From assembly GCF_004376845.1 (NCBI RefSeq), contig NZ_SNUW01000004.1:248001-312000 (forward strand): a DNA stretch of 64,000 bases, written 5' to 3'. Positions 1 through 64,000 of this stretch are shown here, piece by piece (the first letter of the stretch is position 1; every line of letters begins with the position of its first letter). This stretch comes from Psychromonas algarum (GTDB lineage Bacteria; Pseudomonadota; Gammaproteobacteria; Enterobacterales; Psychromonadaceae). The translations under genes were made by a program, and so were the position numbers. The notes below the pieces were generated by a model. The model searched no databases and had not been told where the DNA came from. It was given only the letters and a program-made list of their open reading frames with translations.

Positions 1-2420
<2,420 letters not shown>

Positions 2421-2439
2421 CTATTAGGAGTTAAAACTA

Positions 2440-2471
2440 GGCGTCTTGTTCTTAAAACAAGACAAGACGCC
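2440..2471 (-). other. Hairpin in the rpoB-rpoC intergenic spacer
   Basis: A perfect 9-bp inverted repeat (GGCGTCTTG / CAAGACGCC) lies in the 90-bp gap between rpoB and rpoC. An alternative inner 7-bp stem shares part of it. There is no following T-run, so a processing or stability hairpin is more likely than a terminator. Function is inferred only. Confidence 0.4.
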
Positions 2472-2501
2472 ACATATTTACTTAAGCCGACTGCTTAGTG
2501 C

Positions 2502-5500
2502 TTAGCCGTTTTCTTCATCTAACTCGATGTTGATGCTTAATGAACGGATCTCTTTCAACAATACGTTGAATGATTCTGGCATGCCAGGTTCCATTCTATG
2601 GTCACCGTCTACGATGTTTTTATACATCTTAGTACGACCATTCACATCATCCGATTTAACCGTTAGCATTTCTTGTAGAGTGTAAGCAGCACCGTAAGCT
2701 TCTAGTGCCCATACTTCCATCTCACCGAAACGCTGGCCACCGAACTGAGCTTTACCACCAAGTGGTTGCTGAGTAACCAAGCTGTAAGAACCAGTTGAAC
2801 GTGCATGCATTTTATCATCAACTAAGTGATTCAATTTAAGCATGTACATGTAACCAACGGTTGTTCTACGTTCGAATTCGATACCTGTACGACCATCAGT
2901 TAACTGTAATTGACCAGACTCTGGTAAATCAGCTAAACGTAATAGTTCACGGATTTCACTTTCGTGAGCACCATCGAACGCAGGTGTTGCTACTGGTAAA
3001 CCTTTGTATAGGTTTTTAGCAAGACGCATTACTGCTTCGTCATCAAATTCATTTAAGTCAACATGACAAGGTGCATCACCAAATGAGTAAAGTTTTTGTA
3101 CGAATTCACGTACTTTGCTCATTTCAACATCACGCTGATCTTTGATCATGCGCTCTAGTTTCTCACCAACACCTTTACAAGCTAGACCTAAATGAGTTTC
3201 AAGGATCTGACCGATGTTCATACGTGATGGTACACCCAGTGGGTTAAGTACGATATCAACTGGAACACCAAACTCATCGTGTGGCATATCTTCTACAGGT
3301 ACGATGTTTGAGATAACACCTTTGTTACCGTGACGACCCGCCATTTTATCACCTGGTTGTAGGCGACGACGTACCGCTAGGTAAACCTTAACAATTTTTT
3401 GAACACCCGGTGCTAAATCATCACCTTGAGTGATCTTACGACGTTTAATATCAAACTCTTTATCAAAGTCTGCTTTAATTTCATCGTTTTGAGCACTGAT
3501 TTGATCTAAATGTGTTTGCTTCTCATCATCAGAAAGTACGATATCAAACCACTGTGCTTTAGGCATTTGTAGTAAGCGTGCTTCTTCTTGACCAGCAGAA
3601 ACGAGTAGATTTAATGCTTTTTCGTAAATAGCGCCTTGTAAGATATTGAACTTTTCAGTTAAATCTTTCTTAGCCGCTTTCAATTGCATTTCTTCGATTT
3701 CAAGTGCGCGTTTATCTTTCTCAACACCATCACGAGTAAAGACTTGAACGTCAATTACTGTTGCGTATGTAGAGTTAGAAACACGTAGAGAGCTGTCTTT
3801 AACATCTGACGCTTTCTCACCGAAGATAGCTCGTAATAGTTTCTCTTCTGGCGTAAGTTGTGTTTCACCCTTAGGTGTTACTTTACCTACTAAGATATCA
3901 CCTGGTTTAACTTCAGCACCTACGTAAACAATACCAGATTCATCTAGTTTGCTTAATGCAGATTCACCAACGTTAGGGATATCAGCAGTGATCTCTTCAG
4001 TACCCAATTTAGTTTCACGTGCAATACATGAGAACTCTTGGATATGGATCGTAGTGAAACGATCTTCTTGAGATACACGCTCAGAAATAAGGATTGAATC
4101 CTCAAAGTTGTAACCATTCCAAGGCATGAAAGCAATCTTCATGTTTTGACCAAGTGCTAAATCACCCATATCAGTAGATGGACCATCTGCTAATACGTCA
4201 CCGCGAACAATTGGCTCGCCTGGTTTACACGTTGGTTTTTGGTTAATACAAGTATTCTGATTCGAACGAGTGTATTTAGTTAAGTTGTAGATATCGATAC
4301 CGGCTTCACCAGCAACTAATTCATCATCAGCAACTTTAACAACGATACGAGATGCATCAACGTAATCGATTACACCACCGCGTTTCGCGATAATGGTAAC
4401 ACCAGAGTCAATAGCAAGACGACGTTCGATACCAGTACCTACTAATGGCTTATCAGCACGTAAAGTAGGAACCGCTTGACGTTGCATGTTCGCACCCATT
4501 AAGGCACGGTTAGCATCATCATGTTCTAAGAACGGGATAAGTGACGCAGCAACAGAAATGATCTGTTGTGGTGACACATCCATATAATCGATATCTGCAG
4601 CACCCATAAAGGTTGTTTCACCTTTATGACGACAAGGGATCATCTCTTCGTTAAGCATGCCATTCTCATCAGTGTTAGCTGATGCCTGTGCGATAACGAA
4701 TGTACCCTCTTCGATAGCTGATAAGTATTCAACTTGATCAGAAGGTTTACCATCGATAACTTTACGGTAAGGCGTTTCTAAGAAACCGTAACTGTTAGTA
4801 CGAGAGAAAGTCGCTAACGAGTTGATAAGACCGATGTTTGGTCCCTCAGGCGTTTCGATAGGACATAAACGACCATAGTGAGTTGCGTGTACGTCACGTA
4901 CTTCAAAACCAGCACGTTCACGTGTTAAACCACCAGGGCCTAATGCAGAGATACGACGTTTGTGTGTTACTTCTGATAATGGGTTATTTTGATCCATGAA
5001 CTGAGACAGTTGTGATGAACCAAAGAACTCTTTAACAGCAGCTGAGATAGGTTTTGCATTGATCAAGTCTTGCGGCATAGTTGCATCAAGATCGCCTAAT
5101 GATAGACGTTCTTTAACGGCACGTTCAACACGTACTAAACCAACACGGAATTGGTTTTCAGCCATTTCACCTACACAACGAATACGACGGTTACCAAGGT
5201 GATCGATATCATCAACTTCGCCATTACCGTTACGAATATCGATCAGTGTTTTCATAACACTTAAGATATCTTCGTTAGATAGAATACCAGGACCTTCATC
5301 GCCTTCAATGTTTACACGGCGATTGAACTTCATACGACCTACTTTAGATAAGTCATAACGTTCTTCTGCAAAGAATAAGTTTTGGAATAAACCTTCTGCA
5401 GCATCTTTTGTTGGTGGCTCACCAGGACGCATCATACGGTAGATTTCTACTAACGCTTCTAAACGGTTAGTTGAAGAATCAACACGTAATGTGTCTGAGA

Positions 5501-6539
5501 TAAATGAACCACAATCTAATTCATTTGTATAAATCGCTTCGAATTTTTTAATACCAGACTGTGCTAGCTCTGCTAATAACTCAAGCGTAAAGATATCATT
5601 TGCATTAACAATGATTTCGCCAGTTTCGCTACTGATGTAATCTTTTGCTGCAACTTTACCTTCTAAATGCTCAAACGGTACTTCGATGCTTTTCACGCCA
5701 GCTTTTTCAAGATCGCGAATATGACGAGCGGTAATACGCTTGCCAGCTTCAACGTACGTTTTGCCTTTACTGATAACATCAAAGTTTAATTGCTCACCAC
5801 GTAAACGGTCTGCAATCAATGCCATCGTAATAACACCATCTTTAACAACAAACTCAGTTGTATCAAAGAAGATATCTAGGATTTGTTCTGTAGTGTACTC
5901 AAGCGCACGTAACATGATCGTTGCCGGTAATTTACGACGGCGGTCAATACGTACAAATAAGTTATCTTTAGGGTCGAATTCGAAATCTAACCAAGAACCA
6001 CGGTAAGGGATAACTCGTGCGTTATATAACACTTTACCCGAACTGTGAGTTTTGCCTTTATCATGGTCAAAGAAAACGCCAGGAGAACGATGTAATTGAG
6101 AAACAATAACACGCTCAGTACCATTGATTACAAAAGTACCGTTTTCAGTCATAAGAGGCATTTCGCCCATGTAAACTTCTTGTTCGCGGATATCTTTAAC
6201 CGTACCTGCTGGTGCATCACGGTCGTAAATAACAAGACGTAATTTTACACGCAAAGAGGCAGAGTATGTAACTCCGCGGATTTGGCATTCTTTCACATCA
6301 AAAACAGGCTCACCTAAACGGTAACTTACATATTGCAGTTCCGACGTGCCTGAATAACTAGCGATTGGGAAGATGCTGTTAAAAGCAGCTTCTAGACCAA
6401 CTTCCCCAGTTAAATCGACTTCAATGAATCGTTTGAATGAATCTAGTTGAATTTCCAACAAGTATGGTTTTTCCATAACTTGTGGACGTTTCCCAAAATC
6501 CTTACGAATACGTTTTTTCTCAGTATAAGAGTAACCCAT
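2502..6539 (-). CDS. rpoB: DNA-directed RNA polymerase subunit beta
   Basis: This is the catalytic beta subunit of RNA polymerase and the target of rifampicin. The open frame extends upstream to 6620, but the real start is the ATG at 6539. The protein then begins [19 protein letters not shown], as in other gammaproteobacteria, and an AAGGA site lies just upstream. The resulting 1345 residues match the usual length of about 1342. The rifampicin-region motif [12 protein letters not shown] is visible near nt 4970-5010, followed by [14 protein letters not shown]. The C-terminal beta motifs ([24 protein letters not shown]) are intact. It sits between rplL and rpoC and is expressed by read-through of the rplL-rpoB attenuator. 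Confidence 0.98.
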
Positions 6540-6710
6540 GTGGTTCCTTTGCTCGCTGATAAAATTGGTCATAGTTGTCTTACTTGGTTTGAATCTTAGT
6601 GTATGACAACGGCGGCACATTATTTTGGTGTTAATGATGCGTTCTATAACATCACCTTAAGCGTCCGATGACCGTAAAAAATAATGATAAATCACGGTAT
6701 CCTATAGCGC

Positions 6711-6741
6711 AAAAAGGCCGGTGATTAAATAATCACCAGCC
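6711..6741 (-). terminator. rplL-rpoB attenuator (intrinsic terminator-like hairpin)
   Basis: On the minus strand GGCTGGTGATT and AATCACCGGCC form an almost perfect stem around a short loop, immediately followed by TTTTT. It lies about 40 bases after the rplL stop and about 170 bases before rpoB. That is where enterobacteria carry the partial terminator that lowers rpoBC transcription relative to the ribosomal proteins. Confidence 0.8.
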
Positions 6742-6779
6742 AAAGCTATTTGCATAGCTATTAAGTTAGAAAAACTAAC

Positions 6780-7145
6780 TTATTTAAGTTCAGCAGTTGC
6801 ACCGATTTCTTCAAGCTCTTTGATGAATGCTTCACCTTCAGCTTTCTCGATACCTTCTTTAAGTACCGCTGGGCATGCTTCAACAGCAGCTTTAGCTTCT
6901 TTCAGGCCTAGACCTGTGATGCCACGTACAGCTTTGATTGCTTTAACTTTGTTCTCACCGAAAGCAGTAAGTACTAGGTTGAATTCAGTTTGCTCAGCAG
7001 CAGCTTCGCCTGCAGCAGCAGGACCTGCAGCAACAGCAGCAGCAGATACACCGAATTTTTCTTCCATTGCTTCGATTAGTTCAACAACTTCCATTACAGA
7101 TAGTTCTGCAACAGCATCAATGATTTGGTCTTTAGTAAGAGACAT
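6780..7145 (-). CDS. rplL: 50S ribosomal protein L7/L12
   Basis: This is the stalk protein that recruits translation GTPases and is present as dimers on L10. Its 121 residues match the family. The N-terminal dimerisation helix ([20 protein letters not shown]) is followed by an Ala-rich hinge at about residues 36-52 and the globular C-terminal domain with [19 protein letters not shown]. It follows rplJ after 43 bp, in the usual rplJL pair. Confidence 0.98.
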
Positions 7146-7188
7146 GAGTCAATTCCTATATATAGATTATAAAATGGTATTACAGCAA

Positions 7189-7692
7189 TTACGCTGCAGA
7201 TTCTTCTTTCTGGTCGCGAATAGCAGCCAGAGTACGTACAAGTTTGCCAGCTGCAGCTTCTTTCATAGTAGCCATCAGTTTCGCAATTGCTTCGTCGTAT
7301 GTTGGTAGTGTCGCTAAACGGTCGATTTGAGCGGCTTCAATAAATTCGCCTTCAAATGCTAGCCCTTTAATTTCAAACTTTTCATTTGCTTTAGCGAAGT
7401 CTTTTAAAAGACGTGCTGCAGCACCTGGATGTTCGTTTGAAAATGCAAGGATAGTAGGACCTGTAAACGTTTCTGTCAGACATGCGAAGTCTGTACCTTC
7501 AACTGCACGACGTGCTAATGTATTACGAATTACACGTAAAAATACACCGTTTGCACGTGCTTTTGCACGAAGTTCAGTCATTGCACCTACTGTTACACCG
7601 CGTGAATCGGCAGTTACAGCAGACAGAGCGCCTTTAGCAGCTTCGTTGACTTCAGCAACAATAGCTTGTTTGTCTTCGAGTCTTAATGCCAT
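7189..7692 (-). CDS. rplJ: 50S ribosomal protein L10
   Basis: L10 anchors the L7/L12 dimers to 23S rRNA and also autoregulates its own operon by binding the leader mRNA. The protein is 167 residues, starts [15 protein letters not shown] and carries the expected [15 protein letters not shown] region near residues 53-67, followed by the C-terminal stalk-binding helix. The upstream 180 bases look like the classic L10 leader, so feedback control of rplJ-rplL translation is likely. Confidence 0.97.
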
Positions 7693-7872
7693 TTGGTTTT
7701 ACTCCTGGATTCCACTAGGTTTTACCCTAGATAAACACCCCCATCTAATGATGAGGCACTATTTCGGTTACGGATCCAGTAGAATAATCTTTCTGGGGTC
7801 CGGTACCATCTACGCAGGAAATTAAGTTAAATCAAGGATTTAACGCCTGCGGTCTAAGAAGAGACCTAAGGC
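7693..7872 (-). promoter_or_regulatory. L10 ribosomal protein leader (rplJL autoregulatory mRNA leader)
   Basis: The transcribed, untranslated segment before rplJ contains several conserved-looking stems, including GGGTAAAACC-flanked and GACCCC/GGGGTC-like pairings. It resembles the Rfam L10_leader class, to which L10 or the L10-L12 complex binds to repress translation. The assignment rests on position and overall sequence character; I did not compute a fold. Confidence 0.7.
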
Positions 7873-7892
7873 CCTCCAAAGTAAGGTCGCGT

Positions 7893-7921
7893 ATTATACA
7901 AATAATACCCGACCTTGTATA
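7893..7921 (-). promoter_or_regulatory. Probable sigma70 promoter for rplJL-rpoBC
   Basis: A perfect minus-strand TATAAT (7893-7898) is followed by a GC-rich discriminator (ACGCGACC), typical of stringently controlled ribosomal promoters. It lies just upstream of the L10 leader. The -35 region is a poor match, so the call depends mainly on the -10 and position. Confidence 0.5.
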
Positions 7922-7958
7922 GTCACTTAGTGATTTATCAGCAAATGACTATAAAAAA

Positions 7959-8663
7959 TTACGCTACTACTGTTACTAAAGTTGCTTGGTCGATTTTAAC
8001 ACCAGCACCCATAGTTGTAGATAGAGAAACTTTCTTGATAAATTGACCTTTAGCGCCAGATGGTTTTGCTTTTTTAAGCGCAACGATTAGAGCTTCTAGG
8101 TTTTCTTTAATTTGATCAGCAGAGAACGTAGCTTTACCGATTGTAGAATGGATAATACCATTCTTGTCGTTACGGTAACGAACCTGACCAGCTTTAGCAT
8201 TTTTAACTGCTTCAGCAACGTTAGGAGTTACAGTACCCACTTTCGGATTAGGCATTAGGCCACGTGGACCTAAGATTTGACCTAATTGACCAACAACACG
8301 CATAGCGTCTGGTGATGCAATTACAACGTCAAAATCCATTTCGCCAGCTTTAACTTTAGCAGCAAGATCGTCCATACCAACGATATCCGCACCAGCTTCT
8401 AATGCTTTTTCAGCGTTAGCGCCTTGTGTGAATACAGCAACACGAACTTCACGGCCAGTACCGTGTGGTAATACAGTTGCGCCACGAACGTTTTGATCAC
8501 TACGACGAGGATCAACACCTAGGTTAACTGCAACATCAATGCTTTCGCTGAATTTAGCTGTAGCAAACTTTTGTAAAAGTGCTACTGCTTCATTGATTTC
8601 GTATTCTTTAGTTCCGTCTACTTCTGCACGGATAGCTGTCATGCGTTTAGATAATTTAGCCAT
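7959..8663 (-). CDS. rplA: 50S ribosomal protein L1
   Basis: L1 binds 23S rRNA at the E-site stalk and also represses translation of rplKA by binding the mRNA. The 234 residues match the family. The signature [15 protein letters not shown] is present near residues 130-145, and the C-terminal [14 protein letters not shown] is intact. Only 4 bp separate it from rplK, so the two are translationally coupled. Confidence 0.98.
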
Positions 8664-8667
8664 TGTA

Positions 8668-9096
8668 TTAACCCTCTACTTCCAGACCCATAGAACGAGC
8701 AGAACCCGCAATACAACGTACCATCGCTTCAAGATCGGCACCCGTTAAATCAACTTCTTTCGCTTTAGCGATTTCTTCAAGTTGAGCAACTGTTACTTTA
8801 CCTACTTTATCTTTGTTAGGTACAGCAGAACCAGATTTGATGCCGGCAGCTTTCTTAAGTAAGTAAGATGCAGGTGGAGTCTTAGTTTCGAACGTAAAAG
8901 AACGGTCAGCATATACTGTAATTACTACAGGTACTGGAGCGCCTTTTTCTTGAGATTCTGTTTTTGCATTGAATGCTTTACAGAATTCCATGATGTTAAC
9001 ACCGTGTTGACCAAGTGCAGGACCAACTGGTGGTGACGGGTTTGCCATACCAGCTGAAACTTGCAGCTTGATATATGCGGTTACTTTCTTAGCCAT
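8668..9096 (-). CDS. rplK: 50S ribosomal protein L11
   Basis: L11 binds the GTPase-associated centre of 23S rRNA and is needed for RelA activation. The 142 residues are the normal length. The N-terminal [18 protein letters not shown] contains the proline-rich thiopeptide-binding face, and the C-terminal RNA-binding domain ends with [15 protein letters not shown]. It is the first gene of rplKAJL-rpoBC, with its own promoter about 150 bp upstream. Confidence 0.98.
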
Positions 9097-9241
9097 GATA
9101 TATTACCTTTGTTTGGGTATAACGCTGATATAAAAACAGCTTCCCGATTAATTCATAAGTATCTGCATTATTGCAACATACTCAGTTCTTTTGTTTTGTC
9201 ATAACAAATCGCTTTGATACAACAAATAAAAAGGGCGGCGA

Positions 9242-9271
9242 ATTATACCTGTAATATGACCTTCTTCACAA
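9242..9271 (-). promoter_or_regulatory. sigma70 promoter for the rplK operon
   Basis: On the minus strand TTGTGA (9266-9271) and a perfect TATAAT (9242-9247) are separated by 18 bp, followed by the GC-rich discriminator TCGCCGCCC. This is the expected architecture of a growth-rate-controlled ribosomal promoter. It lies about 145 bp upstream of rplK. Confidence 0.65.
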
Positions 9272-9354
9272 GGCTTTTTGGTGTTTTTTTGAACGAAAAT
9301 AATAATTCTGTTTAGGCGAGACTAATAAGTGTGAATTTTAAAAAAGAACTAATG

Positions 9355-9449
9355 AGAGCCTAGCTTTCAAACTACCTAACAATCAGCAGGATAAATCCTG
9401 CACCCCAAGATAACACCACAAAAACACTGGGCGTGGTTTTCAATCCACC
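9355..9449. repeat. Degenerate REP-like hairpin cluster between rplK and nusG
   Basis: Three imperfect palindromic units follow each other: CCTAGCTTTCAAACTACC, GCAGGATAAATCCTGC followed by ACCCC, and GGGCGTGGTTTTCAATCCACC. They match, with mutations, the alternating hairpins of the arrays at 59.5-61.3 kb. This is therefore a dispersed, decaying member of the same repeat family. The rest of the 454-bp rplK-nusG gap holds the rplK promoter and the nusG terminator. Confidence 0.7.
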
Positions 9450-9483
9450 TAAAAACAAATATAACTATTCAATCACTAAAAAC

Positions 9484-9517
9484 AAAAAAGCCAATAAGAA
9501 TCAACTTATTGGCTTTT
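9484..9517 (-). terminator. Rho-independent terminator after secE-nusG
   Basis: A perfect 13-bp inverted repeat (AAAAGCCAATAAG / CTTATTGGCTTTT, loop of 6) continues into a T-rich tract on the minus strand. It lies 33 bp past the nusG stop, so it ends the secE-nusG transcript before the rplK promoter. Confidence 0.85.
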
Positions 9518-9550
9518 GAATTCAACAATAGATTTTACCCTATTATTTCA

Positions 9551-10099
9551 TTAGTCTTTTTCAACTTGAGAAAACTCAAGTTCAACTGGTGTTGCACGAC
9601 CAAAGATAGAAACCGATACTTTCAAGCGACTTTTATCGTAATCAACTTCCTCAACTGTACCAGAGAAATCTGCAAATGGACCATCAGTAACGCGAACCAT
9701 TTCACCTGCTTCAAACAAGGTACGTGGACGTGGTGAATCATGAGAATCTTGTAAACGATTAAGAATATTATCTACTTCTTTTTGAGAGATAGGAGCAGGA
9801 CGTTCTGCTGTACCACCAATAAAGCCCATAACACGGTCGATACTTTTCACTAAATGCCAGCTATCATCATTCATCGCCATTTCAACTAAAACGTAACCTG
9901 GGAAGAACTTGCGTTCACTCTTACGTTTCTGACCGGCACGCATTTCAACCACTTCTTCAGTAGGAACTAAGATTTGCCCGAAGTGCTCTTCCATTTCGTT
10001 TAAACGAATATGCTCTACTAATGTTTTTTGAACACGCCCTTCATAACCAGAGAATGCTTGTACTACGTACCATCTCTTTTTTTGAACTTCTTCAGTCAT
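9551..10099 (-). CDS. nusG: Transcription termination/antitermination factor NusG
   Basis: NusG binds RNA polymerase through its NGN domain, suppresses pausing, and links it to Rho or ribosomal protein S10 through its KOW domain. The 182 residues match E. coli length. The NGN start ([18 protein letters not shown]) and the C-terminal KOW sequence ([22 protein letters not shown]) are both clear. It lies 9 bp after secE in the conserved secE-nusG pair. Confidence 0.98.
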
Positions 10100-10108
10100 A
10101 ATAAACCC

Positions 10109-10489
10109 TTAAATAGAGGTAGTGATAAACGAAACGATACGAACAAAAATGCCATCAAGACCCCATAGCACTAAACCAACAATTGTTGATACAGCTAAGA
10201 TGATTAATGTAGTTTGAACTGTTTCTTGGCGTGTTGGCCAAACAACTTTACGTACTTCAAGACGCGAGTCTTTAGCAAAACCAACAAATGTTTTACCTTT
10301 TTCAGTAAATGCAGCAGAAAGAAGTGCTAAAGCAGCTAAGAATAAAAGTATTGCCACACGTAATACAACATGCGTTTCTTCGCCGTAAATATAATTACCA
10401 ACAATAATTGCTGCTAATAAAAGAACGGTGATAGTCCATTTCAACCCATCAAGTGAGCTTTTGCTGTTTTCAGAATTTACTGTACTCAT
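10109..10489 (-). CDS. secE: Preprotein translocase subunit SecE
   Basis: SecE is the essential clamp-like membrane subunit of SecYEG. The 126-residue protein has three predicted membrane helices (about residues 17-35, 40-58 and 95-118), as in enterobacteria. The conserved amphipathic segment SRLEVRKVVWPTRQETVQTT precedes the last helix. It is unusual that no tuf or tRNA-Trp gene lies upstream; the capsule locus does instead. Confidence 0.97.
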   Translation of the reverse strand: MSTVNSENSKSSLDGLKWTITVLLLAAIIVGNYIYGEETHVVLRVAILLFLAALALLSAAFTEKGKTFVGFAKDSRLEVRKVVWPTRQETVQTTLIILAVSTIVGLVLWGLDGIFVRIVSFITTSI

Positions 10490-10516
10490 AACTCTTTGTA
10501 TCCACTGTTAAAATTA

Positions 10517-10545
10517 ATAATACCGTTCTTAGCATCAGTTGCTAA
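10517..10545 (-). promoter_or_regulatory. Possible promoter for secE-nusG
   Basis: Minus-strand TTAGCA and TATTAT are separated by exactly 17 bp and end about 30 bp before secE. The -35 match is weak, so this is a tentative call. Confidence 0.35.
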
Positions 10546-10855
10546 GAGGTAAAACAACCATCCATATTGATGATTGCTTAATAGATGACAGACTATTTTA
10601 CACTTGCTAAAAATCGTCACCTAGAAATAAAGCACGTCAGTATAAGGATTTTTCTGTCCTTTGTAACCTGATAATACGTAAAAAACTTGATTCTTATCCA
10701 TAAAGAGCGAATAAAATGAAAATCGATGAAAATAAGAATCAAAAACAACAATGTGATAATTTAAAAGAGCAGTAACTTACAAATTTTGCTTCGCATGCAG
10801 AAGTTGGAAAATACGACTTAGAAAGAACCACAAAAGCAGTTATTAATTTAAAGCG
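10546..10855. other. Gene-free spacer between the capsule locus and secE
   Basis: About 310 bp separate the end of the capsule locus from the secE promoter. Apart from the candidate terminator at 10680-10742, I see no gene or recognisable repeat. A 19-residue plus-strand frame at 10716 lies inside the terminator loop and is not credible as a gene. Confidence 0.5.
10680..10742 (-). terminator. Candidate terminator at the end of the capsule locus
   Basis: An 11-bp perfect inverted repeat (TTGATTCTTAT / ATAAGAATCAA) with a long loop of about 34 bases is followed on the minus strand by GTTTTTT. It lies about 115 bp past the last capsule gene and before the secE promoter. The long loop lowers confidence. 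Confidence 0.45.
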
Positions 10856-12826
10856 TTATTTTTTAATATCATTTTGTATCGCTAACTTTGCAACCTCATC
10901 AAAACATTTATCTACTTTTTGTTTTGATGAAGCTAATTTCTCATTCCAAGCTAAATCACCAATACCATCACTTGGTTCAAAACCTGTTGGCGTAGAGAGT
11001 AATATTTTGCGTATCAGTTCATGATCAAAATGCTTACAAGCATCATCTAATTTTTCTAATATATCGACATATTCATTCAATGGTAGATAAAACTCTTGGG
11101 CTGTCATGATCCTTTCATGAGCTGTTTTACCAACATCACCACCAATTAATAACTCTTCATATAATTTTTCACCAGGGCGCAAACCTGTAAATTTAATTTC
11201 AATGTCACCAAGTGGATTATCTTCACATTTAACGTCAAGTCCAGATAAGCGAATTAGATTCTTAGCTAAATCAATTATTTTAACTGAATCTCCCATATCA
11301 AGAATAAATACATCGCCCCCCTTCCCCATGGCCCCAGCCTGAATAACAAGTTGAGCGGCTTCAGGAATCGTCATGAAGAAACGAGTAATATCAGGGTGAG
11401 TAACCGTTAAAGGCCCCCCTTTTAAAATTTGCTTTTTAAATAATGGAATAACAGAGCCTGAAGAACCAAGTACATTACCGAAACGAACCATACAAAAGCG
11501 AGTTCCATTAACTTTTTCATGCTCTTGTTCGGCTAAGGCTTGCAACCCTAATTCAGCAAGCCTTTTAGTTGTGCCCATCACATTGGTTGGACGCACAGCT
11601 TTATCTGTCGAAATTAATACAAAAGACTCAACCTTACTTTCAATTGCAGCTTTAGCTGTAAAATAAGTACCAAAAACATTATTTTGAATACCTTCTGCAA
11701 CATTAAATTCAACTAAAGGTACATGTTTATAAGCTGCTGCATGATAAACAGTATTAACATTAAAAGTTGTCATCACCATAGTTAAACGATTGTAGTGTTG
11801 AACAGAGCCAAGCAGTGGCACTATTCTAATAGTCTTATTAGCTTCTGCTGCAAGTTGTGTTAATTCATTTTCAATTTTATATAAAGCAAACTCTGAACGC
11901 TCAAATAATATAATCGCTGAAGGATCCCCTTTAATAATTTGTCGGCATAATTCAGAACCAATTGACCCGCCAGCCCCAGTCACCAATACCACTTTATTTT
12001 TTATGTTAGCCTCAAGAAGTACTTGTTGTGCAGCAACTGGGTCTCGGCCTAGTAAATCATCAATTGGTACATCACCTAACTGATCAATACTTGCTTTACC
12101 TGAAACAATATCTTCCATGGAAGGCACACTAAGTACTTCCATGTGTAAATGAACTAAGGAATCAATAATTTCTTTACGGCGGGCTCTCGAAGCACTAGGC
12201 ACTGCAATAAATATTTTTTTAGCATCTGATTTTGTAATTAGGGAGGCGATATTGTCGGTATGATGAACAGATAGACCTTGTATAATCATTCCAATTAAGG
12301 TTGTGTCTGTATCAACAAACGCAACAACTCGATATTCCTCAGAAGATTTTAAAGATAAAGCTAGCTGTCGTCCTGCACCGCCAGCACCATAAATTAATAC
12401 ACTTTCTCTTCCTTTTTTATCGCCTTGAAAAACCAGCGCTCTCACCATTAATCGAGAACCTCCACAAAGAATAGCTAAAAAGGCAAAATAGATAATAGGA
12501 ACAGTACGAGGCAAAAATGATTGTAAATAATAGGATAAAAGAGCAAGTGCTAGTGCAGATAATAACGAGCCAATAAAAATAACAAATAAAGCATGGAAAG
12601 TAAGATAACGTAAGACAGCTCGATATAGACCCAGACGAATAAAAAAGACGAGAGTTAATACAATGGTGCCAACTAAAGTATAAATACTTTCGACATTCAT
12701 AAGCCATTCAAATTTCCCCAAGCGTACCCAGAAGGAAAAATAAAAGGCGAGACAGATAAATAAAGTATCAATAAACAAACTGATAATACGCTTGCTAGTA
12801 CGAGATAAATTCCAAATTATAACCAT
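10856..12826 (-). CDS. Membrane-anchored NDP-sugar 4,6-dehydratase (WbpM/FlaA1/PglF family)
   Basis: Proteins of this family convert UDP-GlcNAc to UDP-4-keto-6-deoxy sugars, the entry to QuiNAc, FucNAc or bacillosamine. I chose the ATG at 12826; the open frame extends to a GTG at 12895 that would add 23 residues. Four or five membrane helices occupy about residues 10-125. A first Rossmann segment (YGAGGAGRQLA, about 146) precedes the catalytic SDR domain (VTGAGGSIGSE, about 280). The active-site stretch STDKAVRPTNVMGTTKR lies near 407-423. It is the last gene of the locus. Together with the downstream-acting reductase and the small phosphoglycosyl transferase, it should supply the first sugar of the repeat unit. 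No strong ribosome site supports either start. Confidence 0.88.
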   Translation of the reverse strand: MVIIWNLSRTSKRIISLFIDTLFICLAFYFSFWVRLGKFEWLMNVESIYTLVGTIVLTLVFFIRLGLYRAVLRYLTFHALFVIFIGSLLSALALALLSYYLQSFLPRTVPIIYFAFLAILCGGSRLMVRALVFQGDKKGRESVLIYGAGGAGRQLALSLKSSEEYRVVAFVDTDTTLIGMIIQGLSVHHTDNIASLITKSDAKKIFIAVPSASRARRKEIIDSLVHLHMEVLSVPSMEDIVSGKASIDQLGDVPIDDLLGRDPVAAQQVLLEANIKNKVVLVTGAGGSIGSELCRQIIKGDPSAIILFERSEFALYKIENELTQLAAEANKTIRIVPLLGSVQHYNRLTMVMTTFNVNTVYHAAAYKHVPLVEFNVAEGIQNNVFGTYFTAKAAIESKVESFVLISTDKAVRPTNVMGTTKRLAELGLQALAEQEHEKVNGTRFCMVRFGNVLGSSGSVIPLFKKQILKGGPLTVTHPDITRFFMTIPEAAQLVIQAGAMGKGGDVFILDMGDSVKIIDLAKNLIRLSGLDVKCEDNPLGDIEIKFTGLRPGEKLYEELLIGGDVGKTAHERIMTAQEFYLPLNEYVDILEKLDDACKHFDHELIRKILLSTPTGFEPSDGIGDLAWNEKLASSKQKVDKCFDEVAKLAIQNDIKK

Positions 12827-12946
12827 ATATTTTATTAACACTTTGAAAGAGAATTGAAAAAGAAAGAGTCTATCCAAATTTATTAGATAGAGCACGAAAA
12901 TTTACACAATGGTTAGAAAAATTAAATAGCTAAGACATTAAATCAG

Positions 12947-13495
12947 TTATTTAACTGCATCCCCACTCCCACTACCGGTCGCTGTCATAATAATATATTT
13001 AAAATACAAAGGTAAAGTTAAACTATCTATCATCTGTTTATCTGTTTTAGCTAACAACTCCGGTGTAGACATGTCAACATTTTGCACTTGAGCTAAGCCC
13101 GTAATCCCAGGAAGAACGTCATATATGCCAAGAGCTTCTCTTTCTTTGATTAACTCTTCTTGATTGAATAAATTCGGTCTTGGTCCAACCAAACTCATTT
13201 CACCTTTGAGCACATTAATCAGTTGTGGCAGTTCATCTATTTTAGTTTTACGTAAAAAGGCACCTAACTTAGTGATGGAGGCATTACTGGCTAAATGGCT
13301 TGCAACAGATTTTGTCTCAACAGTCATAGTACGAAATTTGATCAGATCAAATGGTTTTTGGTTTTTACCTACTCGTGTTTGTACAAAAACAGGTGAGCCA
13401 GTATCAAACAAACCGATAATGACAACGATAAGTAAAATTGGCCATAACAGTAACAAACCAAAAAATGCAGCTAAGAAATCTAAAATACGGATCAT
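12947..13495 (-). CDS. Initiating phosphoglycosyl transferase (bacterial sugar transferase, PglC/WcaJ type)
   Basis: This monotopic membrane enzyme transfers a sugar-1-phosphate from a UDP-sugar to undecaprenyl phosphate and so starts repeat-unit assembly. The 182-residue protein is only the catalytic core: a re-entrant N-terminal helix (about residues 8-28), then FDLIKFRTM, the DELPQLINVLKGEMSLVGPRP signature near 83-103, and PGITGLAQV. It overlaps the epimerase gene by 4 bp. The sugar is probably the 6-deoxy-HexNAc made by its neighbours; this is inferred from context. Confidence 0.9.
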   Translation of the reverse strand: MIRILDFLAAFFGLLLLWPILLIVVIIGLFDTGSPVFVQTRVGKNQKPFDLIKFRTMTVETKSVASHLASNASITKLGAFLRKTKIDELPQLINVLKGEMSLVGPRPNLFNQEELIKEREALGIYDVLPGITGLAQVQNVDMSTPELLAKTDKQMIDSLTLPLYFKYIIMTATGSGSGDAVK

Positions 13496-14445
13496 TTGTT
13501 ACTCTTCTTATTTTTTAAAAAAACTTCTGCTGTTTCACGAAAACCATCTTCGACAGATTGAATTGGCTTCCAATTTAGTGTCTGTTTCGTATGCGAAATA
13601 TCAACTTGTAATGAGCCCAATAAGCGATTAACAACATCTTGCTTGCCAAACACTTTTCCAATCAAATGATAAAGTGATAAAGGCACTGGTAACATTCGAC
13701 TTGAGCGACCTAACGCTTTAGACATTTTTTTAATCATTCCAGCAGTAGAAAGATCATTATCATCTGAAACTAGAAATACTTGATTCGCGGCATTGGGGTG
13801 ATCAATACAAGTAATGATAAGATCAACCAAATTATTTACTGAGACTAAACTACGTTGGTTGTTAGTTATACAACCAAAAGGCAAAGGTAATCCTTTTGAT
13901 ACTAAGTTTAGTAAGGAAGCAAAATTAGCTTTTACACCAGGGCCATAAACCAAAGGAGGTCGAATAATGACAACTTCCATCCCTGTTTCTTCTGCCAGCT
14001 TTAAAAGCTGCTCTTCCGCTTCAGATTTCGATTGACCATAAAAATCTTGTGGCGCTCGAGCATCACTAGCTTTAAAAGCCTGACCAAGCTCAGTTGATTC
14101 ACCATTAACTTTGATGCTGCTAATAAATATAAAGCGCTTAACACCAGCTTCAGCAGCTTGTCTCGCAAGATTCAAAGTTCCGGCTGTATTTACTTCACGA
14201 TAATCATCAAGTGGATTTATTGATTCATCATTCATCACATGAACGCGTGCGGCGCAGTGGATGAGCACATCAAAATCAATAAGAATCTTTTCATAATCAA
14301 TCGACTTATCCAAATTAGCATAATGATGAATTAACTTGTTATTGTTACTTCGTGTTCGCCCCAAAGTTGCAAGTTGATGAGATGTTAATGCCGGTATTAT
14401 AAAACTACCTAAAAAACCAGTTGCACCAGTAAGAATTATTTTCAT
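13492..14445 (-). CDS. NAD(P)-dependent sugar epimerase/4-keto reductase (extended SDR)
   Basis: The 317-residue SDR has the nucleotide-binding TGATGFLGS at residues 7-15 and a catalytic YGQSK (YxxxK) near residue 135. The sequence resembles the WbpK/GalE-like reductases that act on the 4-keto product of WbpM-type dehydratases, yielding UDP-QuiNAc or UDP-FucNAc. It sits directly between the GT4 gene and the initiating transferase, 10 bp and -4 bp apart, so all are probably co-transcribed. The exact stereochemistry cannot be read from sequence. Confidence 0.82.
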   Translation of the reverse strand: MKIILTGATGFLGSFIIPALTSHQLATLGRTRSNNNKLIHHYANLDKSIDYEKILIDFDVLIHCAARVHVMNDESINPLDDYREVNTAGTLNLARQAAEAGVKRFIFISSIKVNGESTELGQAFKASDARAPQDFYGQSKSEAEEQLLKLAEETGMEVVIIRPPLVYGPGVKANFASLLNLVSKGLPLPFGCITNNQRSLVSVNNLVDLIITCIDHPNAANQVFLVSDDNDLSTAGMIKKMSKALGRSSRMLPVPLSLYHLIGKVFGKQDVVNRLLGSLQVDISHTKQTLNWKPIQSVEDGFRETAEVFLKNKKSNK

Positions 14446-14455
14446 AACAGCAAAC

Positions 14456-15592
14456 CTATAATAGTAATTGCGAGTAGATCATCATATGTTTTTGTACAAC
14501 AGCTTTAACATCAAATTCTTGTTCGGCATATTGTCTACCTTGTTCACCCATTGATACTCGTAAGTCATTATTTTCAATTAATAATATAATTGCCTTGGCT
14601 AAACTTATGGCATCTTTTATTGGCACCAATATGCCACTAACATCAGGAATAATTGAATCTCGACAACCAGGATTATCTGTTGTGATAATTGGGCGTCCAC
14701 ATGCAGCAGCCTCAATTAAGACTTTGGGAACTCCTTCCCCGTAATAGGAAGGCATCGTAATAATATGAGATTCAGAGAAAATTTTAGGAATGTTATTACA
14801 GTGTCCTAAAGTCGTTATAATACCATCTCGATTCCAAGCATCTAATTCTATTTGGGAAATACTATTCGGGTTATCGTCAGGAGAACCTGCAAGTAAAAAA
14901 TCAACATTCTTATATTTTTCTCGCACGATTTTTGCGGCTTCGACATACTCGTATACTCCCTTTTCCTTTAGCAAACGACATGCCATAACAATTTTAATCA
15001 CATCGACATCAGGCTCTTTAGTGTAGTTATAAGTTTGAAGATCTGCCCCTGACCCTTTGATCAAGACACTTTCGCTTTCAGAAAAGTTAGTAACTGATTT
15101 TAAAATTGATTGATCAGTCATATTTTGAAAAATAACAAGCTTATCTTTATGATGAAATGCCACTCGGTATAAAATGGAAACTAAACTCTTAGTTAATTTA
15201 GCTTTAAAATTTTCAGCAGTAAATACGTACCCCAATCCTGAAATAGCGGCCACAAATTTTGGTTTTTTTTTAACTAAATGAAGAACTAGTCCAGTGTAAA
15301 GAACAGGTTTAATTGTTACTGCATGTACAATATCAGGATTAATTTTTTTAATTAATCTCTTTAACTTTAACAGTGAATTAATTTCACTAAATAATTTACT
15401 TCCATTTCGAGTGAAGGGGCAATCATGAACATTAATACCTAGCTCTACTAACTCTTTACATTTACCTGTATCTTTACATATGAGATGAACTTCATAACCA
15501 TTTGAAATTGCTTTTACTGCGATAGGCAAACGATGAGAAATAAAAAACCAATCAACATTTACAACAAAAACGAGCTTCTTATTAATATCCAT
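14456..15592 (-). CDS. Glycosyltransferase family 4 (GT-B)
   Basis: This 378-residue cytoplasmic glycosyltransferase probably adds the second sugar to the undecaprenyl-linked acceptor. The N-terminal Rossmann half carries AISGLGYVFT near residue 115. The C-terminal half contains the family EGVPKVLIEAAACGRPII motif (E-x7-E), which binds the nucleotide sugar. The truncated gene at 31.2-31.6 kb encodes the N-terminal half of a protein of the same family. An IS3-family element lies about 150 bp upstream, so this gene may have lost its original upstream neighbour. Confidence 0.85.
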   Translation of the reverse strand: MDINKKLVFVVNVDWFFISHRLPIAVKAISNGYEVHLICKDTGKCKELVELGINVHDCPFTRNGSKLFSEINSLLKLKRLIKKINPDIVHAVTIKPVLYTGLVLHLVKKKPKFVAAISGLGYVFTAENFKAKLTKSLVSILYRVAFHHKDKLVIFQNMTDQSILKSVTNFSESESVLIKGSGADLQTYNYTKEPDVDVIKIVMACRLLKEKGVYEYVEAAKIVREKYKNVDFLLAGSPDDNPNSISQIELDAWNRDGIITTLGHCNNIPKIFSESHIITMPSYYGEGVPKVLIEAAACGRPIITTDNPGCRDSIIPDVSGILVPIKDAISLAKAIILLIENNDLRVSMGEQGRQYAEQEFDVKAVVQKHMMIYSQLLL

Positions 15593-15802
15593 CGTAATAA
15601 AACCCTATAAAACATCTCCGATAACAAAGGCCCTTACTATACATAAAATTTATTAAGATAGTTTAAATTAAAACTTAATTTCGCGATTGAACTCACTCAT
15701 ACGAAAAGATATGTCATATATTCCCCTCTCTGGAAGTTTATTCTGGTCTGATTGAACTGGGCACTTTAATTTTGGATAATACTATCCACTAAAGGAGTGA
15801 GC

Positions 15803-16084
15803 ATGAATACTAGAAGACAATACAAAACTTATACAAGTGAATTTAAAACGGAAGCATTAGCGTTAATCAGTGAGCAAGGTTAAAGTGTTCAAGAAGCTGC
15901 ATCTGCTTTAAACGTCACGACTAGCCTTCTTTACAGTTGGAAACAAAAAGCAGAAGAACATGCCAATTCAACGGTTAATTCTGATGAACGATCTGAGTTA
16001 TTGGCCTTGCGCAAAGAAGTAAAACAGCCGCGTATGGAGAAAGAAATACTAAAAAGGCCAGTGCCTTCTTCGCAAAAGAAATGA
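15803..16084 (+). pseudogene. IS3-family orfA (HTH protein), interrupted
   Basis: The reading frame begins MNTRRQYKTYTSEFKTEALA and contains an HTH-type orfA sequence (SVQEAASALNVTTSLLYSWK). A TAA stop interrupts it at 15881-15883. Near its end the A-run is one base shorter than in copy 2 (CTAAAAAGG against CTAAAAAAGG), which changes the frame of the orfA tail and of the presumed frameshift site. The protein is very unlikely to be made intact. Confidence 0.8.
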
Positions 16085-16223
16085 AGTAAAATTTAGATAT
16101 ATTCGAGCATGCCGCTCTAAATATCCCATAAAACTGCTTTGTAATGTACTACAAGTAAGCCGTAGTGCATTTTATGATTGGCTAGAACGCCCGGCTAAAA
16201 TCATCAGTGAAGAAGAGTTAAAT

Positions 16224-16958
16224 ATGTACCGTACTGCACGACAGCTATTTAAACGTAGTCGTGGCAGTTTAGGTTCACGTCAGTTGTGTAAGAATTTAAG
16301 ACTGGCAGGCTTCAATGTTGGTCGTTATCTTACGCACAGTATCATGCGTAAGCTAAAACTAGTCGTGAGACAGCGTCAGGCATATAAAATAACAACCAAG
16401 CGTAAACACAGTGATAGCATTGCCGATAATTTATTAAGGCTGCAGTTTAATCCTAAGTACGCAAACTTAGTTTGGGCAGGTGACGCCACCTATTTGAGAA
16501 CCAATCAAGGCTGGATGTATTTAGCTATTGTGATGGACTTATACTCACGTAGGATCGTTGGTTGGTCAATATCAAAACGTATGACGGCTGATTTGGTTGA
16601 GCGAGCATTGCAGATGGCGATTAATATTAGGCGACCTAAAGCTGGCCTAATGTTCCATAGTGATCGAGGCTCTCAATATACGAGTGGACGATTTAGTGCG
16701 TTATTGCACAAATATAAAATCACCGCATCGATGAGTCGTGTTGGTACTTGCTTAGATAACGCGGTTGTAGAGCGTTTTTTTGGCAGTTTAAAGAGTGAAT
16801 GGTTATTCAATGTTGTTCATTTAACACGAGATGCAATGAAGATGGATGCTGAAGAATATATCCGTTATTACAACCACGAACGGCTTCATACAACACTCGG
16901 CGACTTAACGCCGATTAACTATGAAAATTTACAAAATCAGGTGTCCGGTTGGGCTTGA
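16224..16958 (+). CDS. IS3-family transposase orfB (rve integrase core), probably lacking a functional upstream partner
   Basis: The 244-residue frame holds the complete DDE core: VWAGDATYL (first Asp), FHSDRGSQYTS (second Asp) and DNAVVERFFGSLKSEW (Glu). Homology continues in the same frame about 45 codons upstream of the ATG (KFRYIRACRS...). In intact IS3 elements that part would be reached by -1 frameshifting from orfA. Because orfA is broken here, a functional OrfAB transposase is unlikely. Confidence 0.8.
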   Translation: MYRTARQLFKRSRGSLGSRQLCKNLRLAGFNVGRYLTHSIMRKLKLVVRQRQAYKITTKRKHSDSIADNLLRLQFNPKYANLVWAGDATYLRTNQGWMYLAIVMDLYSRRIVGWSISKRMTADLVERALQMAINIRRPKAGLMFHSDRGSQYTSGRFSALLHKYKITASMSRVGTCLDNAVVERFFGSLKSEWLFNVVHLTRDAMKMDAEEYIRYYNHERLHTTLGDLTPINYENLQNQVSGWA

Positions 16959-17113
16959 CCAGAATACTATAGATACAGGAAGTGGTAATTTACAAATAAT
17001 TATCAGCGCGAAGGCTTTTTATTAAAAGATCACAATATTAGCAACTACATAAAAAATAATATATTGATATTAAACATAACAAAGAAATAATATTTACTAT
17101 TCTGTTACTAATA

Positions 17114-17140
17114 GAAAAACTTGCCCGCATTAAGCGGGCT
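17114..17140 (-). terminator. Rho-independent terminator after ugd
   Basis: GCCCGC and GCGGGC form a stem around TTAAT and are followed by AAGTTTTTC on the minus strand, about 20 bp past the ugd stop. It separates the ugd transcript from the IS element and the genes below. Confidence 0.8.
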
Positions 17141-17161
17141 TTGTAGGAACACTTTGAAAAA

Positions 17162-18328
17162 TTAATCACTACCAAATAAATCACGTGTGTACACTTTTTC
17201 AGCAACATCACTTAACTCATCCGCCATACGATTAGACACAATAACATCAACATCTTGCTTAAAGGACTTTAGATCTTTATAAACTTTAGAGTGGAAAAAT
17301 TCATCTTCTTCATACACAGGTTCATAGATAACAACTTTAATGCCTTTTGCTTTAATGCGCTTCATAATGCCTTGAATGCTCGACGCTCTGAAATTATCAG
17401 ATCCAGACTTCATGATTAAACGGTATATACCAACCACTTTAGGTTGCTTAGCAATAATAGAGTCTGCTACAAAATCTTTACGTGTTGTATTCGCATCAAC
17501 GATGGCACCAATTAGATTGTTTGGCACATTAGCGTAATTAGCACGTAGCTGTTTAGTGTCCTTAGGTAAGCAATATCCACCATAACCAAATGAAGGATTA
17601 TTGTAATGATCGCCAATACGAGGGTCTAAACCAACACCTTCAATAATTTGACGCGCATTTAAGTCATGCGTTTCGGCATAGCTGTCTAATTCATTAAAGT
17701 AGGCCACTCGCAATGCAAGGTAGGTATTAGAAAACAGTTTAACCGCTTCCGCTTCCGTTGAATCAGTAAACAGCACATCGATATTTTCTTTGATTGCACC
17801 TTGAACCAGCAAACTCGCAAAAACTTCCGCTCGCTCACTTTGCTCACCAACAATAATGCGAGAAGGATGTAAGTTATCGTATAAAGCACGCCCTTCACGT
17901 AAAAACTCAGGTGAGAACAAAATATTATCACAGGCAAACTTAGCTTTGATTTCTTTGGTATACCCCACCGGTACAGTTGATTTAATAATCATCACCGCAT
18001 TGGGATTAATAGCCATAACATCTTTAATGACCGCTTCAACTGATGAGGTATTAAAGTAATTGGTTTCTGCATCGTAATCGGTTGGTGTTGCAATCACTAC
18101 GTAATCAGCATTTTGATAAGCTGATTGTTTATCTAAGGTAGCTGTAAAGTTGAGTGTTTTATTCGCTAAAAAATCTTCAATTTCCACATCAACAATAGGT
18201 GATTTTTTATTATTCAATAACGCTATTTTTTCTTCAATAATATCAACAGCAATCACTTCATTGTGCTGCGCTAATAGCATTGCATTTGACAGGCCAACAT
18301 AGCCTGTCCCTGCGATAGCAATTTTCAT
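17162..18328 (-). CDS. ugd: UDP-glucose 6-dehydrogenase
   Basis: Ugd oxidises UDP-glucose to UDP-glucuronate with two NAD+. The 388-residue protein begins with the dinucleotide fold [16 protein letters not shown]. It carries [10 protein letters not shown] near residue 140 and the catalytic-cysteine motif [10 protein letters not shown] near 245-255. It follows the uronate epimerase by 10 bp, so the pair should provide UDP-GlcA and UDP-GalA to the capsule unit. Its length is normal for the short bacterial form. Confidence 0.95.
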
Positions 18329-18338
18329 TCTTTTATCC

Positions 18339-19343
18339 TTAAACCTTATAAAATTCTTTATACCAACTCACTAATTTAGCCACACCTTCAGGTACGCCAA
18401 CTTGCGGTTTATAACCAATCACATCAAATAAATCTTTAGTATCGGCATAAGTCTGATAAACATCCCCAGGCTGCATTCCTCGGAAATTTTTATTCGCTTT
18501 AACATCTAATTCAGATTCAATGGTTTCAATAAATTCCATTAAATTAATGGGACTACCATGACCAATATTATAAACACGGTATGGAGCAGAACTTGACGCC
18601 GGTGTGCCAGCTTCAACGGTCCATTCATCATCTCGAGTAGGGATCACATCAGCAATGCGAATAACACCTTCCACGATATCATCAATGTAAGTAAAATCAC
18701 GCCACATATCACCATTGTTATTAATGTCGATAGTCTCGCCAGCTAATATCTTTTTAGTAAAAATATAAGGCGCCATATCAGGACGCCCCCATGGACCATA
18801 TACAGTAAAAAAACGTAACCCTGTTGTTGGAATATTGTAAAGATGCGAATACGAATGTGCCATTAATTCATTGGATTTTTTAGTGGCAGCATACAATGAA
18901 ATAGGATGATCAACGGAATCTGAAGTAGAGAATGGCACTTTGTTATTCAGACCATATACAGAGCTTGAAGAAGCATAAACCAAGTGTTTCACTTTTGTAT
19001 TGCGGCACCCTTCTAAAATATTAAGGTGACCTACTAGGTTTGAATCAGCATACGCCATTGGGTTTTCAATAGAATAACGAACGCCAGCTTGAGCAGCTAA
19101 ATGAATAACGCGATCAAACTGCTGCTCTTTGAAAAATGCAGAAACCGCTTCTCTATCCGCTAAATCCATTAGGACAAACTGAAACAGCTCATGCTCAATA
19201 CGTTTTAAACGTGCATCTTTTAAATTAATATCGTAATAATCATTGATATTATCAAGCCCAACAACTTGGTGTCCTTGTGCACACAATCTTTCGACAACGC
19301 ATGAGCCAATAAACCCAGCGACACCTGTTACTAAATATTTCAT
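18339..19343 (-). CDS. UDP-glucuronate 4-epimerase-like NAD-dependent epimerase
   Basis: The 334-residue extended SDR starts [20 protein letters not shown]. It has the catalytic ASSSSVYG and YAATKK (YxxxK), and the [13 protein letters not shown] loop typical of the UDP-GlcA to UDP-GalA epimerases found beside ugd in capsule loci. The end of the gene abuts ugd. Immediately upstream lies the relic of an rmlD gene, so the native upstream context has been replaced. Confidence 0.9.
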
Positions 19344-19439
19344 TTGCTTATCTCTATGGCATAGAAAAGGGAGATTCTATTTAATATATCTTATATAAAT
19401 AGATGATGACCTAATCACAGCAAAAAATACAATAAATCT

Positions 19440-19605
19440 TTAAATTAATTTATCCATAATGGCCGATAGCTGCTTACGCCAATGTTGGGTTTGAATCCCT
19501 GAAATAGCTTCGGCACTTGATTTATCAATCACTGAAAATCAGGACGCTTAGCAGGAGTTGGAATAGGCAAAACAGGAACAGCTTCTTTTAATAGCCCTTT
19601 TTCAA
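19440..19605 (-). pseudogene. 3' relic of rmlD/rfbD (dTDP-4-dehydrorhamnose reductase)
   Basis: This segment matches the last ~55 codons of the intact rmlD at 40074-40958, including the EKGLL-AVPVLPIPTPAKRP stretch and the SAEAISGIQTQHWRKQLS tail. One base has been lost after the CGTCCT codons, so the tail is out of frame. The N-terminal 80% is missing and is replaced by a hipA fragment. It is evidence of an earlier rml operon at this place. Confidence 0.85.
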
Positions 19606-19807
19606 TCGCTAATCGTAACCCCCCTTCAGGCATATTCATCTGAAAAAAAGGATGTAAGCCTTCATATGAGTATGTTTCTAATCGAATAGGCATAGTAAGC
19701 GACAATGCATGCTTTGCGTTTAACTCATAGGCGTAGTGATGGATCTCATTTTTTTTCTCAAGTCTCCCTACTCTGCTTTTGTGATTATAGACATCAACAT
19801 TAGCCAT
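19529..19807 (-). pseudogene. Chimeric ORF: HipA N-terminal fragment fused to RmlD C-terminal fragment
   Basis: The first ~68 residues look like the N-terminal subdomain of a HipA-family kinase toxin: VYNHKSRVGRLEKKNEI, then ALSLTMPIRLE and FFQMNMPEGGLRLAIE. They continue in frame into an RmlD sequence (EKGLLKEAVPVLPIPTPAKRP). The switch falls at a shared ATTGAAAAAGG. The HipA kinase core, ATP-binding site and catalytic Asp are absent, so toxin activity is lost. It overlaps hipB by 8 bp, as in a genuine hipBA operon. Confidence 0.8.
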
Positions 19808-20048
19808 TATTAATCTCTTTTAATTGATCTAACGTCGGCAAACCGGTGTCTGCCACTGTTAAAGATTTATTGAATAAATTAAGGATACGCTCGACTTTTC
19901 TCAAGCCAACGTCATCATAGTCATTGCGCTCAATTTTACCAACAGTCGTTCTATTCAGTCCCGCATAATCAGCAAGTAACTGTTGGCTCCATTTCCTTTT
20001 TTTTCTTTCGTACAGAATAATTTCTGAAATTTTAAATAATGAATTCAT
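19800..20048 (-). CDS. HipB-like XRE-family antitoxin/regulator
   Basis: The 82-residue protein carries a Cro/C1-type helix-turn-helix at about residues 17-60 (WSQQLLADYAGLNRTTVGKIER). HipB proteins bind operators upstream of hipBA and neutralise HipA. Here the partner toxin is truncated, so this is an orphan antitoxin. It stays intact and could still repress its own promoter in the AT-rich region above 20049. The family call rests on its overlap with the hipA fragment. Confidence 0.75.
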   Translation of the reverse strand: MNSLFKISEIILYERKKRKWSQQLLADYAGLNRTTVGKIERNDYDDVGLRKVERILNLFNKSLTVADTGLPTLDQLKEINNG

Positions 20049-21216
20049 AGCCCCTCCTTTTGGTCATTATACTCACCCAAAATAACAAAAAAAACAAAAG
20101 TGGTGACTATAAACACCAATAAAAGCCGTTTTAATCAAGGTTAGTTAAACAAATATCATTAATACTTAGTTAACTAGCTTTCACGCTAGCTATTAGCATT
20201 CATCTTCATTTCCCATTAAGTATCACTCACGACGTCTCGATAACGACCGGCCGCTCACCCGGCCTAAAAGATAGTTTACAACAACGAAGTGATGAATTTG
20301 TGAAGGTAATTATATTCGGAAGGGGTTTTATACGCTATTTGGTGATTTTTTTAACTGCTAGAGCGAATGAGCTGACGTCTGTGATACTTGCTTCATATTT
20401 ATCGCCTATAGCTTTTAATGTAAACCAAAGTTAGCTTTTAACGTAAGATATTAATAGTCTACATAACCACCTGATTATGCATAAGGACCAAATAAGTTAA
20501 TATCTATAGGTGACCTACTAATTTCACCAAGTGACAAAAAAAGAAAATTTCCTATCGACATGAGCCCTTTAACGTGAAAAATAGTGCATAACTATTCGGT
20601 AAAACTAAACCCATTCCTGTCAGCAGCACAAATATTGCTTATCTTCTTCTTGATAAAACAACATGCTTAATGCCACTAAGGGATCGCTTCATCCATACCA
20701 AAAATACTGGCTGCCAAGTGCTGTGTTTAATGCCAATTGACGAGAATGATGCTCAAACCGTCAATATTACTCTCCATTCACCACACTGATGTACAGAGAT
20801 AACAAAGTACGACGTTCCCCAGCCCCTTCTACCCCACTGATAAGCTTAACAAAAAACCAATAAATCTATCTTTTCCAATGCCTTTTAACTGATCATTAAC
20901 CACTCACCATTGACAAAAGCACTGCTTTTTTTGTGACCTACACTGAATAAATAACCAGTCCTTACTGATTATTCAAAAAACAACTAGACAATAGTTTTGA
21001 TGACCGAGATGATAGTTTTGATGACCGATATGATAGGCACATAAAACACTATATATAGTTACAGGAAAACAAAAAAGCACAACATGCTGTAATTATAGCG
21101 CAATACCTGAACTATAACAGATGCCAATAAACAGGCTTAATGATTCAAGATGAGTGACTTAATAAACCAAATATAAGAAAACGACACATATGTAAAATAC
21201 AGGAGTCAATAATCCA
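20049..21216. other. 1.17-kb gene-free left segment of the mobile island
   Basis: No credible gene was found on either strand. The segment holds the hipB promoter region, a small GGCCG/CGGCC hairpin near 20249-20264, the 21-bp tandem repeat at 20991-21032, and the leader of the four-gene operon. A segment of this size beside a recombinase operon may hold an attachment or recombinase-binding site, but no flanking direct repeat was identified. Confidence 0.5.
20991..21032. repeat. Two tandem 21-bp repeats upstream of the recombinase operon
   Basis: The unit ATAGTTTTGATGACCGAgATG occurs twice in direct succession with one mismatch (g/t), followed by ATAG of a third start. It lies about 185 bp before the first gene of the operon. 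Iteron-like repeats here could bind a regulator or recombinase; this is inferred from position only. Confidence 0.75.
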
Positions 21217-21705
21217 ATGAAGGTAAAACGACTGGCAATGAATCAAGTTAAATTACGCCATCATCCAACGCTGAGCCAGATAACGTGCCACGATCATTTT
21301 GCACTCACTTCGCCAGTTGATATTCAGAGGTTGCCTTTACAAGTCGCACAAACGCTATTGGATTTATCACCGGTTCTCGCCTGCAAAAATCCAGATGAGC
21401 CTATTGACTGGCAACTTAATTCGAATCCTACGCTTGAATTACTCAAGCACCACCCCGCGCAGCATAAGCTCTATATCAGTATTCTCTATATGCCAGCTGA
21501 AGTCGTCGATGACACGCTCATCGGGGCATTACTCTTTGCCCCTGCACTTAATTATCGTGAAAATAATAAGCTACTGAGTAACCTTAGCCATCGCGTCCAA
21601 CAAACAAAATCACGACTTACTCAGCCCCCTTCTAAAAAGCAATTAGCACAATGGGCAAATGTAAAACCCTCTGCAATTAGGCATATTAAGGACATTAATG
21701 GGTAA
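21217..21705 (+). CDS. Small protein of unknown function, first gene of a recombinase operon
   Basis: I do not recognise this 162-residue protein. It has no signal peptide or membrane helix. The C-terminal ~25 residues (SKKQLAQWANVKPSAIRHIK) resemble a helix-turn-helix, so DNA binding is possible. An AGGAG site 11 bp before the ATG supports the start. It overlaps the next gene by 8 bp, which implies translational coupling with the two tyrosine-recombinase-like proteins. Small companion proteins are known in other multi-recombinase elements such as Tn554 (TnpC); a comparable accessory role is inferred, not shown. Confidence 0.7.
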   Translation: MKVKRLAMNQVKLRHHPTLSQITCHDHFALTSPVDIQRLPLQVAQTLLDLSPVLACKNPDEPIDWQLNSNPTLELLKHHPAQHKLYISILYMPAEVVDDTLIGALLFAPALNYRENNKLLSNLSHRVQQTKSRLTQPPSKKQLAQWANVKPSAIRHIKDING

Positions 21706-23269
21706 AATAGCGGCGATAAAAACAAAGAACAGAAGTCATAATGCGGGCGGTGTGATGCCAAATACTCATCAAACGGCAGCCTCATTAGCAGTTGCCTTTG
21801 AAAAGTTCACTAAATCAAACATGCTATCACACGATAGCCACCGCGCATTATTGTTGTTTCTCTATCTCTGGTTAACGGATCAACTCGATAACATCACCAG
21901 CCTAAAAGACATTCCAGATCTACTTCGTGTGAGTACATCTGATAAATGTGAAGCGCACTGCCTACGCAACTTTAAAGACGGTAATATATCTTGGACTGAG
22001 TACGCACAGCCCTACCACACCCAGCAAGGCATTCTTTACCTTTGGCAACCTCTACCAACTGCACTACAAGTTTTATTTCAACCACTTGTCTCATCATTAA
22101 GTTACCAAACACCCATGCTCAATCAGCAAGAAAAGAAACGCTTTTATAGCGAATTACAAAAGCGCTGGAAAACACCGCTGTTACTCCGCCGTTGTCACCG
22201 TAATAAACGCGATCTGTTCTTTCGCTATTTCCCCTACTGTATTCAGGTGGATGCAGGCTTATCTTCTCTCGCTAAAATGGTCTTACTGGGTCCTGAACGA
22301 CTGCATCATAGAAATGCGACCGCCTATCAAGCTGAGGAAACAGACCGGTTGCGAAAAAAAATATTTTTAGCGCAAAATCGTTACTTAGAAAGGATCATCA
22401 TAGCGATTAAACAACTTGATATTAGTAAGCACTTTACTGCGTGCATACTTGAGCAATCTAAAAACCTCTCAGAGCCGACAATCAACATAGCAAACTACCT
22501 TAAAAAGAACGGCATCATCACGGTTTACCAACTTAATACACAAAATGGTAGTAAACAGTATGAAGCGATCCCATCAATGCGCATCGGTAGTCAACGTAGC
22601 CTTGCAGAGCATGACGTGGTGGCCTTTTTTAACGCGCTGCACGATAAAGTAGAAGCACACAATTTTGCAAAAAACATGACGCTTGAGCAGCACCGCCTTT
22701 ACTACAACTTGCGAACGATTCAGCTGGCTTTTTTGTTTATTACCTTAACGGGCGTCCGGCCGACCCATGCCATTACTATTGAACGCCGTCGCTGCTTTGC
22801 AGGCGAGAAAGTGTGTGTATTTGATAAAGGACAATGGCGCCCTGTCATACTCTGTAGCTACCTTAAAACACAAATCAGTGAGTACCAACAGTTACAAAAG
22901 GCGCTCACTATGCAGTTCCCACACCACCAACCAAATCAAGCAATGTGGTACTTAATTGACGAGCAAGGTGAGCAACAGCTGCTCACTGCACGTATTTTAC
23001 GCACAAAGATGTATTCGTTATGGCCGGGTGTTGTGCCTTATCAGTTACGTCACTTTTTTGCCCAATGCGCGCTCACGAGCCTACCGCCTAACCACCTTGC
23101 TACACAGCAAATTGATCGGCTAATGGGGCATAGCAATTTAGGCGAGCACCTCGGCAGTGATGACCAATTCCCCCTCTCGCTTATGCCATTACATCATTAT
23201 TTGGAGCATCTTGTTAAGCGATTAGGTTTGCTGACATTGCGCAGGCAGGGAGTGGTTGTCGATGAATAA
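21698..23269 (+). CDS. Tyrosine-recombinase-like protein (523 aa), second gene of the operon
   Basis: The C-terminal third has the order of motifs of a tyrosine recombinase. TGVRPTHAI (box I Arg, near residue 352) is followed by PYQLRHFFAQ (box II Arg-His, near 448) and RLMGHSN (near 475). A candidate nucleophile is the Tyr in HHYLEHL (near 500). The usual first His of HxLRH is Tyr, so catalysis may be altered. The N-terminal ~330 residues are not recognisable. The start ATG overlaps the previous stop. The DNA appears richer in G+C than the surrounding capsule genes. It could be an active recombinase or a fold-only partner. Confidence 0.65.
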   Translation: MGKIAAIKTKNRSHNAGGVMPNTHQTAASLAVAFEKFTKSNMLSHDSHRALLLFLYLWLTDQLDNITSLKDIPDLLRVSTSDKCEAHCLRNFKDGNISWTEYAQPYHTQQGILYLWQPLPTALQVLFQPLVSSLSYQTPMLNQQEKKRFYSELQKRWKTPLLLRRCHRNKRDLFFRYFPYCIQVDAGLSSLAKMVLLGPERLHHRNATAYQAEETDRLRKKIFLAQNRYLERIIIAIKQLDISKHFTACILEQSKNLSEPTINIANYLKKNGIITVYQLNTQNGSKQYEAIPSMRIGSQRSLAEHDVVAFFNALHDKVEAHNFAKNMTLEQHRLYYNLRTIQLAFLFITLTGVRPTHAITIERRRCFAGEKVCVFDKGQWRPVILCSYLKTQISEYQQLQKALTMQFPHHQPNQAMWYLIDEQGEQQLLTARILRTKMYSLWPGVVPYQLRHFFAQCALTSLPPNHLATQQIDRLMGHSNLGEHLGSDDQFPLSLMPLHHYLEHLVKRLGLLTLRRQGVVVDE

Positions 23270-26192
23270 TATTTTAAAGTTAGCACCCAATACGATACTG
23301 ACCTACCTTGAATACAGTCACAATAACAGTGAAGTACCATTACCTTATAAGCAACACGCATCCGCCACTGAAGATATTCACTGGGTACTCTCGCGCTGGC
23401 CAGATGAAAGCGTACCGCTGCGTACATTAACCGATGAACATTACCTACAACTCAGCCAAGCGATTAATCAAGTCCCCACGGGAAAACGAAAGCACTACCG
23501 GCAAGCACTGAACGCTATCCTTATCTACCTCTATGATATTGCCCAGTGGCAACTCCCTAGGCGTACTGAAAAGCTGTTTGTTGATCGTGACTTAGTTTGG
23601 TTTACCCGCTTAAGTGAACAAGCTGCACTTGCTTACGATCTTTGGCAAGGCTATCAAGAAGAGCAAGAAAACGCCCTAAGAAACCATGTTCATCCTAGCG
23701 CAGCACAGGCGGCATTGACGATTGCTCAGGAGGTTGCACCGCTGTCACTCAACCACCTTACTGCGATCTTAAATAATCCAGTCTGTCTTGAGCGTACAGG
23801 TCAGCAGACACAACTCAAGGTGTTTCATTATCAGCCACCCTCAACAACCTCTCAAGAAACAGAGGCTACTTTTACGCGCTATCATTTAACACTGCACTGT
23901 TATTGTTTTTTAGCGAAGTATTACCAAACAAAGTCGCCTTCACTCACGCAGCGTCAGCTACTCAATCAATTGAATGAGCACATATCCACAGAGCCTTATC
24001 ACTTAGGGCCATACAGCGCATCTCAATGGCATACTTTATTTCAATCACTGTGGCACTATCGTGATAATGTGCCACCGACCTTACTCAAGGATATCTCACA
24101 GCCCGAGCGCCATGTTGATTTTGATGTAACGCCCCCATCGCCCAAACAGCAAAAGAACCTGCTTGCAGCACTCTATCAGCAGGATTGGTTAACAGATAAA
24201 AAACGCAATGCAATCATGGTGAGAAGTAAGCCTCGTTGGTCACAACGCCAATTAATCAAGCAATGGTTTGATAAGGGCAATATCTCCAGCAGTGTTGTAC
24301 CCGATTTACATCCTGAGAACGTACTTGAACATTATCTTTTCCTCTATTGTCGTGAGTTGATTTTATACGGCGGTGTACACCGAGAGTCACTCTCTAAAGC
24401 AACCATCACAAAATACTGCAATATTGAGGTGTGCTTTAACGATGAGCCACTCTCCTATGAAGTGGCTATCGACCAAGAACAACTGCAACAATGGGCTAAA
24501 CGGGTCTATGAGAAACAAGAAAGTGACACGCACAAGGGGTTAGTGCATTACTTTTTCCGCTTTCTGACCACACAAGCCCTTACTGACCACCTTGATATCG
24601 ATGCGTTTGAAAGCCCTAGTCTCGCCCCGACGGTCGATCCTTTTCGTATTCCTTTAACGGCGTTGCATGAAATAGTAGATGCCTTATTGACCCATTCAGA
24701 GGGCACATTACTGCAGCGGTTATATTGTGCGGTGAGTGCGATTATTGCTTACTTTGCGATGTTGCGTCGCGGGGAAGTCTTAAGACTGCGCATCAAAGAT
24801 ATTATCCCTTTATCTGACAAATCAACTGCTTTTCGCATAACTGTTATGAAGACAATAGAGGGCGACACGAAAAGCCACAAGGCACGTACACTTGATACTG
24901 TATTACCAGAATCAATGGCAATATTAATACATATTGCTATTCAACTTAAGAAAGGGTTTCACGATAATGTGCCGTTAATTGGTTTTGATAAAGAGAAAAT
25001 GAGTTCGCGCCAACTTAATTATCTGTTACCAGTCACTAAAGCGATAAAAGCACACTGTGGTAAAAAAGCCCGCTTTCATCATCTGCGAAAAAGTGGTATT
25101 CACTTATCTCAGCAACAAATGTTGCAGCTCGCCTATCAGCACCCGACACATGACTTAGGGGCATACGCTGACTTAAAACCAATGCTTACACCCGACATAG
25201 TTAGAAAAAGGTTTAACTACTGGCTTGAAGGGCGTGATGAGCAGGAGATTAACGACAATCTTTTGTTTGATGAATTCACGCGTCAAGTTGGACATCAACA
25301 TTATGCCACGACACGCTGGTCATACCTACATGGTACGCAGTGGCTGTTTCCCTACCTGCGCCCCGAACAAGCAAGCTCTGCACAACAAACTTTTTCGCAT
25401 GCACAGTTACGGTTTTTACTTGGCTTGGCCTCGGATTCTAATGATTTATCACGGCAGCTGAGTTTGTTGAGTCAACACTACAACACTCTCTCAACACGCG
25501 ATAAGCAAAAAAACCCAGTCCTGCTTAGCGAGCAAGCATTACGCACTTATTTATGGCCCGCTGAAACTAATCATAGCCCAGAGTCAGTCGCTGAAAAGGC
25601 CAATGAAAACCCTAAATATTATTATCAACAATGGGGGAAATCAGCCACTAAACAGCACGCGAGCTTTATTGACCAGCTCTTTATTAATATGCGCATGAAA
25701 AACTATTTTGATTTTAATGTATTAAGTCAGGTTTGGGCAAGCTCTGGTAAACATAGCCCTCGCTCGCTCGGCAAAACACAGCGTACCGCTCTCTGTGGGC
25801 TTGGCACCATTACGTTGCTGTCGGGAAAGGGAGAGGTTATAGCACCTAACCATAGAGACCAGAAAGCTAGCCTAATCGCATCAGGTCAGTTACCTCGCTC
25901 TTCACTGCAAATACAGGTAGCGAGTAACGCCCGTAATGCCGGTTATTTTGAAGCGGTCTTTCGTCAACCTGAATGGCAATGGTTAGCCTGCTCTTTTACT
26001 TTAACGGTGAACCGTAAAACAAAAGTAGCCCGATTACTGAGCTTAGTGAACACGCGTTACGCTAACGGTAAAGAGAAGGTCACCGTCATTAAACAACACG
26101 AGGGAGCAAGCCATCTCACTATTACGCTTACCCCCAAGTTTTCAGTGCCAGAGCTTGTACTCCAACAAGCTTTACAAACGTTAACATCATAG
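23262..26192 (+). CDS. Very large tyrosine-recombinase-like protein (976 aa), third gene of the operon
   Basis: I chose the ATG at 23262; a TTG six bases upstream is in frame. A recombinase-type catalytic domain sits in the middle. AMLRRGEVLRLRIKDI (box I Arg) lies near residue 500, RFHHLRKSG (HxLRK) near 608, and QVGHQHYATTRWSYLHG near 676-690, giving GH plus the candidate nucleophilic Tyr. About 490 residues precede it and 290 follow, both unrecognised. At nearly 1000 residues it is more than twice the size of a normal phage integrase. It overlaps its upstream neighbour by 8 bp. A recombinase for a multi-subunit element is the best reading. Confidence 0.65.
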   Translation: MNNILKLAPNTILTYLEYSHNNSEVPLPYKQHASATEDIHWVLSRWPDESVPLRTLTDEHYLQLSQAINQVPTGKRKHYRQALNAILIYLYDIAQWQLPRRTEKLFVDRDLVWFTRLSEQAALAYDLWQGYQEEQENALRNHVHPSAAQAALTIAQEVAPLSLNHLTAILNNPVCLERTGQQTQLKVFHYQPPSTTSQETEATFTRYHLTLHCYCFLAKYYQTKSPSLTQRQLLNQLNEHISTEPYHLGPYSASQWHTLFQSLWHYRDNVPPTLLKDISQPERHVDFDVTPPSPKQQKNLLAALYQQDWLTDKKRNAIMVRSKPRWSQRQLIKQWFDKGNISSSVVPDLHPENVLEHYLFLYCRELILYGGVHRESLSKATITKYCNIEVCFNDEPLSYEVAIDQEQLQQWAKRVYEKQESDTHKGLVHYFFRFLTTQALTDHLDIDAFESPSLAPTVDPFRIPLTALHEIVDALLTHSEGTLLQRLYCAVSAIIAYFAMLRRGEVLRLRIKDIIPLSDKSTAFRITVMKTIEGDTKSHKARTLDTVLPESMAILIHIAIQLKKGFHDNVPLIGFDKEKMSSRQLNYLLPVTKAIKAHCGKKARFHHLRKSGIHLSQQQMLQLAYQHPTHDLGAYADLKPMLTPDIVRKRFNYWLEGRDEQEINDNLLFDEFTRQVGHQHYATTRWSYLHGTQWLFPYLRPEQASSAQQTFSHAQLRFLLGLASDSNDLSRQLSLLSQHYNTLSTRDKQKNPVLLSEQALRTYLWPAETNHSPESVAEKANENPKYYYQQWGKSATKQHASFIDQLFINMRMKNYFDFNVLSQVWASSGKHSPRSLGKTQRTALCGLGTITLLSGKGEVIAPNHRDQKASLIASGQLPRSSLQIQVASNARNAGYFEAVFRQPEWQWLACSFTLTVNRKTKVARLLSLVNTRYANGKEKVTVIKQHEGASHLTITLTPKFSVPELVLQQALQTLTS

Positions 26193-26203
26193 GAGAACAG
26201 CCA

Positions 26204-27454
26204 ATGCATGAATTACTTATTATTGAAGCGCAACATATCGAAAAAATAATTAAAATCAGTAGCAAACTTGATAAAAAAGAATCCGATTGTTGCATCAGCT
26301 TTATTATTGACCCAAAGAAAGAAACTTTGGAGTTAATTGGTGGCCATGCACCTCAATACCTACACTTAACTCTCCCTTTAGCGGAAAAGCATCAATTAAA
26401 GAAAAGACGCTTTACCGTTGATGGTGAATATTTCAGTCAGATCCCTACCTATGCAGGCAAAGGAAATTCGATGCTCCTAAAGCTCATCGACGCTCAACAT
26501 TCACCTAACTTGATGGGGATAACCACCGATAAAAATGAGTTTTTAAGCTGTGAATTAGCACCTTTTTACAAAGCACATAAGGCGTTTATTCAAGCATCAG
26601 CAGAATATGTGTATGAAGATGTTAAAGCGCTTGAGGTATCAAGATTACTGCATGAAGTTACCCCACATGCCCCTGTTCAGTTTGTTGCTTTTGATAAAGA
26701 GAATAAAGAGATGCGCGTGCAAAGTGATAACAATCTGGAGCTGCATGACATTCCCAGTGATGTACCAATACCTACCTCTATGGTATTGACGCAAGCAGCC
26801 GCAGATGAGCTTCAAACGCTATGTGAAAAAATCGGCGATAATAATATTCAAATCGCTCAACACGATGAAAACATCACCTTTAAGACCGGTGATATGACCA
26901 TTACGCACTCACTAGCAGGTGTTGATGAATTTTATAAAAACGAGCCTAAAGTTTATAACCAGTTAGGTTATATGATCATGGATATTAATCATTTAAAAGA
27001 TCGTGTGAAACATTTCCATAATCAATACAGCAAAATCAAACAAGCAAACCAAAGCCATCTGTTGATAACGCCAGAGCAGCTATATTTTCTAAACTTAGTT
27101 AATCCGTATAAATTTGATATCCCTATCGCAACAGATGCGATTTCATTTACTGACGATCAACTATATATGTTGCATCTAAGGAGTATTAAATCAGTTAACA
27201 TTAAAGATGTAACGACTTCGGACAAAATAAAAATCGCCATACTTAAGGAAGCAGGACAAGAAAGCGAGTATAAGCTTGGTTTTTATAAAGATATAACCCA
27301 CAAATACTCCTATGCAAGTATTGCAATTGAGCCTGCACCCGATGATATGGCCGATGCACAAGCCGTGATACAAAATGCGAAAGAGAGTGAGGGAGGCGAA
27401 TCACAGGGAGAGTCTGAGGGGCCACAAGGTGATTTGTTTGGCTTTGATGTGTAG
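26204..27454 (+). CDS. Putative DnaN-like sliding-clamp homologue with C-terminal clamp-binding motif
   Basis: The 416-residue protein is the fourth gene, 11 bp after the recombinase, with a clear AGGAG site. By eye it follows the three-domain pattern of the polymerase III beta clamp. ETLELIGG and RRFTVDGEYFSQIP fall in the first third. LTQAAADELQTL, DENITFKTGDMTITHSL and a following DEFY fall in the second, and ISFTDDQLYMLHLRSIKS in the last. After residue ~375 comes a Gly/Glu/Ser-rich linker ending in QGDLFGFDV. QxDLF is the consensus of proteins that bind the beta clamp. It could be an element-borne clamp or a clamp-interacting recombination factor. No database comparison was made, so the fold is an inference. 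Confidence 0.5.
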   Translation: MHELLIIEAQHIEKIIKISSKLDKKESDCCISFIIDPKKETLELIGGHAPQYLHLTLPLAEKHQLKKRRFTVDGEYFSQIPTYAGKGNSMLLKLIDAQHSPNLMGITTDKNEFLSCELAPFYKAHKAFIQASAEYVYEDVKALEVSRLLHEVTPHAPVQFVAFDKENKEMRVQSDNNLELHDIPSDVPIPTSMVLTQAAADELQTLCEKIGDNNIQIAQHDENITFKTGDMTITHSLAGVDEFYKNEPKVYNQLGYMIMDINHLKDRVKHFHNQYSKIKQANQSHLLITPEQLYFLNLVNPYKFDIPIATDAISFTDDQLYMLHLRSIKSVNIKDVTTSDKIKIAILKEAGQESEYKLGFYKDITHKYSYASIAIEPAPDDMADAQAVIQNAKESEGGESQGESEGPQGDLFGFDV

Positions 27455-27661
27455 CTTTCATGTGCTACCAGCACTGTGAACATCTCAACTGAACGAGCAA
27501 TAACAAAAAGAAGGTTATTCTGAAATAAACACAATCTTCATTTAAAAAATGAGACAGAAACAACTGGACAAATAAACAGGTTGAATTATAGTAACTAAGT
27601 GTACAAATTTTCATCGTTATTGTTAACGGGTGTTTATTTGTAGCAAAAATTGCAGTTGAGA

Positions 27662-27750
27662 CGAAGTGGCGGCAACCACTTCGCCTCGTACCGGCTGCAC
27701 CGAGTTTAAACAGAACCCAGCCGATGGCGTTATTATACGCAAACCATCGG
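27662..27750. promoter_or_regulatory. Two hairpins in the integrase leader
   Basis: Within the 327-bp gap before the integrase are a perfect 8-bp stem (CGAAGTGG/CCACTTCG, 27662-27683) and a second inverted repeat (CCGATGG/CCATCGG with inner GCG/CGC, 27721-27750). Neither has a T-run. They could be operator sites, recombinase arm sites or a structured mRNA leader. The rest of the gap shows nothing recognisable. Confidence 0.5.
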
Positions 27751-27781
27751 GTAGGGATAGATCTATTTGATGGAGAGTACT

Positions 27782-28948
27782 ATGGCTCATATCCGCGTGC
27801 GCCCGAACGGGCGTATTCAATTTGACTTACATCTTTATGGTCAACGTTTTCGTGAAGGCACGAAAATGACGGCTACCCCTAAAAACCTAAATCATGCAAA
27901 AGCACAGCTTAAAAAAATGAATGCAGAGATTGATTTAGGTACCTTTCAATACCGTGACTATTTTCCAGATAGTAAAAAAACAGGTAAGTTTGAATCGCTA
28001 CAACGCACTAAACACCCTGACCGTTGTTATCCTTTTTTTGATAGCTTTGCCGATGAATGGTTTGACCGCCAAAAATCAAAGTGGAAAAACAGTTATAAAA
28101 ATACCGTACGCTTGAACATTGAAGGTTATTTAAAACCTATCTTTGGCAATACGTTGATTAATGAAGTGACCTTGGCACAGGTTGAATATTACCGCCAAGA
28201 TTTGATGGAGCAGTTGAAAAGTGATGGTAGCCGTAAACTATCTAACCGCCGTATTAACAATATTTTTTGGCCGTTGATAGCCATGATAAGCTTAGCGAGT
28301 GATGAGTATAAGTTTGACTATCCACTACGCCGTTATAAAGCCCTTAAAGAAGAGAGTGCGGATTCACACCCGATGACAATAGAGGAAGTTGAGCGTTTTT
28401 TAGCGGTCGTACCTAGTGAATGGCATGATTACTTTGTATTACGTTTTTGGACAGGCATGCGTAGCTGTGAAGTGCATGGGCTTTATGTTGAACATCTCGA
28501 TTTTGACCACCGCTTGATTCGTATCAGGCAGAATTATGTTAACGGGGAAATTTGTGATGTGAAAACACCAAAATCGAGACGTGACCTTAAGATGTGTGAC
28601 ACGCTTTATGAAGTATTAAGTCGCGTGATGACAAGTAAAACAGATGACTCCCCTTTTGTATTTACTACCCCTAAAGGCAAACCTATTGATACGCACTATA
28701 TTAGTCAAAAGCTGTGGTATCCAACACTTAAAAAAGCAGGGCTAAAACGTCGTCGTCCTTATGAAACACGCCATACAGCGGCAGTGCTACATATCGCGGC
28801 ACATGAAAACCCTTTATATATCTCACAGATGCTTGGGCACAGTGATACGCGTTTATTGTTTGACGTATATGCACCTTATGTTGCAAACGCTTCAAGACGA
28901 GATGGCAGTGCATTTTCGAAGATGATGATGGAGGGAAATTTGCAATAA
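27782..28948 (+). CDS. Phage-type tyrosine integrase with Arm DNA-binding domain
   Basis: The ATG at 27782 follows GGAGAG; upstream in-frame codons add only five residues. The N-terminal ~60 residues (MAHIRVRPNGRIQFDLHLYG) look like the Arm domain of phage and island integrases. A SAM-like core-binding domain follows at about 80-180. The catalytic residues are present: TGMRSCE (Arg, near 224), VKTPKSRR (Lys loop), ETRHTAA (Arg-His, near 327), LGHSD (His) and DVYAPY (Tyr). At 388 residues it is a normal, apparently complete integrase. It is separate from the four-gene operon and may have brought in the island or part of it. Confidence 0.88.
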   Translation: MAHIRVRPNGRIQFDLHLYGQRFREGTKMTATPKNLNHAKAQLKKMNAEIDLGTFQYRDYFPDSKKTGKFESLQRTKHPDRCYPFFDSFADEWFDRQKSKWKNSYKNTVRLNIEGYLKPIFGNTLINEVTLAQVEYYRQDLMEQLKSDGSRKLSNRRINNIFWPLIAMISLASDEYKFDYPLRRYKALKEESADSHPMTIEEVERFLAVVPSEWHDYFVLRFWTGMRSCEVHGLYVEHLDFDHRLIRIRQNYVNGEICDVKTPKSRRDLKMCDTLYEVLSRVMTSKTDDSPFVFTTPKGKPIDTHYISQKLWYPTLKKAGLKRRRPYETRHTAAVLHIAAHENPLYISQMLGHSDTRLLFDVYAPYVANASRRDGSAFSKMMMEGNLQ

Positions 28949-28986
28949 GTAATAAAGCAAACAGAGTAAAAATATGATACCTATAT

Positions 28987-29013
28987 CTGTCACTATTAAT
29001 TTAATAGTGACAG
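28987..29013. promoter_or_regulatory. 27-bp perfect palindrome upstream of fic (candidate operator)
   Basis: CTGTCACTATTAA, one central T, and TTAATAGTGACAG form a perfect palindrome. It lies 70 bp before the reconstructed fic start and 38 bp after the integrase stop. A partial copy (GTGTCACTAT) follows near 29050. There is no T-run. The Fic protein has a winged-helix-like N terminus, so an autoregulatory operator is plausible; a terminator for the integrase is the alternative. Confidence 0.5.
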
Positions 29014-29145
29014 ACATAGTGCCAAATAGACTTAATGGTGCCATAATAGTGTCACTATCAATCTGACAAAAGTGCCTTCGCCATGCCTAATAGCTTTAAA
29101 ATACAACAAAGTATATTAACTTCCCATGTGCCATTGTCGCTATCT

Positions 29146-30375
29146 ACACGGCAAGATCATTATAAATTGAACTTTTTCTCCAAGTAGCGATCAGATCACC
29201 ATATACTATCAATTAGACCTTTGGTGACATTAATGAGCGCTACTTTTTTGAAACATTTTGACTCTATTTCCGATCCACGTATCGATCGCTGTAAAAAGCA
29301 CAATCTACTCGACATTCTTCTCCTCTCAATTACAGCTGTCATGTCAGGCTCTGAAGGATGGGAGGATATTGAAAACTTTGGCCATATAAAACTGGATTGG
29401 TTACGTCAATATCGTGAATTTGAAGCAGGTATCCCCCGGCATGACACTATTGCACGAGTTATCTCGCGTTTAAAACCGAGTGAAATAGAGGAGGCCTTTC
29501 AATCGTGGATATCTAGCCTTATAGAAAAAACAGGCAGCGATGTTATCGCCATTGACGGCAAAACAGCTCGTCGCTCATTTACCACAAAAGGCCGAAAAAA
29601 TGCATTGCACACCGTCAGTGCTTGGAGTTGCCAGCATCAATTGGTGTTAGGCCAAAGTGCGGTGGATGCAAAAACAAATGAAATCACAGCGATACCTGAG
29701 TTGCTCTCACTTCTTGATATTGAAAACAGCATTATCACTATCGATGCAATGGGTTGCCAGAAGAAAATAGCCGAGCAAATTATTAAACAAAAAGCGGATT
29801 ATATCCTCGCGCTTAAAGGCAATCATTCTGGTATGCAAGCGGAGCTAGAAGCTTGGTGGCATAAGACTCAGCGAGAAGGATTCTCAGAGCAAAATTATAC
29901 CGAGCATACAGAAATAGACAGTGGTCACGGACGTATTGAAACAAGAAAATGTCAGCATTTGATGGTTGATAAGCAGTGGCTAGGCAAAGCCTACCGTTGG
30001 TCAGGCCTTAAAAGCATCATTAAAATAAGCTCAATAGTGCACCATAAATCAACAGGCAAGAATACGAGTGAAACACGTTGGTATATAGCGTCATTAGATT
30101 TGAATGCAGAGCAATCACTACATGCAGTGCGAAGTCACTGGCAAGTGGAAAGTATGCATTGGGTGTTGGATATGACATTTAGAGAAGATGAATCACGTAT
30201 ACGTAAAGGGTGTGGCGCATTAGCGTTTAACGTGATGCGAAAGATAGCCATGGCATTGTTTAAGCAAGACGGTACAAAGTCAGCCAGTATAGCGGCAAAA
30301 AAGAAAATGGCAGGGCTAGATGATGAGTATCGCTCAACCCTGCTAGAATCAGGGATTAAAATGCGCTAGCCGTGT
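29146..30375 (+). mobile_element. ISAs1-family insertion sequence with 8-bp target duplication (copy 1)
   Basis: The element is 1230 bp with imperfect terminal inverted repeats (ACACGGCAAGATCATT left; ACACGGCTAGCGCATT as the complement of the right end). It is flanked on both sides by CGCTATCT (29138-29145 and 30376-30383). ISAs1 elements usually make 8-10 bp duplications. The perfect duplication and intact transposase indicate a recent, unrearranged insertion into fic. Confidence 0.9.
29233..30369 (+). CDS. ISAs1-family transposase
   Basis: The 378-residue DDE transposase starts MSATFLKHFDSISDPR, the usual ISAs1 N terminus. It carries DVIAIDGKTARRSF (first Asp), IITIDAMGCQKKIAEQII (second Asp) and HWQVESMHWVLDMTFREDESR (Glu region). 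The frame can be extended four codons upstream to a TTG. Length and motifs are complete, so it is probably functional. It is only distantly similar to the other ISAs1-family transposase at 33.3-34.4 kb, so they represent different elements. Confidence 0.92.
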   Translation: MSATFLKHFDSISDPRIDRCKKHNLLDILLLSITAVMSGSEGWEDIENFGHIKLDWLRQYREFEAGIPRHDTIARVISRLKPSEIEEAFQSWISSLIEKTGSDVIAIDGKTARRSFTTKGRKNALHTVSAWSCQHQLVLGQSAVDAKTNEITAIPELLSLLDIENSIITIDAMGCQKKIAEQIIKQKADYILALKGNHSGMQAELEAWWHKTQREGFSEQNYTEHTEIDSGHGRIETRKCQHLMVDKQWLGKAYRWSGLKSIIKISSIVHHKSTGKNTSETRWYIASLDLNAEQSLHAVRSHWQVESMHWVLDMTFREDESRIRKGCGALAFNVMRKIAMALFKQDGTKSASIAAKKKMAGLDDEYRSTLLESGIKMR

Positions 30376-31236
30376 CGCTATCTAAATTATTAACACTCCA
30401 TCCTAGTATAAGCAGGCGTACGGTTCAGCGTAGCTTGAGTAAATTAATCTGCAATGACACCATTATTGCAATTGGTGCTGGCCGTTCAAGGAAATATATA
30501 GCGGCTAGCTCACAACAAGATTCAATAACTACAACACAAGATAATAATGTTGACGAAACCATTGCCGATAAATTTCCCGCATATGTCCCGTTATCTGCCG
30601 ACAGCAAGGATATTTTAAATTATATTGAGCAACCGTTAGAGGCTCGAACACCGGTAGGTTATCAGCGTTCACTGATTGATGACTACGAACCTAATGTAAG
30701 TTTTTACTTATCCGAACCAATACGCAGACAGCTTGCCCGAATGGGTAACACAGGAAAAACATCACAGCCTGCAGGCACTTATGGAAGAGATATATTAAGC
30801 CGATTGCTCATCGATCTGTCTTGGGCATCAAGCCATTTAGAAGGTAATAGCTATAGTCGACTTGATACTATTGAGCTCATAGAACATGGTAAAGCAGCGG
30901 CCGGAAAAGCAAACATTGAAACCCAGATGATCCTAAATCACAAAACAGCGATTGAATTGCTAGTCGATAACCCCGAATCTATCGGCTTTAATCGTTATAC
31001 GATTTTAAATTTACATAGCATATTATCTGAAAACTTATTACCAAACCCATTTGATGAGGGACGAATTCGCCAACACCAGGTCGATATAGGAAAAAGTGTA
31101 TTTAGGCCACTTTCCGGTGATGTGTTGATTGCCAAATTACTCGACTTGTTGTTAAGTAAGGCAGATTTAATCGCAGATCCATTTGAACAATCATTTTTTA
31201 TGATGGTACATATTCCCTATCTACAACCCTTAATAA

Positions 31237-31599
31237 AATGCCGAGTCCAGCAATATTATTAATAGACTTAGTGCCATTAAAATGTGCAGCTAAGGTGCTG
31301 TAGATATTATTTTTTGGGGTGAAGTTTAATGTAACATCAATCTTGTTTTTTTTATAAATTCGATAAAAATAAAAAAAAGTTTTAATATCTTTAACTGGAT
31401 TAGCACCTCCTTGATCAATATTAATATCAATAAATTCACAACCCAATTCAGATAGTTTTATTGAATATTCATCTTCAGGGACAATAGCTATAACTTGGTA
31501 TCCCTGATCGATTAAAGCAAGAATGGTGTTCTTTCTAAAATTATAGAGATACCAGCTTGTGTTAGAAGTAATTGCTATACAAAACATATTAATTTTCAT
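31237..31599 (-). pseudogene. 5' fragment of a glycosyltransferase (GT4-like), 3' part lost
   Basis: The minus-strand frame starts MKINMFCIAITSNTSWYLYN and encodes the N-terminal Rossmann half of a WbpH/PglA-like glycosyltransferase up to KSINNIAGLG. Downstream of 31237 the sequence becomes the opposite strand of fic, and a stop follows 13 codons later. The nucleotide-sugar-binding C-terminal half is absent from the window. The gene was therefore cut by the right junction of the mobile island. It follows the asparagine-synthase-like gene in the capsule operon direction. Confidence 0.8.
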
Positions 31600-31700
31600 T
31601 ATCTATAAAATGGATTATTTACGAAGTTAACATGGGCACAGCGTCACATAATAGCAGCTCATGTTAGAAGAAGGCAGTTATACCCTAAATAGATATCAAA

Positions 31701-33077
31701 TCATTTAGGATTTTCACTAAAAAATTTTAAAGAATAATTTTTTAAATCACCACATCCAACACTATAATTAACTTGAAAAGGTGACGTTTTAGATTTTTCA
31801 AAATGGCCCGGCCAATACTTTTGAGCAAGCTTAGTAATCGGATATTTATACAAACCATCTTTAATACTTGACTCGTTACTCATGAATAATAAAGTTTGTA
31901 TTACTTTAGGCTCTAAGAATGGTGCAACCATTGTTATATTATATTTTTTTGCAAATAAGTATTTTTGCATTTCTCGAGCAGGTAAAACCCTAAACATATA
32001 TAAAAACCGAATAACTAAATGCCAATCATTAAAATGTCTATAAAATTTTTCTAACTCATCTAAAAAGTAGCTTTCTATTTTGCTAGGCATACCTTCTTTT
32101 TCAATCATTGCTGTTAAAATGGAGATTCTGAAATCAGACTGAGCAAGACAATTAACTGCTTTTGTAATTCGGTAGGCTTTTCTTTTAAAAGGGGTAGACT
32201 TATCTTTATAAATAGGGACCCATGATAAAGGTTTTAATAGAGGTCTTAATAAGTGAAGCTTATTCCAAAAATTATAAATTTTATTAAGAGGCAAGCCATT
32301 AAGTAAAGAGTCAGCACCCTGCCCATCAACTAAATAAAGATTATCTTTTTTTGTACAGTTAAGTGAACTAAATAACTCAGGGAAAACTAAAGCTATAGAA
32401 TCAGCTATGTACTCTCCTGTTTCCGAAACAAATTCATCTGCTCTATCAGATAAATCTAAATCTAAATCTATTAGACGAAAAGGAATGCTCGCCGAATCTG
32501 ATAACTCAGCAGCTAATTCTCCTTCAGCAGGTAAACTTGACATTTTACACATAAAAGTAGAGCCGACTCTTTTATTTTCATTTAACAAACCAAGTAATGC
32601 AGAAGAATCGATCCCTCCACTTACTAAAACATTTAATGAATTATTTTCAAAAGCATTAAAATAATCATTCAAAACATTCTCGAGTTTAATCTCATCATTT
32701 TCACGCTCACGCTCAGGTAATTTATTTTTAAAACTAAGATTGTCATCAGATATGGTAAATTCAATATAAGGTGCAATTAAATAAACATCTTCATACTGTG
32801 TAAACGGGGGGAAAATAAAACCAAATTTAGAGTAAAAAGAATTCGCATCTTCAGATGTTTTTACCATGTAATTTGCTGATAGAAAAATTAAACTATCAGA
32901 AATAATCAAAGTTTTATCTTTAAAAAGCATGAAAAAACGATGTTGAAGAGATGTAAATAAAATAGAAATTACACCATCGTTTACTTTAAAAAAATCCGAT
33001 AAGTGACTATCTGACAAGAAGTCTTCAATACACTCATAATTTGTAATTTTTAAATTTAAATTAATAACTACTTTCAT
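31701..33077 (-). CDS. Asparagine-synthase-like protein of the capsule locus
   Basis: The 458-residue protein has an ATP-pyrophosphatase loop VLVSGGIDSSALLGLL near residues 152-165 and VDGQGADSLLNGL near 250, as in the synthetase domain of class B asparagine synthetases. The N terminus begins MKVVINLN, so there is no Cys2 nucleophile, and the glutaminase half appears degenerate. Such proteins in polysaccharide loci are thought to amidate uronic acids or other sugar carboxylates. Given ugd and the uronate epimerase in the same locus, a uronamide product is a reasonable inference. Confidence 0.75.
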   Translation of the reverse strand: MKVVINLNLKITNYECIEDFLSDSHLSDFFKVNDGVISILFTSLQHRFFMLFKDKTLIISDSLIFLSANYMVKTSEDANSFYSKFGFIFPPFTQYEDVYLIAPYIEFTISDDNLSFKNKLPERERENDEIKLENVLNDYFNAFENNSLNVLVSGGIDSSALLGLLNENKRVGSTFMCKMSSLPAEGELAAELSDSASIPFRLIDLDLDLSDRADEFVSETGEYIADSIALVFPELFSSLNCTKKDNLYLVDGQGADSLLNGLPLNKIYNFWNKLHLLRPLLKPLSWVPIYKDKSTPFKRKAYRITKAVNCLAQSDFRISILTAMIEKEGMPSKIESYFLDELEKFYRHFNDWHLVIRFLYMFRVLPAREMQKYLFAKKYNITMVAPFLEPKVIQTLLFMSNESSIKDGLYKYPITKLAQKYWPGHFEKSKTSPFQVNYSVGCGDLKNYSLKFFSENPK

Positions 33078-33240
33078 ATAATGACCTTTATAAGTAGTAA
33101 ATGCCTGTTGGATGCATTTCTGAAATGTTGATGAAATATTGGATGCCGCATTAGGATCTGCAAATTATTCATTAGAAAAAGAACTAGGTTTCTTTAAAAA
33201 TGGAAGATAGTCATGATTTAAGATGAAACGAATGTATGTA

Positions 33241-34531
33241 CAGGGCGAAATCATGAAGCATCTTGCCCTGTAAGGACTTGCTCGATGTAACCGGTATTTC
33301 GATTCGCTTTCTTTTGCTTTCTCTTAATACTGGCTTTAAATGTTTTATCTGCATTGAGCAGGTTAAGTGCGGTATGGCGTACCGTTGCATAGTTTTCTGC
33401 TGAATTTTCGCGTCTAACTCTGCTAGCGTCTTCATGCATTGCAGTATCAAGTTTCCAATGCAATTTAACTTCGATAGCCCAATGCTCACGTGCCGCATTC
33501 GCAAACTCCTGCACACTTAACTCTGCAGAACTAATATAGAAACGAGCTGAAGCCTCTGTTGTCTTACCTTTCTCTGTTCTGAACGAGACAATATAGCCTA
33601 AACTTTTTAGCTCAGGCCATTCAAAAACAAGATCCCCTAATTCACTTAAATCATGAGTAATCATGTAGTGCCGTGTTTCTTCTCGACCATGTCCTTTCTC
33701 TGTCTGCGTTAATACATTCTCTGATGCAGCTTCAAGTTTTGGTATGCTAAAAATTTCATTTATAGCTTCAAGCAGCCTAGGTTGATTGCCTTTTACTGCG
33801 AGTAGATAATCGCCACCACCATCCACAATCTTTTTTGCTATTTTAGTCTGACAGCCCATTGCATCAATCGTAATTAAACAGCCTCTGATATCTAATAGCT
33901 GTAAAAGTTTTGGAATCGCTGTTATCTCATTCGATTTCTGGTCAGTAGTAATTTGCCCCAGGACAACCTCATTACCAGCAGCAAAGGCACTGACCATATG
34001 AATGGCATCACTTTTATCTGCTTGCTTATAGGATCCTCTTAAGCGCTTACCATCAATAGCAATAATGGCTCCATGTGTTAATTCTTGGCAGTCATTCATC
34101 CACGCAATAAAAGCTTTTTGGAATTCCTTTGGATTCATTGCAGAGAATACTCGAGCAACAGTATGATAAGAGGGAATACCATTTTCAAAATCCGAAAATT
34201 TACGTAGCCACTCTATATTATCTTCACCAAAATCAGATATTTCATCCCAACCTTCAGCACCCGCAATTGTCGCCGTTATTGCTAGAAACAAAATTTCAGG
34301 CAATTTATGCGTAACTTTCCACTCTTGACGATGTTCTCTGATTATTGAAATATGCTCTAACAAGGTTAATCCATTCGTTTTGGCTTCTCTAATGCTTAAA
34401 GAGAAGTATAAGATCACAGCTAAATATGATCTGCTAGTCGATCATTGTGATAAAAATGATCATGCGATATATGTCACTTTATTTTTAAAATAACATTGTA
34501 TATTTTTTAGGCTCTTCGTGATTTAGCCCTG
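33241..34531 (-). mobile_element. ISAs1-family insertion sequence, copy 2 (different element)
   Basis: Terminal inverted repeats CAGGGCGAAATCATGAAG (left) and CTTCGTGATTTAGCCCTG (right) bound a 1.29-kb element with one complete transposase. No target duplication is visible (flanks TGTATGTA and CCAAGCGA). This suggests the flanks were later rearranged, consistent with the damaged 3' end of kdsD next to it. A decayed relic of a related element lies at 44.77-45.01 kb. Confidence 0.88.
33251..34417 (-). CDS. ISAs1-family transposase
   Basis: The 388-residue DDE transposase has LLEHISIIREHRQEWKVTHK at its N terminus, AIIAIDGKRLRGSYKQ (first Asp), CLITIDAMGCQTKIAKKIV (second Asp) and REHWAIEVKLHWKLDTAMHEDASR (Glu region). 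The start used is a GTG; no closer ATG is in frame. All family motifs are present and the frame is uninterrupted. Confidence 0.9.
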   Translation of the reverse strand: MILYFSLSIREAKTNGLTLLEHISIIREHRQEWKVTHKLPEILFLAITATIAGAEGWDEISDFGEDNIEWLRKFSDFENGIPSYHTVARVFSAMNPKEFQKAFIAWMNDCQELTHGAIIAIDGKRLRGSYKQADKSDAIHMVSAFAAGNEVVLGQITTDQKSNEITAIPKLLQLLDIRGCLITIDAMGCQTKIAKKIVDGGGDYLLAVKGNQPRLLEAINEIFSIPKLEAASENVLTQTEKGHGREETRHYMITHDLSELGDLVFEWPELKSLGYIVSFRTEKGKTTEASARFYISSAELSVQEFANAAREHWAIEVKLHWKLDTAMHEDASRVRRENSAENYATVRHTALNLLNADKTFKASIKRKQKKANRNTGYIEQVLTGQDAS

Positions 34532-34548
34532 CCAAGCGAGCTTATGAT

Positions 34549-34593
34549 ATTACAGTCATAAAGGGTAAGTTAGTGGACCTTTATGACTGTAAT
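34549..34593. repeat. 16-bp perfect inverted repeat between ISAs1 copy 2 and kdsD
   Basis: ATTACAGTCATAAAGG and its exact complement CCTTTATGACTGTAAT are separated by 13 bases. There is no T-run on either side. It could be a terminator-like hairpin for the kds operon or a terminal repeat left by another element. It lies 18 bp outside the IS right end. Confidence 0.55.
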
Positions 34594-34634
34594 AATTAGC
34601 TTCACTGATTATCTATAAATGATTCCTTTTCCAA

Positions 34635-35564
34635 TTATTTTTTCAGAATACCAACTAAATTTGTTCCATCTTTAACAAGTAATGAACTAACACCATTTTC
34701 TTCCATTACTTCATAAGCAACTTGAATGCTAACATCTGGGGAGATCTCAAACGGATTAAAAGCCGCTATATCGGTAGCTTGAAGATCAAAGACATCTTTA
34801 CCACTTTTTTCCATAGCACGACGTAGGTCACCATCGGTAATTATTGAATTTATTTCCTCGCCAGTATTAACAAGCGTAAGACCAAGCTTACCGCTTGAAA
34901 TAACATTAATAACATGTAAAACAGAATCTTCAGACATTACTACAGGCAGTTCACAAGCTACCATTTCATCTCTTACTTTACTTAATAAACGCCGACCTAG
35001 GCTACCACCAGGATGAAACCGAGCAAAATTTTCAGGTTTAAAGTTGCGCTCTTCCATTAATGCAACAGTCAAAGCATCTCCCATCGCTAATGTTGCGGTA
35101 GTAGAGCTTGTAGGAGCTAATTGGAGTGGGCAAGCTTCCTTCGGTACGGCTACATCGAGGTGACAATGGGAGTTTTTGGCTAATGTGGAATTCGCATTAC
35201 CCGTTACTGCAATCACATGATTATTGTTATCACGAAGAAATGGTAAAAGCTTCAATACTTCATCTGTTTCCCCTGAATTAGAGATTGCAATAAACACATC
35301 CTCAGGCTTAACCATTCCTAAATCACCATGAAAAGCCTCACCAGGATGCATGAAAAAACTTGGTGTCCCAGTACTCGCCAAAGAAGCGACTATTTTCTTT
35401 CCAATAAGGCCAGACTTCCCCATTCCGCAAATAATAGTACGTCCTTTTGTTGAAATTATTGCTTTGACTGCTTGGCTAAATTCAGCACCAATACGAGAAG
35501 ACATATAATCTAATCCTTCGATCTCTGTCTGGATAACTTCTTTTGCAATTTCAATTGAACGCAT
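34635..35564 (-). CDS. kdsD: Arabinose-5-phosphate isomerase (slightly C-terminally truncated)
   Basis: KdsD converts ribulose-5-phosphate to arabinose-5-phosphate, the first step to Kdo. The 309-residue protein has an SIS domain (about residues 40-180: ICGMGKSGLIGKKIVASL, AISNSGETDEV) and two CBS repeats (about 200-309). The second CBS ends abruptly at LVGILKK, roughly ten residues short of the usual HxHDLLR ending. The 3' end has thus probably been altered by the rearrangement next to the IS. The SIS catalytic domain is intact, so activity is likely retained. It overlaps kdsB by 14 bp. Confidence 0.92.
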   Translation of the reverse strand: MRSIEIAKEVIQTEIEGLDYMSSRIGAEFSQAVKAIISTKGRTIICGMGKSGLIGKKIVASLASTGTPSFFMHPGEAFHGDLGMVKPEDVFIAISNSGETDEVLKLLPFLRDNNNHVIAVTGNANSTLAKNSHCHLDVAVPKEACPLQLAPTSSTTATLAMGDALTVALMEERNFKPENFARFHPGGSLGRRLLSKVRDEMVACELPVVMSEDSVLHVINVISSGKLGLTLVNTGEEINSIITDGDLRRAMEKSGKDVFDLQATDIAAFNPFEISPDVSIQVAYEVMEENGVSSLLVKDGTNLVGILKK

Positions 35565-36318
35565 TATTTTTTTCCATTATTTCTTTGATTATTTCATAAT
35601 CTTTAAGTGTATCAACACCATGTGGTAGTTGTTGGTAAAATACGCATGCCCCAATAGTCAAGCCATTACTTAACGCCCTCAACTGCTCAAGCTTCTCATA
35701 ACGTTCTAAGGGAGCTTCAGGGTAAGAGCAAAAAGTATTTAATGACTCAACGGTATAGGCATAAATACCAACATGACGGTAAGCAAGCGATATATCATTA
35801 TGATCATCACGATTAAAAGGAGCCGCAGAGCGTGTAAAATATAACGCCCTTCCTTCAGAACCTATAATTGCCTTTACTACATTAGGATTAATAAAATCTT
35901 CACGTTTGCCTATTGGCGTAACCGCAGTGGTTATTGAAAAATTGGGATGATTTACCGTATAGGTTGCAACAGTTTTGATTAGCTCGGATGGAAGCAATGG
36001 TTCATCACCTTGTACATTGATGACAATTGTTTCTGCGGGCCATCCCAAAATATTAGCAACTTCATTAATACGGTCAGTCCCACTCTGATGCTCTGGCGAT
36101 GTCATTAAAACAGGAAGACTTAGTTTCTCCGATTCATCGTAAATCCGCTGGTCATCTGTTGCTATAACAATATCATTTATGCGAATTCCAGCTTCAATGC
36201 ACCGTTGTACAACGTGCCAAAATATCGGTTTTTTACGAATCAGTAACAAAGGTTTACCCGGTAAACGCGAGGAACCATAACGGGCAGGTATGACGGCTTT
36301 TATATTAGAAAAGTTCAT
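35551..36318 (-). CDS. kdsB: 3-deoxy-manno-octulosonate cytidylyltransferase (CMP-Kdo synthetase)
   Basis: KdsB activates Kdo with CTP to CMP-Kdo. The 255 residues match the family. The signature VIPARYGSSRLPGKPL is at residues 9-25, and NVQGDEPLLP lies near 100. Stops and starts overlap with kdsC (1 bp) and kdsD (14 bp), giving a tightly coupled kdsA-C-B-D order. Confidence 0.96.
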   Translation of the reverse strand: MNFSNIKAVIPARYGSSRLPGKPLLLIRKKPIFWHVVQRCIEAGIRINDIVIATDDQRIYDESEKLSLPVLMTSPEHQSGTDRINEVANILGWPAETIVINVQGDEPLLPSELIKTVATYTVNHPNFSITTAVTPIGKREDFINPNVVKAIIGSEGRALYFTRSAAPFNRDDHNDISLAYRHVGIYAYTVESLNTFCSYPEAPLERYEKLEQLRALSNGLTIGACVFYQQLPHGVDTLKDYEIIKEIMEKNNAFN

Positions 36319-36884
36319 TACTGTTCAATTCCACCAACATCATCCACAATTATTTTATTCATTAGAGGCTGATAGATTTCTTCTAATGATTGATTCATTT
36401 GCAAACAAAGCAACTTATCAACAAATTCACGCACCATACCGCGACCACCGGCTGATTGTGTTATCCAATCCGCTTTGTTAAGAACTAACGCATGCGCATC
36501 GGCAGGAGCAACACTTAAACCTACATGCTGAAAAATAGGTAAATCAAGCACATCATCACCACAAAAAGCAATTTGATCTAAACTAATCGAGTATTCGTCA
36601 CAGATTTCTTTTAATTTTGGAAGTTTGTTTTTACAACCTGTAATAATTTTATCGAAACCAAGTTGTTCACAACGTAATGTCAGTGCACCACTGGCTTTTC
36701 CAGAAATAATTCCAGTTAAAAGACCATGGCTACGTAATAACTCAATAGCGAGGCCATCTTTAACATTAAACGCCTTTAGGTATTCACCCTGCTCAGACAT
36801 ATAGATAGTGCCATCAGTCATGACGCCATCCACATCAAATAAGAGTATTTTAATATCTAGTTTTTTTGGGATCATCTTCTTCAT
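36318..36884 (-). CDS. kdsC: 3-deoxy-manno-octulosonate-8-phosphate phosphatase
   Basis: KdsC removes phosphate from Kdo-8-phosphate. The 188-residue C0-type HAD phosphatase carries LLFDVDGVMTDGTIYM (nucleophile DxD), SGKASGA, and FCGDDVLDLPIF (Mg2+ site). It overlaps kdsB by one base and lies 2 bp from kdsA. Length is normal for the tetrameric family. Confidence 0.95.
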   Translation of the reverse strand: MKKMIPKKLDIKILLFDVDGVMTDGTIYMSEQGEYLKAFNVKDGLAIELLRSHGLLTGIISGKASGALTLRCEQLGFDKIITGCKNKLPKLKEICDEYSISLDQIAFCGDDVLDLPIFQHVGLSVAPADAHALVLNKADWITQSAGGRGMVREFVDKLLCLQMNQSLEEIYQPLMNKIIVDDVGGIEQ

Positions 36885-36886
36885 AG

Positions 36887-37684
36887 TTAAACTAATTTGG
36901 ATTCAATAAATGCTCGTCGATGAACCACTTCATCTATTTCAAGCAGTGTTTCTAGCATTTCTTCCATATGGTGAAGTGGCAACATATTAGGACCATCACA
37001 TAAAGCATTTTCAGGATCAGGATGCGTTTCCATAAACAGGCCATCAATACCCACAGCAACAGCCGCACGTGCTATTGCTGGTACATGAATACGATTACCA
37101 CCAGTTGAACCATTTAAAGTTCCAGGCATTTGAACACTATGTGTAGCATCCATAACAACTTTACAGCCAGTTTCTTTCATAATAGTTAGACCAGGCATGT
37201 AATTGATAAGTTGCCCAAAACCAAAACTTGTACCGCGGTCGCATAACCAAATATCTTCATTACCTACAGCTCTGCATTTTTCAACAACAGGAGCCATATC
37301 AGATGGATGCATCCATTGGCCTTTTTTAATATTGACAGGTAAGCCCATAGATGCGACTCGCTGTATAAAACCAGTTTGACGCGATAAAAAAGCGGGCGTT
37401 TGTAATACATCTACCACCGCCGCTACTTCATCTAATGGTGTATCGTCATGCACATCCGTCAAAATTCGAACACCTAATTGATCTTTAGCTTTTTGTAAAA
37501 TACGTAAGCCTTCTTCAATACCTGGCCCAGTAAAGGCTGATGCTGATGAGCGGTTTGCTTTTGTAAATGATGACTTAGCTATATATTCTATACCAAGTTT
37601 ATTGGTTATTTCTTGTAACGTTGCAAAAGTATCTAAAACCAAGTTTTCAGATTCTATTACACAAGGACCAGCGATTAAAAACAT
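36887..37684 (-). CDS. kdsA: 2-dehydro-3-deoxyphosphooctonate aldolase (Kdo-8-P synthase), metal-dependent type
   Basis: KdsA condenses arabinose-5-phosphate with phosphoenolpyruvate. The 265-residue protein starts MFLIAGPCVIES. The Cys in GPC marks the metal-dependent class (as in Aquifex), whereas the E. coli-type enzyme has Asn there. The substrate motif KANRSS and the metal ligands in the METHPDPE region are present. The N terminus is shorter than in E. coli KdsA, as usual for this class. It is therefore probably a capsule-specific paralogue rather than the housekeeping LPS gene. Confidence 0.93.
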   Translation of the reverse strand: MFLIAGPCVIESENLVLDTFATLQEITNKLGIEYIAKSSFTKANRSSASAFTGPGIEEGLRILQKAKDQLGVRILTDVHDDTPLDEVAAVVDVLQTPAFLSRQTGFIQRVASMGLPVNIKKGQWMHPSDMAPVVEKCRAVGNEDIWLCDRGTSFGFGQLINYMPGLTIMKETGCKVVMDATHSVQMPGTLNGSTGGNRIHVPAIARAAVAVGIDGLFMETHPDPENALCDGPNMLPLHHMEEMLETLLEIDEVVHRRAFIESKLV

Positions 37685-37708
37685 AAGTTACCTATTTTAT
37701 TTAATTGG

Positions 37709-38806
37709 TTATCGTAAAGATTTAAGCATTTTCACCCATAATTTTTTTACAGAAGATGGGAAATATAATTTTATTATATCATTAAGATATCTTAAAAAAG
37801 GTTCAAAATTTAAAACAAATTTATCACTCTTAAACAATGAGTTAATTACTTCTAATTGAGCATTATCTATGGACTTTATAGAGCAATTATTTATTTGTTC
37901 TACAATCGTTTTATTTGATATATATTGATTTAAAATTGCCTTTTGGAAGTTGATTTTATCATTATTAGAAGATATAAAGTCATTGAAAAAACACTCTACA
38001 TTCTGAATAGAGTTGAGTGACCAACCTGATTGCAAAAATACAGGTGAATTTCTATAAATGAGCTGACAAACAGGAATAACTTTACTCATAGCACTAATAA
38101 CAATAGTGCTTGGAGTTGTAATTAAATGTGAAACGCCATCAAGACACTCGTCAAAATCTGTATCAACATCATTGAATAAGCAGGGATCTTTTTCTTTCAA
38201 AATAAACAACAATTCTTGATCAAAGATTCTACATTTATAAGCTAAGTCATTTTTTAACACATAACTTTGACTTAAAAGAAGCAAATTAATTAATTCAGCT
38301 TTCTCATACTCATCAAAATATGCGTTGTTGGCAGTCGTCAACAAAACCAAATTATCTATTGCATTACAAGATTTTTTTTCATGCATACTTTTCAAAACTC
38401 TGTTTGGGGAAAAATCAATACTTTTTGCACTACCAATATTATTAAAATATTCTTTTTCAATATCACCCATAACGCCAAAGTAATCATGGTAAATTGGATG
38501 ATAATAACTACTTTGTTTAGATAGAGCATATGCGTTATTAAACATATTATTCCACTCAATAATACCATCAGTTAAAAGTAGTGTTTTAATTCCAAATGTA
38601 GAGCATTTACCAATAATATAATTACATGTTGATGACAAATATGAGACAGATACAACTAAATCAAATTGAGCAAAGAACTCAATATTTTTAGAGAAATGTC
38701 GAATACCGTTATATTTCAGAGTGCAGTTTGGAAAATGTACAGCCTGATTAATAATATTTGCCCTTTTATGATGAGCTTTATTTTCAAGAACAAGAATTTT
38801 ATACAT
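37709..38806 (-). CDS. Uncharacterised protein upstream of kdsA, possibly a capsule glycosyltransferase
   Basis: I do not recognise this 365-residue protein with certainty. It has no membrane helices or signal peptide. The pattern is GT-B-like: a first half with LVVSVSYLSSTCN and KTLLLTDG, and a C-terminal half with HLITTPSTIVISAMS followed by FLQSGWSLNS. That arrangement recalls polysialyl- or Kdo-transferase-like capsule proteins. It is the first gene of the unit that continues into kdsA (24 bp away), so a Kdo transferase is a reasonable guess. An IS3-family relic replaced whatever lay upstream. Confidence 0.6.
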   Translation of the reverse strand: MYKILVLENKAHHKRANIINQAVHFPNCTLKYNGIRHFSKNIEFFAQFDLVVSVSYLSSTCNYIIGKCSTFGIKTLLLTDGIIEWNNMFNNAYALSKQSSYYHPIYHDYFGVMGDIEKEYFNNIGSAKSIDFSPNRVLKSMHEKKSCNAIDNLVLLTTANNAYFDEYEKAELINLLLLSQSYVLKNDLAYKCRIFDQELLFILKEKDPCLFNDVDTDFDECLDGVSHLITTPSTIVISAMSKVIPVCQLIYRNSPVFLQSGWSLNSIQNVECFFNDFISSNNDKINFQKAILNQYISNKTIVEQINNCSIKSIDNAQLEVINSLFKSDKFVLNFEPFLRYLNDIIKLYFPSSVKKLWVKMLKSLR

Positions 38807-38834
38807 TTATATTTTATCTTCCTATTATACCTTA

Positions 38835-39974
38835 TTCTGATCAAGTCCAAGCAGACACCTGACTTTGTGATTTTTCATAGTTAATCGGCGTTAAGTCACC
38901 GAGTGTTGTATGAAGTCGTTCATGATTGTAATAACGGATATAGTCCTCTACATCCATCTTCATTGCTTCACGTGTTAAATGAATGATATTGAATAACCAT
39001 TCATTCTTTAAGCTACCAAAAAATATTTCGACAACCGCATTATCTAAGCAAGCCCCACGCTGCTCATCGACGGCGTTATTTTATACTTACTCAGTAATCG
39101 ACTGAATCGTCCACTCGTATATTGAGAGCCTCGATCACTATGGAGCATTAGGCCAGCTTTAGGTCACCTAATATTAATCGCCATCTGCAATGCTCGCTCA
39201 ACCAAATCAACCGTCATACGTTTTGATATTGACCAACCAACGATCCTACGTGAGTATAAGTCCATTACAATAGCTAAATACATCCAGCCTCCGTTCTTAA
39301 ATAGGTGACATCACCAGCCCACACTAAATTGGGTTGCGTCGGATTGAATTGCTGATTTAACAAATTATCAGCAACGCTATCACTGTGTTTACGCTTTGTT
39401 GTTACTTTATAGGCTTGACGCTGTTTCACGACAAGCTTTAGCTTACGCATGATACTGCGCGTACGATAACGACCGACTTTAAAGCCAGCTTCTTTTGATT
39501 TTTTGCATAACTGTCGAGAACCTAAGCTACCACGACTACGTTTGAATAGTTGTCGTGCAGTTCGGTAGATGTTCAGCTCTTCTTCACAAATGATTTTGGC
39601 GAGTCGTTCAAGCCAATCATAAAATGTACTGAGACTCGCTTGCAGTACATTACAAAGCAGTTTTATGGAATATGTAGAGCGACATGCTCGAATATACCGA
39701 AACTTTACTTCATTTTTTTGCGAACAAGGCACTGGCCTTTTTTAGTATTTCTTTCTCCATTCAGAGGGTTTTAACTTCTTTTCGTAGCGCAGGCTTGTAA
39801 TGCCTAGGGCAGAAGAAGCTTCCTGGCCGCTATAACTTTGCTCTCTGACTTAATGCTAATGCTTCAGCTTTAAATTCACTGGTATAAGTTTTGTACTGAT
39901 ATTTTGTATTAATGCTCACCTCGATAGTGTAAGTATTATCCAGAATTAAAGTATCCAGTTCAATTAGACCAGAA
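38835..39974 (-). mobile_element. IS3-family insertion sequence, copy 2 (decayed)
   Basis: This copy is oriented opposite to the one at 15.7-17.0 kb and has related ends (TTCTGATC left, GACCAGAA right). It is clearly degraded: the orfA start codon is ATT instead of ATG, orfA is damaged internally, and orfB carries at least two frameshifting deletions. It lies between the kds unit and rmlD. Confidence 0.85.
38841..39732 (-). pseudogene. IS3-family orfB, frameshifted
   Basis: Compared with copy 1, a 4-base loss after the LRT codons (near 39290) ends the first frame as a 152-residue product. A further deletion near 39060 disrupts the segment before the DNAVVE motif. All pieces of the rve core are recognisable in shifted frames, but no full transposase can be made. 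A GTG at 39732 begins the largest open piece. Confidence 0.8.
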
Positions 39975-40073
39975 TACCTGATGATAAAAGTTCACCATCA
40001 AAACATTTAGAAATTCATTTCTGATTAATGGTTTATTCTAGTTTTACCTTTCAAAAAATATATTTATTGGATA

Positions 40074-40958
40074 TTACAAGTACAAATCATTCATCATCGA
40101 TGATAGTTGTTTACGCCAATGTTGTGTTTGGATACCTGATATAGTTTCTGCACTTGTTTTATCTATTACTGAAAACACAGGACGCTTAGCGGGCGTTGGA
40201 TATGCCGATGTGGGGATAGGTAAGACAGGAATAGCATTTTTTAACAGTCCTTTTTCAACACCCAACTCTTGTATCGCAATAGCAAAATCATACCAAGAAG
40301 CAATACCTGCATCTGTCCAATGGTAAAGCCCTGTTACCTCTGGCTTTTCTACTATTGCCCATAACCATTGCGCTAAACCTTTCGCCCACGTAGGGGTACC
40401 AACTTGATCACAAATAATACCAAGTTGCGGTTTTTCCTGCATTAAACGAAGCATGCTCTTTACAAAATTATTACCGTTAACCGAATATACCCATGCTGTT
40501 CGCACAATAACGCTATTCATTGGTAAAATAGTTTGTAATGCAATATCGCCTGCGAGTTTAGAAGCGCCATATACATTGATTGGGTTTGGTTGCGCATCTG
40601 TTTGATAAGGTTTAGCACTGGCGCCATCAAATACGAAGTCTGTTGATACATGTAAAATACGTGTATTGTTTTTTTTACAGGCAGTCGCGAGGTATTGAGT
40701 ACCTAAGCCATTCACTGCATAAGCGGCATCTGTATCTTCTTCAGCTTTATCAACCGCAGTATATGCAGCCGCATTAATCACTACATCAGGTTTTTCTTTA
40801 GCAATAAACTCAGAAACTAAACCTTCGTTAGTAATATCTAATTCATTAATACCAACGCTTAGCACTTCATGCTTACTAGGTGCTAATTGATCTAATTCCC
40901 AAGCAAGTTGACCGCCTTTTCCGGTAATGATTACTTTCATATTGGCTTTACCTATCAA
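40074..40958 (-). CDS. rfbD: dTDP-4-dehydrorhamnose reductase
   Basis: RmlD/RfbD performs the last step to dTDP-L-rhamnose. The 294-residue SDR has KVIITGKGGQLAWELDQL, STDFVFDGASAKPY and YGASKLAGD (YxxxK). The frame can start a few codons upstream of the MKVIITG start (MIGKAN), near the stop of rfbC. A partial relic of a second rmlD lies at 19.44-19.6 kb. It completes the rmlB-A-C-D order. Confidence 0.95.
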   Translation of the reverse strand: MIGKANMKVIITGKGGQLAWELDQLAPSKHEVLSVGINELDITNEGLVSEFIAKEKPDVVINAAAYTAVDKAEEDTDAAYAVNGLGTQYLATACKKNNTRILHVSTDFVFDGASAKPYQTDAQPNPINVYGASKLAGDIALQTILPMNSVIVRTAWVYSVNGNNFVKSMLRLMQEKPQLGIICDQVGTPTWAKGLAQWLWAIVEKPEVTGLYHWTDAGIASWYDFAIAIQELGVEKGLLKNAIPVLPIPTSAYPTPAKRPVFSVIDKTSAETISGIQTQHWRKQLSSMMNDLYL

Positions 40959-41503
40959 TCAAATTTTGGGGCATTTTGAAAAGAAAAAGCGTCTGTATCT
41001 TTCGCTGATAATTGAGGTAATTTACCATCAACTAACGGCCAATCAATAGCTAACTCAACATCATCCCAGCTAACCGACACTTCAGACTCTGGATGATAAT
41101 AATCAGTGCACTTATAAACAAATTCAGCAAATTCAGTCATTACGTAAAAACCGTGCGCGAAACCTTCTGGCACCCATAATTGACGCTTGTTTACCGCAGA
41201 AAGTACAACGCCGACAGCCTTACCAAATGTGGGGGATGATTGGCGCATATCAACAGCGACATCGTAAACAGCACCTGATATAACACGTACTAATTTACCC
41301 TGGGTCTGTTTTTGCTGATAATGTAATCCGCGCAAAATACCTTGCATTGATTTGCTATGATTATCTTGTACGAACGGCTTTGCACCGGTCTGTTTCATGA
41401 ATTCATCAGCACGAAAAGTCTCCATGAAAAAGCCACGTTCGTCACCAAACACATTCACTTCAACAATTTTTACATCTTCTATTTCTGTATCAATGAACTT
41501 CAT
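40955..41503 (-). CDS. rfbC: dTDP-4-dehydrorhamnose 3,5-epimerase
   Basis: RmlC is a cupin epimerase acting on dTDP-4-keto-6-deoxyglucose. The 182 residues are typical. DERGFFMETF, ILRGLHYQ (catalytic His) and YDVAVDMRQSSPTFG (catalytic Asp region) are present, and WVPEGFAHGFYV follows. It shares 1 bp with rfbA and overlaps rfbD by 4 bp. Confidence 0.96.
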   Translation of the reverse strand: MKFIDTEIEDVKIVEVNVFGDERGFFMETFRADEFMKQTGAKPFVQDNHSKSMQGILRGLHYQQKQTQGKLVRVISGAVYDVAVDMRQSSPTFGKAVGVVLSAVNKRQLWVPEGFAHGFYVMTEFAEFVYKCTDYYHPESEVSVSWDDVELAIDWPLVDGKLPQLSAKDTDAFSFQNAPKFD

Positions 41504-42399
41504 TAAATTATTCCATTTGCAATATTAAATAAGTACTGACCATAACCTGTTTTCTTAAGCTTTTCTGCCTGTACAAGTAACTCTTCTTGGCTCAACCAGC
41601 CTTGTAAATAAGCAATCTCTTCTAAACAAGCAACTTTAAAACCTTGACGGTGTTCTACAGTTTGTACGAATTGACTTGCTTCTAATAATGAGTCGTGTGT
41701 TCCAGTGTCTAGCCACGCAAATCCACGGCCTAATATCTCAACATTGAGCTCACCGCGTTCTAAGTAAGCAATATTTACATCTGTTATTTCAAGTTCACCA
41801 CGAGGCGATGGTTTAATAGACTTTGCAATTTCGACAACATTATTGTCATAAAAATACAACCCAGTTACCGCATAATTCGACTTTGGATGCTCTGGCTTCT
41901 CTTCAATACTTAATGCTTTTCCATTTTCATCAAATTCAACAACACCAAAACGCTCTGGGTCGGTGACGTGATAACCAAAAACAGAAGCGCCCTTTTCTAC
42001 TTTAGCAGCGGCAAGTAGTTTATCAGAGAAATGCTGACCATAGAAAATATTATCACCTAATACCAGTGCAACATTATCATCTCCAATGAATTTTTCACCA
42101 ATAATAAAAGCTTGGGCTAAACCATCTGGACTTGGTTGCTCTTTGTAAAAAATTTCAATACCAAACTGACTACCATTACCCAACATACGTTCAAAATTAG
42201 GTAAATCTTCTGGTGTAGATATAATCAGCACCTCTTTAATACCCGCTAACATCAACACTGAAATCGGGTAAAATATCATTGGTTTATCATATATCGGTAA
42301 CAACTGTTTAGAGGTGCCCAATGTAATAGGGTGTAAGCGACTGCCAGAGCCACCAGCTAAAATAATACCTTTATATTTTGAAGGTGAAGTTGTAGTCAT
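41503..42399 (-). CDS. rfbA: Glucose-1-phosphate thymidylyltransferase
   Basis: RmlA makes dTDP-glucose from dTTP and glucose-1-phosphate. The 298-residue enzyme carries the nucleotidyltransferase signature [16 protein letters not shown], the [10 protein letters not shown] segment and the metal-binding VLGDNIFYG. It is placed between rfbB and rfbC with minimal spacing. Confidence 0.97.
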
Positions 42400-42401
42400 T
42401 A

Positions 42402-43478
42402 TTACTTATCTCCAATACGTTCAAGTTGGTATTCACCGTTTAAAACACGCTTCCACCAGTTTTCATTATTTAAATACCATTCAACCGTTTTGCGAATACC
42501 TGTCTCAAAACTCTCTTCCGGTACCCAGCCTAACGTTTTCTCTATTTTTGAAGCATCAATGGCATAACGCACATCGTGCCCGGGGCGATCTTTAACAAAA
42601 GTGATCAGTTCGTTATACTTTGACAACGAAGATGAAGCAAAAGCTGGATTTTCTGAAATAGGCTTTAATTCGTCAAGAATACTGCAAAGTGTTTCTACGA
42701 CTTCGATGTTTGTCTTTTCATTGTGTCCACCTATATTATAGGTTTGACCTACCTCCCCTTCTGTCACAACTTTATACAAAGCGCAAGCATGATCTTCTAC
42801 ATATAACCAGTCACGTATTTGACTACCATCACCATAAATGGGCAGTGATTTAGCATCTAAGGCATTTAAAATAACATGTGGAATTAATTTTTCAGGGAAG
42901 TGATAAGGTCCGTAATTGTTCGAGCAATTCGTGACAATAACAGGCAAACCATAAGTACGATACCAAGCACGTACAATGTGATCACTAGAAGCCTTTGATG
43001 CCGAATAAGGGGAGCTTGGCTCATAAGGGGTTTCTTCGGTAAATAAATCCTCTGTGCCTTCTAAATCTCCATAAACTTCATCTGTAGAAATATGATGGAA
43101 ACGAAAAGCTATTTTTTGAGATTCAGGTAAGGTAGACCAATAGCTACGCGCTGCTTCTAGTAATGTAAACGTACCGATAATATTCGTTTGCATAAAATCA
43201 GCGGGACCATCGATAGAGCGATCAACGTGAGATTCCGCTGCTAAATGCATGACTGCTGTTGGTTGATATTTATCAAATATATCAGATATTTTTTGTGCAT
43301 CACAAATATCCGCTTGCACGAAATGATAACGCTCATTATCTGAATGAGTAGCAATAGATTCGACGTTACCTGCGTAGGTAAGCTTATCAACATTTACAAC
43401 AGACGCAGTTGTTCTTTCGATAATATGGCGTATGACTGCACTACCGATAAACCCGGCACCACCTGTAATAAGTATCAT
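42402..43478 (-). CDS. rfbB: dTDP-glucose 4,6-dehydratase
   Basis: RmlB converts dTDP-glucose to dTDP-4-keto-6-deoxyglucose. The 358-residue SDR starts [19 protein letters not shown]. It has the active-site [11 protein letters not shown] and [10 protein letters not shown] (YxxxK), with the [17 protein letters not shown] substrate loop. It is the first gene of the rmlBACD unit. The preceding glycosyltransferase gene ends 88 bp upstream. Confidence 0.97.
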
Positions 43479-43566
43479 AATGAAACCCTATAAGATTATT
43501 ATTAAAATTTAAAAAGATGGATATAACCAAAGAAACACACACGTTTTTTGATAACCCCTGAAGTTG

Positions 43567-44646
43567 TTAAAATAAAGAAATTATTTTCTTTTCATATTCC
43601 TCCACTAAAGCATCGATATCAAAAGACTTCGCCAAAGAATTTCCTTGTTTTGCAGTTAAACTAGCTTTCTCTCTATCTAGAATTAATCTTTCTAAAATTG
43701 CTTCCCATTCTTCAAAATCATTCGAAAAATAGAATGCATTAGGATTTTCGTTGTGTAACAACTTATAATCAATACTTCCTGAACACAAAACAGCTAAACC
43801 TGATGCCATATACGATAAGATTTTATTAGATGATTTAGCAATCCCCACTGGTAATGGAGCTATACCAATATCTGCTTTAAACAAATGCTCGCCAAATGTA
43901 TCTTGCTCCCACTCAATAAAGTCAAAATCAAACCGAATAGATTGAACAATTGAATTAAATGTGGGTTCAACAAAAATTTGCCTACTGGTAACTATCTTTA
44001 TTGATACATTGTATTTAGCTTGAATATTTTTTAAACTATCGTTTATTAAAAGCAAATACTTGATATTTGAAGCGGTTCCAACCCATACTATTGATATAGT
44101 ATCGCTATTGTTTGGAATTAAATTTGGGAGGTATAATTTATAATCTATTGAATCTGGTATTGTGCAAATATTAAGGTTTATTTTATTTAATTTTTTTTCT
44201 AAAGCATATGAACTAGTTATTAATAAATCTGCTTTCTCAGCTAATTTTTTAAATGTAACCTTAGATATTGTCTTATAAAGAAATATTGCCATTACAGGCC
44301 ATATACCTCTTTCGTTAAAAATATAAAAAGCCCTTTTATATTTCCCGAAGCGATTTCCAGGGATCTTTTTTAATGCCTCTTTATTAGAAGTTAGATGGTC
44401 ATCTTGCACATCTAGTATTAGTTTTTTAGGCTTAAATGAATTAATATCACAATAGCATTTAAAGTCAAAACCAAGAGAAATCATTAAGTCAATATCTCGT
44501 TGCTCATTAAAAAACTCAACATTCCATCCTCTCTCTCTTAATTTTAATAAAACATCCAAGCCTCGTAATCTATCAACAGGATCTTTAAATGCATTGTTTT
44601 TTAATCTAAAAACAATTAACTTTTTCTTTACTTCAGAATAACTCAT
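43567..44646 (-). CDS. Glycosyltransferase family 4-like protein
   Basis: I start it at the ATG at 44646 (MSYSEVKKKLIVFRL); the open frame extends 21 codons further into IS-derived DNA. The 359-residue protein resembles GT-B transferases. IVWVGTASNIKYL marks the start of the C-terminal nucleotide-binding half, and DIGIAPLPVGIAKSSNKILSY followed by GLAVLCS matches the acceptor-loop region of family 4. It lies between rmlB and IS debris. Which sugar it transfers cannot be read from sequence; a rhamnosyltransferase role is possible from context. Confidence 0.75.
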   Translation of the reverse strand: MSYSEVKKKLIVFRLKNNAFKDPVDRLRGLDVLLKLRERGWNVEFFNEQRDIDLMISLGFDFKCYCDINSFKPKKLILDVQDDHLTSNKEALKKIPGNRFGKYKRAFYIFNERGIWPVMAIFLYKTISKVTFKKLAEKADLLITSSYALEKKLNKINLNICTIPDSIDYKLYLPNLIPNNSDTISIVWVGTASNIKYLLLINDSLKNIQAKYNVSIKIVTSRQIFVEPTFNSIVQSIRFDFDFIEWEQDTFGEHLFKADIGIAPLPVGIAKSSNKILSYMASGLAVLCSGSIDYKLLHNENPNAFYFSNDFEEWEAILERLILDREKASLTAKQGNSLAKSFDIDALVEEYEKKIISLF

Positions 44647-44711
44647 AATATTTAACCATATATAAATCGATTGAATCTGTACAAAAATTAATATTATACT
44701 CAAGCTCAATC

Positions 44712-45010
44712 GGGTACCAGACTTTGTTACTTTTCATAGTAAACTGTCATCAAATCACCTAGTGATGTATGGAGTAGAAGGCGAAATCAGGAACGTCTCA
44801 CAAAGCATATATATCGAAATATCACTTATATGAGAGAAATCTCTGCCGTCGTTTTCCCTCGATGACTATTACAGCATTTTGCTTGCTTATGTTTTCTTTT
44901 AATTTCACTTTCAAACGACTTTTAATTTTTTAATAAATTAAAAGTCGTATGCTGAACTGTTACAAGGCTTTCAGTTGAATAACTGTGGCAAATTCAACAT
45001 GCGTCTTCAT
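44712..45010. mobile_element. IS debris: IS3-family end fused to a decayed ISAs1-family fragment
   Basis: At about 44712-44775 the sequence matches the 3' end of the IS3-family orfB (compare CAGACTTTGTTACTTTTCAT with the end of copy 2). It then changes to a degenerate version of the 3' end of ISAs1 copy 2 (GGCGAAATCAGGAACG, later CTTCATTCATTG). Both pieces carry many substitutions and indels, so this is an old composite relic. The remaining bases up to 45098 show nothing recognisable. Confidence 0.7.
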
Positions 45011-45098
45011 TCATTGAAGCATCTAACTGACAATTTTCGTTAATATGGAAATTACTTAGCACTTACTTAAAATTAGGCTAATTTGTATTACAGTCAAA

Positions 45099-46055
45099 TT
45101 AACAAAATATTCGTTTAAAAATGGAAAATAAAGCAATTATTTTAACTTTAAATGATTTACCTTTTTCAAATCTAGTAAACAGAAAGCATCTAATGATAAA
45201 TGCTATCACAGGAAATTTTTTATTTATTATATTTTCATAGTATATTTTTAATAAATTCAATTCTTTTAACATAGAAATAGATAAGCTTTTTTCTTGATTA
45301 TTTATTAGTGTTTTAATCAATTCATATTGATATTTTTCATTGTGTATAATGCGTTCTTTATTTAAACGAAGCTTTTTGTATTTTACGATCAGTGATTTAC
45401 TCTTTATGGCAGCTCCAATCTGATTACCATCATGCTGTCGATATTTAACAAGGGGTTCGTCATAATACACAATACCCTGGTCTAAAAGAGCTAGCAAAGC
45501 TAACCATTTGTCATGTACAGCTAACTTTTCAGGAAACGGTAATGCTTTATCTAATAACGAATGATGGAACATTGTTGTACAACCAGTCACTGGGTTATTT
45601 AAAATCACATCAACGACATCTAAGTTCAAGATATTTTTTTTGGCAGTTAATGTGTATGAATTGAAAATACAATTACCACTCATATTTATAAGTGATGCAT
45701 CACTATGTATTAATGAAAAAGCACCGATCCCTCTGACTAACTTATCTATTTTATCTAATTCCCAAATATCATCTTGATCAGCTAAAGCAATGAATTCTCC
45801 GCTGCAATGAGAAATAGCATTCTCAAAATTATTGACAAAACCTCTTCTGTCATTATTTACAATTAAAGAAACTCTTGTGTCTGAGTTGACAAATTTTGAA
45901 ATTAAATCTTGAGTGCCGTCGCATGAATGATCATCACTAATAATCAATTCAATATTATGGTATGTTTGATTTAAAATAGATTGTATTTGTTCTTTAAGAT
46001 ATCTATGACCATTATAACTGGCAAGAGCTATAGATACCTTTACATGCTTAGTCAT
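45099..46055 (-). CDS. Glycosyltransferase family 2 (rhamnosyltransferase-like)
   Basis: The 318-residue GT-A transferase begins VSIALASYNGHRYLKEQIQS with the family start motif. It continues with IELIISDDHSCDGTQDLI and the metal-binding ALADQDDIWELDKI. The DQDD variant and overall length resemble WbbL/RfbF-type rhamnosyltransferases. With rmlBACD nearby this is a plausible rhamnose donor user, but the assignment is inferred. Confidence 0.82.
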   Translation of the reverse strand: MTKHVKVSIALASYNGHRYLKEQIQSILNQTYHNIELIISDDHSCDGTQDLISKFVNSDTRVSLIVNNDRRGFVNNFENAISHCSGEFIALADQDDIWELDKIDKLVRGIGAFSLIHSDASLINMSGNCIFNSYTLTAKKNILNLDVVDVILNNPVTGCTTMFHHSLLDKALPFPEKLAVHDKWLALLALLDQGIVYYDEPLVKYRQHDGNQIGAAIKSKSLIVKYKKLRLNKERIIHNEKYQYELIKTLINNQEKSLSISMLKELNLLKIYYENIINKKFPVIAFIIRCFLFTRFEKGKSFKVKIIALFSIFKRIFC

Positions 46056-46241
46056 AAAAGCCCCTTTTAAGTTTTATATTATTGATAACTTACATCCACA
46101 TAATAAGTACATAATTAGAATTAGCAGGAAGAGTGCTCAGTTTCATATATGGTGTGTCTATAACTGATCAGCTCTTATTAAGATAAAGTACGCATTCTAA
46201 TATTTTGCATACTTACCAATGAAAATTCATTGAATTTAGTT

Positions 46242-47357
46242 TCACAAAACCCAATCGAATGGTAAATAGTTAATTCTGAACCAGAAATATAAAAAAGCAA
46301 TTGGGACTATAACAAATGAAATTATTCGACTATACCTTTCTAAATTGATACAAATTTCCCCCCAAAATAAGGGGAGTATTACCAAAGCCATATATGAATA
46401 TCTATATGACATGCTTTGATAACCGGCAAACAAAAAAAATAGTGACATCAACGCAAAAAATCTTGCTATAAGATTAATACGTTGTTTTTTATCACAGAAA
46501 AAAGTGTAAAGTGAAAAAGGTATGATGATTGTCAAGCACTCAATGACTAAAGGGATAATCGTAGCCTCATGAAATGAGCCCTGTGTTGAAACATTGTAGC
46601 CATATCGATTTATTAACCTCATGATATCTGCAAACGAACTTGCTCCGACTAAGCTAGCCATCGACGCTAAACTATCAGTGACAGATAATATAAGTTGAGA
46701 AAAGGGATCAATTCTGAGTAATGTAGTTACTGACATAATCAGAAGTATAATTAATAGACAATAATTAAATTTATTTCCTAGCTTACGATTAAATAGCATT
46801 AATACCAATAAAATTCCTGTTGGAATAATGTACGAGTAATGTAAAAAAATGCTGGATACAATTAAAACGAAACCTATCTTTTTTTTATCAAAGACAAATG
46901 CTAGACCTAGTAACCAAAAGGAAGAAGACCAGAATTGTCTAATAATATTTGATGACAAATCGTAATATGAAAAAGAAAAGGTAATGAGAAAAAATATAAT
47001 TAGTGTTTTTTTAATTGGATAGATCTTATATACAGCTAAAAATATCATAGTCTGGGGAATGAAATACAACAACAGGATAATTAATTGGTCTGATCCTGAG
47101 AGAAAATTTATTCCTTTGCTAAAAAATATAAATAAAGGTTCTATCCTTGATTCATAATCAAGGTTAGCAAATAGAGATAGATAATTAATTGTATCCGTAC
47201 CGGACTCTGCAGTCCTCAAACCATAAAATATCAGTAAGAAACAATACAGGGAAAATGCAATAGGTATTTCAATAGCGTTATTTTTTTCATTTTTTAAAAA
47301 AATAGAAATTAGATATACTACGACAATAAAAAAAGTTAAGAGGGCAAAATATATCAT
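46242..47357 (-). CDS. Wzy-like polysaccharide polymerase (EpsG-type membrane protein)
   Basis: The 371-residue protein is almost entirely hydrophobic, with about ten predicted membrane helices. It carries the sequence GLRTAESGTDTINYLSLF near residue 45, typical of EpsG/Wzy-type polymerases (GxRx...GxDxxxY). It is the only polymerase candidate in the locus and would join repeat units in the periplasm after Wzx export. It sits 1 bp from a family 2 glycosyltransferase gene. Confidence 0.8.
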   Translation of the reverse strand: MIYFALLTFFIVVVYLISIFLKNEKNNAIEIPIAFSLYCFLLIFYGLRTAESGTDTINYLSLFANLDYESRIEPLFIFFSKGINFLSGSDQLIILLLYFIPQTMIFLAVYKIYPIKKTLIIFFLITFSFSYYDLSSNIIRQFWSSSFWLLGLAFVFDKKKIGFVLIVSSIFLHYSYIIPTGILLVLMLFNRKLGNKFNYCLLIILLIMSVTTLLRIDPFSQLILSVTDSLASMASLVGASSFADIMRLINRYGYNVSTQGSFHEATIIPLVIECLTIIIPFSLYTFFCDKKQRINLIARFFALMSLFFLFAGYQSMSYRYSYMALVILPLFWGEICINLERYSRIISFVIVPIAFLYFWFRINYLPFDWVL

Positions 47358-47358
47358 T

Positions 47359-48231
47359 TCATACTCTTCTGAAACATTTTTTTACTAATCTTTTCAAAAA
47401 CATTTTCGCCATTATTTTTTTTTCAAATAGATTGTTAGCAATTAAAATATCATTAATATTGATATCGTAGTACTTCATTTGGAGTAAGCACTTTTCTATA
47501 TATACATTGCTACAATTATCATACAGAACTTGATTTTGCTGAATTATTTTTTCGTAGGCGGTTCTGTGGTTCGAATTATTCGAAACTCGATTTAACTCAT
47601 GATCATGGTGCATAATATAGCTACACCAATTAAATCGTTTAAATTTCCCGTAACTATTGGCTAACCTGATCCAACACTCCCAATCTTGGTATTTTTTTAA
47701 TTGTTCATTAAAACCACCAATGCTTTTTAATCTTTCCAATTTTGTAAATATTTGATTTGAAGCTTCATTTCTAAAAATCAGATCATCTAGAGAATAGATA
47801 CTATTATTTTTCTTTAAAAAATTTCTTTTTCTATATCCTGAACTTTCATTGAAGAAATTATCTGATACAAATGAATATCTGTCATTCCAATTCGTCACAA
47901 ACTTGTCCACTCTATCTAGACAGAACTCATCATCATCATCCAAGCCAGTTATAAAAAGACCACTCGCGACATTGATTGCTTTATTTCTCGCATTATTAGC
48001 TCCAAGAGGTATGTCATTTTTTACATATACAATGCTTAAGGCTGAGCTTTTAATATATGCCAGAATGACATCCTCAGTTTCATCACTTGAACCATCATTG
48101 CTTATGATCAATTCAATATTTTCATAAGACTGATTTAATACAGAATCAACAGCTCTTGGTAATAAATTACAACGGTTGTGTGTTGTTATATATACACTAA
48201 CTAAAGGTTTACTATAATTCATTTTAATCAC
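47359..48231 (-). CDS. Glycosyltransferase family 2
   Basis: The 290-residue GT-A enzyme shows VSVYITTHNRCNLLPRAVDS at its start, then IELIISNDGSSDETEDVI and the metal-binding GLDDDDEFCLDR near residue 98-109. A C-terminal WECWIRLANSYGKF segment matches the acceptor-side region of the family. It lies immediately before the wzy-like gene. Its donor sugar is unknown. Confidence 0.85.
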   Translation of the reverse strand: MIKMNYSKPLVSVYITTHNRCNLLPRAVDSVLNQSYENIELIISNDGSSDETEDVILAYIKSSALSIVYVKNDIPLGANNARNKAINVASGLFITGLDDDDEFCLDRVDKFVTNWNDRYSFVSDNFFNESSGYRKRNFLKKNNSIYSLDDLIFRNEASNQIFTKLERLKSIGGFNEQLKKYQDWECWIRLANSYGKFKRFNWCSYIMHHDHELNRVSNNSNHRTAYEKIIQQNQVLYDNCSNVYIEKCLLQMKYYDININDILIANNLFEKKIMAKMFLKRLVKKCFRRV

Positions 48232-48638
48232 TTTACTGTTTTAAGAGGTAATTGATTGACAATAAAATTCAAAGTTTCAATCTCCCTCTCCTTGTTTGTA
48301 AAAACACCGAACGTGACTGATACGATTTCAATGTTTAACAGCTTGAAAATCATGAAATTATTTTCGTTGCTATCAATTTATTCTTGTTTTTCTGCCACTT
48401 TAAATGCCGTTTGCATTTAAGAAATTGACTATATTCCTCAGATGTTCTTTTCTCTATTGTAATCTATTGATTATAAATGTTGTTAGCTAATAATTTAGTT
48501 TTTTAATGCCTTATCAACACATAAAATTAAAAATGAAGTAAAAATAGCTAATGGATTATTGCAGTCTGACAATAATTTATAATATAGCATTAAATTTCCA
48601 GTGCAATTTTACTCCAAAAAAACTTTTCAGGGAGAAAT
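48232..48638. other. 407-bp gene-free spacer, possibly IS-derived
   Basis: No gene is present. A stretch near 48375-48420 (CTGCCACTTTAAATGCCGTT) weakly resembles the 3' part of the ISAs1 copy 2 transposase, suggesting an eroded relic, but the similarity is too low to be firm. Confidence 0.35.
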
Positions 48639-50066
48639 TTACTTTAGAATTTTTTTAATTGGGACGAAAAATAATGCTATTGATATTAGGCCAAATGAAA
48701 AGTTAACCAACAAATCTACAAATGCAGAGTAATGATAGTTTGATAAAAAAGCAACATTCACTATGTAATATAAAGCAATTGGGAGTGCCATGAGAGCTAA
48801 AACTTTTAAAAGACACAAGTAGAAATCTGTAGCGCGACTTCTAAAGCAGTATTGGAATAATATATGGTAAGAACAGAAAAAATTAATACTAAACGCGATA
48901 ACTAAATAAAAAGCCACATACTCCATTTTTCCAAGTATTATGCCGGTGATAATTGCAGTTACGTTTACAATAGCAGCAAGAGCACCCGCTATAAATAATA
49001 AACGAGGCTGATTCATTACCTGAAAGAATGACCCACTTGTTGATAATACTGCCTGTATAGGAATCATCAAAGTAAATATTTTTATTAATGGCTCGATAGC
49101 CAACCACTGCTCTCCCAATAAAAATAAAATAAGATTATAACTGTTTACAAACATAAAAAAACTGATGGGCAATGATAAAGCAAGTAATCGAGACGTTAAT
49201 AAATTGTGCTCTCTTATTACTTTATTTTTATCATTACGTACTTTAGTTAATATTGGCTGAATAGCAGGCGCCATTGCAAATGTTGTGACCATTAATGGAT
49301 AACGCATTAGTTGGTATGACTTTTGATAAAGTCCGACAGATGCCATTCCAAAGTATTTAGCAATAAGGATGTTATCCAAGTTCCTTGAAAAATAATTAAT
49401 GAAATTAAAAGCAAATTGGTACAAGGAAAAACTAAGTATCGATTTAATATGGTATAGCTCACAGCCCAAATAGGGCCTACCTAGTTCGGTCTTCAAAGAC
49501 AAAAACCAGGTTAACAAAAATTTTATAGTGCTCTGTGTGGCAGGCCTTGTCGCTAAAGCTAATAACCCAAATCCCATAGAGTAAAGAACATAAACGACAG
49601 TTAATGACAAACACTCGACGAAAATATCAATAGCAGCAAGATGTATAAATTTTGTATCTTTGTTCATGGAGGTCATCGGCACAATATTTAAAGTACTAAA
49701 AAATATCGCCAGGCATACAAAAAAAGCAATATTTTGATATTCATATCCACTATAAAAGCTGTTTAATAAGTAAGAAAAAAAGAAAAATATAATAGCAAGT
49801 ATAGAGCCGATTATGGCAGTTACAGTAAAGATACCATCTCGCTTATTACTGCTACATTCCTCTTCGTTTATAATTGCAGGTCCTATACCAAAATCAGCAA
49901 TCATCTGGAAGAAAATTACAAACACTTGAATGGAAGCCATTATCCCAAACTCTTCAGGGGTAAATAATCGGGCATAAATAGCTAATGAAGCGAACTGAAC
50001 TATGTACGTTGACAAGCGACCTGAGACGCTCTTCAAGATTGCAGAATACAATGGTGATTTAATCAT
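48639..50066 (-). CDS. Wzx-like polysaccharide flippase (PST family)
   Basis: The 475-residue protein has about twelve hydrophobic segments. It begins with the oligosaccharide-flippase pattern VSGRLSTYIVQFASLAIYARLFTPEEFG, followed by SLYQFAFNFINYFSRNLDNILIAK in the middle. It is expected to move undecaprenyl-linked repeat units across the inner membrane. Genes for its partners (wzy-like polymerase and wza-wzb-wzc) occur in the same locus, supporting a Wzx/Wzy pathway. Confidence 0.88.
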   Translation of the reverse strand: MIKSPLYSAILKSVSGRLSTYIVQFASLAIYARLFTPEEFGIMASIQVFVIFFQMIADFGIGPAIINEEECSSNKRDGIFTVTAIIGSILAIIFFFFSYLLNSFYSGYEYQNIAFFVCLAIFFSTLNIVPMTSMNKDTKFIHLAAIDIFVECLSLTVVYVLYSMGFGLLALATRPATQSTIKFLLTWFLSLKTELGRPYLGCELYHIKSILSFSLYQFAFNFINYFSRNLDNILIAKYFGMASVGLYQKSYQLMRYPLMVTTFAMAPAIQPILTKVRNDKNKVIREHNLLTSRLLALSLPISFFMFVNSYNLILFLLGEQWLAIEPLIKIFTLMIPIQAVLSTSGSFFQVMNQPRLLFIAGALAAIVNVTAIITGIILGKMEYVAFYLVIAFSINFFCSYHILFQYCFRSRATDFYLCLLKVLALMALPIALYYIVNVAFLSNYHYSAFVDLLVNFSFGLISIALFFVPIKKILK

Positions 50067-50223
50067 TTAAACAAAAACCTACTTTAAAATTATAGTACTG
50101 AACTCACAAATATAAATCCACAACAATACCCCATCATTGATATAATTTCAGTATTATGGTCAATGTAATACACAAAGAAATTTTCAGATAATGTTATTGA
50201 TTTTTGGAGCTATATGTAAGTCA

Positions 50224-51096
50224 TTAAACTGCGATCTTTTTAGAGCGAAATCTTTTAACAATTCTTATCAACCTCAAACGTAATGAGAAATAGTCTTTAT
50301 TTCCAGCCTTTAAGTTTTGATTGAATATTCTTACTGATTCTAGCGTTGATTGATTATGCTGAAAAGCAAAAATGGCATCAACACCTTCGGATTTTTGTAG
50401 TTTGTTAAACGTATCCGGATCACTTTCTTTAATTGGATTATATACGATCTGATAATTTTCATATCTCAACCATTTGTTAACTAACTGTTTTTTATTAACC
50501 TTATGCTTTAAGAAAAACTCAGGGTTTCTAGCGTAGTAAGAAAAGTTTTTCTCAAACGCTTTAAAATTTTTGTACCCCCATATTTTTTTAAATGTTTTAT
50601 TTTTAGCCAGCATGATATGATCGGAAACCCAAGTATCATTTATTATATAATTTTTTGCCACATAGACTTTGTTACTATTGAAGTCAATTCCATCAAAAAA
50701 ATCATCTCCAAATAGAGCAACGTCCGTTCTTAATCGTAAAATATGCGTGTATGTATCGTAATTGACATCAGTTGATAAGACATTGATTAGCTTGTTAATT
50801 GCACAGAACATTCCAAACATTGAACTCACGTGAGAATGAGTGTCCGTCCAAGCACCATATTTTTTGACAATTTCCTCCATATCAATTGCTTCTTCAATAA
50901 TTAGCGCTTTAATTTTTGTCGGGTTATCTATTAAATCCATAACTTTCGACGCACCATCTCTGGCTTTTGAGGTTTTATCTTCTGCCCATATATGTACAAA
51001 AAAGTCGAAATCATACTTAGTGTTTAAAGATTCAATTTTATTTATGACCTTATCGGCATAACGGATAGGCCCAGACAAAAAAACAGCGATTTTCAT
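50224..51096 (-). CDS. Uncharacterised capsule-locus protein, possibly a glycosyltransferase
   Basis: The 290-residue soluble protein begins MKIAVFLSGPIRYADKVINK. It has YDFDFFVHIWAEDK and ILRLRTDVALFGDDFFDGID, with the acidic TDVAL segment placed like a metal-binding DxD region of GT-A enzymes. I do not recognise a named family. Position between the nucleotidyltransferase gene and wzx suggests a transferase for the compound made by the neighbouring three-gene group. Confidence 0.6.
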   Translation of the reverse strand: MKIAVFLSGPIRYADKVINKIESLNTKYDFDFFVHIWAEDKTSKARDGASKVMDLIDNPTKIKALIIEEAIDMEEIVKKYGAWTDTHSHVSSMFGMFCAINKLINVLSTDVNYDTYTHILRLRTDVALFGDDFFDGIDFNSNKVYVAKNYIINDTWVSDHIMLAKNKTFKKIWGYKNFKAFEKNFSYYARNPEFFLKHKVNKKQLVNKWLRYENYQIVYNPIKESDPDTFNKLQKSEGVDAIFAFQHNQSTLESVRIFNQNLKAGNKDYFSLRLRLIRIVKRFRSKKIAV

Positions 51097-51255
51097 TTTA
51101 ATCCTTCATTATAATTTAGTTTATAAAGGTAATACATGAACAAACATTGGAATATAGAAAGATTTAACTTCCTATAAAAACTTGATCTTACTTATTACAA
51201 ATTTACGCGAGATAAGTTTTTAGCTAAATAAATTTTCTACGCAATAATACATCGC

Positions 51256-51972
51256 TCATAAGTATTCACTGTATTCATCTGGTGTACCACAAAAAATAAC
51301 GTCAGCCTTAGGTATCTCTTGATAATGAATATGTTTATCATTTTTTATTAGATAGTTATAAAGAGGCGCAACATAAAGTTCGCCTTTCTCCCATTGTTGC
51401 CTTGGAAGGGATAGGTAATAATCGTAAGCAGAAAAATAGTCTTGAATATTTGCAAAATGGTACAAGCCTGTGCAGCACAAGTCAGAAATAGGGTTTTTCT
51501 CAGTTGTTAAGTTTATTTGGGTAGATTCTTCTGCTATTGGCCTAACAAATGACCAATTATCTCCTTCTCCTCTAAACACCTCTAAATAGCCATCGCCTAA
51601 ATCCTCCAATGGAGGAAACGAAAAACCAGGTCGAAAAGTATCAATATTAAAAATAGTTACCGCATCATCGCTGTTGCGATAATTGGCTAAACCAAGAGTA
51701 ACAGTTTCTGCCTGCCCCCTTGTTTCTTTATCCAACACAACAATATCATAATTTTTAATATCCAGGTCAATGACTCGGTTTCTCACAAAATCTGGCGCAT
51801 TAAATACATCCCTAACAATAAATACAAACTTGACAGAGTCAAAATAATTATTGAAGCTTTTTACTGAATGGTCAAATAAAGTTTCACCATGAGCTTCAAG
51901 CATGTACTTAGGTTGGCCATAACCAGCCTTAAAAAAACGGGAGCTCAATCCAGCCATTGGGATTACTATCAT
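51256..51972 (-). CDS. Sugar/alcohol-phosphate nucleotidyltransferase-like protein
   Basis: The 238-residue protein starts MIVIPMAGLSSRFFKAGY followed by PKYMLEAHGETL, a variant of the NTP-transferase signature. TVTLGLANYRNSDDAVTIFNIDTFRPG provides the expected acidic site. It overlaps the next gene by 4 bp. It probably activates a phosphorylated capsule building block with a nucleotide; the substrate is unknown. Confidence 0.75.
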   Translation of the reverse strand: MIVIPMAGLSSRFFKAGYGQPKYMLEAHGETLFDHSVKSFNNYFDSVKFVFIVRDVFNAPDFVRNRVIDLDIKNYDIVVLDKETRGQAETVTLGLANYRNSDDAVTIFNIDTFRPGFSFPPLEDLGDGYLEVFRGEGDNWSFVRPIAEESTQINLTTEKNPISDLCCTGLYHFANIQDYFSAYDYYLSLPRQQWEKGELYVAPLYNYLIKNDKHIHYQEIPKADVIFCGTPDEYSEYL

Positions 51973-53555
51973 TGTTCTAACCTCTTTATTATTCCGTATA
52001 GTCGGAAAGCATTTGCAAACAATGCTTGCTGGCGTAATAAATCATCTGAATGAAGTGGAAGCATTGATAAAAACAATTGAATTTGCATTGCGTATAAGTT
52101 TAGTGCGGTCAATCCAAATTTTGACTCGATTATTTCGATAAACGATTGCTGTGTGTCTTTATGCTGTTTGATACCGTCGAGGGAAAAAGTTATTTTATTA
52201 TTTTCAATTTTAACATCGTAGTAACCCGCAATTATCCAGTCATAAAGCCCTAAAACAGAATGACTTAATTTAGCTAAATCGTAACGAGTGTCACCATATA
52301 TAGTTAACTGTTCATCTGTAGTCAAACCTCTTGGGTCAATAGTTTTCACTCTATTAGCCCTAAAATCATAAAGTATATTACTAAAACAAAAGTCACCATG
52401 TAATAAACTGACTGGAATATTCGTGACAGGCAGATGTTTTTTACTACTAGCCATTAATTCAATAAGTGTAGTTGGTTCATTTTCATTAAATATCCAGTAT
52501 TGGTCAAATCTTATACCTTGTGATTGACAATATTCAGATAATCTTTGCTCTGTTTTCACCCTAAATAATTCATCTAAAGAATTATACTCAACATTTTGTG
52601 GTGCATTATAATCTCTACATTGGACAATGAAATCAGTGCAGTTATTTAAAATTTTTGTCCATATCATCGTCGGCAACAGGGCAAAAACAAATAATTCATT
52701 TAAAGCTGTGCAGTGTAGATATTCCAATCGATAAGAGAATCTCTTTTCATTATTCGTTACTCCTAAGAATTGTGGTGTGTAAATTCGCATCTTCGGAGGT
52801 AATTCAGTAAACCAATTAGCTTCAGCTCTGATTTTTTGGTTTTTATAACTGGATTTTTCGATCCAATCTTTAGTTATGATTAATTCATTAAAAGATCTTT
52901 GTGTAGTGAAAGCCACTTTCGAATGGTAATAAGTATTTACATGGCCAAAGTCAAGCCAATCATTAACTTTAACAGGTGTTAAACCGATAGCATTATGGTA
53001 ACTATTTAACCCACCTATGAACTCCCAATGATTCTGAGTTATTGCTTTTATTAGTTGTCTTGGCTGGCTAAATTTAAAGTATCCATTAACCACATCATTA
53101 GAACACAAATTTATTTTTTGTTCTCTATTGCTCAACCAATTCAGATCACTATTTGTTATTACTGCCCAATTATAACTATTATTCACTTCAGAAATACCAA
53201 TGATATCATCACCATTAGGTAGTGTTTGAATTAAAGTGTCGCCAAATAACACGTGTAATGGGGAGTCAAGACTCTGATCGGAAATATTGAGTGCAGCAAC
53301 TAGTGATGCCCCTAATATCAAATCGTCAGCGGTTGGAATAATTGTTACTGAATGAGCATTGAGCCATTTCTTATCCCGAGTTGATATCTGATATGACTCT
53401 GGTACTGATATAAAGACATTAACGCCTTCTGGTGCTGATTTAACTTGGTGTTGGAATAATCTACGGTTTCCTAAAGGAAGAAAACTTGGTGGTATTTTAC
53501 CAAATTCAGATTCTAGTTCTTGCCCTATATATGCGCCGGACATGATTAAAAACAT
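51969..53555 (-). CDS. Nucleotidyltransferase-like / aminoglycoside-phosphotransferase-like fusion protein
   Basis: The 528-residue protein appears to have two parts. Residues ~1-220 follow a nucleotidyltransferase-like plan, but the glycine-rich start is degenerate (MSGAYIGQE... PPSFLPLGNRRLFQHQV). Residues ~300-528 carry a kinase-like site, VSLLHGDFCFSNILYD (catalytic loop) and TIDPRGL (metal site), as in choline/aminoglycoside kinases. It overlaps the HAD phosphatase gene by 10 bp and the nucleotidyltransferase gene by 4 bp. The three would phosphorylate, process and activate one small compound; this is inference. Confidence 0.68.
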   Translation of the reverse strand: MFLIMSGAYIGQELESEFGKIPPSFLPLGNRRLFQHQVKSAPEGVNVFISVPESYQISTRDKKWLNAHSVTIIPTADDLILGASLVAALNISDQSLDSPLHVLFGDTLIQTLPNGDDIIGISEVNNSYNWAVITNSDLNWLSNREQKINLCSNDVVNGYFKFSQPRQLIKAITQNHWEFIGGLNSYHNAIGLTPVKVNDWLDFGHVNTYYHSKVAFTTQRSFNELIITKDWIEKSSYKNQKIRAEANWFTELPPKMRIYTPQFLGVTNNEKRFSYRLEYLHCTALNELFVFALLPTMIWTKILNNCTDFIVQCRDYNAPQNVEYNSLDELFRVKTEQRLSEYCQSQGIRFDQYWIFNENEPTTLIELMASSKKHLPVTNIPVSLLHGDFCFSNILYDFRANRVKTIDPRGLTTDEQLTIYGDTRYDLAKLSHSVLGLYDWIIAGYYDVKIENNKITFSLDGIKQHKDTQQSFIEIIESKFGLTALNLYAMQIQLFLSMLPLHSDDLLRQQALFANAFRLYGIIKRLEQ

Positions 53556-53926
53556 CCTTTTTCCTTTTCTAACAGTAAATTTATTTCATCTAGTGATAAC
53601 GCAGAGAATTCTGATGGCCTTATTGAACGATCATCGATATAAAAACCTTCATGACCACACCACGGTTTACCTACAATAATTTCATCATAGGGCACTTCAT
53701 GTCTATCTAACCATTCAGTGATAATGGGTAATGTATGTATATTAATTTTACCTACATTACCTTCGTAAGTTCTCATGTTTCGAGCTGTTGCTATCGTAAT
53801 CATAAATCCACGAGCTTTATAATCAATAAGTGTTCTGATTACATCTTCTCTCGGCAATACATTTTTATAATCAGATGTATTTGCTTTAGTTATTGTTCCA
53901 TCTAAATCGACGACTAATTTCTTCAT
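53546..53926 (-). CDS. HAD-superfamily phosphatase of the capsule locus
   Basis: The 126-residue protein starts MKKLVVDLDGTITKANTSDY with the nucleophile DLDGT. It continues to TIATARNMRT (motif II), IVGKPW (Lys) and YIDDRSIRP (motif III acidic pair). No cap domain is present. Small HAD proteins of this kind occur in capsule loci beside nucleotidyltransferases. It is the first of three overlapping genes with coupled translation. Confidence 0.82.
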   Translation of the reverse strand: MKKLVVDLDGTITKANTSDYKNVLPREDVIRTLIDYKARGFMITIATARNMRTYEGNVGKINIHTLPIITEWLDRHEVPYDEIIVGKPWCGHEGFYIDDRSIRPSEFSALSLDEINLLLEKEKGCF

Positions 53927-54161
53927 GAAGTAATATCTCCAAATAATAACAAAGTATTTTACTCTCTAAATTCGTAAGAAGTGTTAATTTTTAGAAGAGC
54001 TAAACCTGAATATTTAATATATTATGACCTCAGCCTTATAAATACCACTGAGACACATTCCATCCATTTTGAGACAGTTTAAAAATCGCAAACCGTTACA
54101 AACACTGGGCTTTACTACTTTTTCCAAAAAGGCCCGAATAGGTCCCGAAAAAAAGCGACTT

Positions 54162-56348
54162 CTATTCGGCTTTGTCACTCTTATAACTGTAGTTGTAATA
54201 GCCATAACCATAACTACTGCTTGCTTTCTTCTCAACGGCATTGAGGATAAAGCCTTTAATTTCTATTCCGGCCATGTCAAAACGATGTAATGCCACTTCA
54301 ACTTCTTTAACCGTCGTTTGGTCAAATCGACCAACCATTAGACTTGTACCGGCTAATGCGCCAACAATACTTGGGTCAGTTACCGCTAATACTGGAGGTG
54401 TATCGATAAGTATTAAATCATATTCTTTCGATGCCCAATCAATAAACTCAGCAAAACGACCATGCATTAATAACTCTGAAGGATTGGGAGGTGTTTTACC
54501 TCGAGTCACCACATCTAAGTTTTCAATTTTAGAGTCTTTTGTTACTTCAGCAAAAGCTAACTGCCCTGACAATATATCAGATAGGCCCTTTTCTGCTTCT
54601 AATCCAAAACGTTTGTTTAAATGCCCTTTACGCATATCGGCATCAATTAATAATACTTTTTGCCCTGTTTTAGCAATCACGGCAGCAAAGTTAATCGAAA
54701 CAAATGATTTACCTATGCCGGGCGCGGGACCTGAGATCATCACAACATTGTTTTTAGCTTCCATCATTGCAAAGTGTAAACTAGTACGTAAGCCTCTTAA
54801 TGCTTCTACTGACAGATCAGCAGGATTTGCCTCCGCTAAAATATTCGCAATAGAGTTAGGGTGTTTCTTACGTTTAAATTTTGCATCTAATTTCTCTTGC
54901 CAATCAGATTTAGGAATACTTGCGTAAACAGGTAACCCTAGTGCTTCAATCTCTGTTGGGTTTTCAACACCTCGGTGGAATGCCGCTTTTAATAATACAA
55001 ATGCAACCGATAACATGCCCCCTAACAATGTTGCTAACACAACTATTAATGGCTTTTTAGGTTTAACTGCATTGGTGTAACTTTGTGCTTTATCTAAAAT
55101 GCGTACGTTACCAACTGTGCCAGCTTTTAAAATACTTAGCTCTTGTACTTTGTTGAGTAATTGAATATAAATTTGTTGATTCACTTCCACATCACGTGTC
55201 ATACGTAATACGGCACGCTGTGTTTTTGGTAGTTTAGTGATTTGTGCATTTAAGCGTTTTTTCTCACCTAATAACACTTTACGCTTATCTAATAATGATT
55301 TGTAAGCTGGGTGATCTTTAGTAAAACGTTGGCTTATTTCACTTTCTTTAAAGGTTAATTCATTTAATTGAGATTCTAATTCAACCATTGTTTCTAACGT
55401 TGACTTAGCTTCTAAGCCTAAATCAACAGATTCATTTTTTTGACGATAAGCATTTAACGTATCTTCTGCTGTGGTTAATTCACTTTTAATACTTGGTAAG
55501 TGTTTATTTAAAAAAGCGAGGCTTTGCTCTGCTTCTGCTGAGTCACGTTTTACGTTTTGTAGAAAGTAATATTGGCTAATATCATTTAGTATTTTTTCAA
55601 TTTGAGCTTTATTTTCACCACTAAAAGATAACGATAAAATACCTGTTTGTTTACCTCGTTCACTTACAGAGAGGTTTTCTTGTAACCACTGAATAGCATC
55701 CAGTTTTGAACGTTTACTGATGTTAAATTTGCTACCATTAGGTGCATCTAAATGCTGTACAAATAAACTATAACCATTTTTATCCAACGCTTCACCAACA
55801 AGGCCAGATACTATTTTATTATCATCTTCATCAATAATTGAAAATGAGCCAAGTTGATTATCATCGACTTGTAAAATAAAGCTTTGATCCACATTAGACT
55901 CTGGTGCTTGAAAACGAGTAATGACAATAGAAGCGGATTCGTTTTGTAAACGAGCAAGCCCTTTCCCTATGACAGGCCAGTAAATTGGGGTTGCTTGAAT
56001 CGTTAAATTTAGTTGGTCAACTGTTTGACCCAAAATCATACGTGACTTTATAATTTCAACTTCTGTTGTAGCGGAAGATTCAGCTGAAAACATGTCGCCC
56101 ATATCACCCACTAAAGCAGACATACCTGTATTTTTTGTTTCAACTTGTAATAGAGCATCCGCTTTATAGATAGGGGTTGCTAATAAAGCATAAGCAATAC
56201 CGATAACTGCAAAAATAGTCGTGACGCAAACAATTAACCATTTACTGTCTAGCAGCAAACCTAGTAATTTTCCTAGATCAATTACATCAGCATTTTTTTG
56301 TTGTTCTTGATGTGGTCTGTTTGAATTTTGATTTGTTGCATTAATCAT
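54162..56348 (-). CDS. wzc: Tyrosine-protein kinase / chain-length regulator Wzc
   Basis: Wzc is the inner-membrane copolymerase and BY-kinase that drives capsule polymerisation and export with Wza. The 728-residue protein has an N-terminal Wzz domain with membrane helices near residues 35-55 and 430-450, and a coiled-coil periplasmic part between. The cytoplasmic kinase follows with Walker A PAPGIGKSF (about 543), Walker A' LLIDADMRKG and Walker B LILIDTPPV (about 648). The C terminus carries a cluster of six tyrosines (SYGYGYYNYSY), the expected autophosphorylation tail. Confidence 0.95.
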   Translation of the reverse strand: MINATNQNSNRPHQEQQKNADVIDLGKLLGLLLDSKWLIVCVTTIFAVIGIAYALLATPIYKADALLQVETKNTGMSALVGDMGDMFSAESSATTEVEIIKSRMILGQTVDQLNLTIQATPIYWPVIGKGLARLQNESASIVITRFQAPESNVDQSFILQVDDNQLGSFSIIDEDDNKIVSGLVGEALDKNGYSLFVQHLDAPNGSKFNISKRSKLDAIQWLQENLSVSERGKQTGILSLSFSGENKAQIEKILNDISQYYFLQNVKRDSAEAEQSLAFLNKHLPSIKSELTTAEDTLNAYRQKNESVDLGLEAKSTLETMVELESQLNELTFKESEISQRFTKDHPAYKSLLDKRKVLLGEKKRLNAQITKLPKTQRAVLRMTRDVEVNQQIYIQLLNKVQELSILKAGTVGNVRILDKAQSYTNAVKPKKPLIVVLATLLGGMLSVAFVLLKAAFHRGVENPTEIEALGLPVYASIPKSDWQEKLDAKFKRKKHPNSIANILAEANPADLSVEALRGLRTSLHFAMMEAKNNVVMISGPAPGIGKSFVSINFAAVIAKTGQKVLLIDADMRKGHLNKRFGLEAEKGLSDILSGQLAFAEVTKDSKIENLDVVTRGKTPPNPSELLMHGRFAEFIDWASKEYDLILIDTPPVLAVTDPSIVGALAGTSLMVGRFDQTTVKEVEVALHRFDMAGIEIKGFILNAVEKKASSSYGYGYYNYSYKSDKAE

Positions 56349-56441
56349 AATATGTCTTTTAAGTTATTAGTCAGTAAGGATTAGTCGCTAAGGCTTAAAA
56401 CCTATACTGTATAAGTAAATTTTAATGTAAGGCGTTATGGC

Positions 56442-56873
56442 TTAAGCTAATTTTGTAGCCCAAGCCTTACAACCTTTTTCTATCAATTTGTAAGCATGAT
56501 CAAATGCTTCTTTGCTTTGGCGATAAGGGTCTGGAATATCGTTTTTATCAGTCCATTGACTTAATAACATGGTTTTTCCACGCGCTTCAGGGGCAATTTT
56601 TGTTACCGCTTCAATGTGCCCTTGCTCCATCACTAACACCAAATCATAATCACGACACAATTGGCTGCTAAACTGCTGAGCTTTATGCCCTTCTAACAAC
56701 ACACCATGTTCTAATGCCACTTCAGTTGCAATATTGTCCGCAGGTTTCCCAATTAATGCTCCTACGCCAGCAGAAGCGATTGTTTTATTAGGTAATAACT
56801 TTTTAAAAAGATATTCCCCCGTCGGCGAACGACAAATATTGCCTACACAAACCACTAAAATTTTATCAAACAT
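56442..56873 (-). CDS. wzb: Low-molecular-weight protein-tyrosine phosphatase Wzb
   Basis: Wzb dephosphorylates the tyrosine tail of Wzc and so resets the export cycle. The 143-residue protein has the CX5R loop VCVGNICRSPTGEYL at residues 8-22 and the general-acid motif DIPDPYRQ near 112-119. It lies between wza and wzc, as in enterobacterial group 1 capsule loci. Confidence 0.95.
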   Translation of the reverse strand: MFDKILVVCVGNICRSPTGEYLFKKLLPNKTIASAGVGALIGKPADNIATEVALEHGVLLEGHKAQQFSSQLCRDYDLVLVMEQGHIEAVTKIAPEARGKTMLLSQWTDKNDIPDPYRQSKEAFDHAYKLIEKGCKAWATKLA

Positions 56874-56915
56874 CTTAATTTACCTGTTGTTAACTCTTTT
56901 CGTGCTTATTAAATA

Positions 56916-58157
56916 CTACCAAGTATGTACGCGCACAGCGCCTTCAGAAAGACTATTAAACGCAGTAATTGTTGGTAATAATTGACGAATAACACGATTA
57001 TAACGTTCGATTGGTGCAGCGGTTACATATACCACATCATAAGGCTCTAATTTAAAATCAGTGCCGATCACTAAGCCAGATGCATCTTTAATATTTAACT
57101 GATAGATATTAGCGACTATTTTCTCAGGTCGTTCATTCTCTTCTGGCGGTTGATCAGGGTTGGCACTTCTATCTCTTACCATTTTTAAGAATTCTTCATT
57201 TTTCTGATCTCTTTCCGCACTTCTAACTACAAATATACCTGTTGCATCAGCAGATAATTCATTAATGCCTCCAACACTACTTAATGCCTCAGTTAATGAC
57301 ATACCTGCACGGTCAATTTTTAGCATTTCTGGTTGTTTAACATCGCCTAGCACGAATACTTTTTGTGAGTCATTACGTGGCACATGGATGATATCACCCG
57401 GTTGAATTAAACGATTTTGTGTTAAATCACCAATCTGCATTAATTGATATAACGAAATAGTTTCTGTATTACCATTTCGCGTTAATGTTACATTTCGCCA
57501 ATCAGCATCTGCTGTTAAACCACCAGCGTGGTTAACTGCATCAAGTAAGGTTAATGGGACGTTGGTAATTGGCTGTTGACCCGCTTGTTTAACTTCGCCT
57601 GTTACGTAGGCTTTTTGAGAGCGAAATGCAGCGATATTCACATCAACTTGAGGGCTCTCAATATATTTTTCTAATCGCTTTGAAATATCCGAACGAATTT
57701 TTACAACTGTTTGGTCTGCAACACGCACAAAACCTATATAAGGATAAAATATTTTCCCGTCTGCGTGCACCCAAGTACCTGATTCTGCGGCACTACGGTA
57801 TGAACCAGCGGGAATGGTTAATTCAGGATGATCCCAAATAGTGATATTAAGAATATCACCAGGACCAACAAAATATTCATAACCTAATAAAGCTTTGTCT
57901 AAGTTTGGATTAATGCGGGCTGTGCCAGATGCATTATTATTCTGTACTAAATAAGCGGCAACAAAAGAGTGCGTAAGGGGGTAAACATTTACCTGCTCTA
58001 CCGGTGTTTGTTGTTTTTCTTGATCACTCATGTCATCAACATTTCTTTCAGCAATAACATTTTTATCACTATCAGAAAGGTGAGACCCGGGAATCGTACA
58101 CCCTGTTAACAATATAATGAACGAAAATACTAAAACAACTTTTGATTTATAAAGCAT
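56916..58157 (-). CDS. wza: Outer-membrane polysaccharide export lipoprotein Wza
   Basis: Wza forms the octameric outer-membrane channel for capsule export. The 413-residue protein has a lipoprotein signal ending LLTGC at residue 20. A Poly_export domain starts near GYEYFVGPGDILNITIWDHPEL (about 93), followed by SLBB repeats with VYVTGEVKQAGQQP and VFVLGDVKQPEM. It is the first gene of the locus; no transcriptional elongation (ops/JUMPstart) motif was found upstream. Confidence 0.95.
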   Translation of the reverse strand: MLYKSKVVLVFSFIILLTGCTIPGSHLSDSDKNVIAERNVDDMSDQEKQQTPVEQVNVYPLTHSFVAAYLVQNNNASGTARINPNLDKALLGYEYFVGPGDILNITIWDHPELTIPAGSYRSAAESGTWVHADGKIFYPYIGFVRVADQTVVKIRSDISKRLEKYIESPQVDVNIAAFRSQKAYVTGEVKQAGQQPITNVPLTLLDAVNHAGGLTADADWRNVTLTRNGNTETISLYQLMQIGDLTQNRLIQPGDIIHVPRNDSQKVFVLGDVKQPEMLKIDRAGMSLTEALSSVGGINELSADATGIFVVRSAERDQKNEEFLKMVRDRSANPDQPPEENERPEKIVANIYQLNIKDASGLVIGTDFKLEPYDVVYVTAAPIERYNRVIRQLLPTITAFNSLSEGAVRVHTW

Positions 58158-58663
58158 GTAATTCTTATCTTAATTATTTTTAATTGCTAACCCTAGGTAA
58201 AATTATCTTTTATCAGGTTAAGCGATAGGTAATTAGAAGAAATTTGAAAATAAATTCAATATTTCAATTATTTAACTTGCCTCAGCTTTGCTATTTATTT
58301 TGCAAAATATAAGTATTTAATTTATTAACGACAGATTATATTTTTTAAAATCAAATGCAAGAAACACCATAAAAAAACAAAAATCGCTCTCTGAATTTAT
58401 ATATTAAAAACAGAAAAATGGAAACTTTGATGGTATTTGAGTTTTAACTCTGTCGATTATATCTTTTTGTTATTAATAAATCTCGCATGAAGACTTAATA
58501 ATTATAAAATTTTACTGATTAAACTCCATACTCTTCTTATATACATTCTATTTATGAAGTCACTCGAATCTTAATATAAAGTGTGCAATTGATAATTTTC
58601 ATTTGTATAATTTATGACTGTTGTTCTTTCTTCTTTTCACTTCCCATAAAAGCTAATATTTCT
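58158..58663. other. Divergent intergenic region between wza and the methyltransferase gene
   Basis: About 500 bp of very AT-rich sequence between two divergent genes must hold the promoter of the capsule operon and that of the methyltransferase. Several TATAAT-like hexamers exist, but none with a convincing -35. No GGCGGTAG ops element is visible on either strand. Confidence 0.45.
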
Positions 58664-59515
58664 ATGATAAAACGAACCTTTACAACTCCTTGGCATGATT
58701 ATGAATTACTTGATGCTGGTGATAATCAAAAGCTTGAACGTTGGGGAGACGTGATCACTATTCGACCTGAAATGAATGCTTACTTTGAACCTGTATTATC
58801 TAAAAAGGAATGGCTTAAAAAAGCGCATTTTGAATTTATTGAAAGTAGCAGCAATGCCGGTGAGTGGAAGTCATTACAAGGTAATTTAGCCCACGATTGG
58901 CAAATTAAGTTTAATGATATCACCATTAACTTACAGCTCACTAAGTTCAAACATGTTGGATTATTTCCTGAACAACGTGTGAATTGGGATTTTATTGCTC
59001 AACATTTAAAAACAGGAGACCGCTTTTTAAATCTATTTGCTTACACTGGAGTCGCTTCATTAGCAGCACGTTCTCAAGGTGCTGAAGTTTTACATTGTGA
59101 CTCAGTAAAACAGATCATTAAGTGGGGCAAAGAAAATATGGAATCGTCAGGTTTGTCTGACGTTCATTGGGTTTTAGAAGATGCGCTTAAATTTGCACAG
59201 CGAGAAATTAAACGAGGCAAAAAATATCAAGGTTTAGTGATGGATCCACCAGCGTTTGGAATAGGTGCAAAAAAAGAACGCTGGAAGATTGAAAACAAAT
59301 TCCCTGAACTCATTGAAGCCGCATTAGCTTTAAGAGCCAAAAATGGCTTTATTATCGCAAATACCTATTCACCACGTTTAGATGCGAAACGAATTTTAGA
59401 AATCACTACAGCTTTGTGTACTACTGAAAAAGTTGAAGTAACCACTTTAAGCGTAAAAACCCAGACAGGTAAGATCCTCGATTATGGTTTAAGAACCGTA
59501 ATAACTGAAAAATAA
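58664..59515 (+). CDS. Class I SAM-dependent methyltransferase (RlmI/RlmK-like)
   Basis: I start at the ATG at 58664 (MIKRTFTTPWHDYEL); the frame extends 27 codons upstream into hydrophobic, unlikely sequence. The 283-residue protein has the SAM-binding FLNLFAYTGVASLAARSQGA near residues 122-142 and the catalytic-type VMDPPAFGIG near 195. The N-terminal part also resembles the RlmI-type rRNA 5-methylcytosine methyltransferases, though without a PUA domain. Its substrate is unknown. It is transcribed away from the capsule locus and ends at the first REP-like array. Confidence 0.82.
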   Translation: MIKRTFTTPWHDYELLDAGDNQKLERWGDVITIRPEMNAYFEPVLSKKEWLKKAHFEFIESSSNAGEWKSLQGNLAHDWQIKFNDITINLQLTKFKHVGLFPEQRVNWDFIAQHLKTGDRFLNLFAYTGVASLAARSQGAEVLHCDSVKQIIKWGKENMESSGLSDVHWVLEDALKFAQREIKRGKKYQGLVMDPPAFGIGAKKERWKIENKFPELIEAALALRAKNGFIIANTYSPRLDAKRILEITTALCTTEKVEVTTLSVKTQTGKILDYGLRTVITEK

Positions 59516-59532
59516 CAGCAGGATAAATAAAA

Positions 59533-59850
59533 AAGGGGCTGAGGCTTTCAAGCTACCTAAAATAACTACACGGGGCGTAGCTTTCAAGCTACCTAAGAAA
59601 CATCAGCAGGATAAATAAAAAAGGGGGCTAGGCTTTTAAGCCTCCTAAAAACATCACACATGGGACACAGCTTTCAAGCTACCTTACAAAACACTAGCAG
59701 GATAAATCCTGCGCCCCAACTAATGGCAATGAATCACAACATGGGGCGTAGCTTTCAAGCTACCTCACTAAACACTAGCAGGATAAATCCTGCGCCCCAA
59801 CTAACTGCAATGAATCACAACATGGGGCGTAGCTTTCAAGCCTCCTAAAA
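59533..59850. repeat. REP-like hairpin array, part left of the RAYT gene
   Basis: Six palindromic units occur, alternating GGGGCGTAGCTTTCAAGCTACC (or the GAGGC...GCCTCC variant) with GCAGGATAAATCCTGCGCCCC hairpins in an approximately 80-bp period. Spacer sequence ACTAATGGCAATGAATCACA is also conserved. The unit ends share GGGGC/GCCCC heads. Translated reading frames across it are artefacts of the repeat. Confidence 0.9.
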
Positions 59851-59913
59851 TAACTAGTTTTGTAGTAATTATAAATTCCACTATGCTTATTTTATTTGCA
59901 TAGGGTATTAAAA

Positions 59914-60435
59914 ATGCATAAAAGCTTAACTCATTTTGATTTAGAAAATGCAATTCAATTTGTAACGTTTCGTACTCAAGCAAGTATTGAATATTATCTT
60001 GAAAATCATAACTCTCAAATAGAAACTAACACGTCAAAACAACAATTCCATGTAGATCAAATACTAGATAACAGCACTGCAGGAGCAATATTAAATGGAA
60101 AGTTAATAACCTTACTTATTAACTTTTTCAAATCCAAAGATAAAATAGACTACAAGTTAATTGCTGTATCAATCATGCCCAATCATATACACATTCTCTT
60201 TCAGCAACTCCGCCCTCTTCCTAGTATTATGCACCATATAAAAGGAGGGTCAGCCAGCCTAATCAATAAGTATCATAAGCAAATAGGGACATTATGGGAT
60301 AAAAGCTACTTTGATAAAGTAATTACAAATGAGAAGCACTTTCAAATTACATACGAATACATAAAAAATAATGCATATAAAGCAAACCTAACCGATGCAG
60401 AATACAGATTTTACGGTATCTATGAAAATGAATGA
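59914..60435 (+). CDS. REP-associated tyrosine transposase (RAYT, Y1 HUH family)
   Basis: The 173-residue protein is an IS200-like single-strand transposase. It has the HUH motif SIMPNHIHILF near residues 85-95 and the catalytic Tyr candidate in TYEYIKNNAYKA near 147. GTLWDKSYFDKVI matches the WQ-type RAYT core. I use the ATG at 59914, since the open frame begins six codons earlier with TTG. It is embedded in the hairpin array, which is how RAYTs are found with the REPs they mobilise. All visible motifs are intact. Confidence 0.88.
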   Translation: MHKSLTHFDLENAIQFVTFRTQASIEYYLENHNSQIETNTSKQQFHVDQILDNSTAGAILNGKLITLLINFFKSKDKIDYKLIAVSIMPNHIHILFQQLRPLPSIMHHIKGGSASLINKYHKQIGTLWDKSYFDKVITNEKHFQITYEYIKNNAYKANLTDAEYRFYGIYENE

Positions 60436-60464
60436 GGAACTTGTAAAGACTAGCAGGATAAATA

Positions 60465-61306
60465 TCAACATGGGCGAGGCTGTCAAGCTACCTTACAAAC
60501 ACTAGCAGGATAAATCCTGCGCCCCAACTAATGGCAATGAATCACAACATGGGGCGTAGCTTTCAAGCTACCTTACAAACACTAGCAGGATGAATCCTGC
60601 GCCCCTACTAATGGTAATGAATCACACACGGAGCGTAGCTTTCAAGCTACCTTACAAAACACTAGCAGGATAAATCCTGCGCCCCTACTAACTGCAACGA
60701 ATCACACACGGAGCGTAGCTTTCAAGCTACCTTACAAACACTAGCAGGATAAATCCTGCGCCCCTACTAATGGTAATGAATCACACACGGGGCGTAGCTT
60801 TCAAGCTACCTTACAAACACTAGCAGGATAAATCCTGCGCCCCTACTAATGGTAATGAATCACACAAAGAGCGTAGCTTTCAAGCTACCTTACAAAACAC
60901 TAGCAGGATAAATAAAAAAGGGGGCGAGGCTTTTAAGCCTCCTAAAAACATCACACATGGGGCGTAGCTTTCAAGCTACCTTACAAACACTAGCAGGATA
61001 AATCCTGCGCCCCTACTAATGGTAATGAATCACAACATGGGGCGTAGCTTTCAAGCTACCTCACAAAACACTAGCAGGATAAATCCTGCGCCCCTACTAA
61101 TGGTAATGAATCACACACAGAGCGTAGCTTTCAAGCTACCTTACAAAACACTAGCAGGATAAATCCTGCGCCCCTACTAATGGCAATGAATCACAACATG
61201 GGACATAGCTTTCAAGCTACCTCACAAAACACTAGCAGGATAAATCCTGCGCCCCTACTAATGGCAATGAATCACACCACGGGGCGAGGCTTTTAAGCCT
61301 CCTAAA
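60465..61306. repeat. REP-like hairpin array, part right of the RAYT gene
   Basis: Twelve further GTAGCTTTCAAGCTAC-type hairpins recur with a period near 79-80 bp, most alternating with GCAGGATAAATCCTGC hairpins and a conserved AATGAATCACA spacer. Two units (near 60921 and 61280) carry the GAGGCTTTTAAGCCTC variant instead. The last unit ends 7 bp from the stop of the kinase gene, so the array may also serve as its transcript end. Confidence 0.92.
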
Positions 61307-61312
61307 AACATA

Positions 61313-63082
61313 TCAATTATTTTTTAGCAATAAAAATAACTCTAGGGCACTTAATCCCATAAAAATGAAAGTGCATAGTTTCCAAAACTTAATTGGGTCT
61401 CGTTCTAACAATGCTTGTTTGGGGGCTTTTGAGCTCTGTTTTTTCTGGCTTTTACTTAGCTCAGCGATAAACTCACTCATACTACTATAGCGTTCTAGTA
61501 ATTTAGGGTTTAAGGCCTTTTTGAAAACGTTATCGAGACTCACCGGTAAATCATTTCTAGCGATTTTTATCGGTTGATAAACCCAACTATATTGTCTTGC
61601 TCTATCCAATGATTGTCCTTGGTTATTTGGATAAGGTAATTTCCCTGTTAATAATTCATAAGCAATAACAGCAATTGAGAATAGATCAGATAACGCTGAG
61701 CTTTGGCCTTTATTTAAATATTCAGGTGCAATGTAATCAAGTGCTCCTAAAGGTTCCTCTTGTTGTTCTTTAACTATTTCTTCAAATCCATTAATTTTAA
61801 CTGTACCAAAATCGATCAATTTAACTTCAATTTCTCCATCATCAGCGGTTTTAATGATGATATTCTCTGGTTTTAAATCTCGATGCACCATCCCAGCTCG
61901 CTGCAACACCCTCACTGCATTGACTATTTTACTTATAATATCTTGTGCTATTTGCAAATCAGGTAAGGGCTTTTCCTGCATCCATTGTCTTAATGTAATG
62001 CCCTCTACATATTCACAAATATGATATAAAAACACAGAGTCTTTAATATTTTTAGCAATGGACATAATACTTGGATGATTAATAGATTGGCCAACCCATT
62101 GCTCTTTATAAAAACCTAATAGGTAATCTAAGTCCTCTTCAAAATTGAGCGAAGGCATCTTTAAAACAACAGATTCTTGGGTTAGTTTATTGGTCGCGAG
62201 ATAAACATGGCTACGTACCCCATCGTGCAATATTTTATCTATTTTGAAACAATCAATTTCATTACCGACTTGCAACGCAGGGGGGATATTCAAACTGTTC
62301 AAATGCATAAACAATTCATTTAAGTTTGCATTAGGCAGTGATCGTATTTGTAATAATAAGCAGCTTATATTATCGCTACTTCCTTGCTTTAGTGCATCAT
62401 CACAAATAACTTGAGACAGTTGTTCAAAATCTTGAGTTGATGAATTTTCTGTTAATGAATCGACATAATCAGCTAACGTTTGTTTATCTAAATAGTCATG
62501 AACACCATCACTTGATAATAGAAAAAGATCACCAACTTGTAATGATACCCCTTGGTAATCAATATCAACATGACAATCCATACCTAATGCACGGGTTAAT
62601 ACCGTATTATTGTTATAAACCGCTCGGCTATGGTCATAAGTTAGTTGAGTTAATTGCTTATTTCTGTAACGGTAAATTCTACTATCACCGACATGTATAA
62701 GGTGTGCTGTTGTTGATTTAATAATTAAACTACTGAAGGTGGTAATTAAACCATTATGGCGTAGGTCATCTTGATTGTGTTGATATAACCAACTATTGAG
62801 GGAGTTAAGGACTTTGCTAGCAGATTGTTTTACATCCCAGCTTTTATTTGTGCTGTAATAATCATTAATAAATTGAGTTACACTGGTATGACTCGCTTGC
62901 TGCCCTTTATCACTGCAACTCACACCATCAGCAACACAAGCAACAATGCCTTTTATATTTCTTTCTGATTGAGAATAAGGGTCTTTTACTGCAAATGCAT
63001 CTTGGTTTATTTCACGCTTTCCCGCCGTAGAATAACCACCAACACAGACGCTTAATTTAGGGGTTGTTTGACGCTTATCCAT
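61313..63082 (-). CDS. Bifunctional PP2C phosphatase / serine-threonine kinase, membrane-anchored
   Basis: The 589-residue protein (ATG at 63082; a GTG two codons earlier is also in frame) begins with a PP2C domain. Its metal-site motifs are NQDAF (near 28), VADGV (near 50), HVGDSRIYR and SSDGVHDYL. A linker leads to a Hanks-type kinase from about residue 270 with the Lys in VVLKMP, HRDLKPENIII (near 397), DFGTV (near 423) and PEYL. One membrane helix ends the protein (about 568-585). Such fusions are found next to nitrate-assimilation genes in several marine gammaproteobacteria, and here it follows narK, so a role in nitrate uptake control is inferred. Confidence 0.9.
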   Translation of the reverse strand: MDKRQTTPKLSVCVGGYSTAGKREINQDAFAVKDPYSQSERNIKGIVACVADGVSCSDKGQQASHTSVTQFINDYYSTNKSWDVKQSASKVLNSLNSWLYQHNQDDLRHNGLITTFSSLIIKSTTAHLIHVGDSRIYRYRNKQLTQLTYDHSRAVYNNNTVLTRALGMDCHVDIDYQGVSLQVGDLFLLSSDGVHDYLDKQTLADYVDSLTENSSTQDFEQLSQVICDDALKQGSSDNISCLLLQIRSLPNANLNELFMHLNSLNIPPALQVGNEIDCFKIDKILHDGVRSHVYLATNKLTQESVVLKMPSLNFEEDLDYLLGFYKEQWVGQSINHPSIMSIAKNIKDSVFLYHICEYVEGITLRQWMQEKPLPDLQIAQDIISKIVNAVRVLQRAGMVHRDLKPENIIIKTADDGEIEVKLIDFGTVKINGFEEIVKEQQEEPLGALDYIAPEYLNKGQSSALSDLFSIAVIAYELLTGKLPYPNNQGQSLDRARQYSWVYQPIKIARNDLPVSLDNVFKKALNPKLLERYSSMSEFIAELSKSQKKQSSKAPKQALLERDPIKFWKLCTFIFMGLSALELFLLLKNN

Positions 63083-63102
63083 ACACACTTACCCTTATAT
63101 TT

Positions 63103-63620
63103 ATATGGGATGCAGGATCCATCCTGCTGATATTTGTTAGGAGGCTTAAAAGCCTCGCCCCATCGCAATATAAAAACTAACACATGGGGCGCTGGATTCA
63201 TCCTGCTGATATTTGTTAGGAGGCTTAAAAGCCTCGCCCCATCGCAATATAAAAACTAACACATGGGGCGCTGGATTCATCCTGCTGATATTTGTTAGGA
63301 GGCTTAAAAGCCTCGCCCCAGTTAACAATATAATGAATATCAATTAAGGAGGCTTAAAAGCCTCGCCCCAGTTAATAATATAATGAATATCAATTAAGGA
63401 GGCTTAAAAGCCTCGCCCCAGTTAATAATATAATGAATATCAATTAAGGAGGCTTGAAAGCCTCGCCCCAGTTAACAATATAATGAATATCAATTAAGGA
63501 GGCTTAAAAGCCTCGCCCCAGTTAACAATATAATGAATATCAATTAAGGAGGCTTAAAAGCCTCGCCCCAGTTAACAATATAATGAATGTTAGCTGAAGA
63601 GGCTTAAAAAGCCTCGTCCC
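63103..63620. repeat. REP-like array between narK and the kinase gene
   Basis: Nine GGAGGCTTAAAAGCCTCGCCCC hairpins follow each other. The first three are spaced by 79 bp and include ATGGGGCGCTGGATTCATCC spacers. The next six are spaced by exactly 50 bp with a GTTAACAATATAATGAATAT spacer. The last unit (near 63600) is degenerate. The hairpin is the GAGGC variant of the left array in inverted orientation. The 50-bp period shows a separate local amplification. Confidence 0.92.
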
Positions 63621-63636
63621 AAGTATATAAATATGA

Positions 63637-64000
63637 TTAATGACTACCTACATCGATTAATGTCACGCTGCCATCTTCATTTACTTCTGCAATTTTTCCT
63701 TTTGGTTCAGTCATAAATAATAATGTAACTAGTCCAATAAAGGCTGTAACTGCAATCACATAGAAGAATGTTTGGTAATCAACAAACGATAAGATAGTTA
63801 AGTAAACAACTGCACCAACATTACCGTAAGCACCTGTCATTCCTGCTATTTGTCCCGTCATACGACGTTTAATTAATGGCACTGTTGCAAATACTGCACC
63901 TTCACCTGCTTGCACAAAGAAAGAACATAACATGGCAGCAACAACGGCAATCCATAACGTCCAATGTGAATCAATTTGTGCCATTAGTAAATAACCTAAT
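63637..64000 (-). CDS. NarK-type nitrate/nitrite transporter (MFS), C-terminal part
   Basis: The frame is open from the right edge and ends at 63637, so only the last ~121 residues are visible. [24 protein letters not shown] and [18 protein letters not shown] contain the second nitrate signature and the GNVG motif of the nitrate/nitrite porter family. Two or three membrane helices are followed by a short hydrophilic tail. The gene is upstream of the kinase in the same direction. An in-frame ATG at 63984 is internal, not the start. Confidence 0.88.

Follow-up and report, generated by a model that had tools for sequence, protein, structure and literature searches.

Within the 64,000-nucleotide stretch of Psychromonas algarum DNA analysed here (the window), four closely packed genes raise the question whether they represent the core of a new type of integrative element, as was suggested in an earlier note made from the sequence alone. 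All four plus-strand open reading frames described in that note are real, and the coordinates, the overlaps of 8 bp at each of the junctions 1/2 and 2/3 and the gap of 11 bp between genes 3 and 4 were exact (Table 1). For gene 3 a TTG at 23256 provides an alternative start, from which the protein would have 978 residues. No operon protein scored above the curated cut-offs of Pfam or NCBIfam models. With dN/dS values of 0.05-0.32 against P. marina (genes 2-4 and the downstream integrase gene, gene 5) and of 0.06-0.25 against genome G110 (all five genes), the module shows sequence evolution under purifying selection.

Table 1. Positions in the window of the module genes, their motifs and the neighbouring features
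Feature	Position	Strand	Description	Basis
Gene 1	21217..21705	+	162 aa, small protein, perhaps DNA-binding	Open reading frame
Gene 2	21698..23269	+	523 aa, recombinase-like, without nucleophile Tyr	Open reading frame, motifs in alignment A2
Gene 3	23262..26192	+	976 aa from ATG, large tyrosine recombinase	Alignment A1, AlphaFold, Foldseek
Gene 3 catalytic stretch	24765..25325	+	R502 to Y688	Six catalytic residues invariant, 12 rows
Gene 4	26204..27454	+	416 aa, predicted DnaN-type sliding-clamp fold	AlphaFold, PDB matches
QGDLF in gene 4 tail	27425..27439	+	Clamp-binding-like motif, residues 408-412	Motif count in 14 tails
Gene 5	27767..28948	+	393 aa, Arm-domain tyrosine integrase	Pfam domains, co-occurrence with gene 3
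Polysaccharide locus genes	17162..19343	-	UDP-glucose 6-dehydrogenase and nucleotide-sugar epimerase	NCBIfam
hip genes	19529..20048	-	hipB-like HTH gene and truncated hipA	Pfam HTH_3, Couple_hipA
Right similarity limit	28937..28959	.	Possible right element end	Comparison with L020 and P. marina
Inverted repeat	28981..29019	.	Terminator-like, just past gene 5	Repeat search

Genes 2 and 3 had both been credited with the ordered motifs of tyrosine recombinases. In gene 3 the catalytic R-K-H-R-H-Y is present in order, and the complete set (R502, K537, H606-x-x-R609, G677-H678 and Y688) is invariant in the 12 rows of alignment A1. Its AlphaFold model (pLDDT 76.1) matched 27 PDB chains at E <= 0.001 in Foldseek, with Cre as the best match (E 5.4e-5) and XerA also among them. 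As judged from motifs and model, gene 3 is a tyrosine recombinase with an intact catalytic set. For gene 2 the earlier note was wrong, because the nucleophile tyrosine is missing. R354, K377, R451 and G477-H478 are invariant in the 13 rows of alignment A2, where box II reads Y-x-x-R in place of H-x-x-R and GH is not followed by a conserved Tyr at the usual distance; the nearest Tyr lies 23 residues past GH and is replaced by F or A in five rows. Support for a recombinase fold, clear for gene 3, was weak for gene 2, which matched XerA with E 0.062 and the phage integrase family with E 0.039, and gave E 0.35 against gene 3 in hhalign. From these sequence features gene 2 looks recombinase-like and catalytically dead. 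The label 'HTH-like' given to gene 1 was not backed by any match in the family and profile searches; BLAST found a homologue at the same place in nine of the 13 genomes that have a gene-3 match and none in the other four.

The description of gene 4 as clamp-like was borne out by its predicted structure and not by its sequence. The AlphaFold model (pLDDT 83.5, pTM 0.73) gave 485 PDB matches at E <= 0.001, the best with E 6.6e-15, and a three-domain DnaN-type sliding-clamp fold, as in the ring-shaped replication clamp, is predicted. Comparison by hhalign with a profile of eight DnaN sequences was not significant (E 0.13), and no NCBIfam match was obtained. The tail of the protein carries a clamp-binding-like motif. 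Using the motif definition in the available part of PMC5371812, the strict form was present in 6 of 14 gene 4 tails against 0.39 expected, and the relaxed form in 11 against 1.7 expected. A QxxL(x)F motif of this kind is described there for transposition proteins, namely TnsE of Tn7 and the transposases of insertion sequences, which the gene 4 tail resembles in this respect. Those proteins bind the clamp of the host, whereas here the motif is borne by what is predicted to be the module's own clamp-fold protein.

A survey of the order detected a match to gene 3 in 13 of 394 genomes, belonging to 3 of 115 genera. The co-occurrence of the operon genes was confirmed, as genes 2 and 4 lie on either side of gene 3 in each of these 13 genomes, with gene 2 directly adjoining it. 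Among 10 genomes the distances of genes 2, 3 and 4 correlated with one another (rho 0.69-0.87, p 0.0005); those of gene 1 showed no significant correlation with them. G110 has a second, partial copy (L030), consisting of a short gene 3 and gene 4 with no gene 2 alongside. Outside the order, partial and weak gene-3 matches were found in 3 of 368 further genomes drawn from the class and in 6 of 298 further genomes drawn from the phylum; no open reading frame listed in these nine neighbourhoods gave a match to the profile of gene 1, gene 2 or gene 4. A plasmid search yielded one Shewanella plasmid with fragmented pieces of genes 2 and 3 and no gene 4, and no gene 3 was found in phages.

The integrase encoded by gene 5, which had been overlooked, is complete by its Pfam domains. 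Of the 13 genomes with a gene-3 match, 12 have a close copy of it, versus 1 of 381 others (Fisher 6.8e-21, uncorrected for relatedness). In nine genomes gene 5 lies directly downstream of gene 4. In three others (G110, G253 and G301) the operon is situated apart from it; gene 5 is still present there, and it was gene 5 that lay in the polysaccharide locus. Its distances also correlated with those of genes 2-4 (rho 0.38-0.50, p 0.001-0.011, 10 genomes). By this pattern of occurrence, gene 5 is a member of the same set as the four-gene operon. It could be argued that gene 5 is an ordinary island integrase acting at a hotspot in polysaccharide loci and that the operon is separate cargo, for instance a DNA-maintenance system assembled from recombinase and clamp folds. 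We regard this as unlikely. The completeness of the integrase, its lack of linkage to the operon in three of the 13 genomes and the toxin-antitoxin genes that crowd the same regions would suit such an arrangement, but one would not expect cargo to be present alongside the integrase in 12 of 13 genomes, even where the two are unlinked. The catalytic set of gene 3, moreover, is intact, and in G209, the only genome with gene 5 and no gene-3 match, gene 5 is nevertheless adjoined by a divergent four-gene operon. The fourth genes of divergent modules gave E 0.013 (L106) and 0.52 (L171) against gene 4 in hhalign, and because of these values they are not claimed as clamps.

The operon or the integrase is located in a polysaccharide (O-antigen or capsule) locus in 13 of 14 genomes, and linkage of UDP-glucose dehydrogenase to either side of the module was seen both in the window and in P. 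marina. Toxin-antitoxin genes were also seen to be numerous in these regions. This location and the dehydrogenase linkage are what would be expected of a resident system for rearranging or exchanging genes of surface polysaccharides that is not itself mobile. This is the least probable of the explanations considered, as the patchy spread of the module over 13 of 394 genomes in three genera points to horizontal movement; nor were inversion sites noticed, in analyses that were not aimed at them. In G266 the only contig with genes 2, 3 and 5 ends inside gene 3 on both sides, as would a circle or a tandem unit; the assembly is 85% complete.

The limits of the putative element were examined by comparing related loci, in which similarity does not extend past the 3' end of gene 5. 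Similarity to L020 ended at the first and that to P. marina at the second of the positions bounding the right limit in Table 1, which on sequence grounds is a possible right end of the element. An inverted-repeat feature comparable with that in the window follows gene 5 in five of 13 loci. No terminal or attachment repeats were found with the settings used. In L026 hipB is truncated, and its missing portion was looked for as a lead to an empty site; it turned up only in other genomes and not among the loci compared from that genome, and no empty site was found. A search with the DNA flanking gene 5 in G253 was uninformative; most of what it retrieved was glmM of that genus, with matches in 112 of 117 genomes. 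An integron cassette array was considered and rejected: repeats of 60-90 bp in P. marina looked attC-like, but an attC-like pattern gave 0 matches in L031, and by their sequence these repeats read like the ends of insertion sequences. An attC-like stretch was noticed by eye upstream of gene 1 in L023 and L024.

The Gamma-Mobile-Trio (GMT; GmtX, GmtY and GmtZ) is a multi-gene recombinase module of gammaproteobacterial islands, and in this respect the present module resembles it. Membership was rejected, as the NCBIfam GmtY model NF040693 was matched by none of the five proteins; its sole match in the same genome was below the cut-off and located elsewhere.

Other systems were compared by their published descriptions. 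According to the available text of PMC10214605, strand-biased circularising elements (SEs) of Gammaproteobacteria have the gene order intA-tfp-intB-srap and encode two active tyrosine recombinases, one ordinary and one large, together with Tfp, which has an inactive recombinase fold, and an auxiliary protein; circles formed in a copy-out-like manner are proposed. For GInt the available text of PMC5385486 describes ginABCD, a four-gene operon in which three genes are recombinase-like and the fourth encodes a small protein; GinC lacks a catalytic Arg, and excision and integration require all four genes. The toolkit of both (ordinary and large active recombinase, inactive recombinase fold, small helper) appears to recur here in similar, gammaproteobacterial hosts, and with GInt the four-gene operon with an apparently inactive recombinase-like member is shared as well. 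The module might for these reasons be an SE or GInt element that has diverged strongly and to which a clamp-fold protein was added late, which we consider improbable, somewhat more so than the separation of integrase and cargo. The order here is a small gene, the putative inactive fold, the large recombinase and the predicted clamp fold, followed by an Arm-domain integrase, in contrast to that of SEs. SEs are characterised by a strand-biased circle without an empty site and by ends that are imperfect inverted repeats of 13-19 bp; neither inverted nor direct terminal repeats were found here with the settings used, and the SE description, in its available part, mentions no clamp gene. From GInt the module differs in gene order and sizes, in the predicted clamp fold of gene 4 and in the inactive member, which lacks the Tyr here and the Arg in GinC; moreover, the three recombinase-like genes of GInt are consecutive, whereas here two stand in the operon and the third is separate, after the clamp-fold gene. 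In Tn554 (tnpA-tnpB-tnpC) and in RIT elements (three consecutive recombinases) several recombinases act together as well, and as far as the available text of PMC10214605 describes them, neither has a clamp gene or the order of the present module. No tyrosine-recombinase element with a clamp gene was found described in the titles and abstract openings screened, which came mostly from outside the subscription journals. The claim that the gene set matches no named family holds for curated Pfam and NCBIfam models, for GmtY and for gene order; families other than GMT are set apart by their descriptions.

The preferred reading, to which we assign a probability of about one half, is that the operon and the Arm-domain integrase constitute a recombination module of five components, which forms the core of a hitherto undescribed type of integrative element with several recombinases that occurs in Psychromonas and related genera, mostly at polysaccharide operons, and is distinguished from SE, GInt, RIT and Tn554 by their descriptions. 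None of the three outcomes that the earlier note named as refuting its proposal was fully realised. The proposal of a new element core is partly supported, as to co-occurrence and the recombinase fold of gene 3; it has to be amended for gene 2, which looks catalytically dead, and for the integrase that it left out. We infer that the module is mobile and that its proteins divide the work. The integrase and the large recombinase would perform the strand exchanges, while genes 1 and 2 would supply architectural DNA-binding parts. Gene 4, through its clamp fold and clamp-binding-like tail, would tie the recombination intermediate to host replication; clamp loading by gene 4 and contact with host DnaN are presumed in this scheme. 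Gene 4 might either recruit the host clamp and polymerase, so that a half-exchanged intermediate is copied out, or aim insertion at replicating DNA. More tentatively, and with less confidence than in the module itself, the element may be a site-specific one with its own sliding clamp, which would couple tyrosine-recombinase strand exchange at O-antigen and capsule operons directly to replication, by copy-out or by fork-guided insertion, and may transfer genes for surface polysaccharides and toxin-antitoxin systems from strain to strain.

SE-type elements are thought to copy out via a replication step whose details are unsettled. A module that combines a similar toolkit with a predicted clamp-fold protein bearing a clamp-binding-like tail would offer a handle on how recombinases hand over a half-exchanged intermediate to replication. 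Its location at O-antigen and capsule loci would tie the module to the surface changes that decide phage and host recognition.

The four plus-strand genes that the earlier note had placed in a tight operon (genes 1 to 4, for a small, a recombinase-like, a large recombinase and a predicted clamp-fold protein) lie exactly where it put them; genes 1-3 overlap successively by 8 bp each, and 11 bp separate genes 3 and 4. They are followed after 312 bp by gene 5, a tyrosine integrase. None of genes 1-4 had a match above the curated cut-off in Pfam or NCBIfam. The PHROGs integrase family was matched by gene 3 (E 8.5e-6) and weakly by gene 2 (E 0.039), and PADLOC returned only unrelated families for the operon proteins (E 0.013-0.023). 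P26 was the sole RNA family above the gathering score in the window.

Coordinates of the module, its surroundings and related gene sets
Feature	Sequence	Position	Strand	Basis
Operon, genes 1-4	window	21217-27454	+	
Gene 5, Arm-DNA-bind_2, central, SAM-like and Phage_integrase domains	window	27767-28948	+	Pfam
P26 RNA	window	6715-6781	-	Rfam, 41.2 bits
DDE transposase insertion	window	29147-30372		
ORF of that insertion	window	29221-30369		
ORF resembling piece of Fic-type gene	window	30372-31262		by eye; Pfam no match
Insertion-sequence ORF near module, bearing QGDLF	L023	1745-2089		by eye
Second, divergent four-gene set (162, 776, 963, 466 aa)	L171 (G000:C35:178000-197999), window's own genome	4404-11498		
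Two-large-recombinase set (~193-202, 845, 1038-1043 aa)	L174	4350-10566		
Same	L176	4675-10918		
Same	L178	4256-10457		
Single ORF, 1819 aa	L173	5186-13836		recombinase match
Single ORF, 1800 aa	L175	4678-12932		recombinase match

In a search across the order, gene 3 was matched in 13 of 394 genomes and 3 of 115 genera; it is broken into two pieces in two of the 13 (G266 and G301). The neighbourhood survey that the earlier note had proposed revealed gene 2 immediately 5' and gene 4 immediately 3' of gene 3 in all 13. Gene 1 was recovered by BLAST in nine of them; a small ORF occupies its place in G227 and G355, and none was seen there in G253 and G301. G110 carries a second, partial operon copy (L030), which gene 2 does not adjoin. 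The window's genome and the one with the Psychromonas marina contig are congeneric. Homologues from outside this genus are 31-42% identical to the window's gene 3 and 18-26% identical to its gene 4 (alignments A1 and A3), and dN/dS against P. marina and G110 was 0.05-0.32 wherever computable. Protein distances, compared over 10 of the 13 genomes, are correlated among genes 2, 3 and 4 (rho 0.69-0.87, p 0.0005) and between gene 5 and each of these three (rho 0.38-0.50, p 0.001-0.011). Gene 1 distances (8 genomes) correlated weakly with gene 5 (p 0.03) and not significantly with genes 2-4 (p 0.07-0.18). Draws at class and phylum level (369 and 299 genomes, own genome included) yielded elsewhere just partial, weak gene 3 matches. 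The sole plasmid record matched, the small Shewanella putrefaciens plasmid pSA70-4 (CP078041.1; L018), holds decayed gene 2 and gene 3 pieces.

A close gene 5 (E <= 1e-110) was present in 13 genomes of a 394-genome draw from the order, 12 of which are among the 13 with gene 3 (Fisher 6.8e-21, both draws being taken as the same genomes and relatedness not being corrected for). It stands immediately after the operon in nine of the 13 gene-3 genomes and apart from it in G110, G253 and G301. The sole gene-3 genome without it is G227, where the operon is divergent. Conversely, G209 was the sole gene-5 genome without a gene-3 match in the search; there gene 5 is adjoined by a divergent operon for proteins of 211, 868, 1017 and 433 aa, of which the third matched the gene 3 profile (3.9e-10) and the fourth gene 4 weakly (0.062). 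Gene 5 belongs to the module, and the four-gene reading of the earlier note should be widened to five genes.

Similarity between the closest pairs stops at the gene 5 3' end: 13 bp before its stop codon for the loci L026/L027, 43 bp before it for L023/L024, and 11 bp past the gene for the window and P. marina. On the left, the limit for L023/L024 is 418 bp upstream of gene 1 and that for L026/L027 is 39 bp upstream; at the latter point the L026 hipB is truncated compared with its close copy in G203. A search for attachment repeats at the module boundaries found none. A 12,648 bp contig (L020, G266:C81) begins and ends within gene 3, about 67 bp of which is missing between the two ends, and has genes for UDP-glucose dehydrogenase, an epimerase and HipA between gene 5 and gene 1. 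As the G266 assembly yielded no further copy of gene 2, 3 or 5, the contig fits a circle or tandem unit and is possibly such a form; the assembly is 85% complete, which leaves room for other explanations.

Of the 14 genomes considered, namely the 13 gene-3 genomes and G209, all except G227 (13 of 14) have the operon or gene 5 within or next to a polysaccharide locus. In three of these it is gene 5 that is so placed: it sits on a different contig from the operon in G110 and G253, and about 12.5 kb away from it in G301. Family models identified UDP-glucose dehydrogenase and a KdsD-type isomerase beside the window's module, UDP-glucose dehydrogenase in P. marina, GlmM-type enzymes in G253, G301, G203 and G355, a phosphohexomutase in G110, a glycosyltransferase in G209, an epimerase in G223 and a polysaccharide-synthesis protein in G342. 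For G266 the call comes from DNA about 79% similar to the dehydrogenase and epimerase genes of the window; for G249 and G071 it was made by eye. ORF tables, read by eye, show gene 5 and the closest polysaccharide gene on its 3' side pointing at each other with their 3' ends in the 12 judgeable genomes, some 80 bp to 7 kb apart; in G249 the contig stops beyond gene 5. A perfect stem of at least 9 bp comes after gene 5 at 5 of 13 loci vs 9.4% of 128 control ORFs, so the module may be inserted next to a terminator. Eleven of the 14 genomes have HipA-like ORFs in the loci retrieved from them (seeds came from those same loci, and only loci were searched). Toxin-antitoxin genes, chiefly hipBA and mostly named by eye, are dense around the modules of L031, L019, L025, L027 and L028. 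The DDE insertion in the window splits a stretch about 99% identical in P. marina, whose matches on its two flanks overlap by 12 bp, as a target duplication would. The Fic-type gene that the ORF at 30372-31262 resembles is whole in P. marina.

For gene 3 the tyrosine-recombinase motifs claimed earlier hold: R502, K537, H606, R609, H678 and Y688 are invariant in 12 aligned sequences, and the AlphaFold model (pLDDT 76.1, pTM 0.64), a predicted structure, matched 27 PDB chains at E <= 0.001, Cre and XerA among them (best 5.4e-5). The recombinase domain is central, with long extensions at either side. Gene 2 bears the claim out in part. It retains the box I Arg, the Lys, the box II Arg and GH, but box II reads Y-x-x-R in place of H-x-x-R and the alignment has no conserved Tyr at the proper distance. 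Its fold matches are weak (XerA, E 0.062; phage integrase, E 0.039), and hhalign against gene 3 was not significant (E 0.35). We read gene 2 as a probably inactive recombinase fold.

Related sets were noticed elsewhere. The third protein of the second set in the window's own genome, which has a hipA gene upstream, matched gene 3 by hhalign (E 9.5e-11), and its fourth did not match gene 4. No clamp-like fourth gene was recognised in the sets of L174, L176 and L178. The large single ORFs of L173 and L175 are each followed by an ORF of 250-255 aa, with an Arm-type integrase nearby.

The clamp-like nature claimed for gene 4 is borne out by predicted structure but not by sequence. Its AlphaFold model (pLDDT 83.5, pTM 0.73), with a repeating strand-helix-strands pattern, gave 485 PDB matches at E <= 0.001 in Foldseek; of the best 50, 49 are titled sliding clamp, DnaN or polymerase III beta and one DNA replication regulation protein. 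The top match (E 6.6e-15) spans 411 columns at 13% identity, with TM 0.54 (query) and 0.61 (target). A viral model library returned 118 matches at E <= 0.001 (best 2.0e-13), and those listed with a functional name are mostly beta clamps or PCNA. Homology to DnaN is not established by sequence, since hhalign against eight DnaN sequences gave just E 0.13 (control, gene 2 vs DnaN, 0.74). The tail, a low-confidence part of the model, contains QGDLF. The clamp-binding motif, QxxL(x)F or QL(S/D)LF (excerpt of PMC5371812), occurs within the final 60 residues of 6 of 14 homologues vs 0.39 expected (at most 3 in 2000 shuffles), and a relaxed motif in 11 of 14 vs 1.7 (shuffles at most 6), counts that are not independent because some rows are closely related.

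The new element core that the earlier note had proposed is partly supported. Gene order fits neither strand-biased circularizing integrative elements (SE), ginABCD elements (GInt), RIT nor Tn554, and Gamma-Mobile-Trio islands were ruled out by family model; the set itself should comprise five genes, not four. Its toolkit is similar to those of SE and GInt, being made up of two active recombinases (an ordinary and a large one), a recombinase fold that is inactive and a small helper. All four GInt genes are required (excerpt of PMC5385486). According to excerpts of PMC10214605, SE circle detection was lost on deleting intA, intB or srap, complementation succeeded for srap alone, a tfp mutant was unobtainable, and circles are proposed to come from replication of a half-exchanged intermediate. 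We rate the module as a variant within the multi-recombinase kind already known, the clamp-fold protein being its one feature without a description in the literature searched (most subscription journals lay outside the search). By analogy with SE, replication of such an intermediate would be a fitting step for a protein that combines a clamp fold and a clamp-binding-like tail; alternatively, such a protein would suit fork-directed insertion, like that of TnsE of Tn7 (excerpt of PMC5371812). Either way, gene 4 may have a replication-coupled role.
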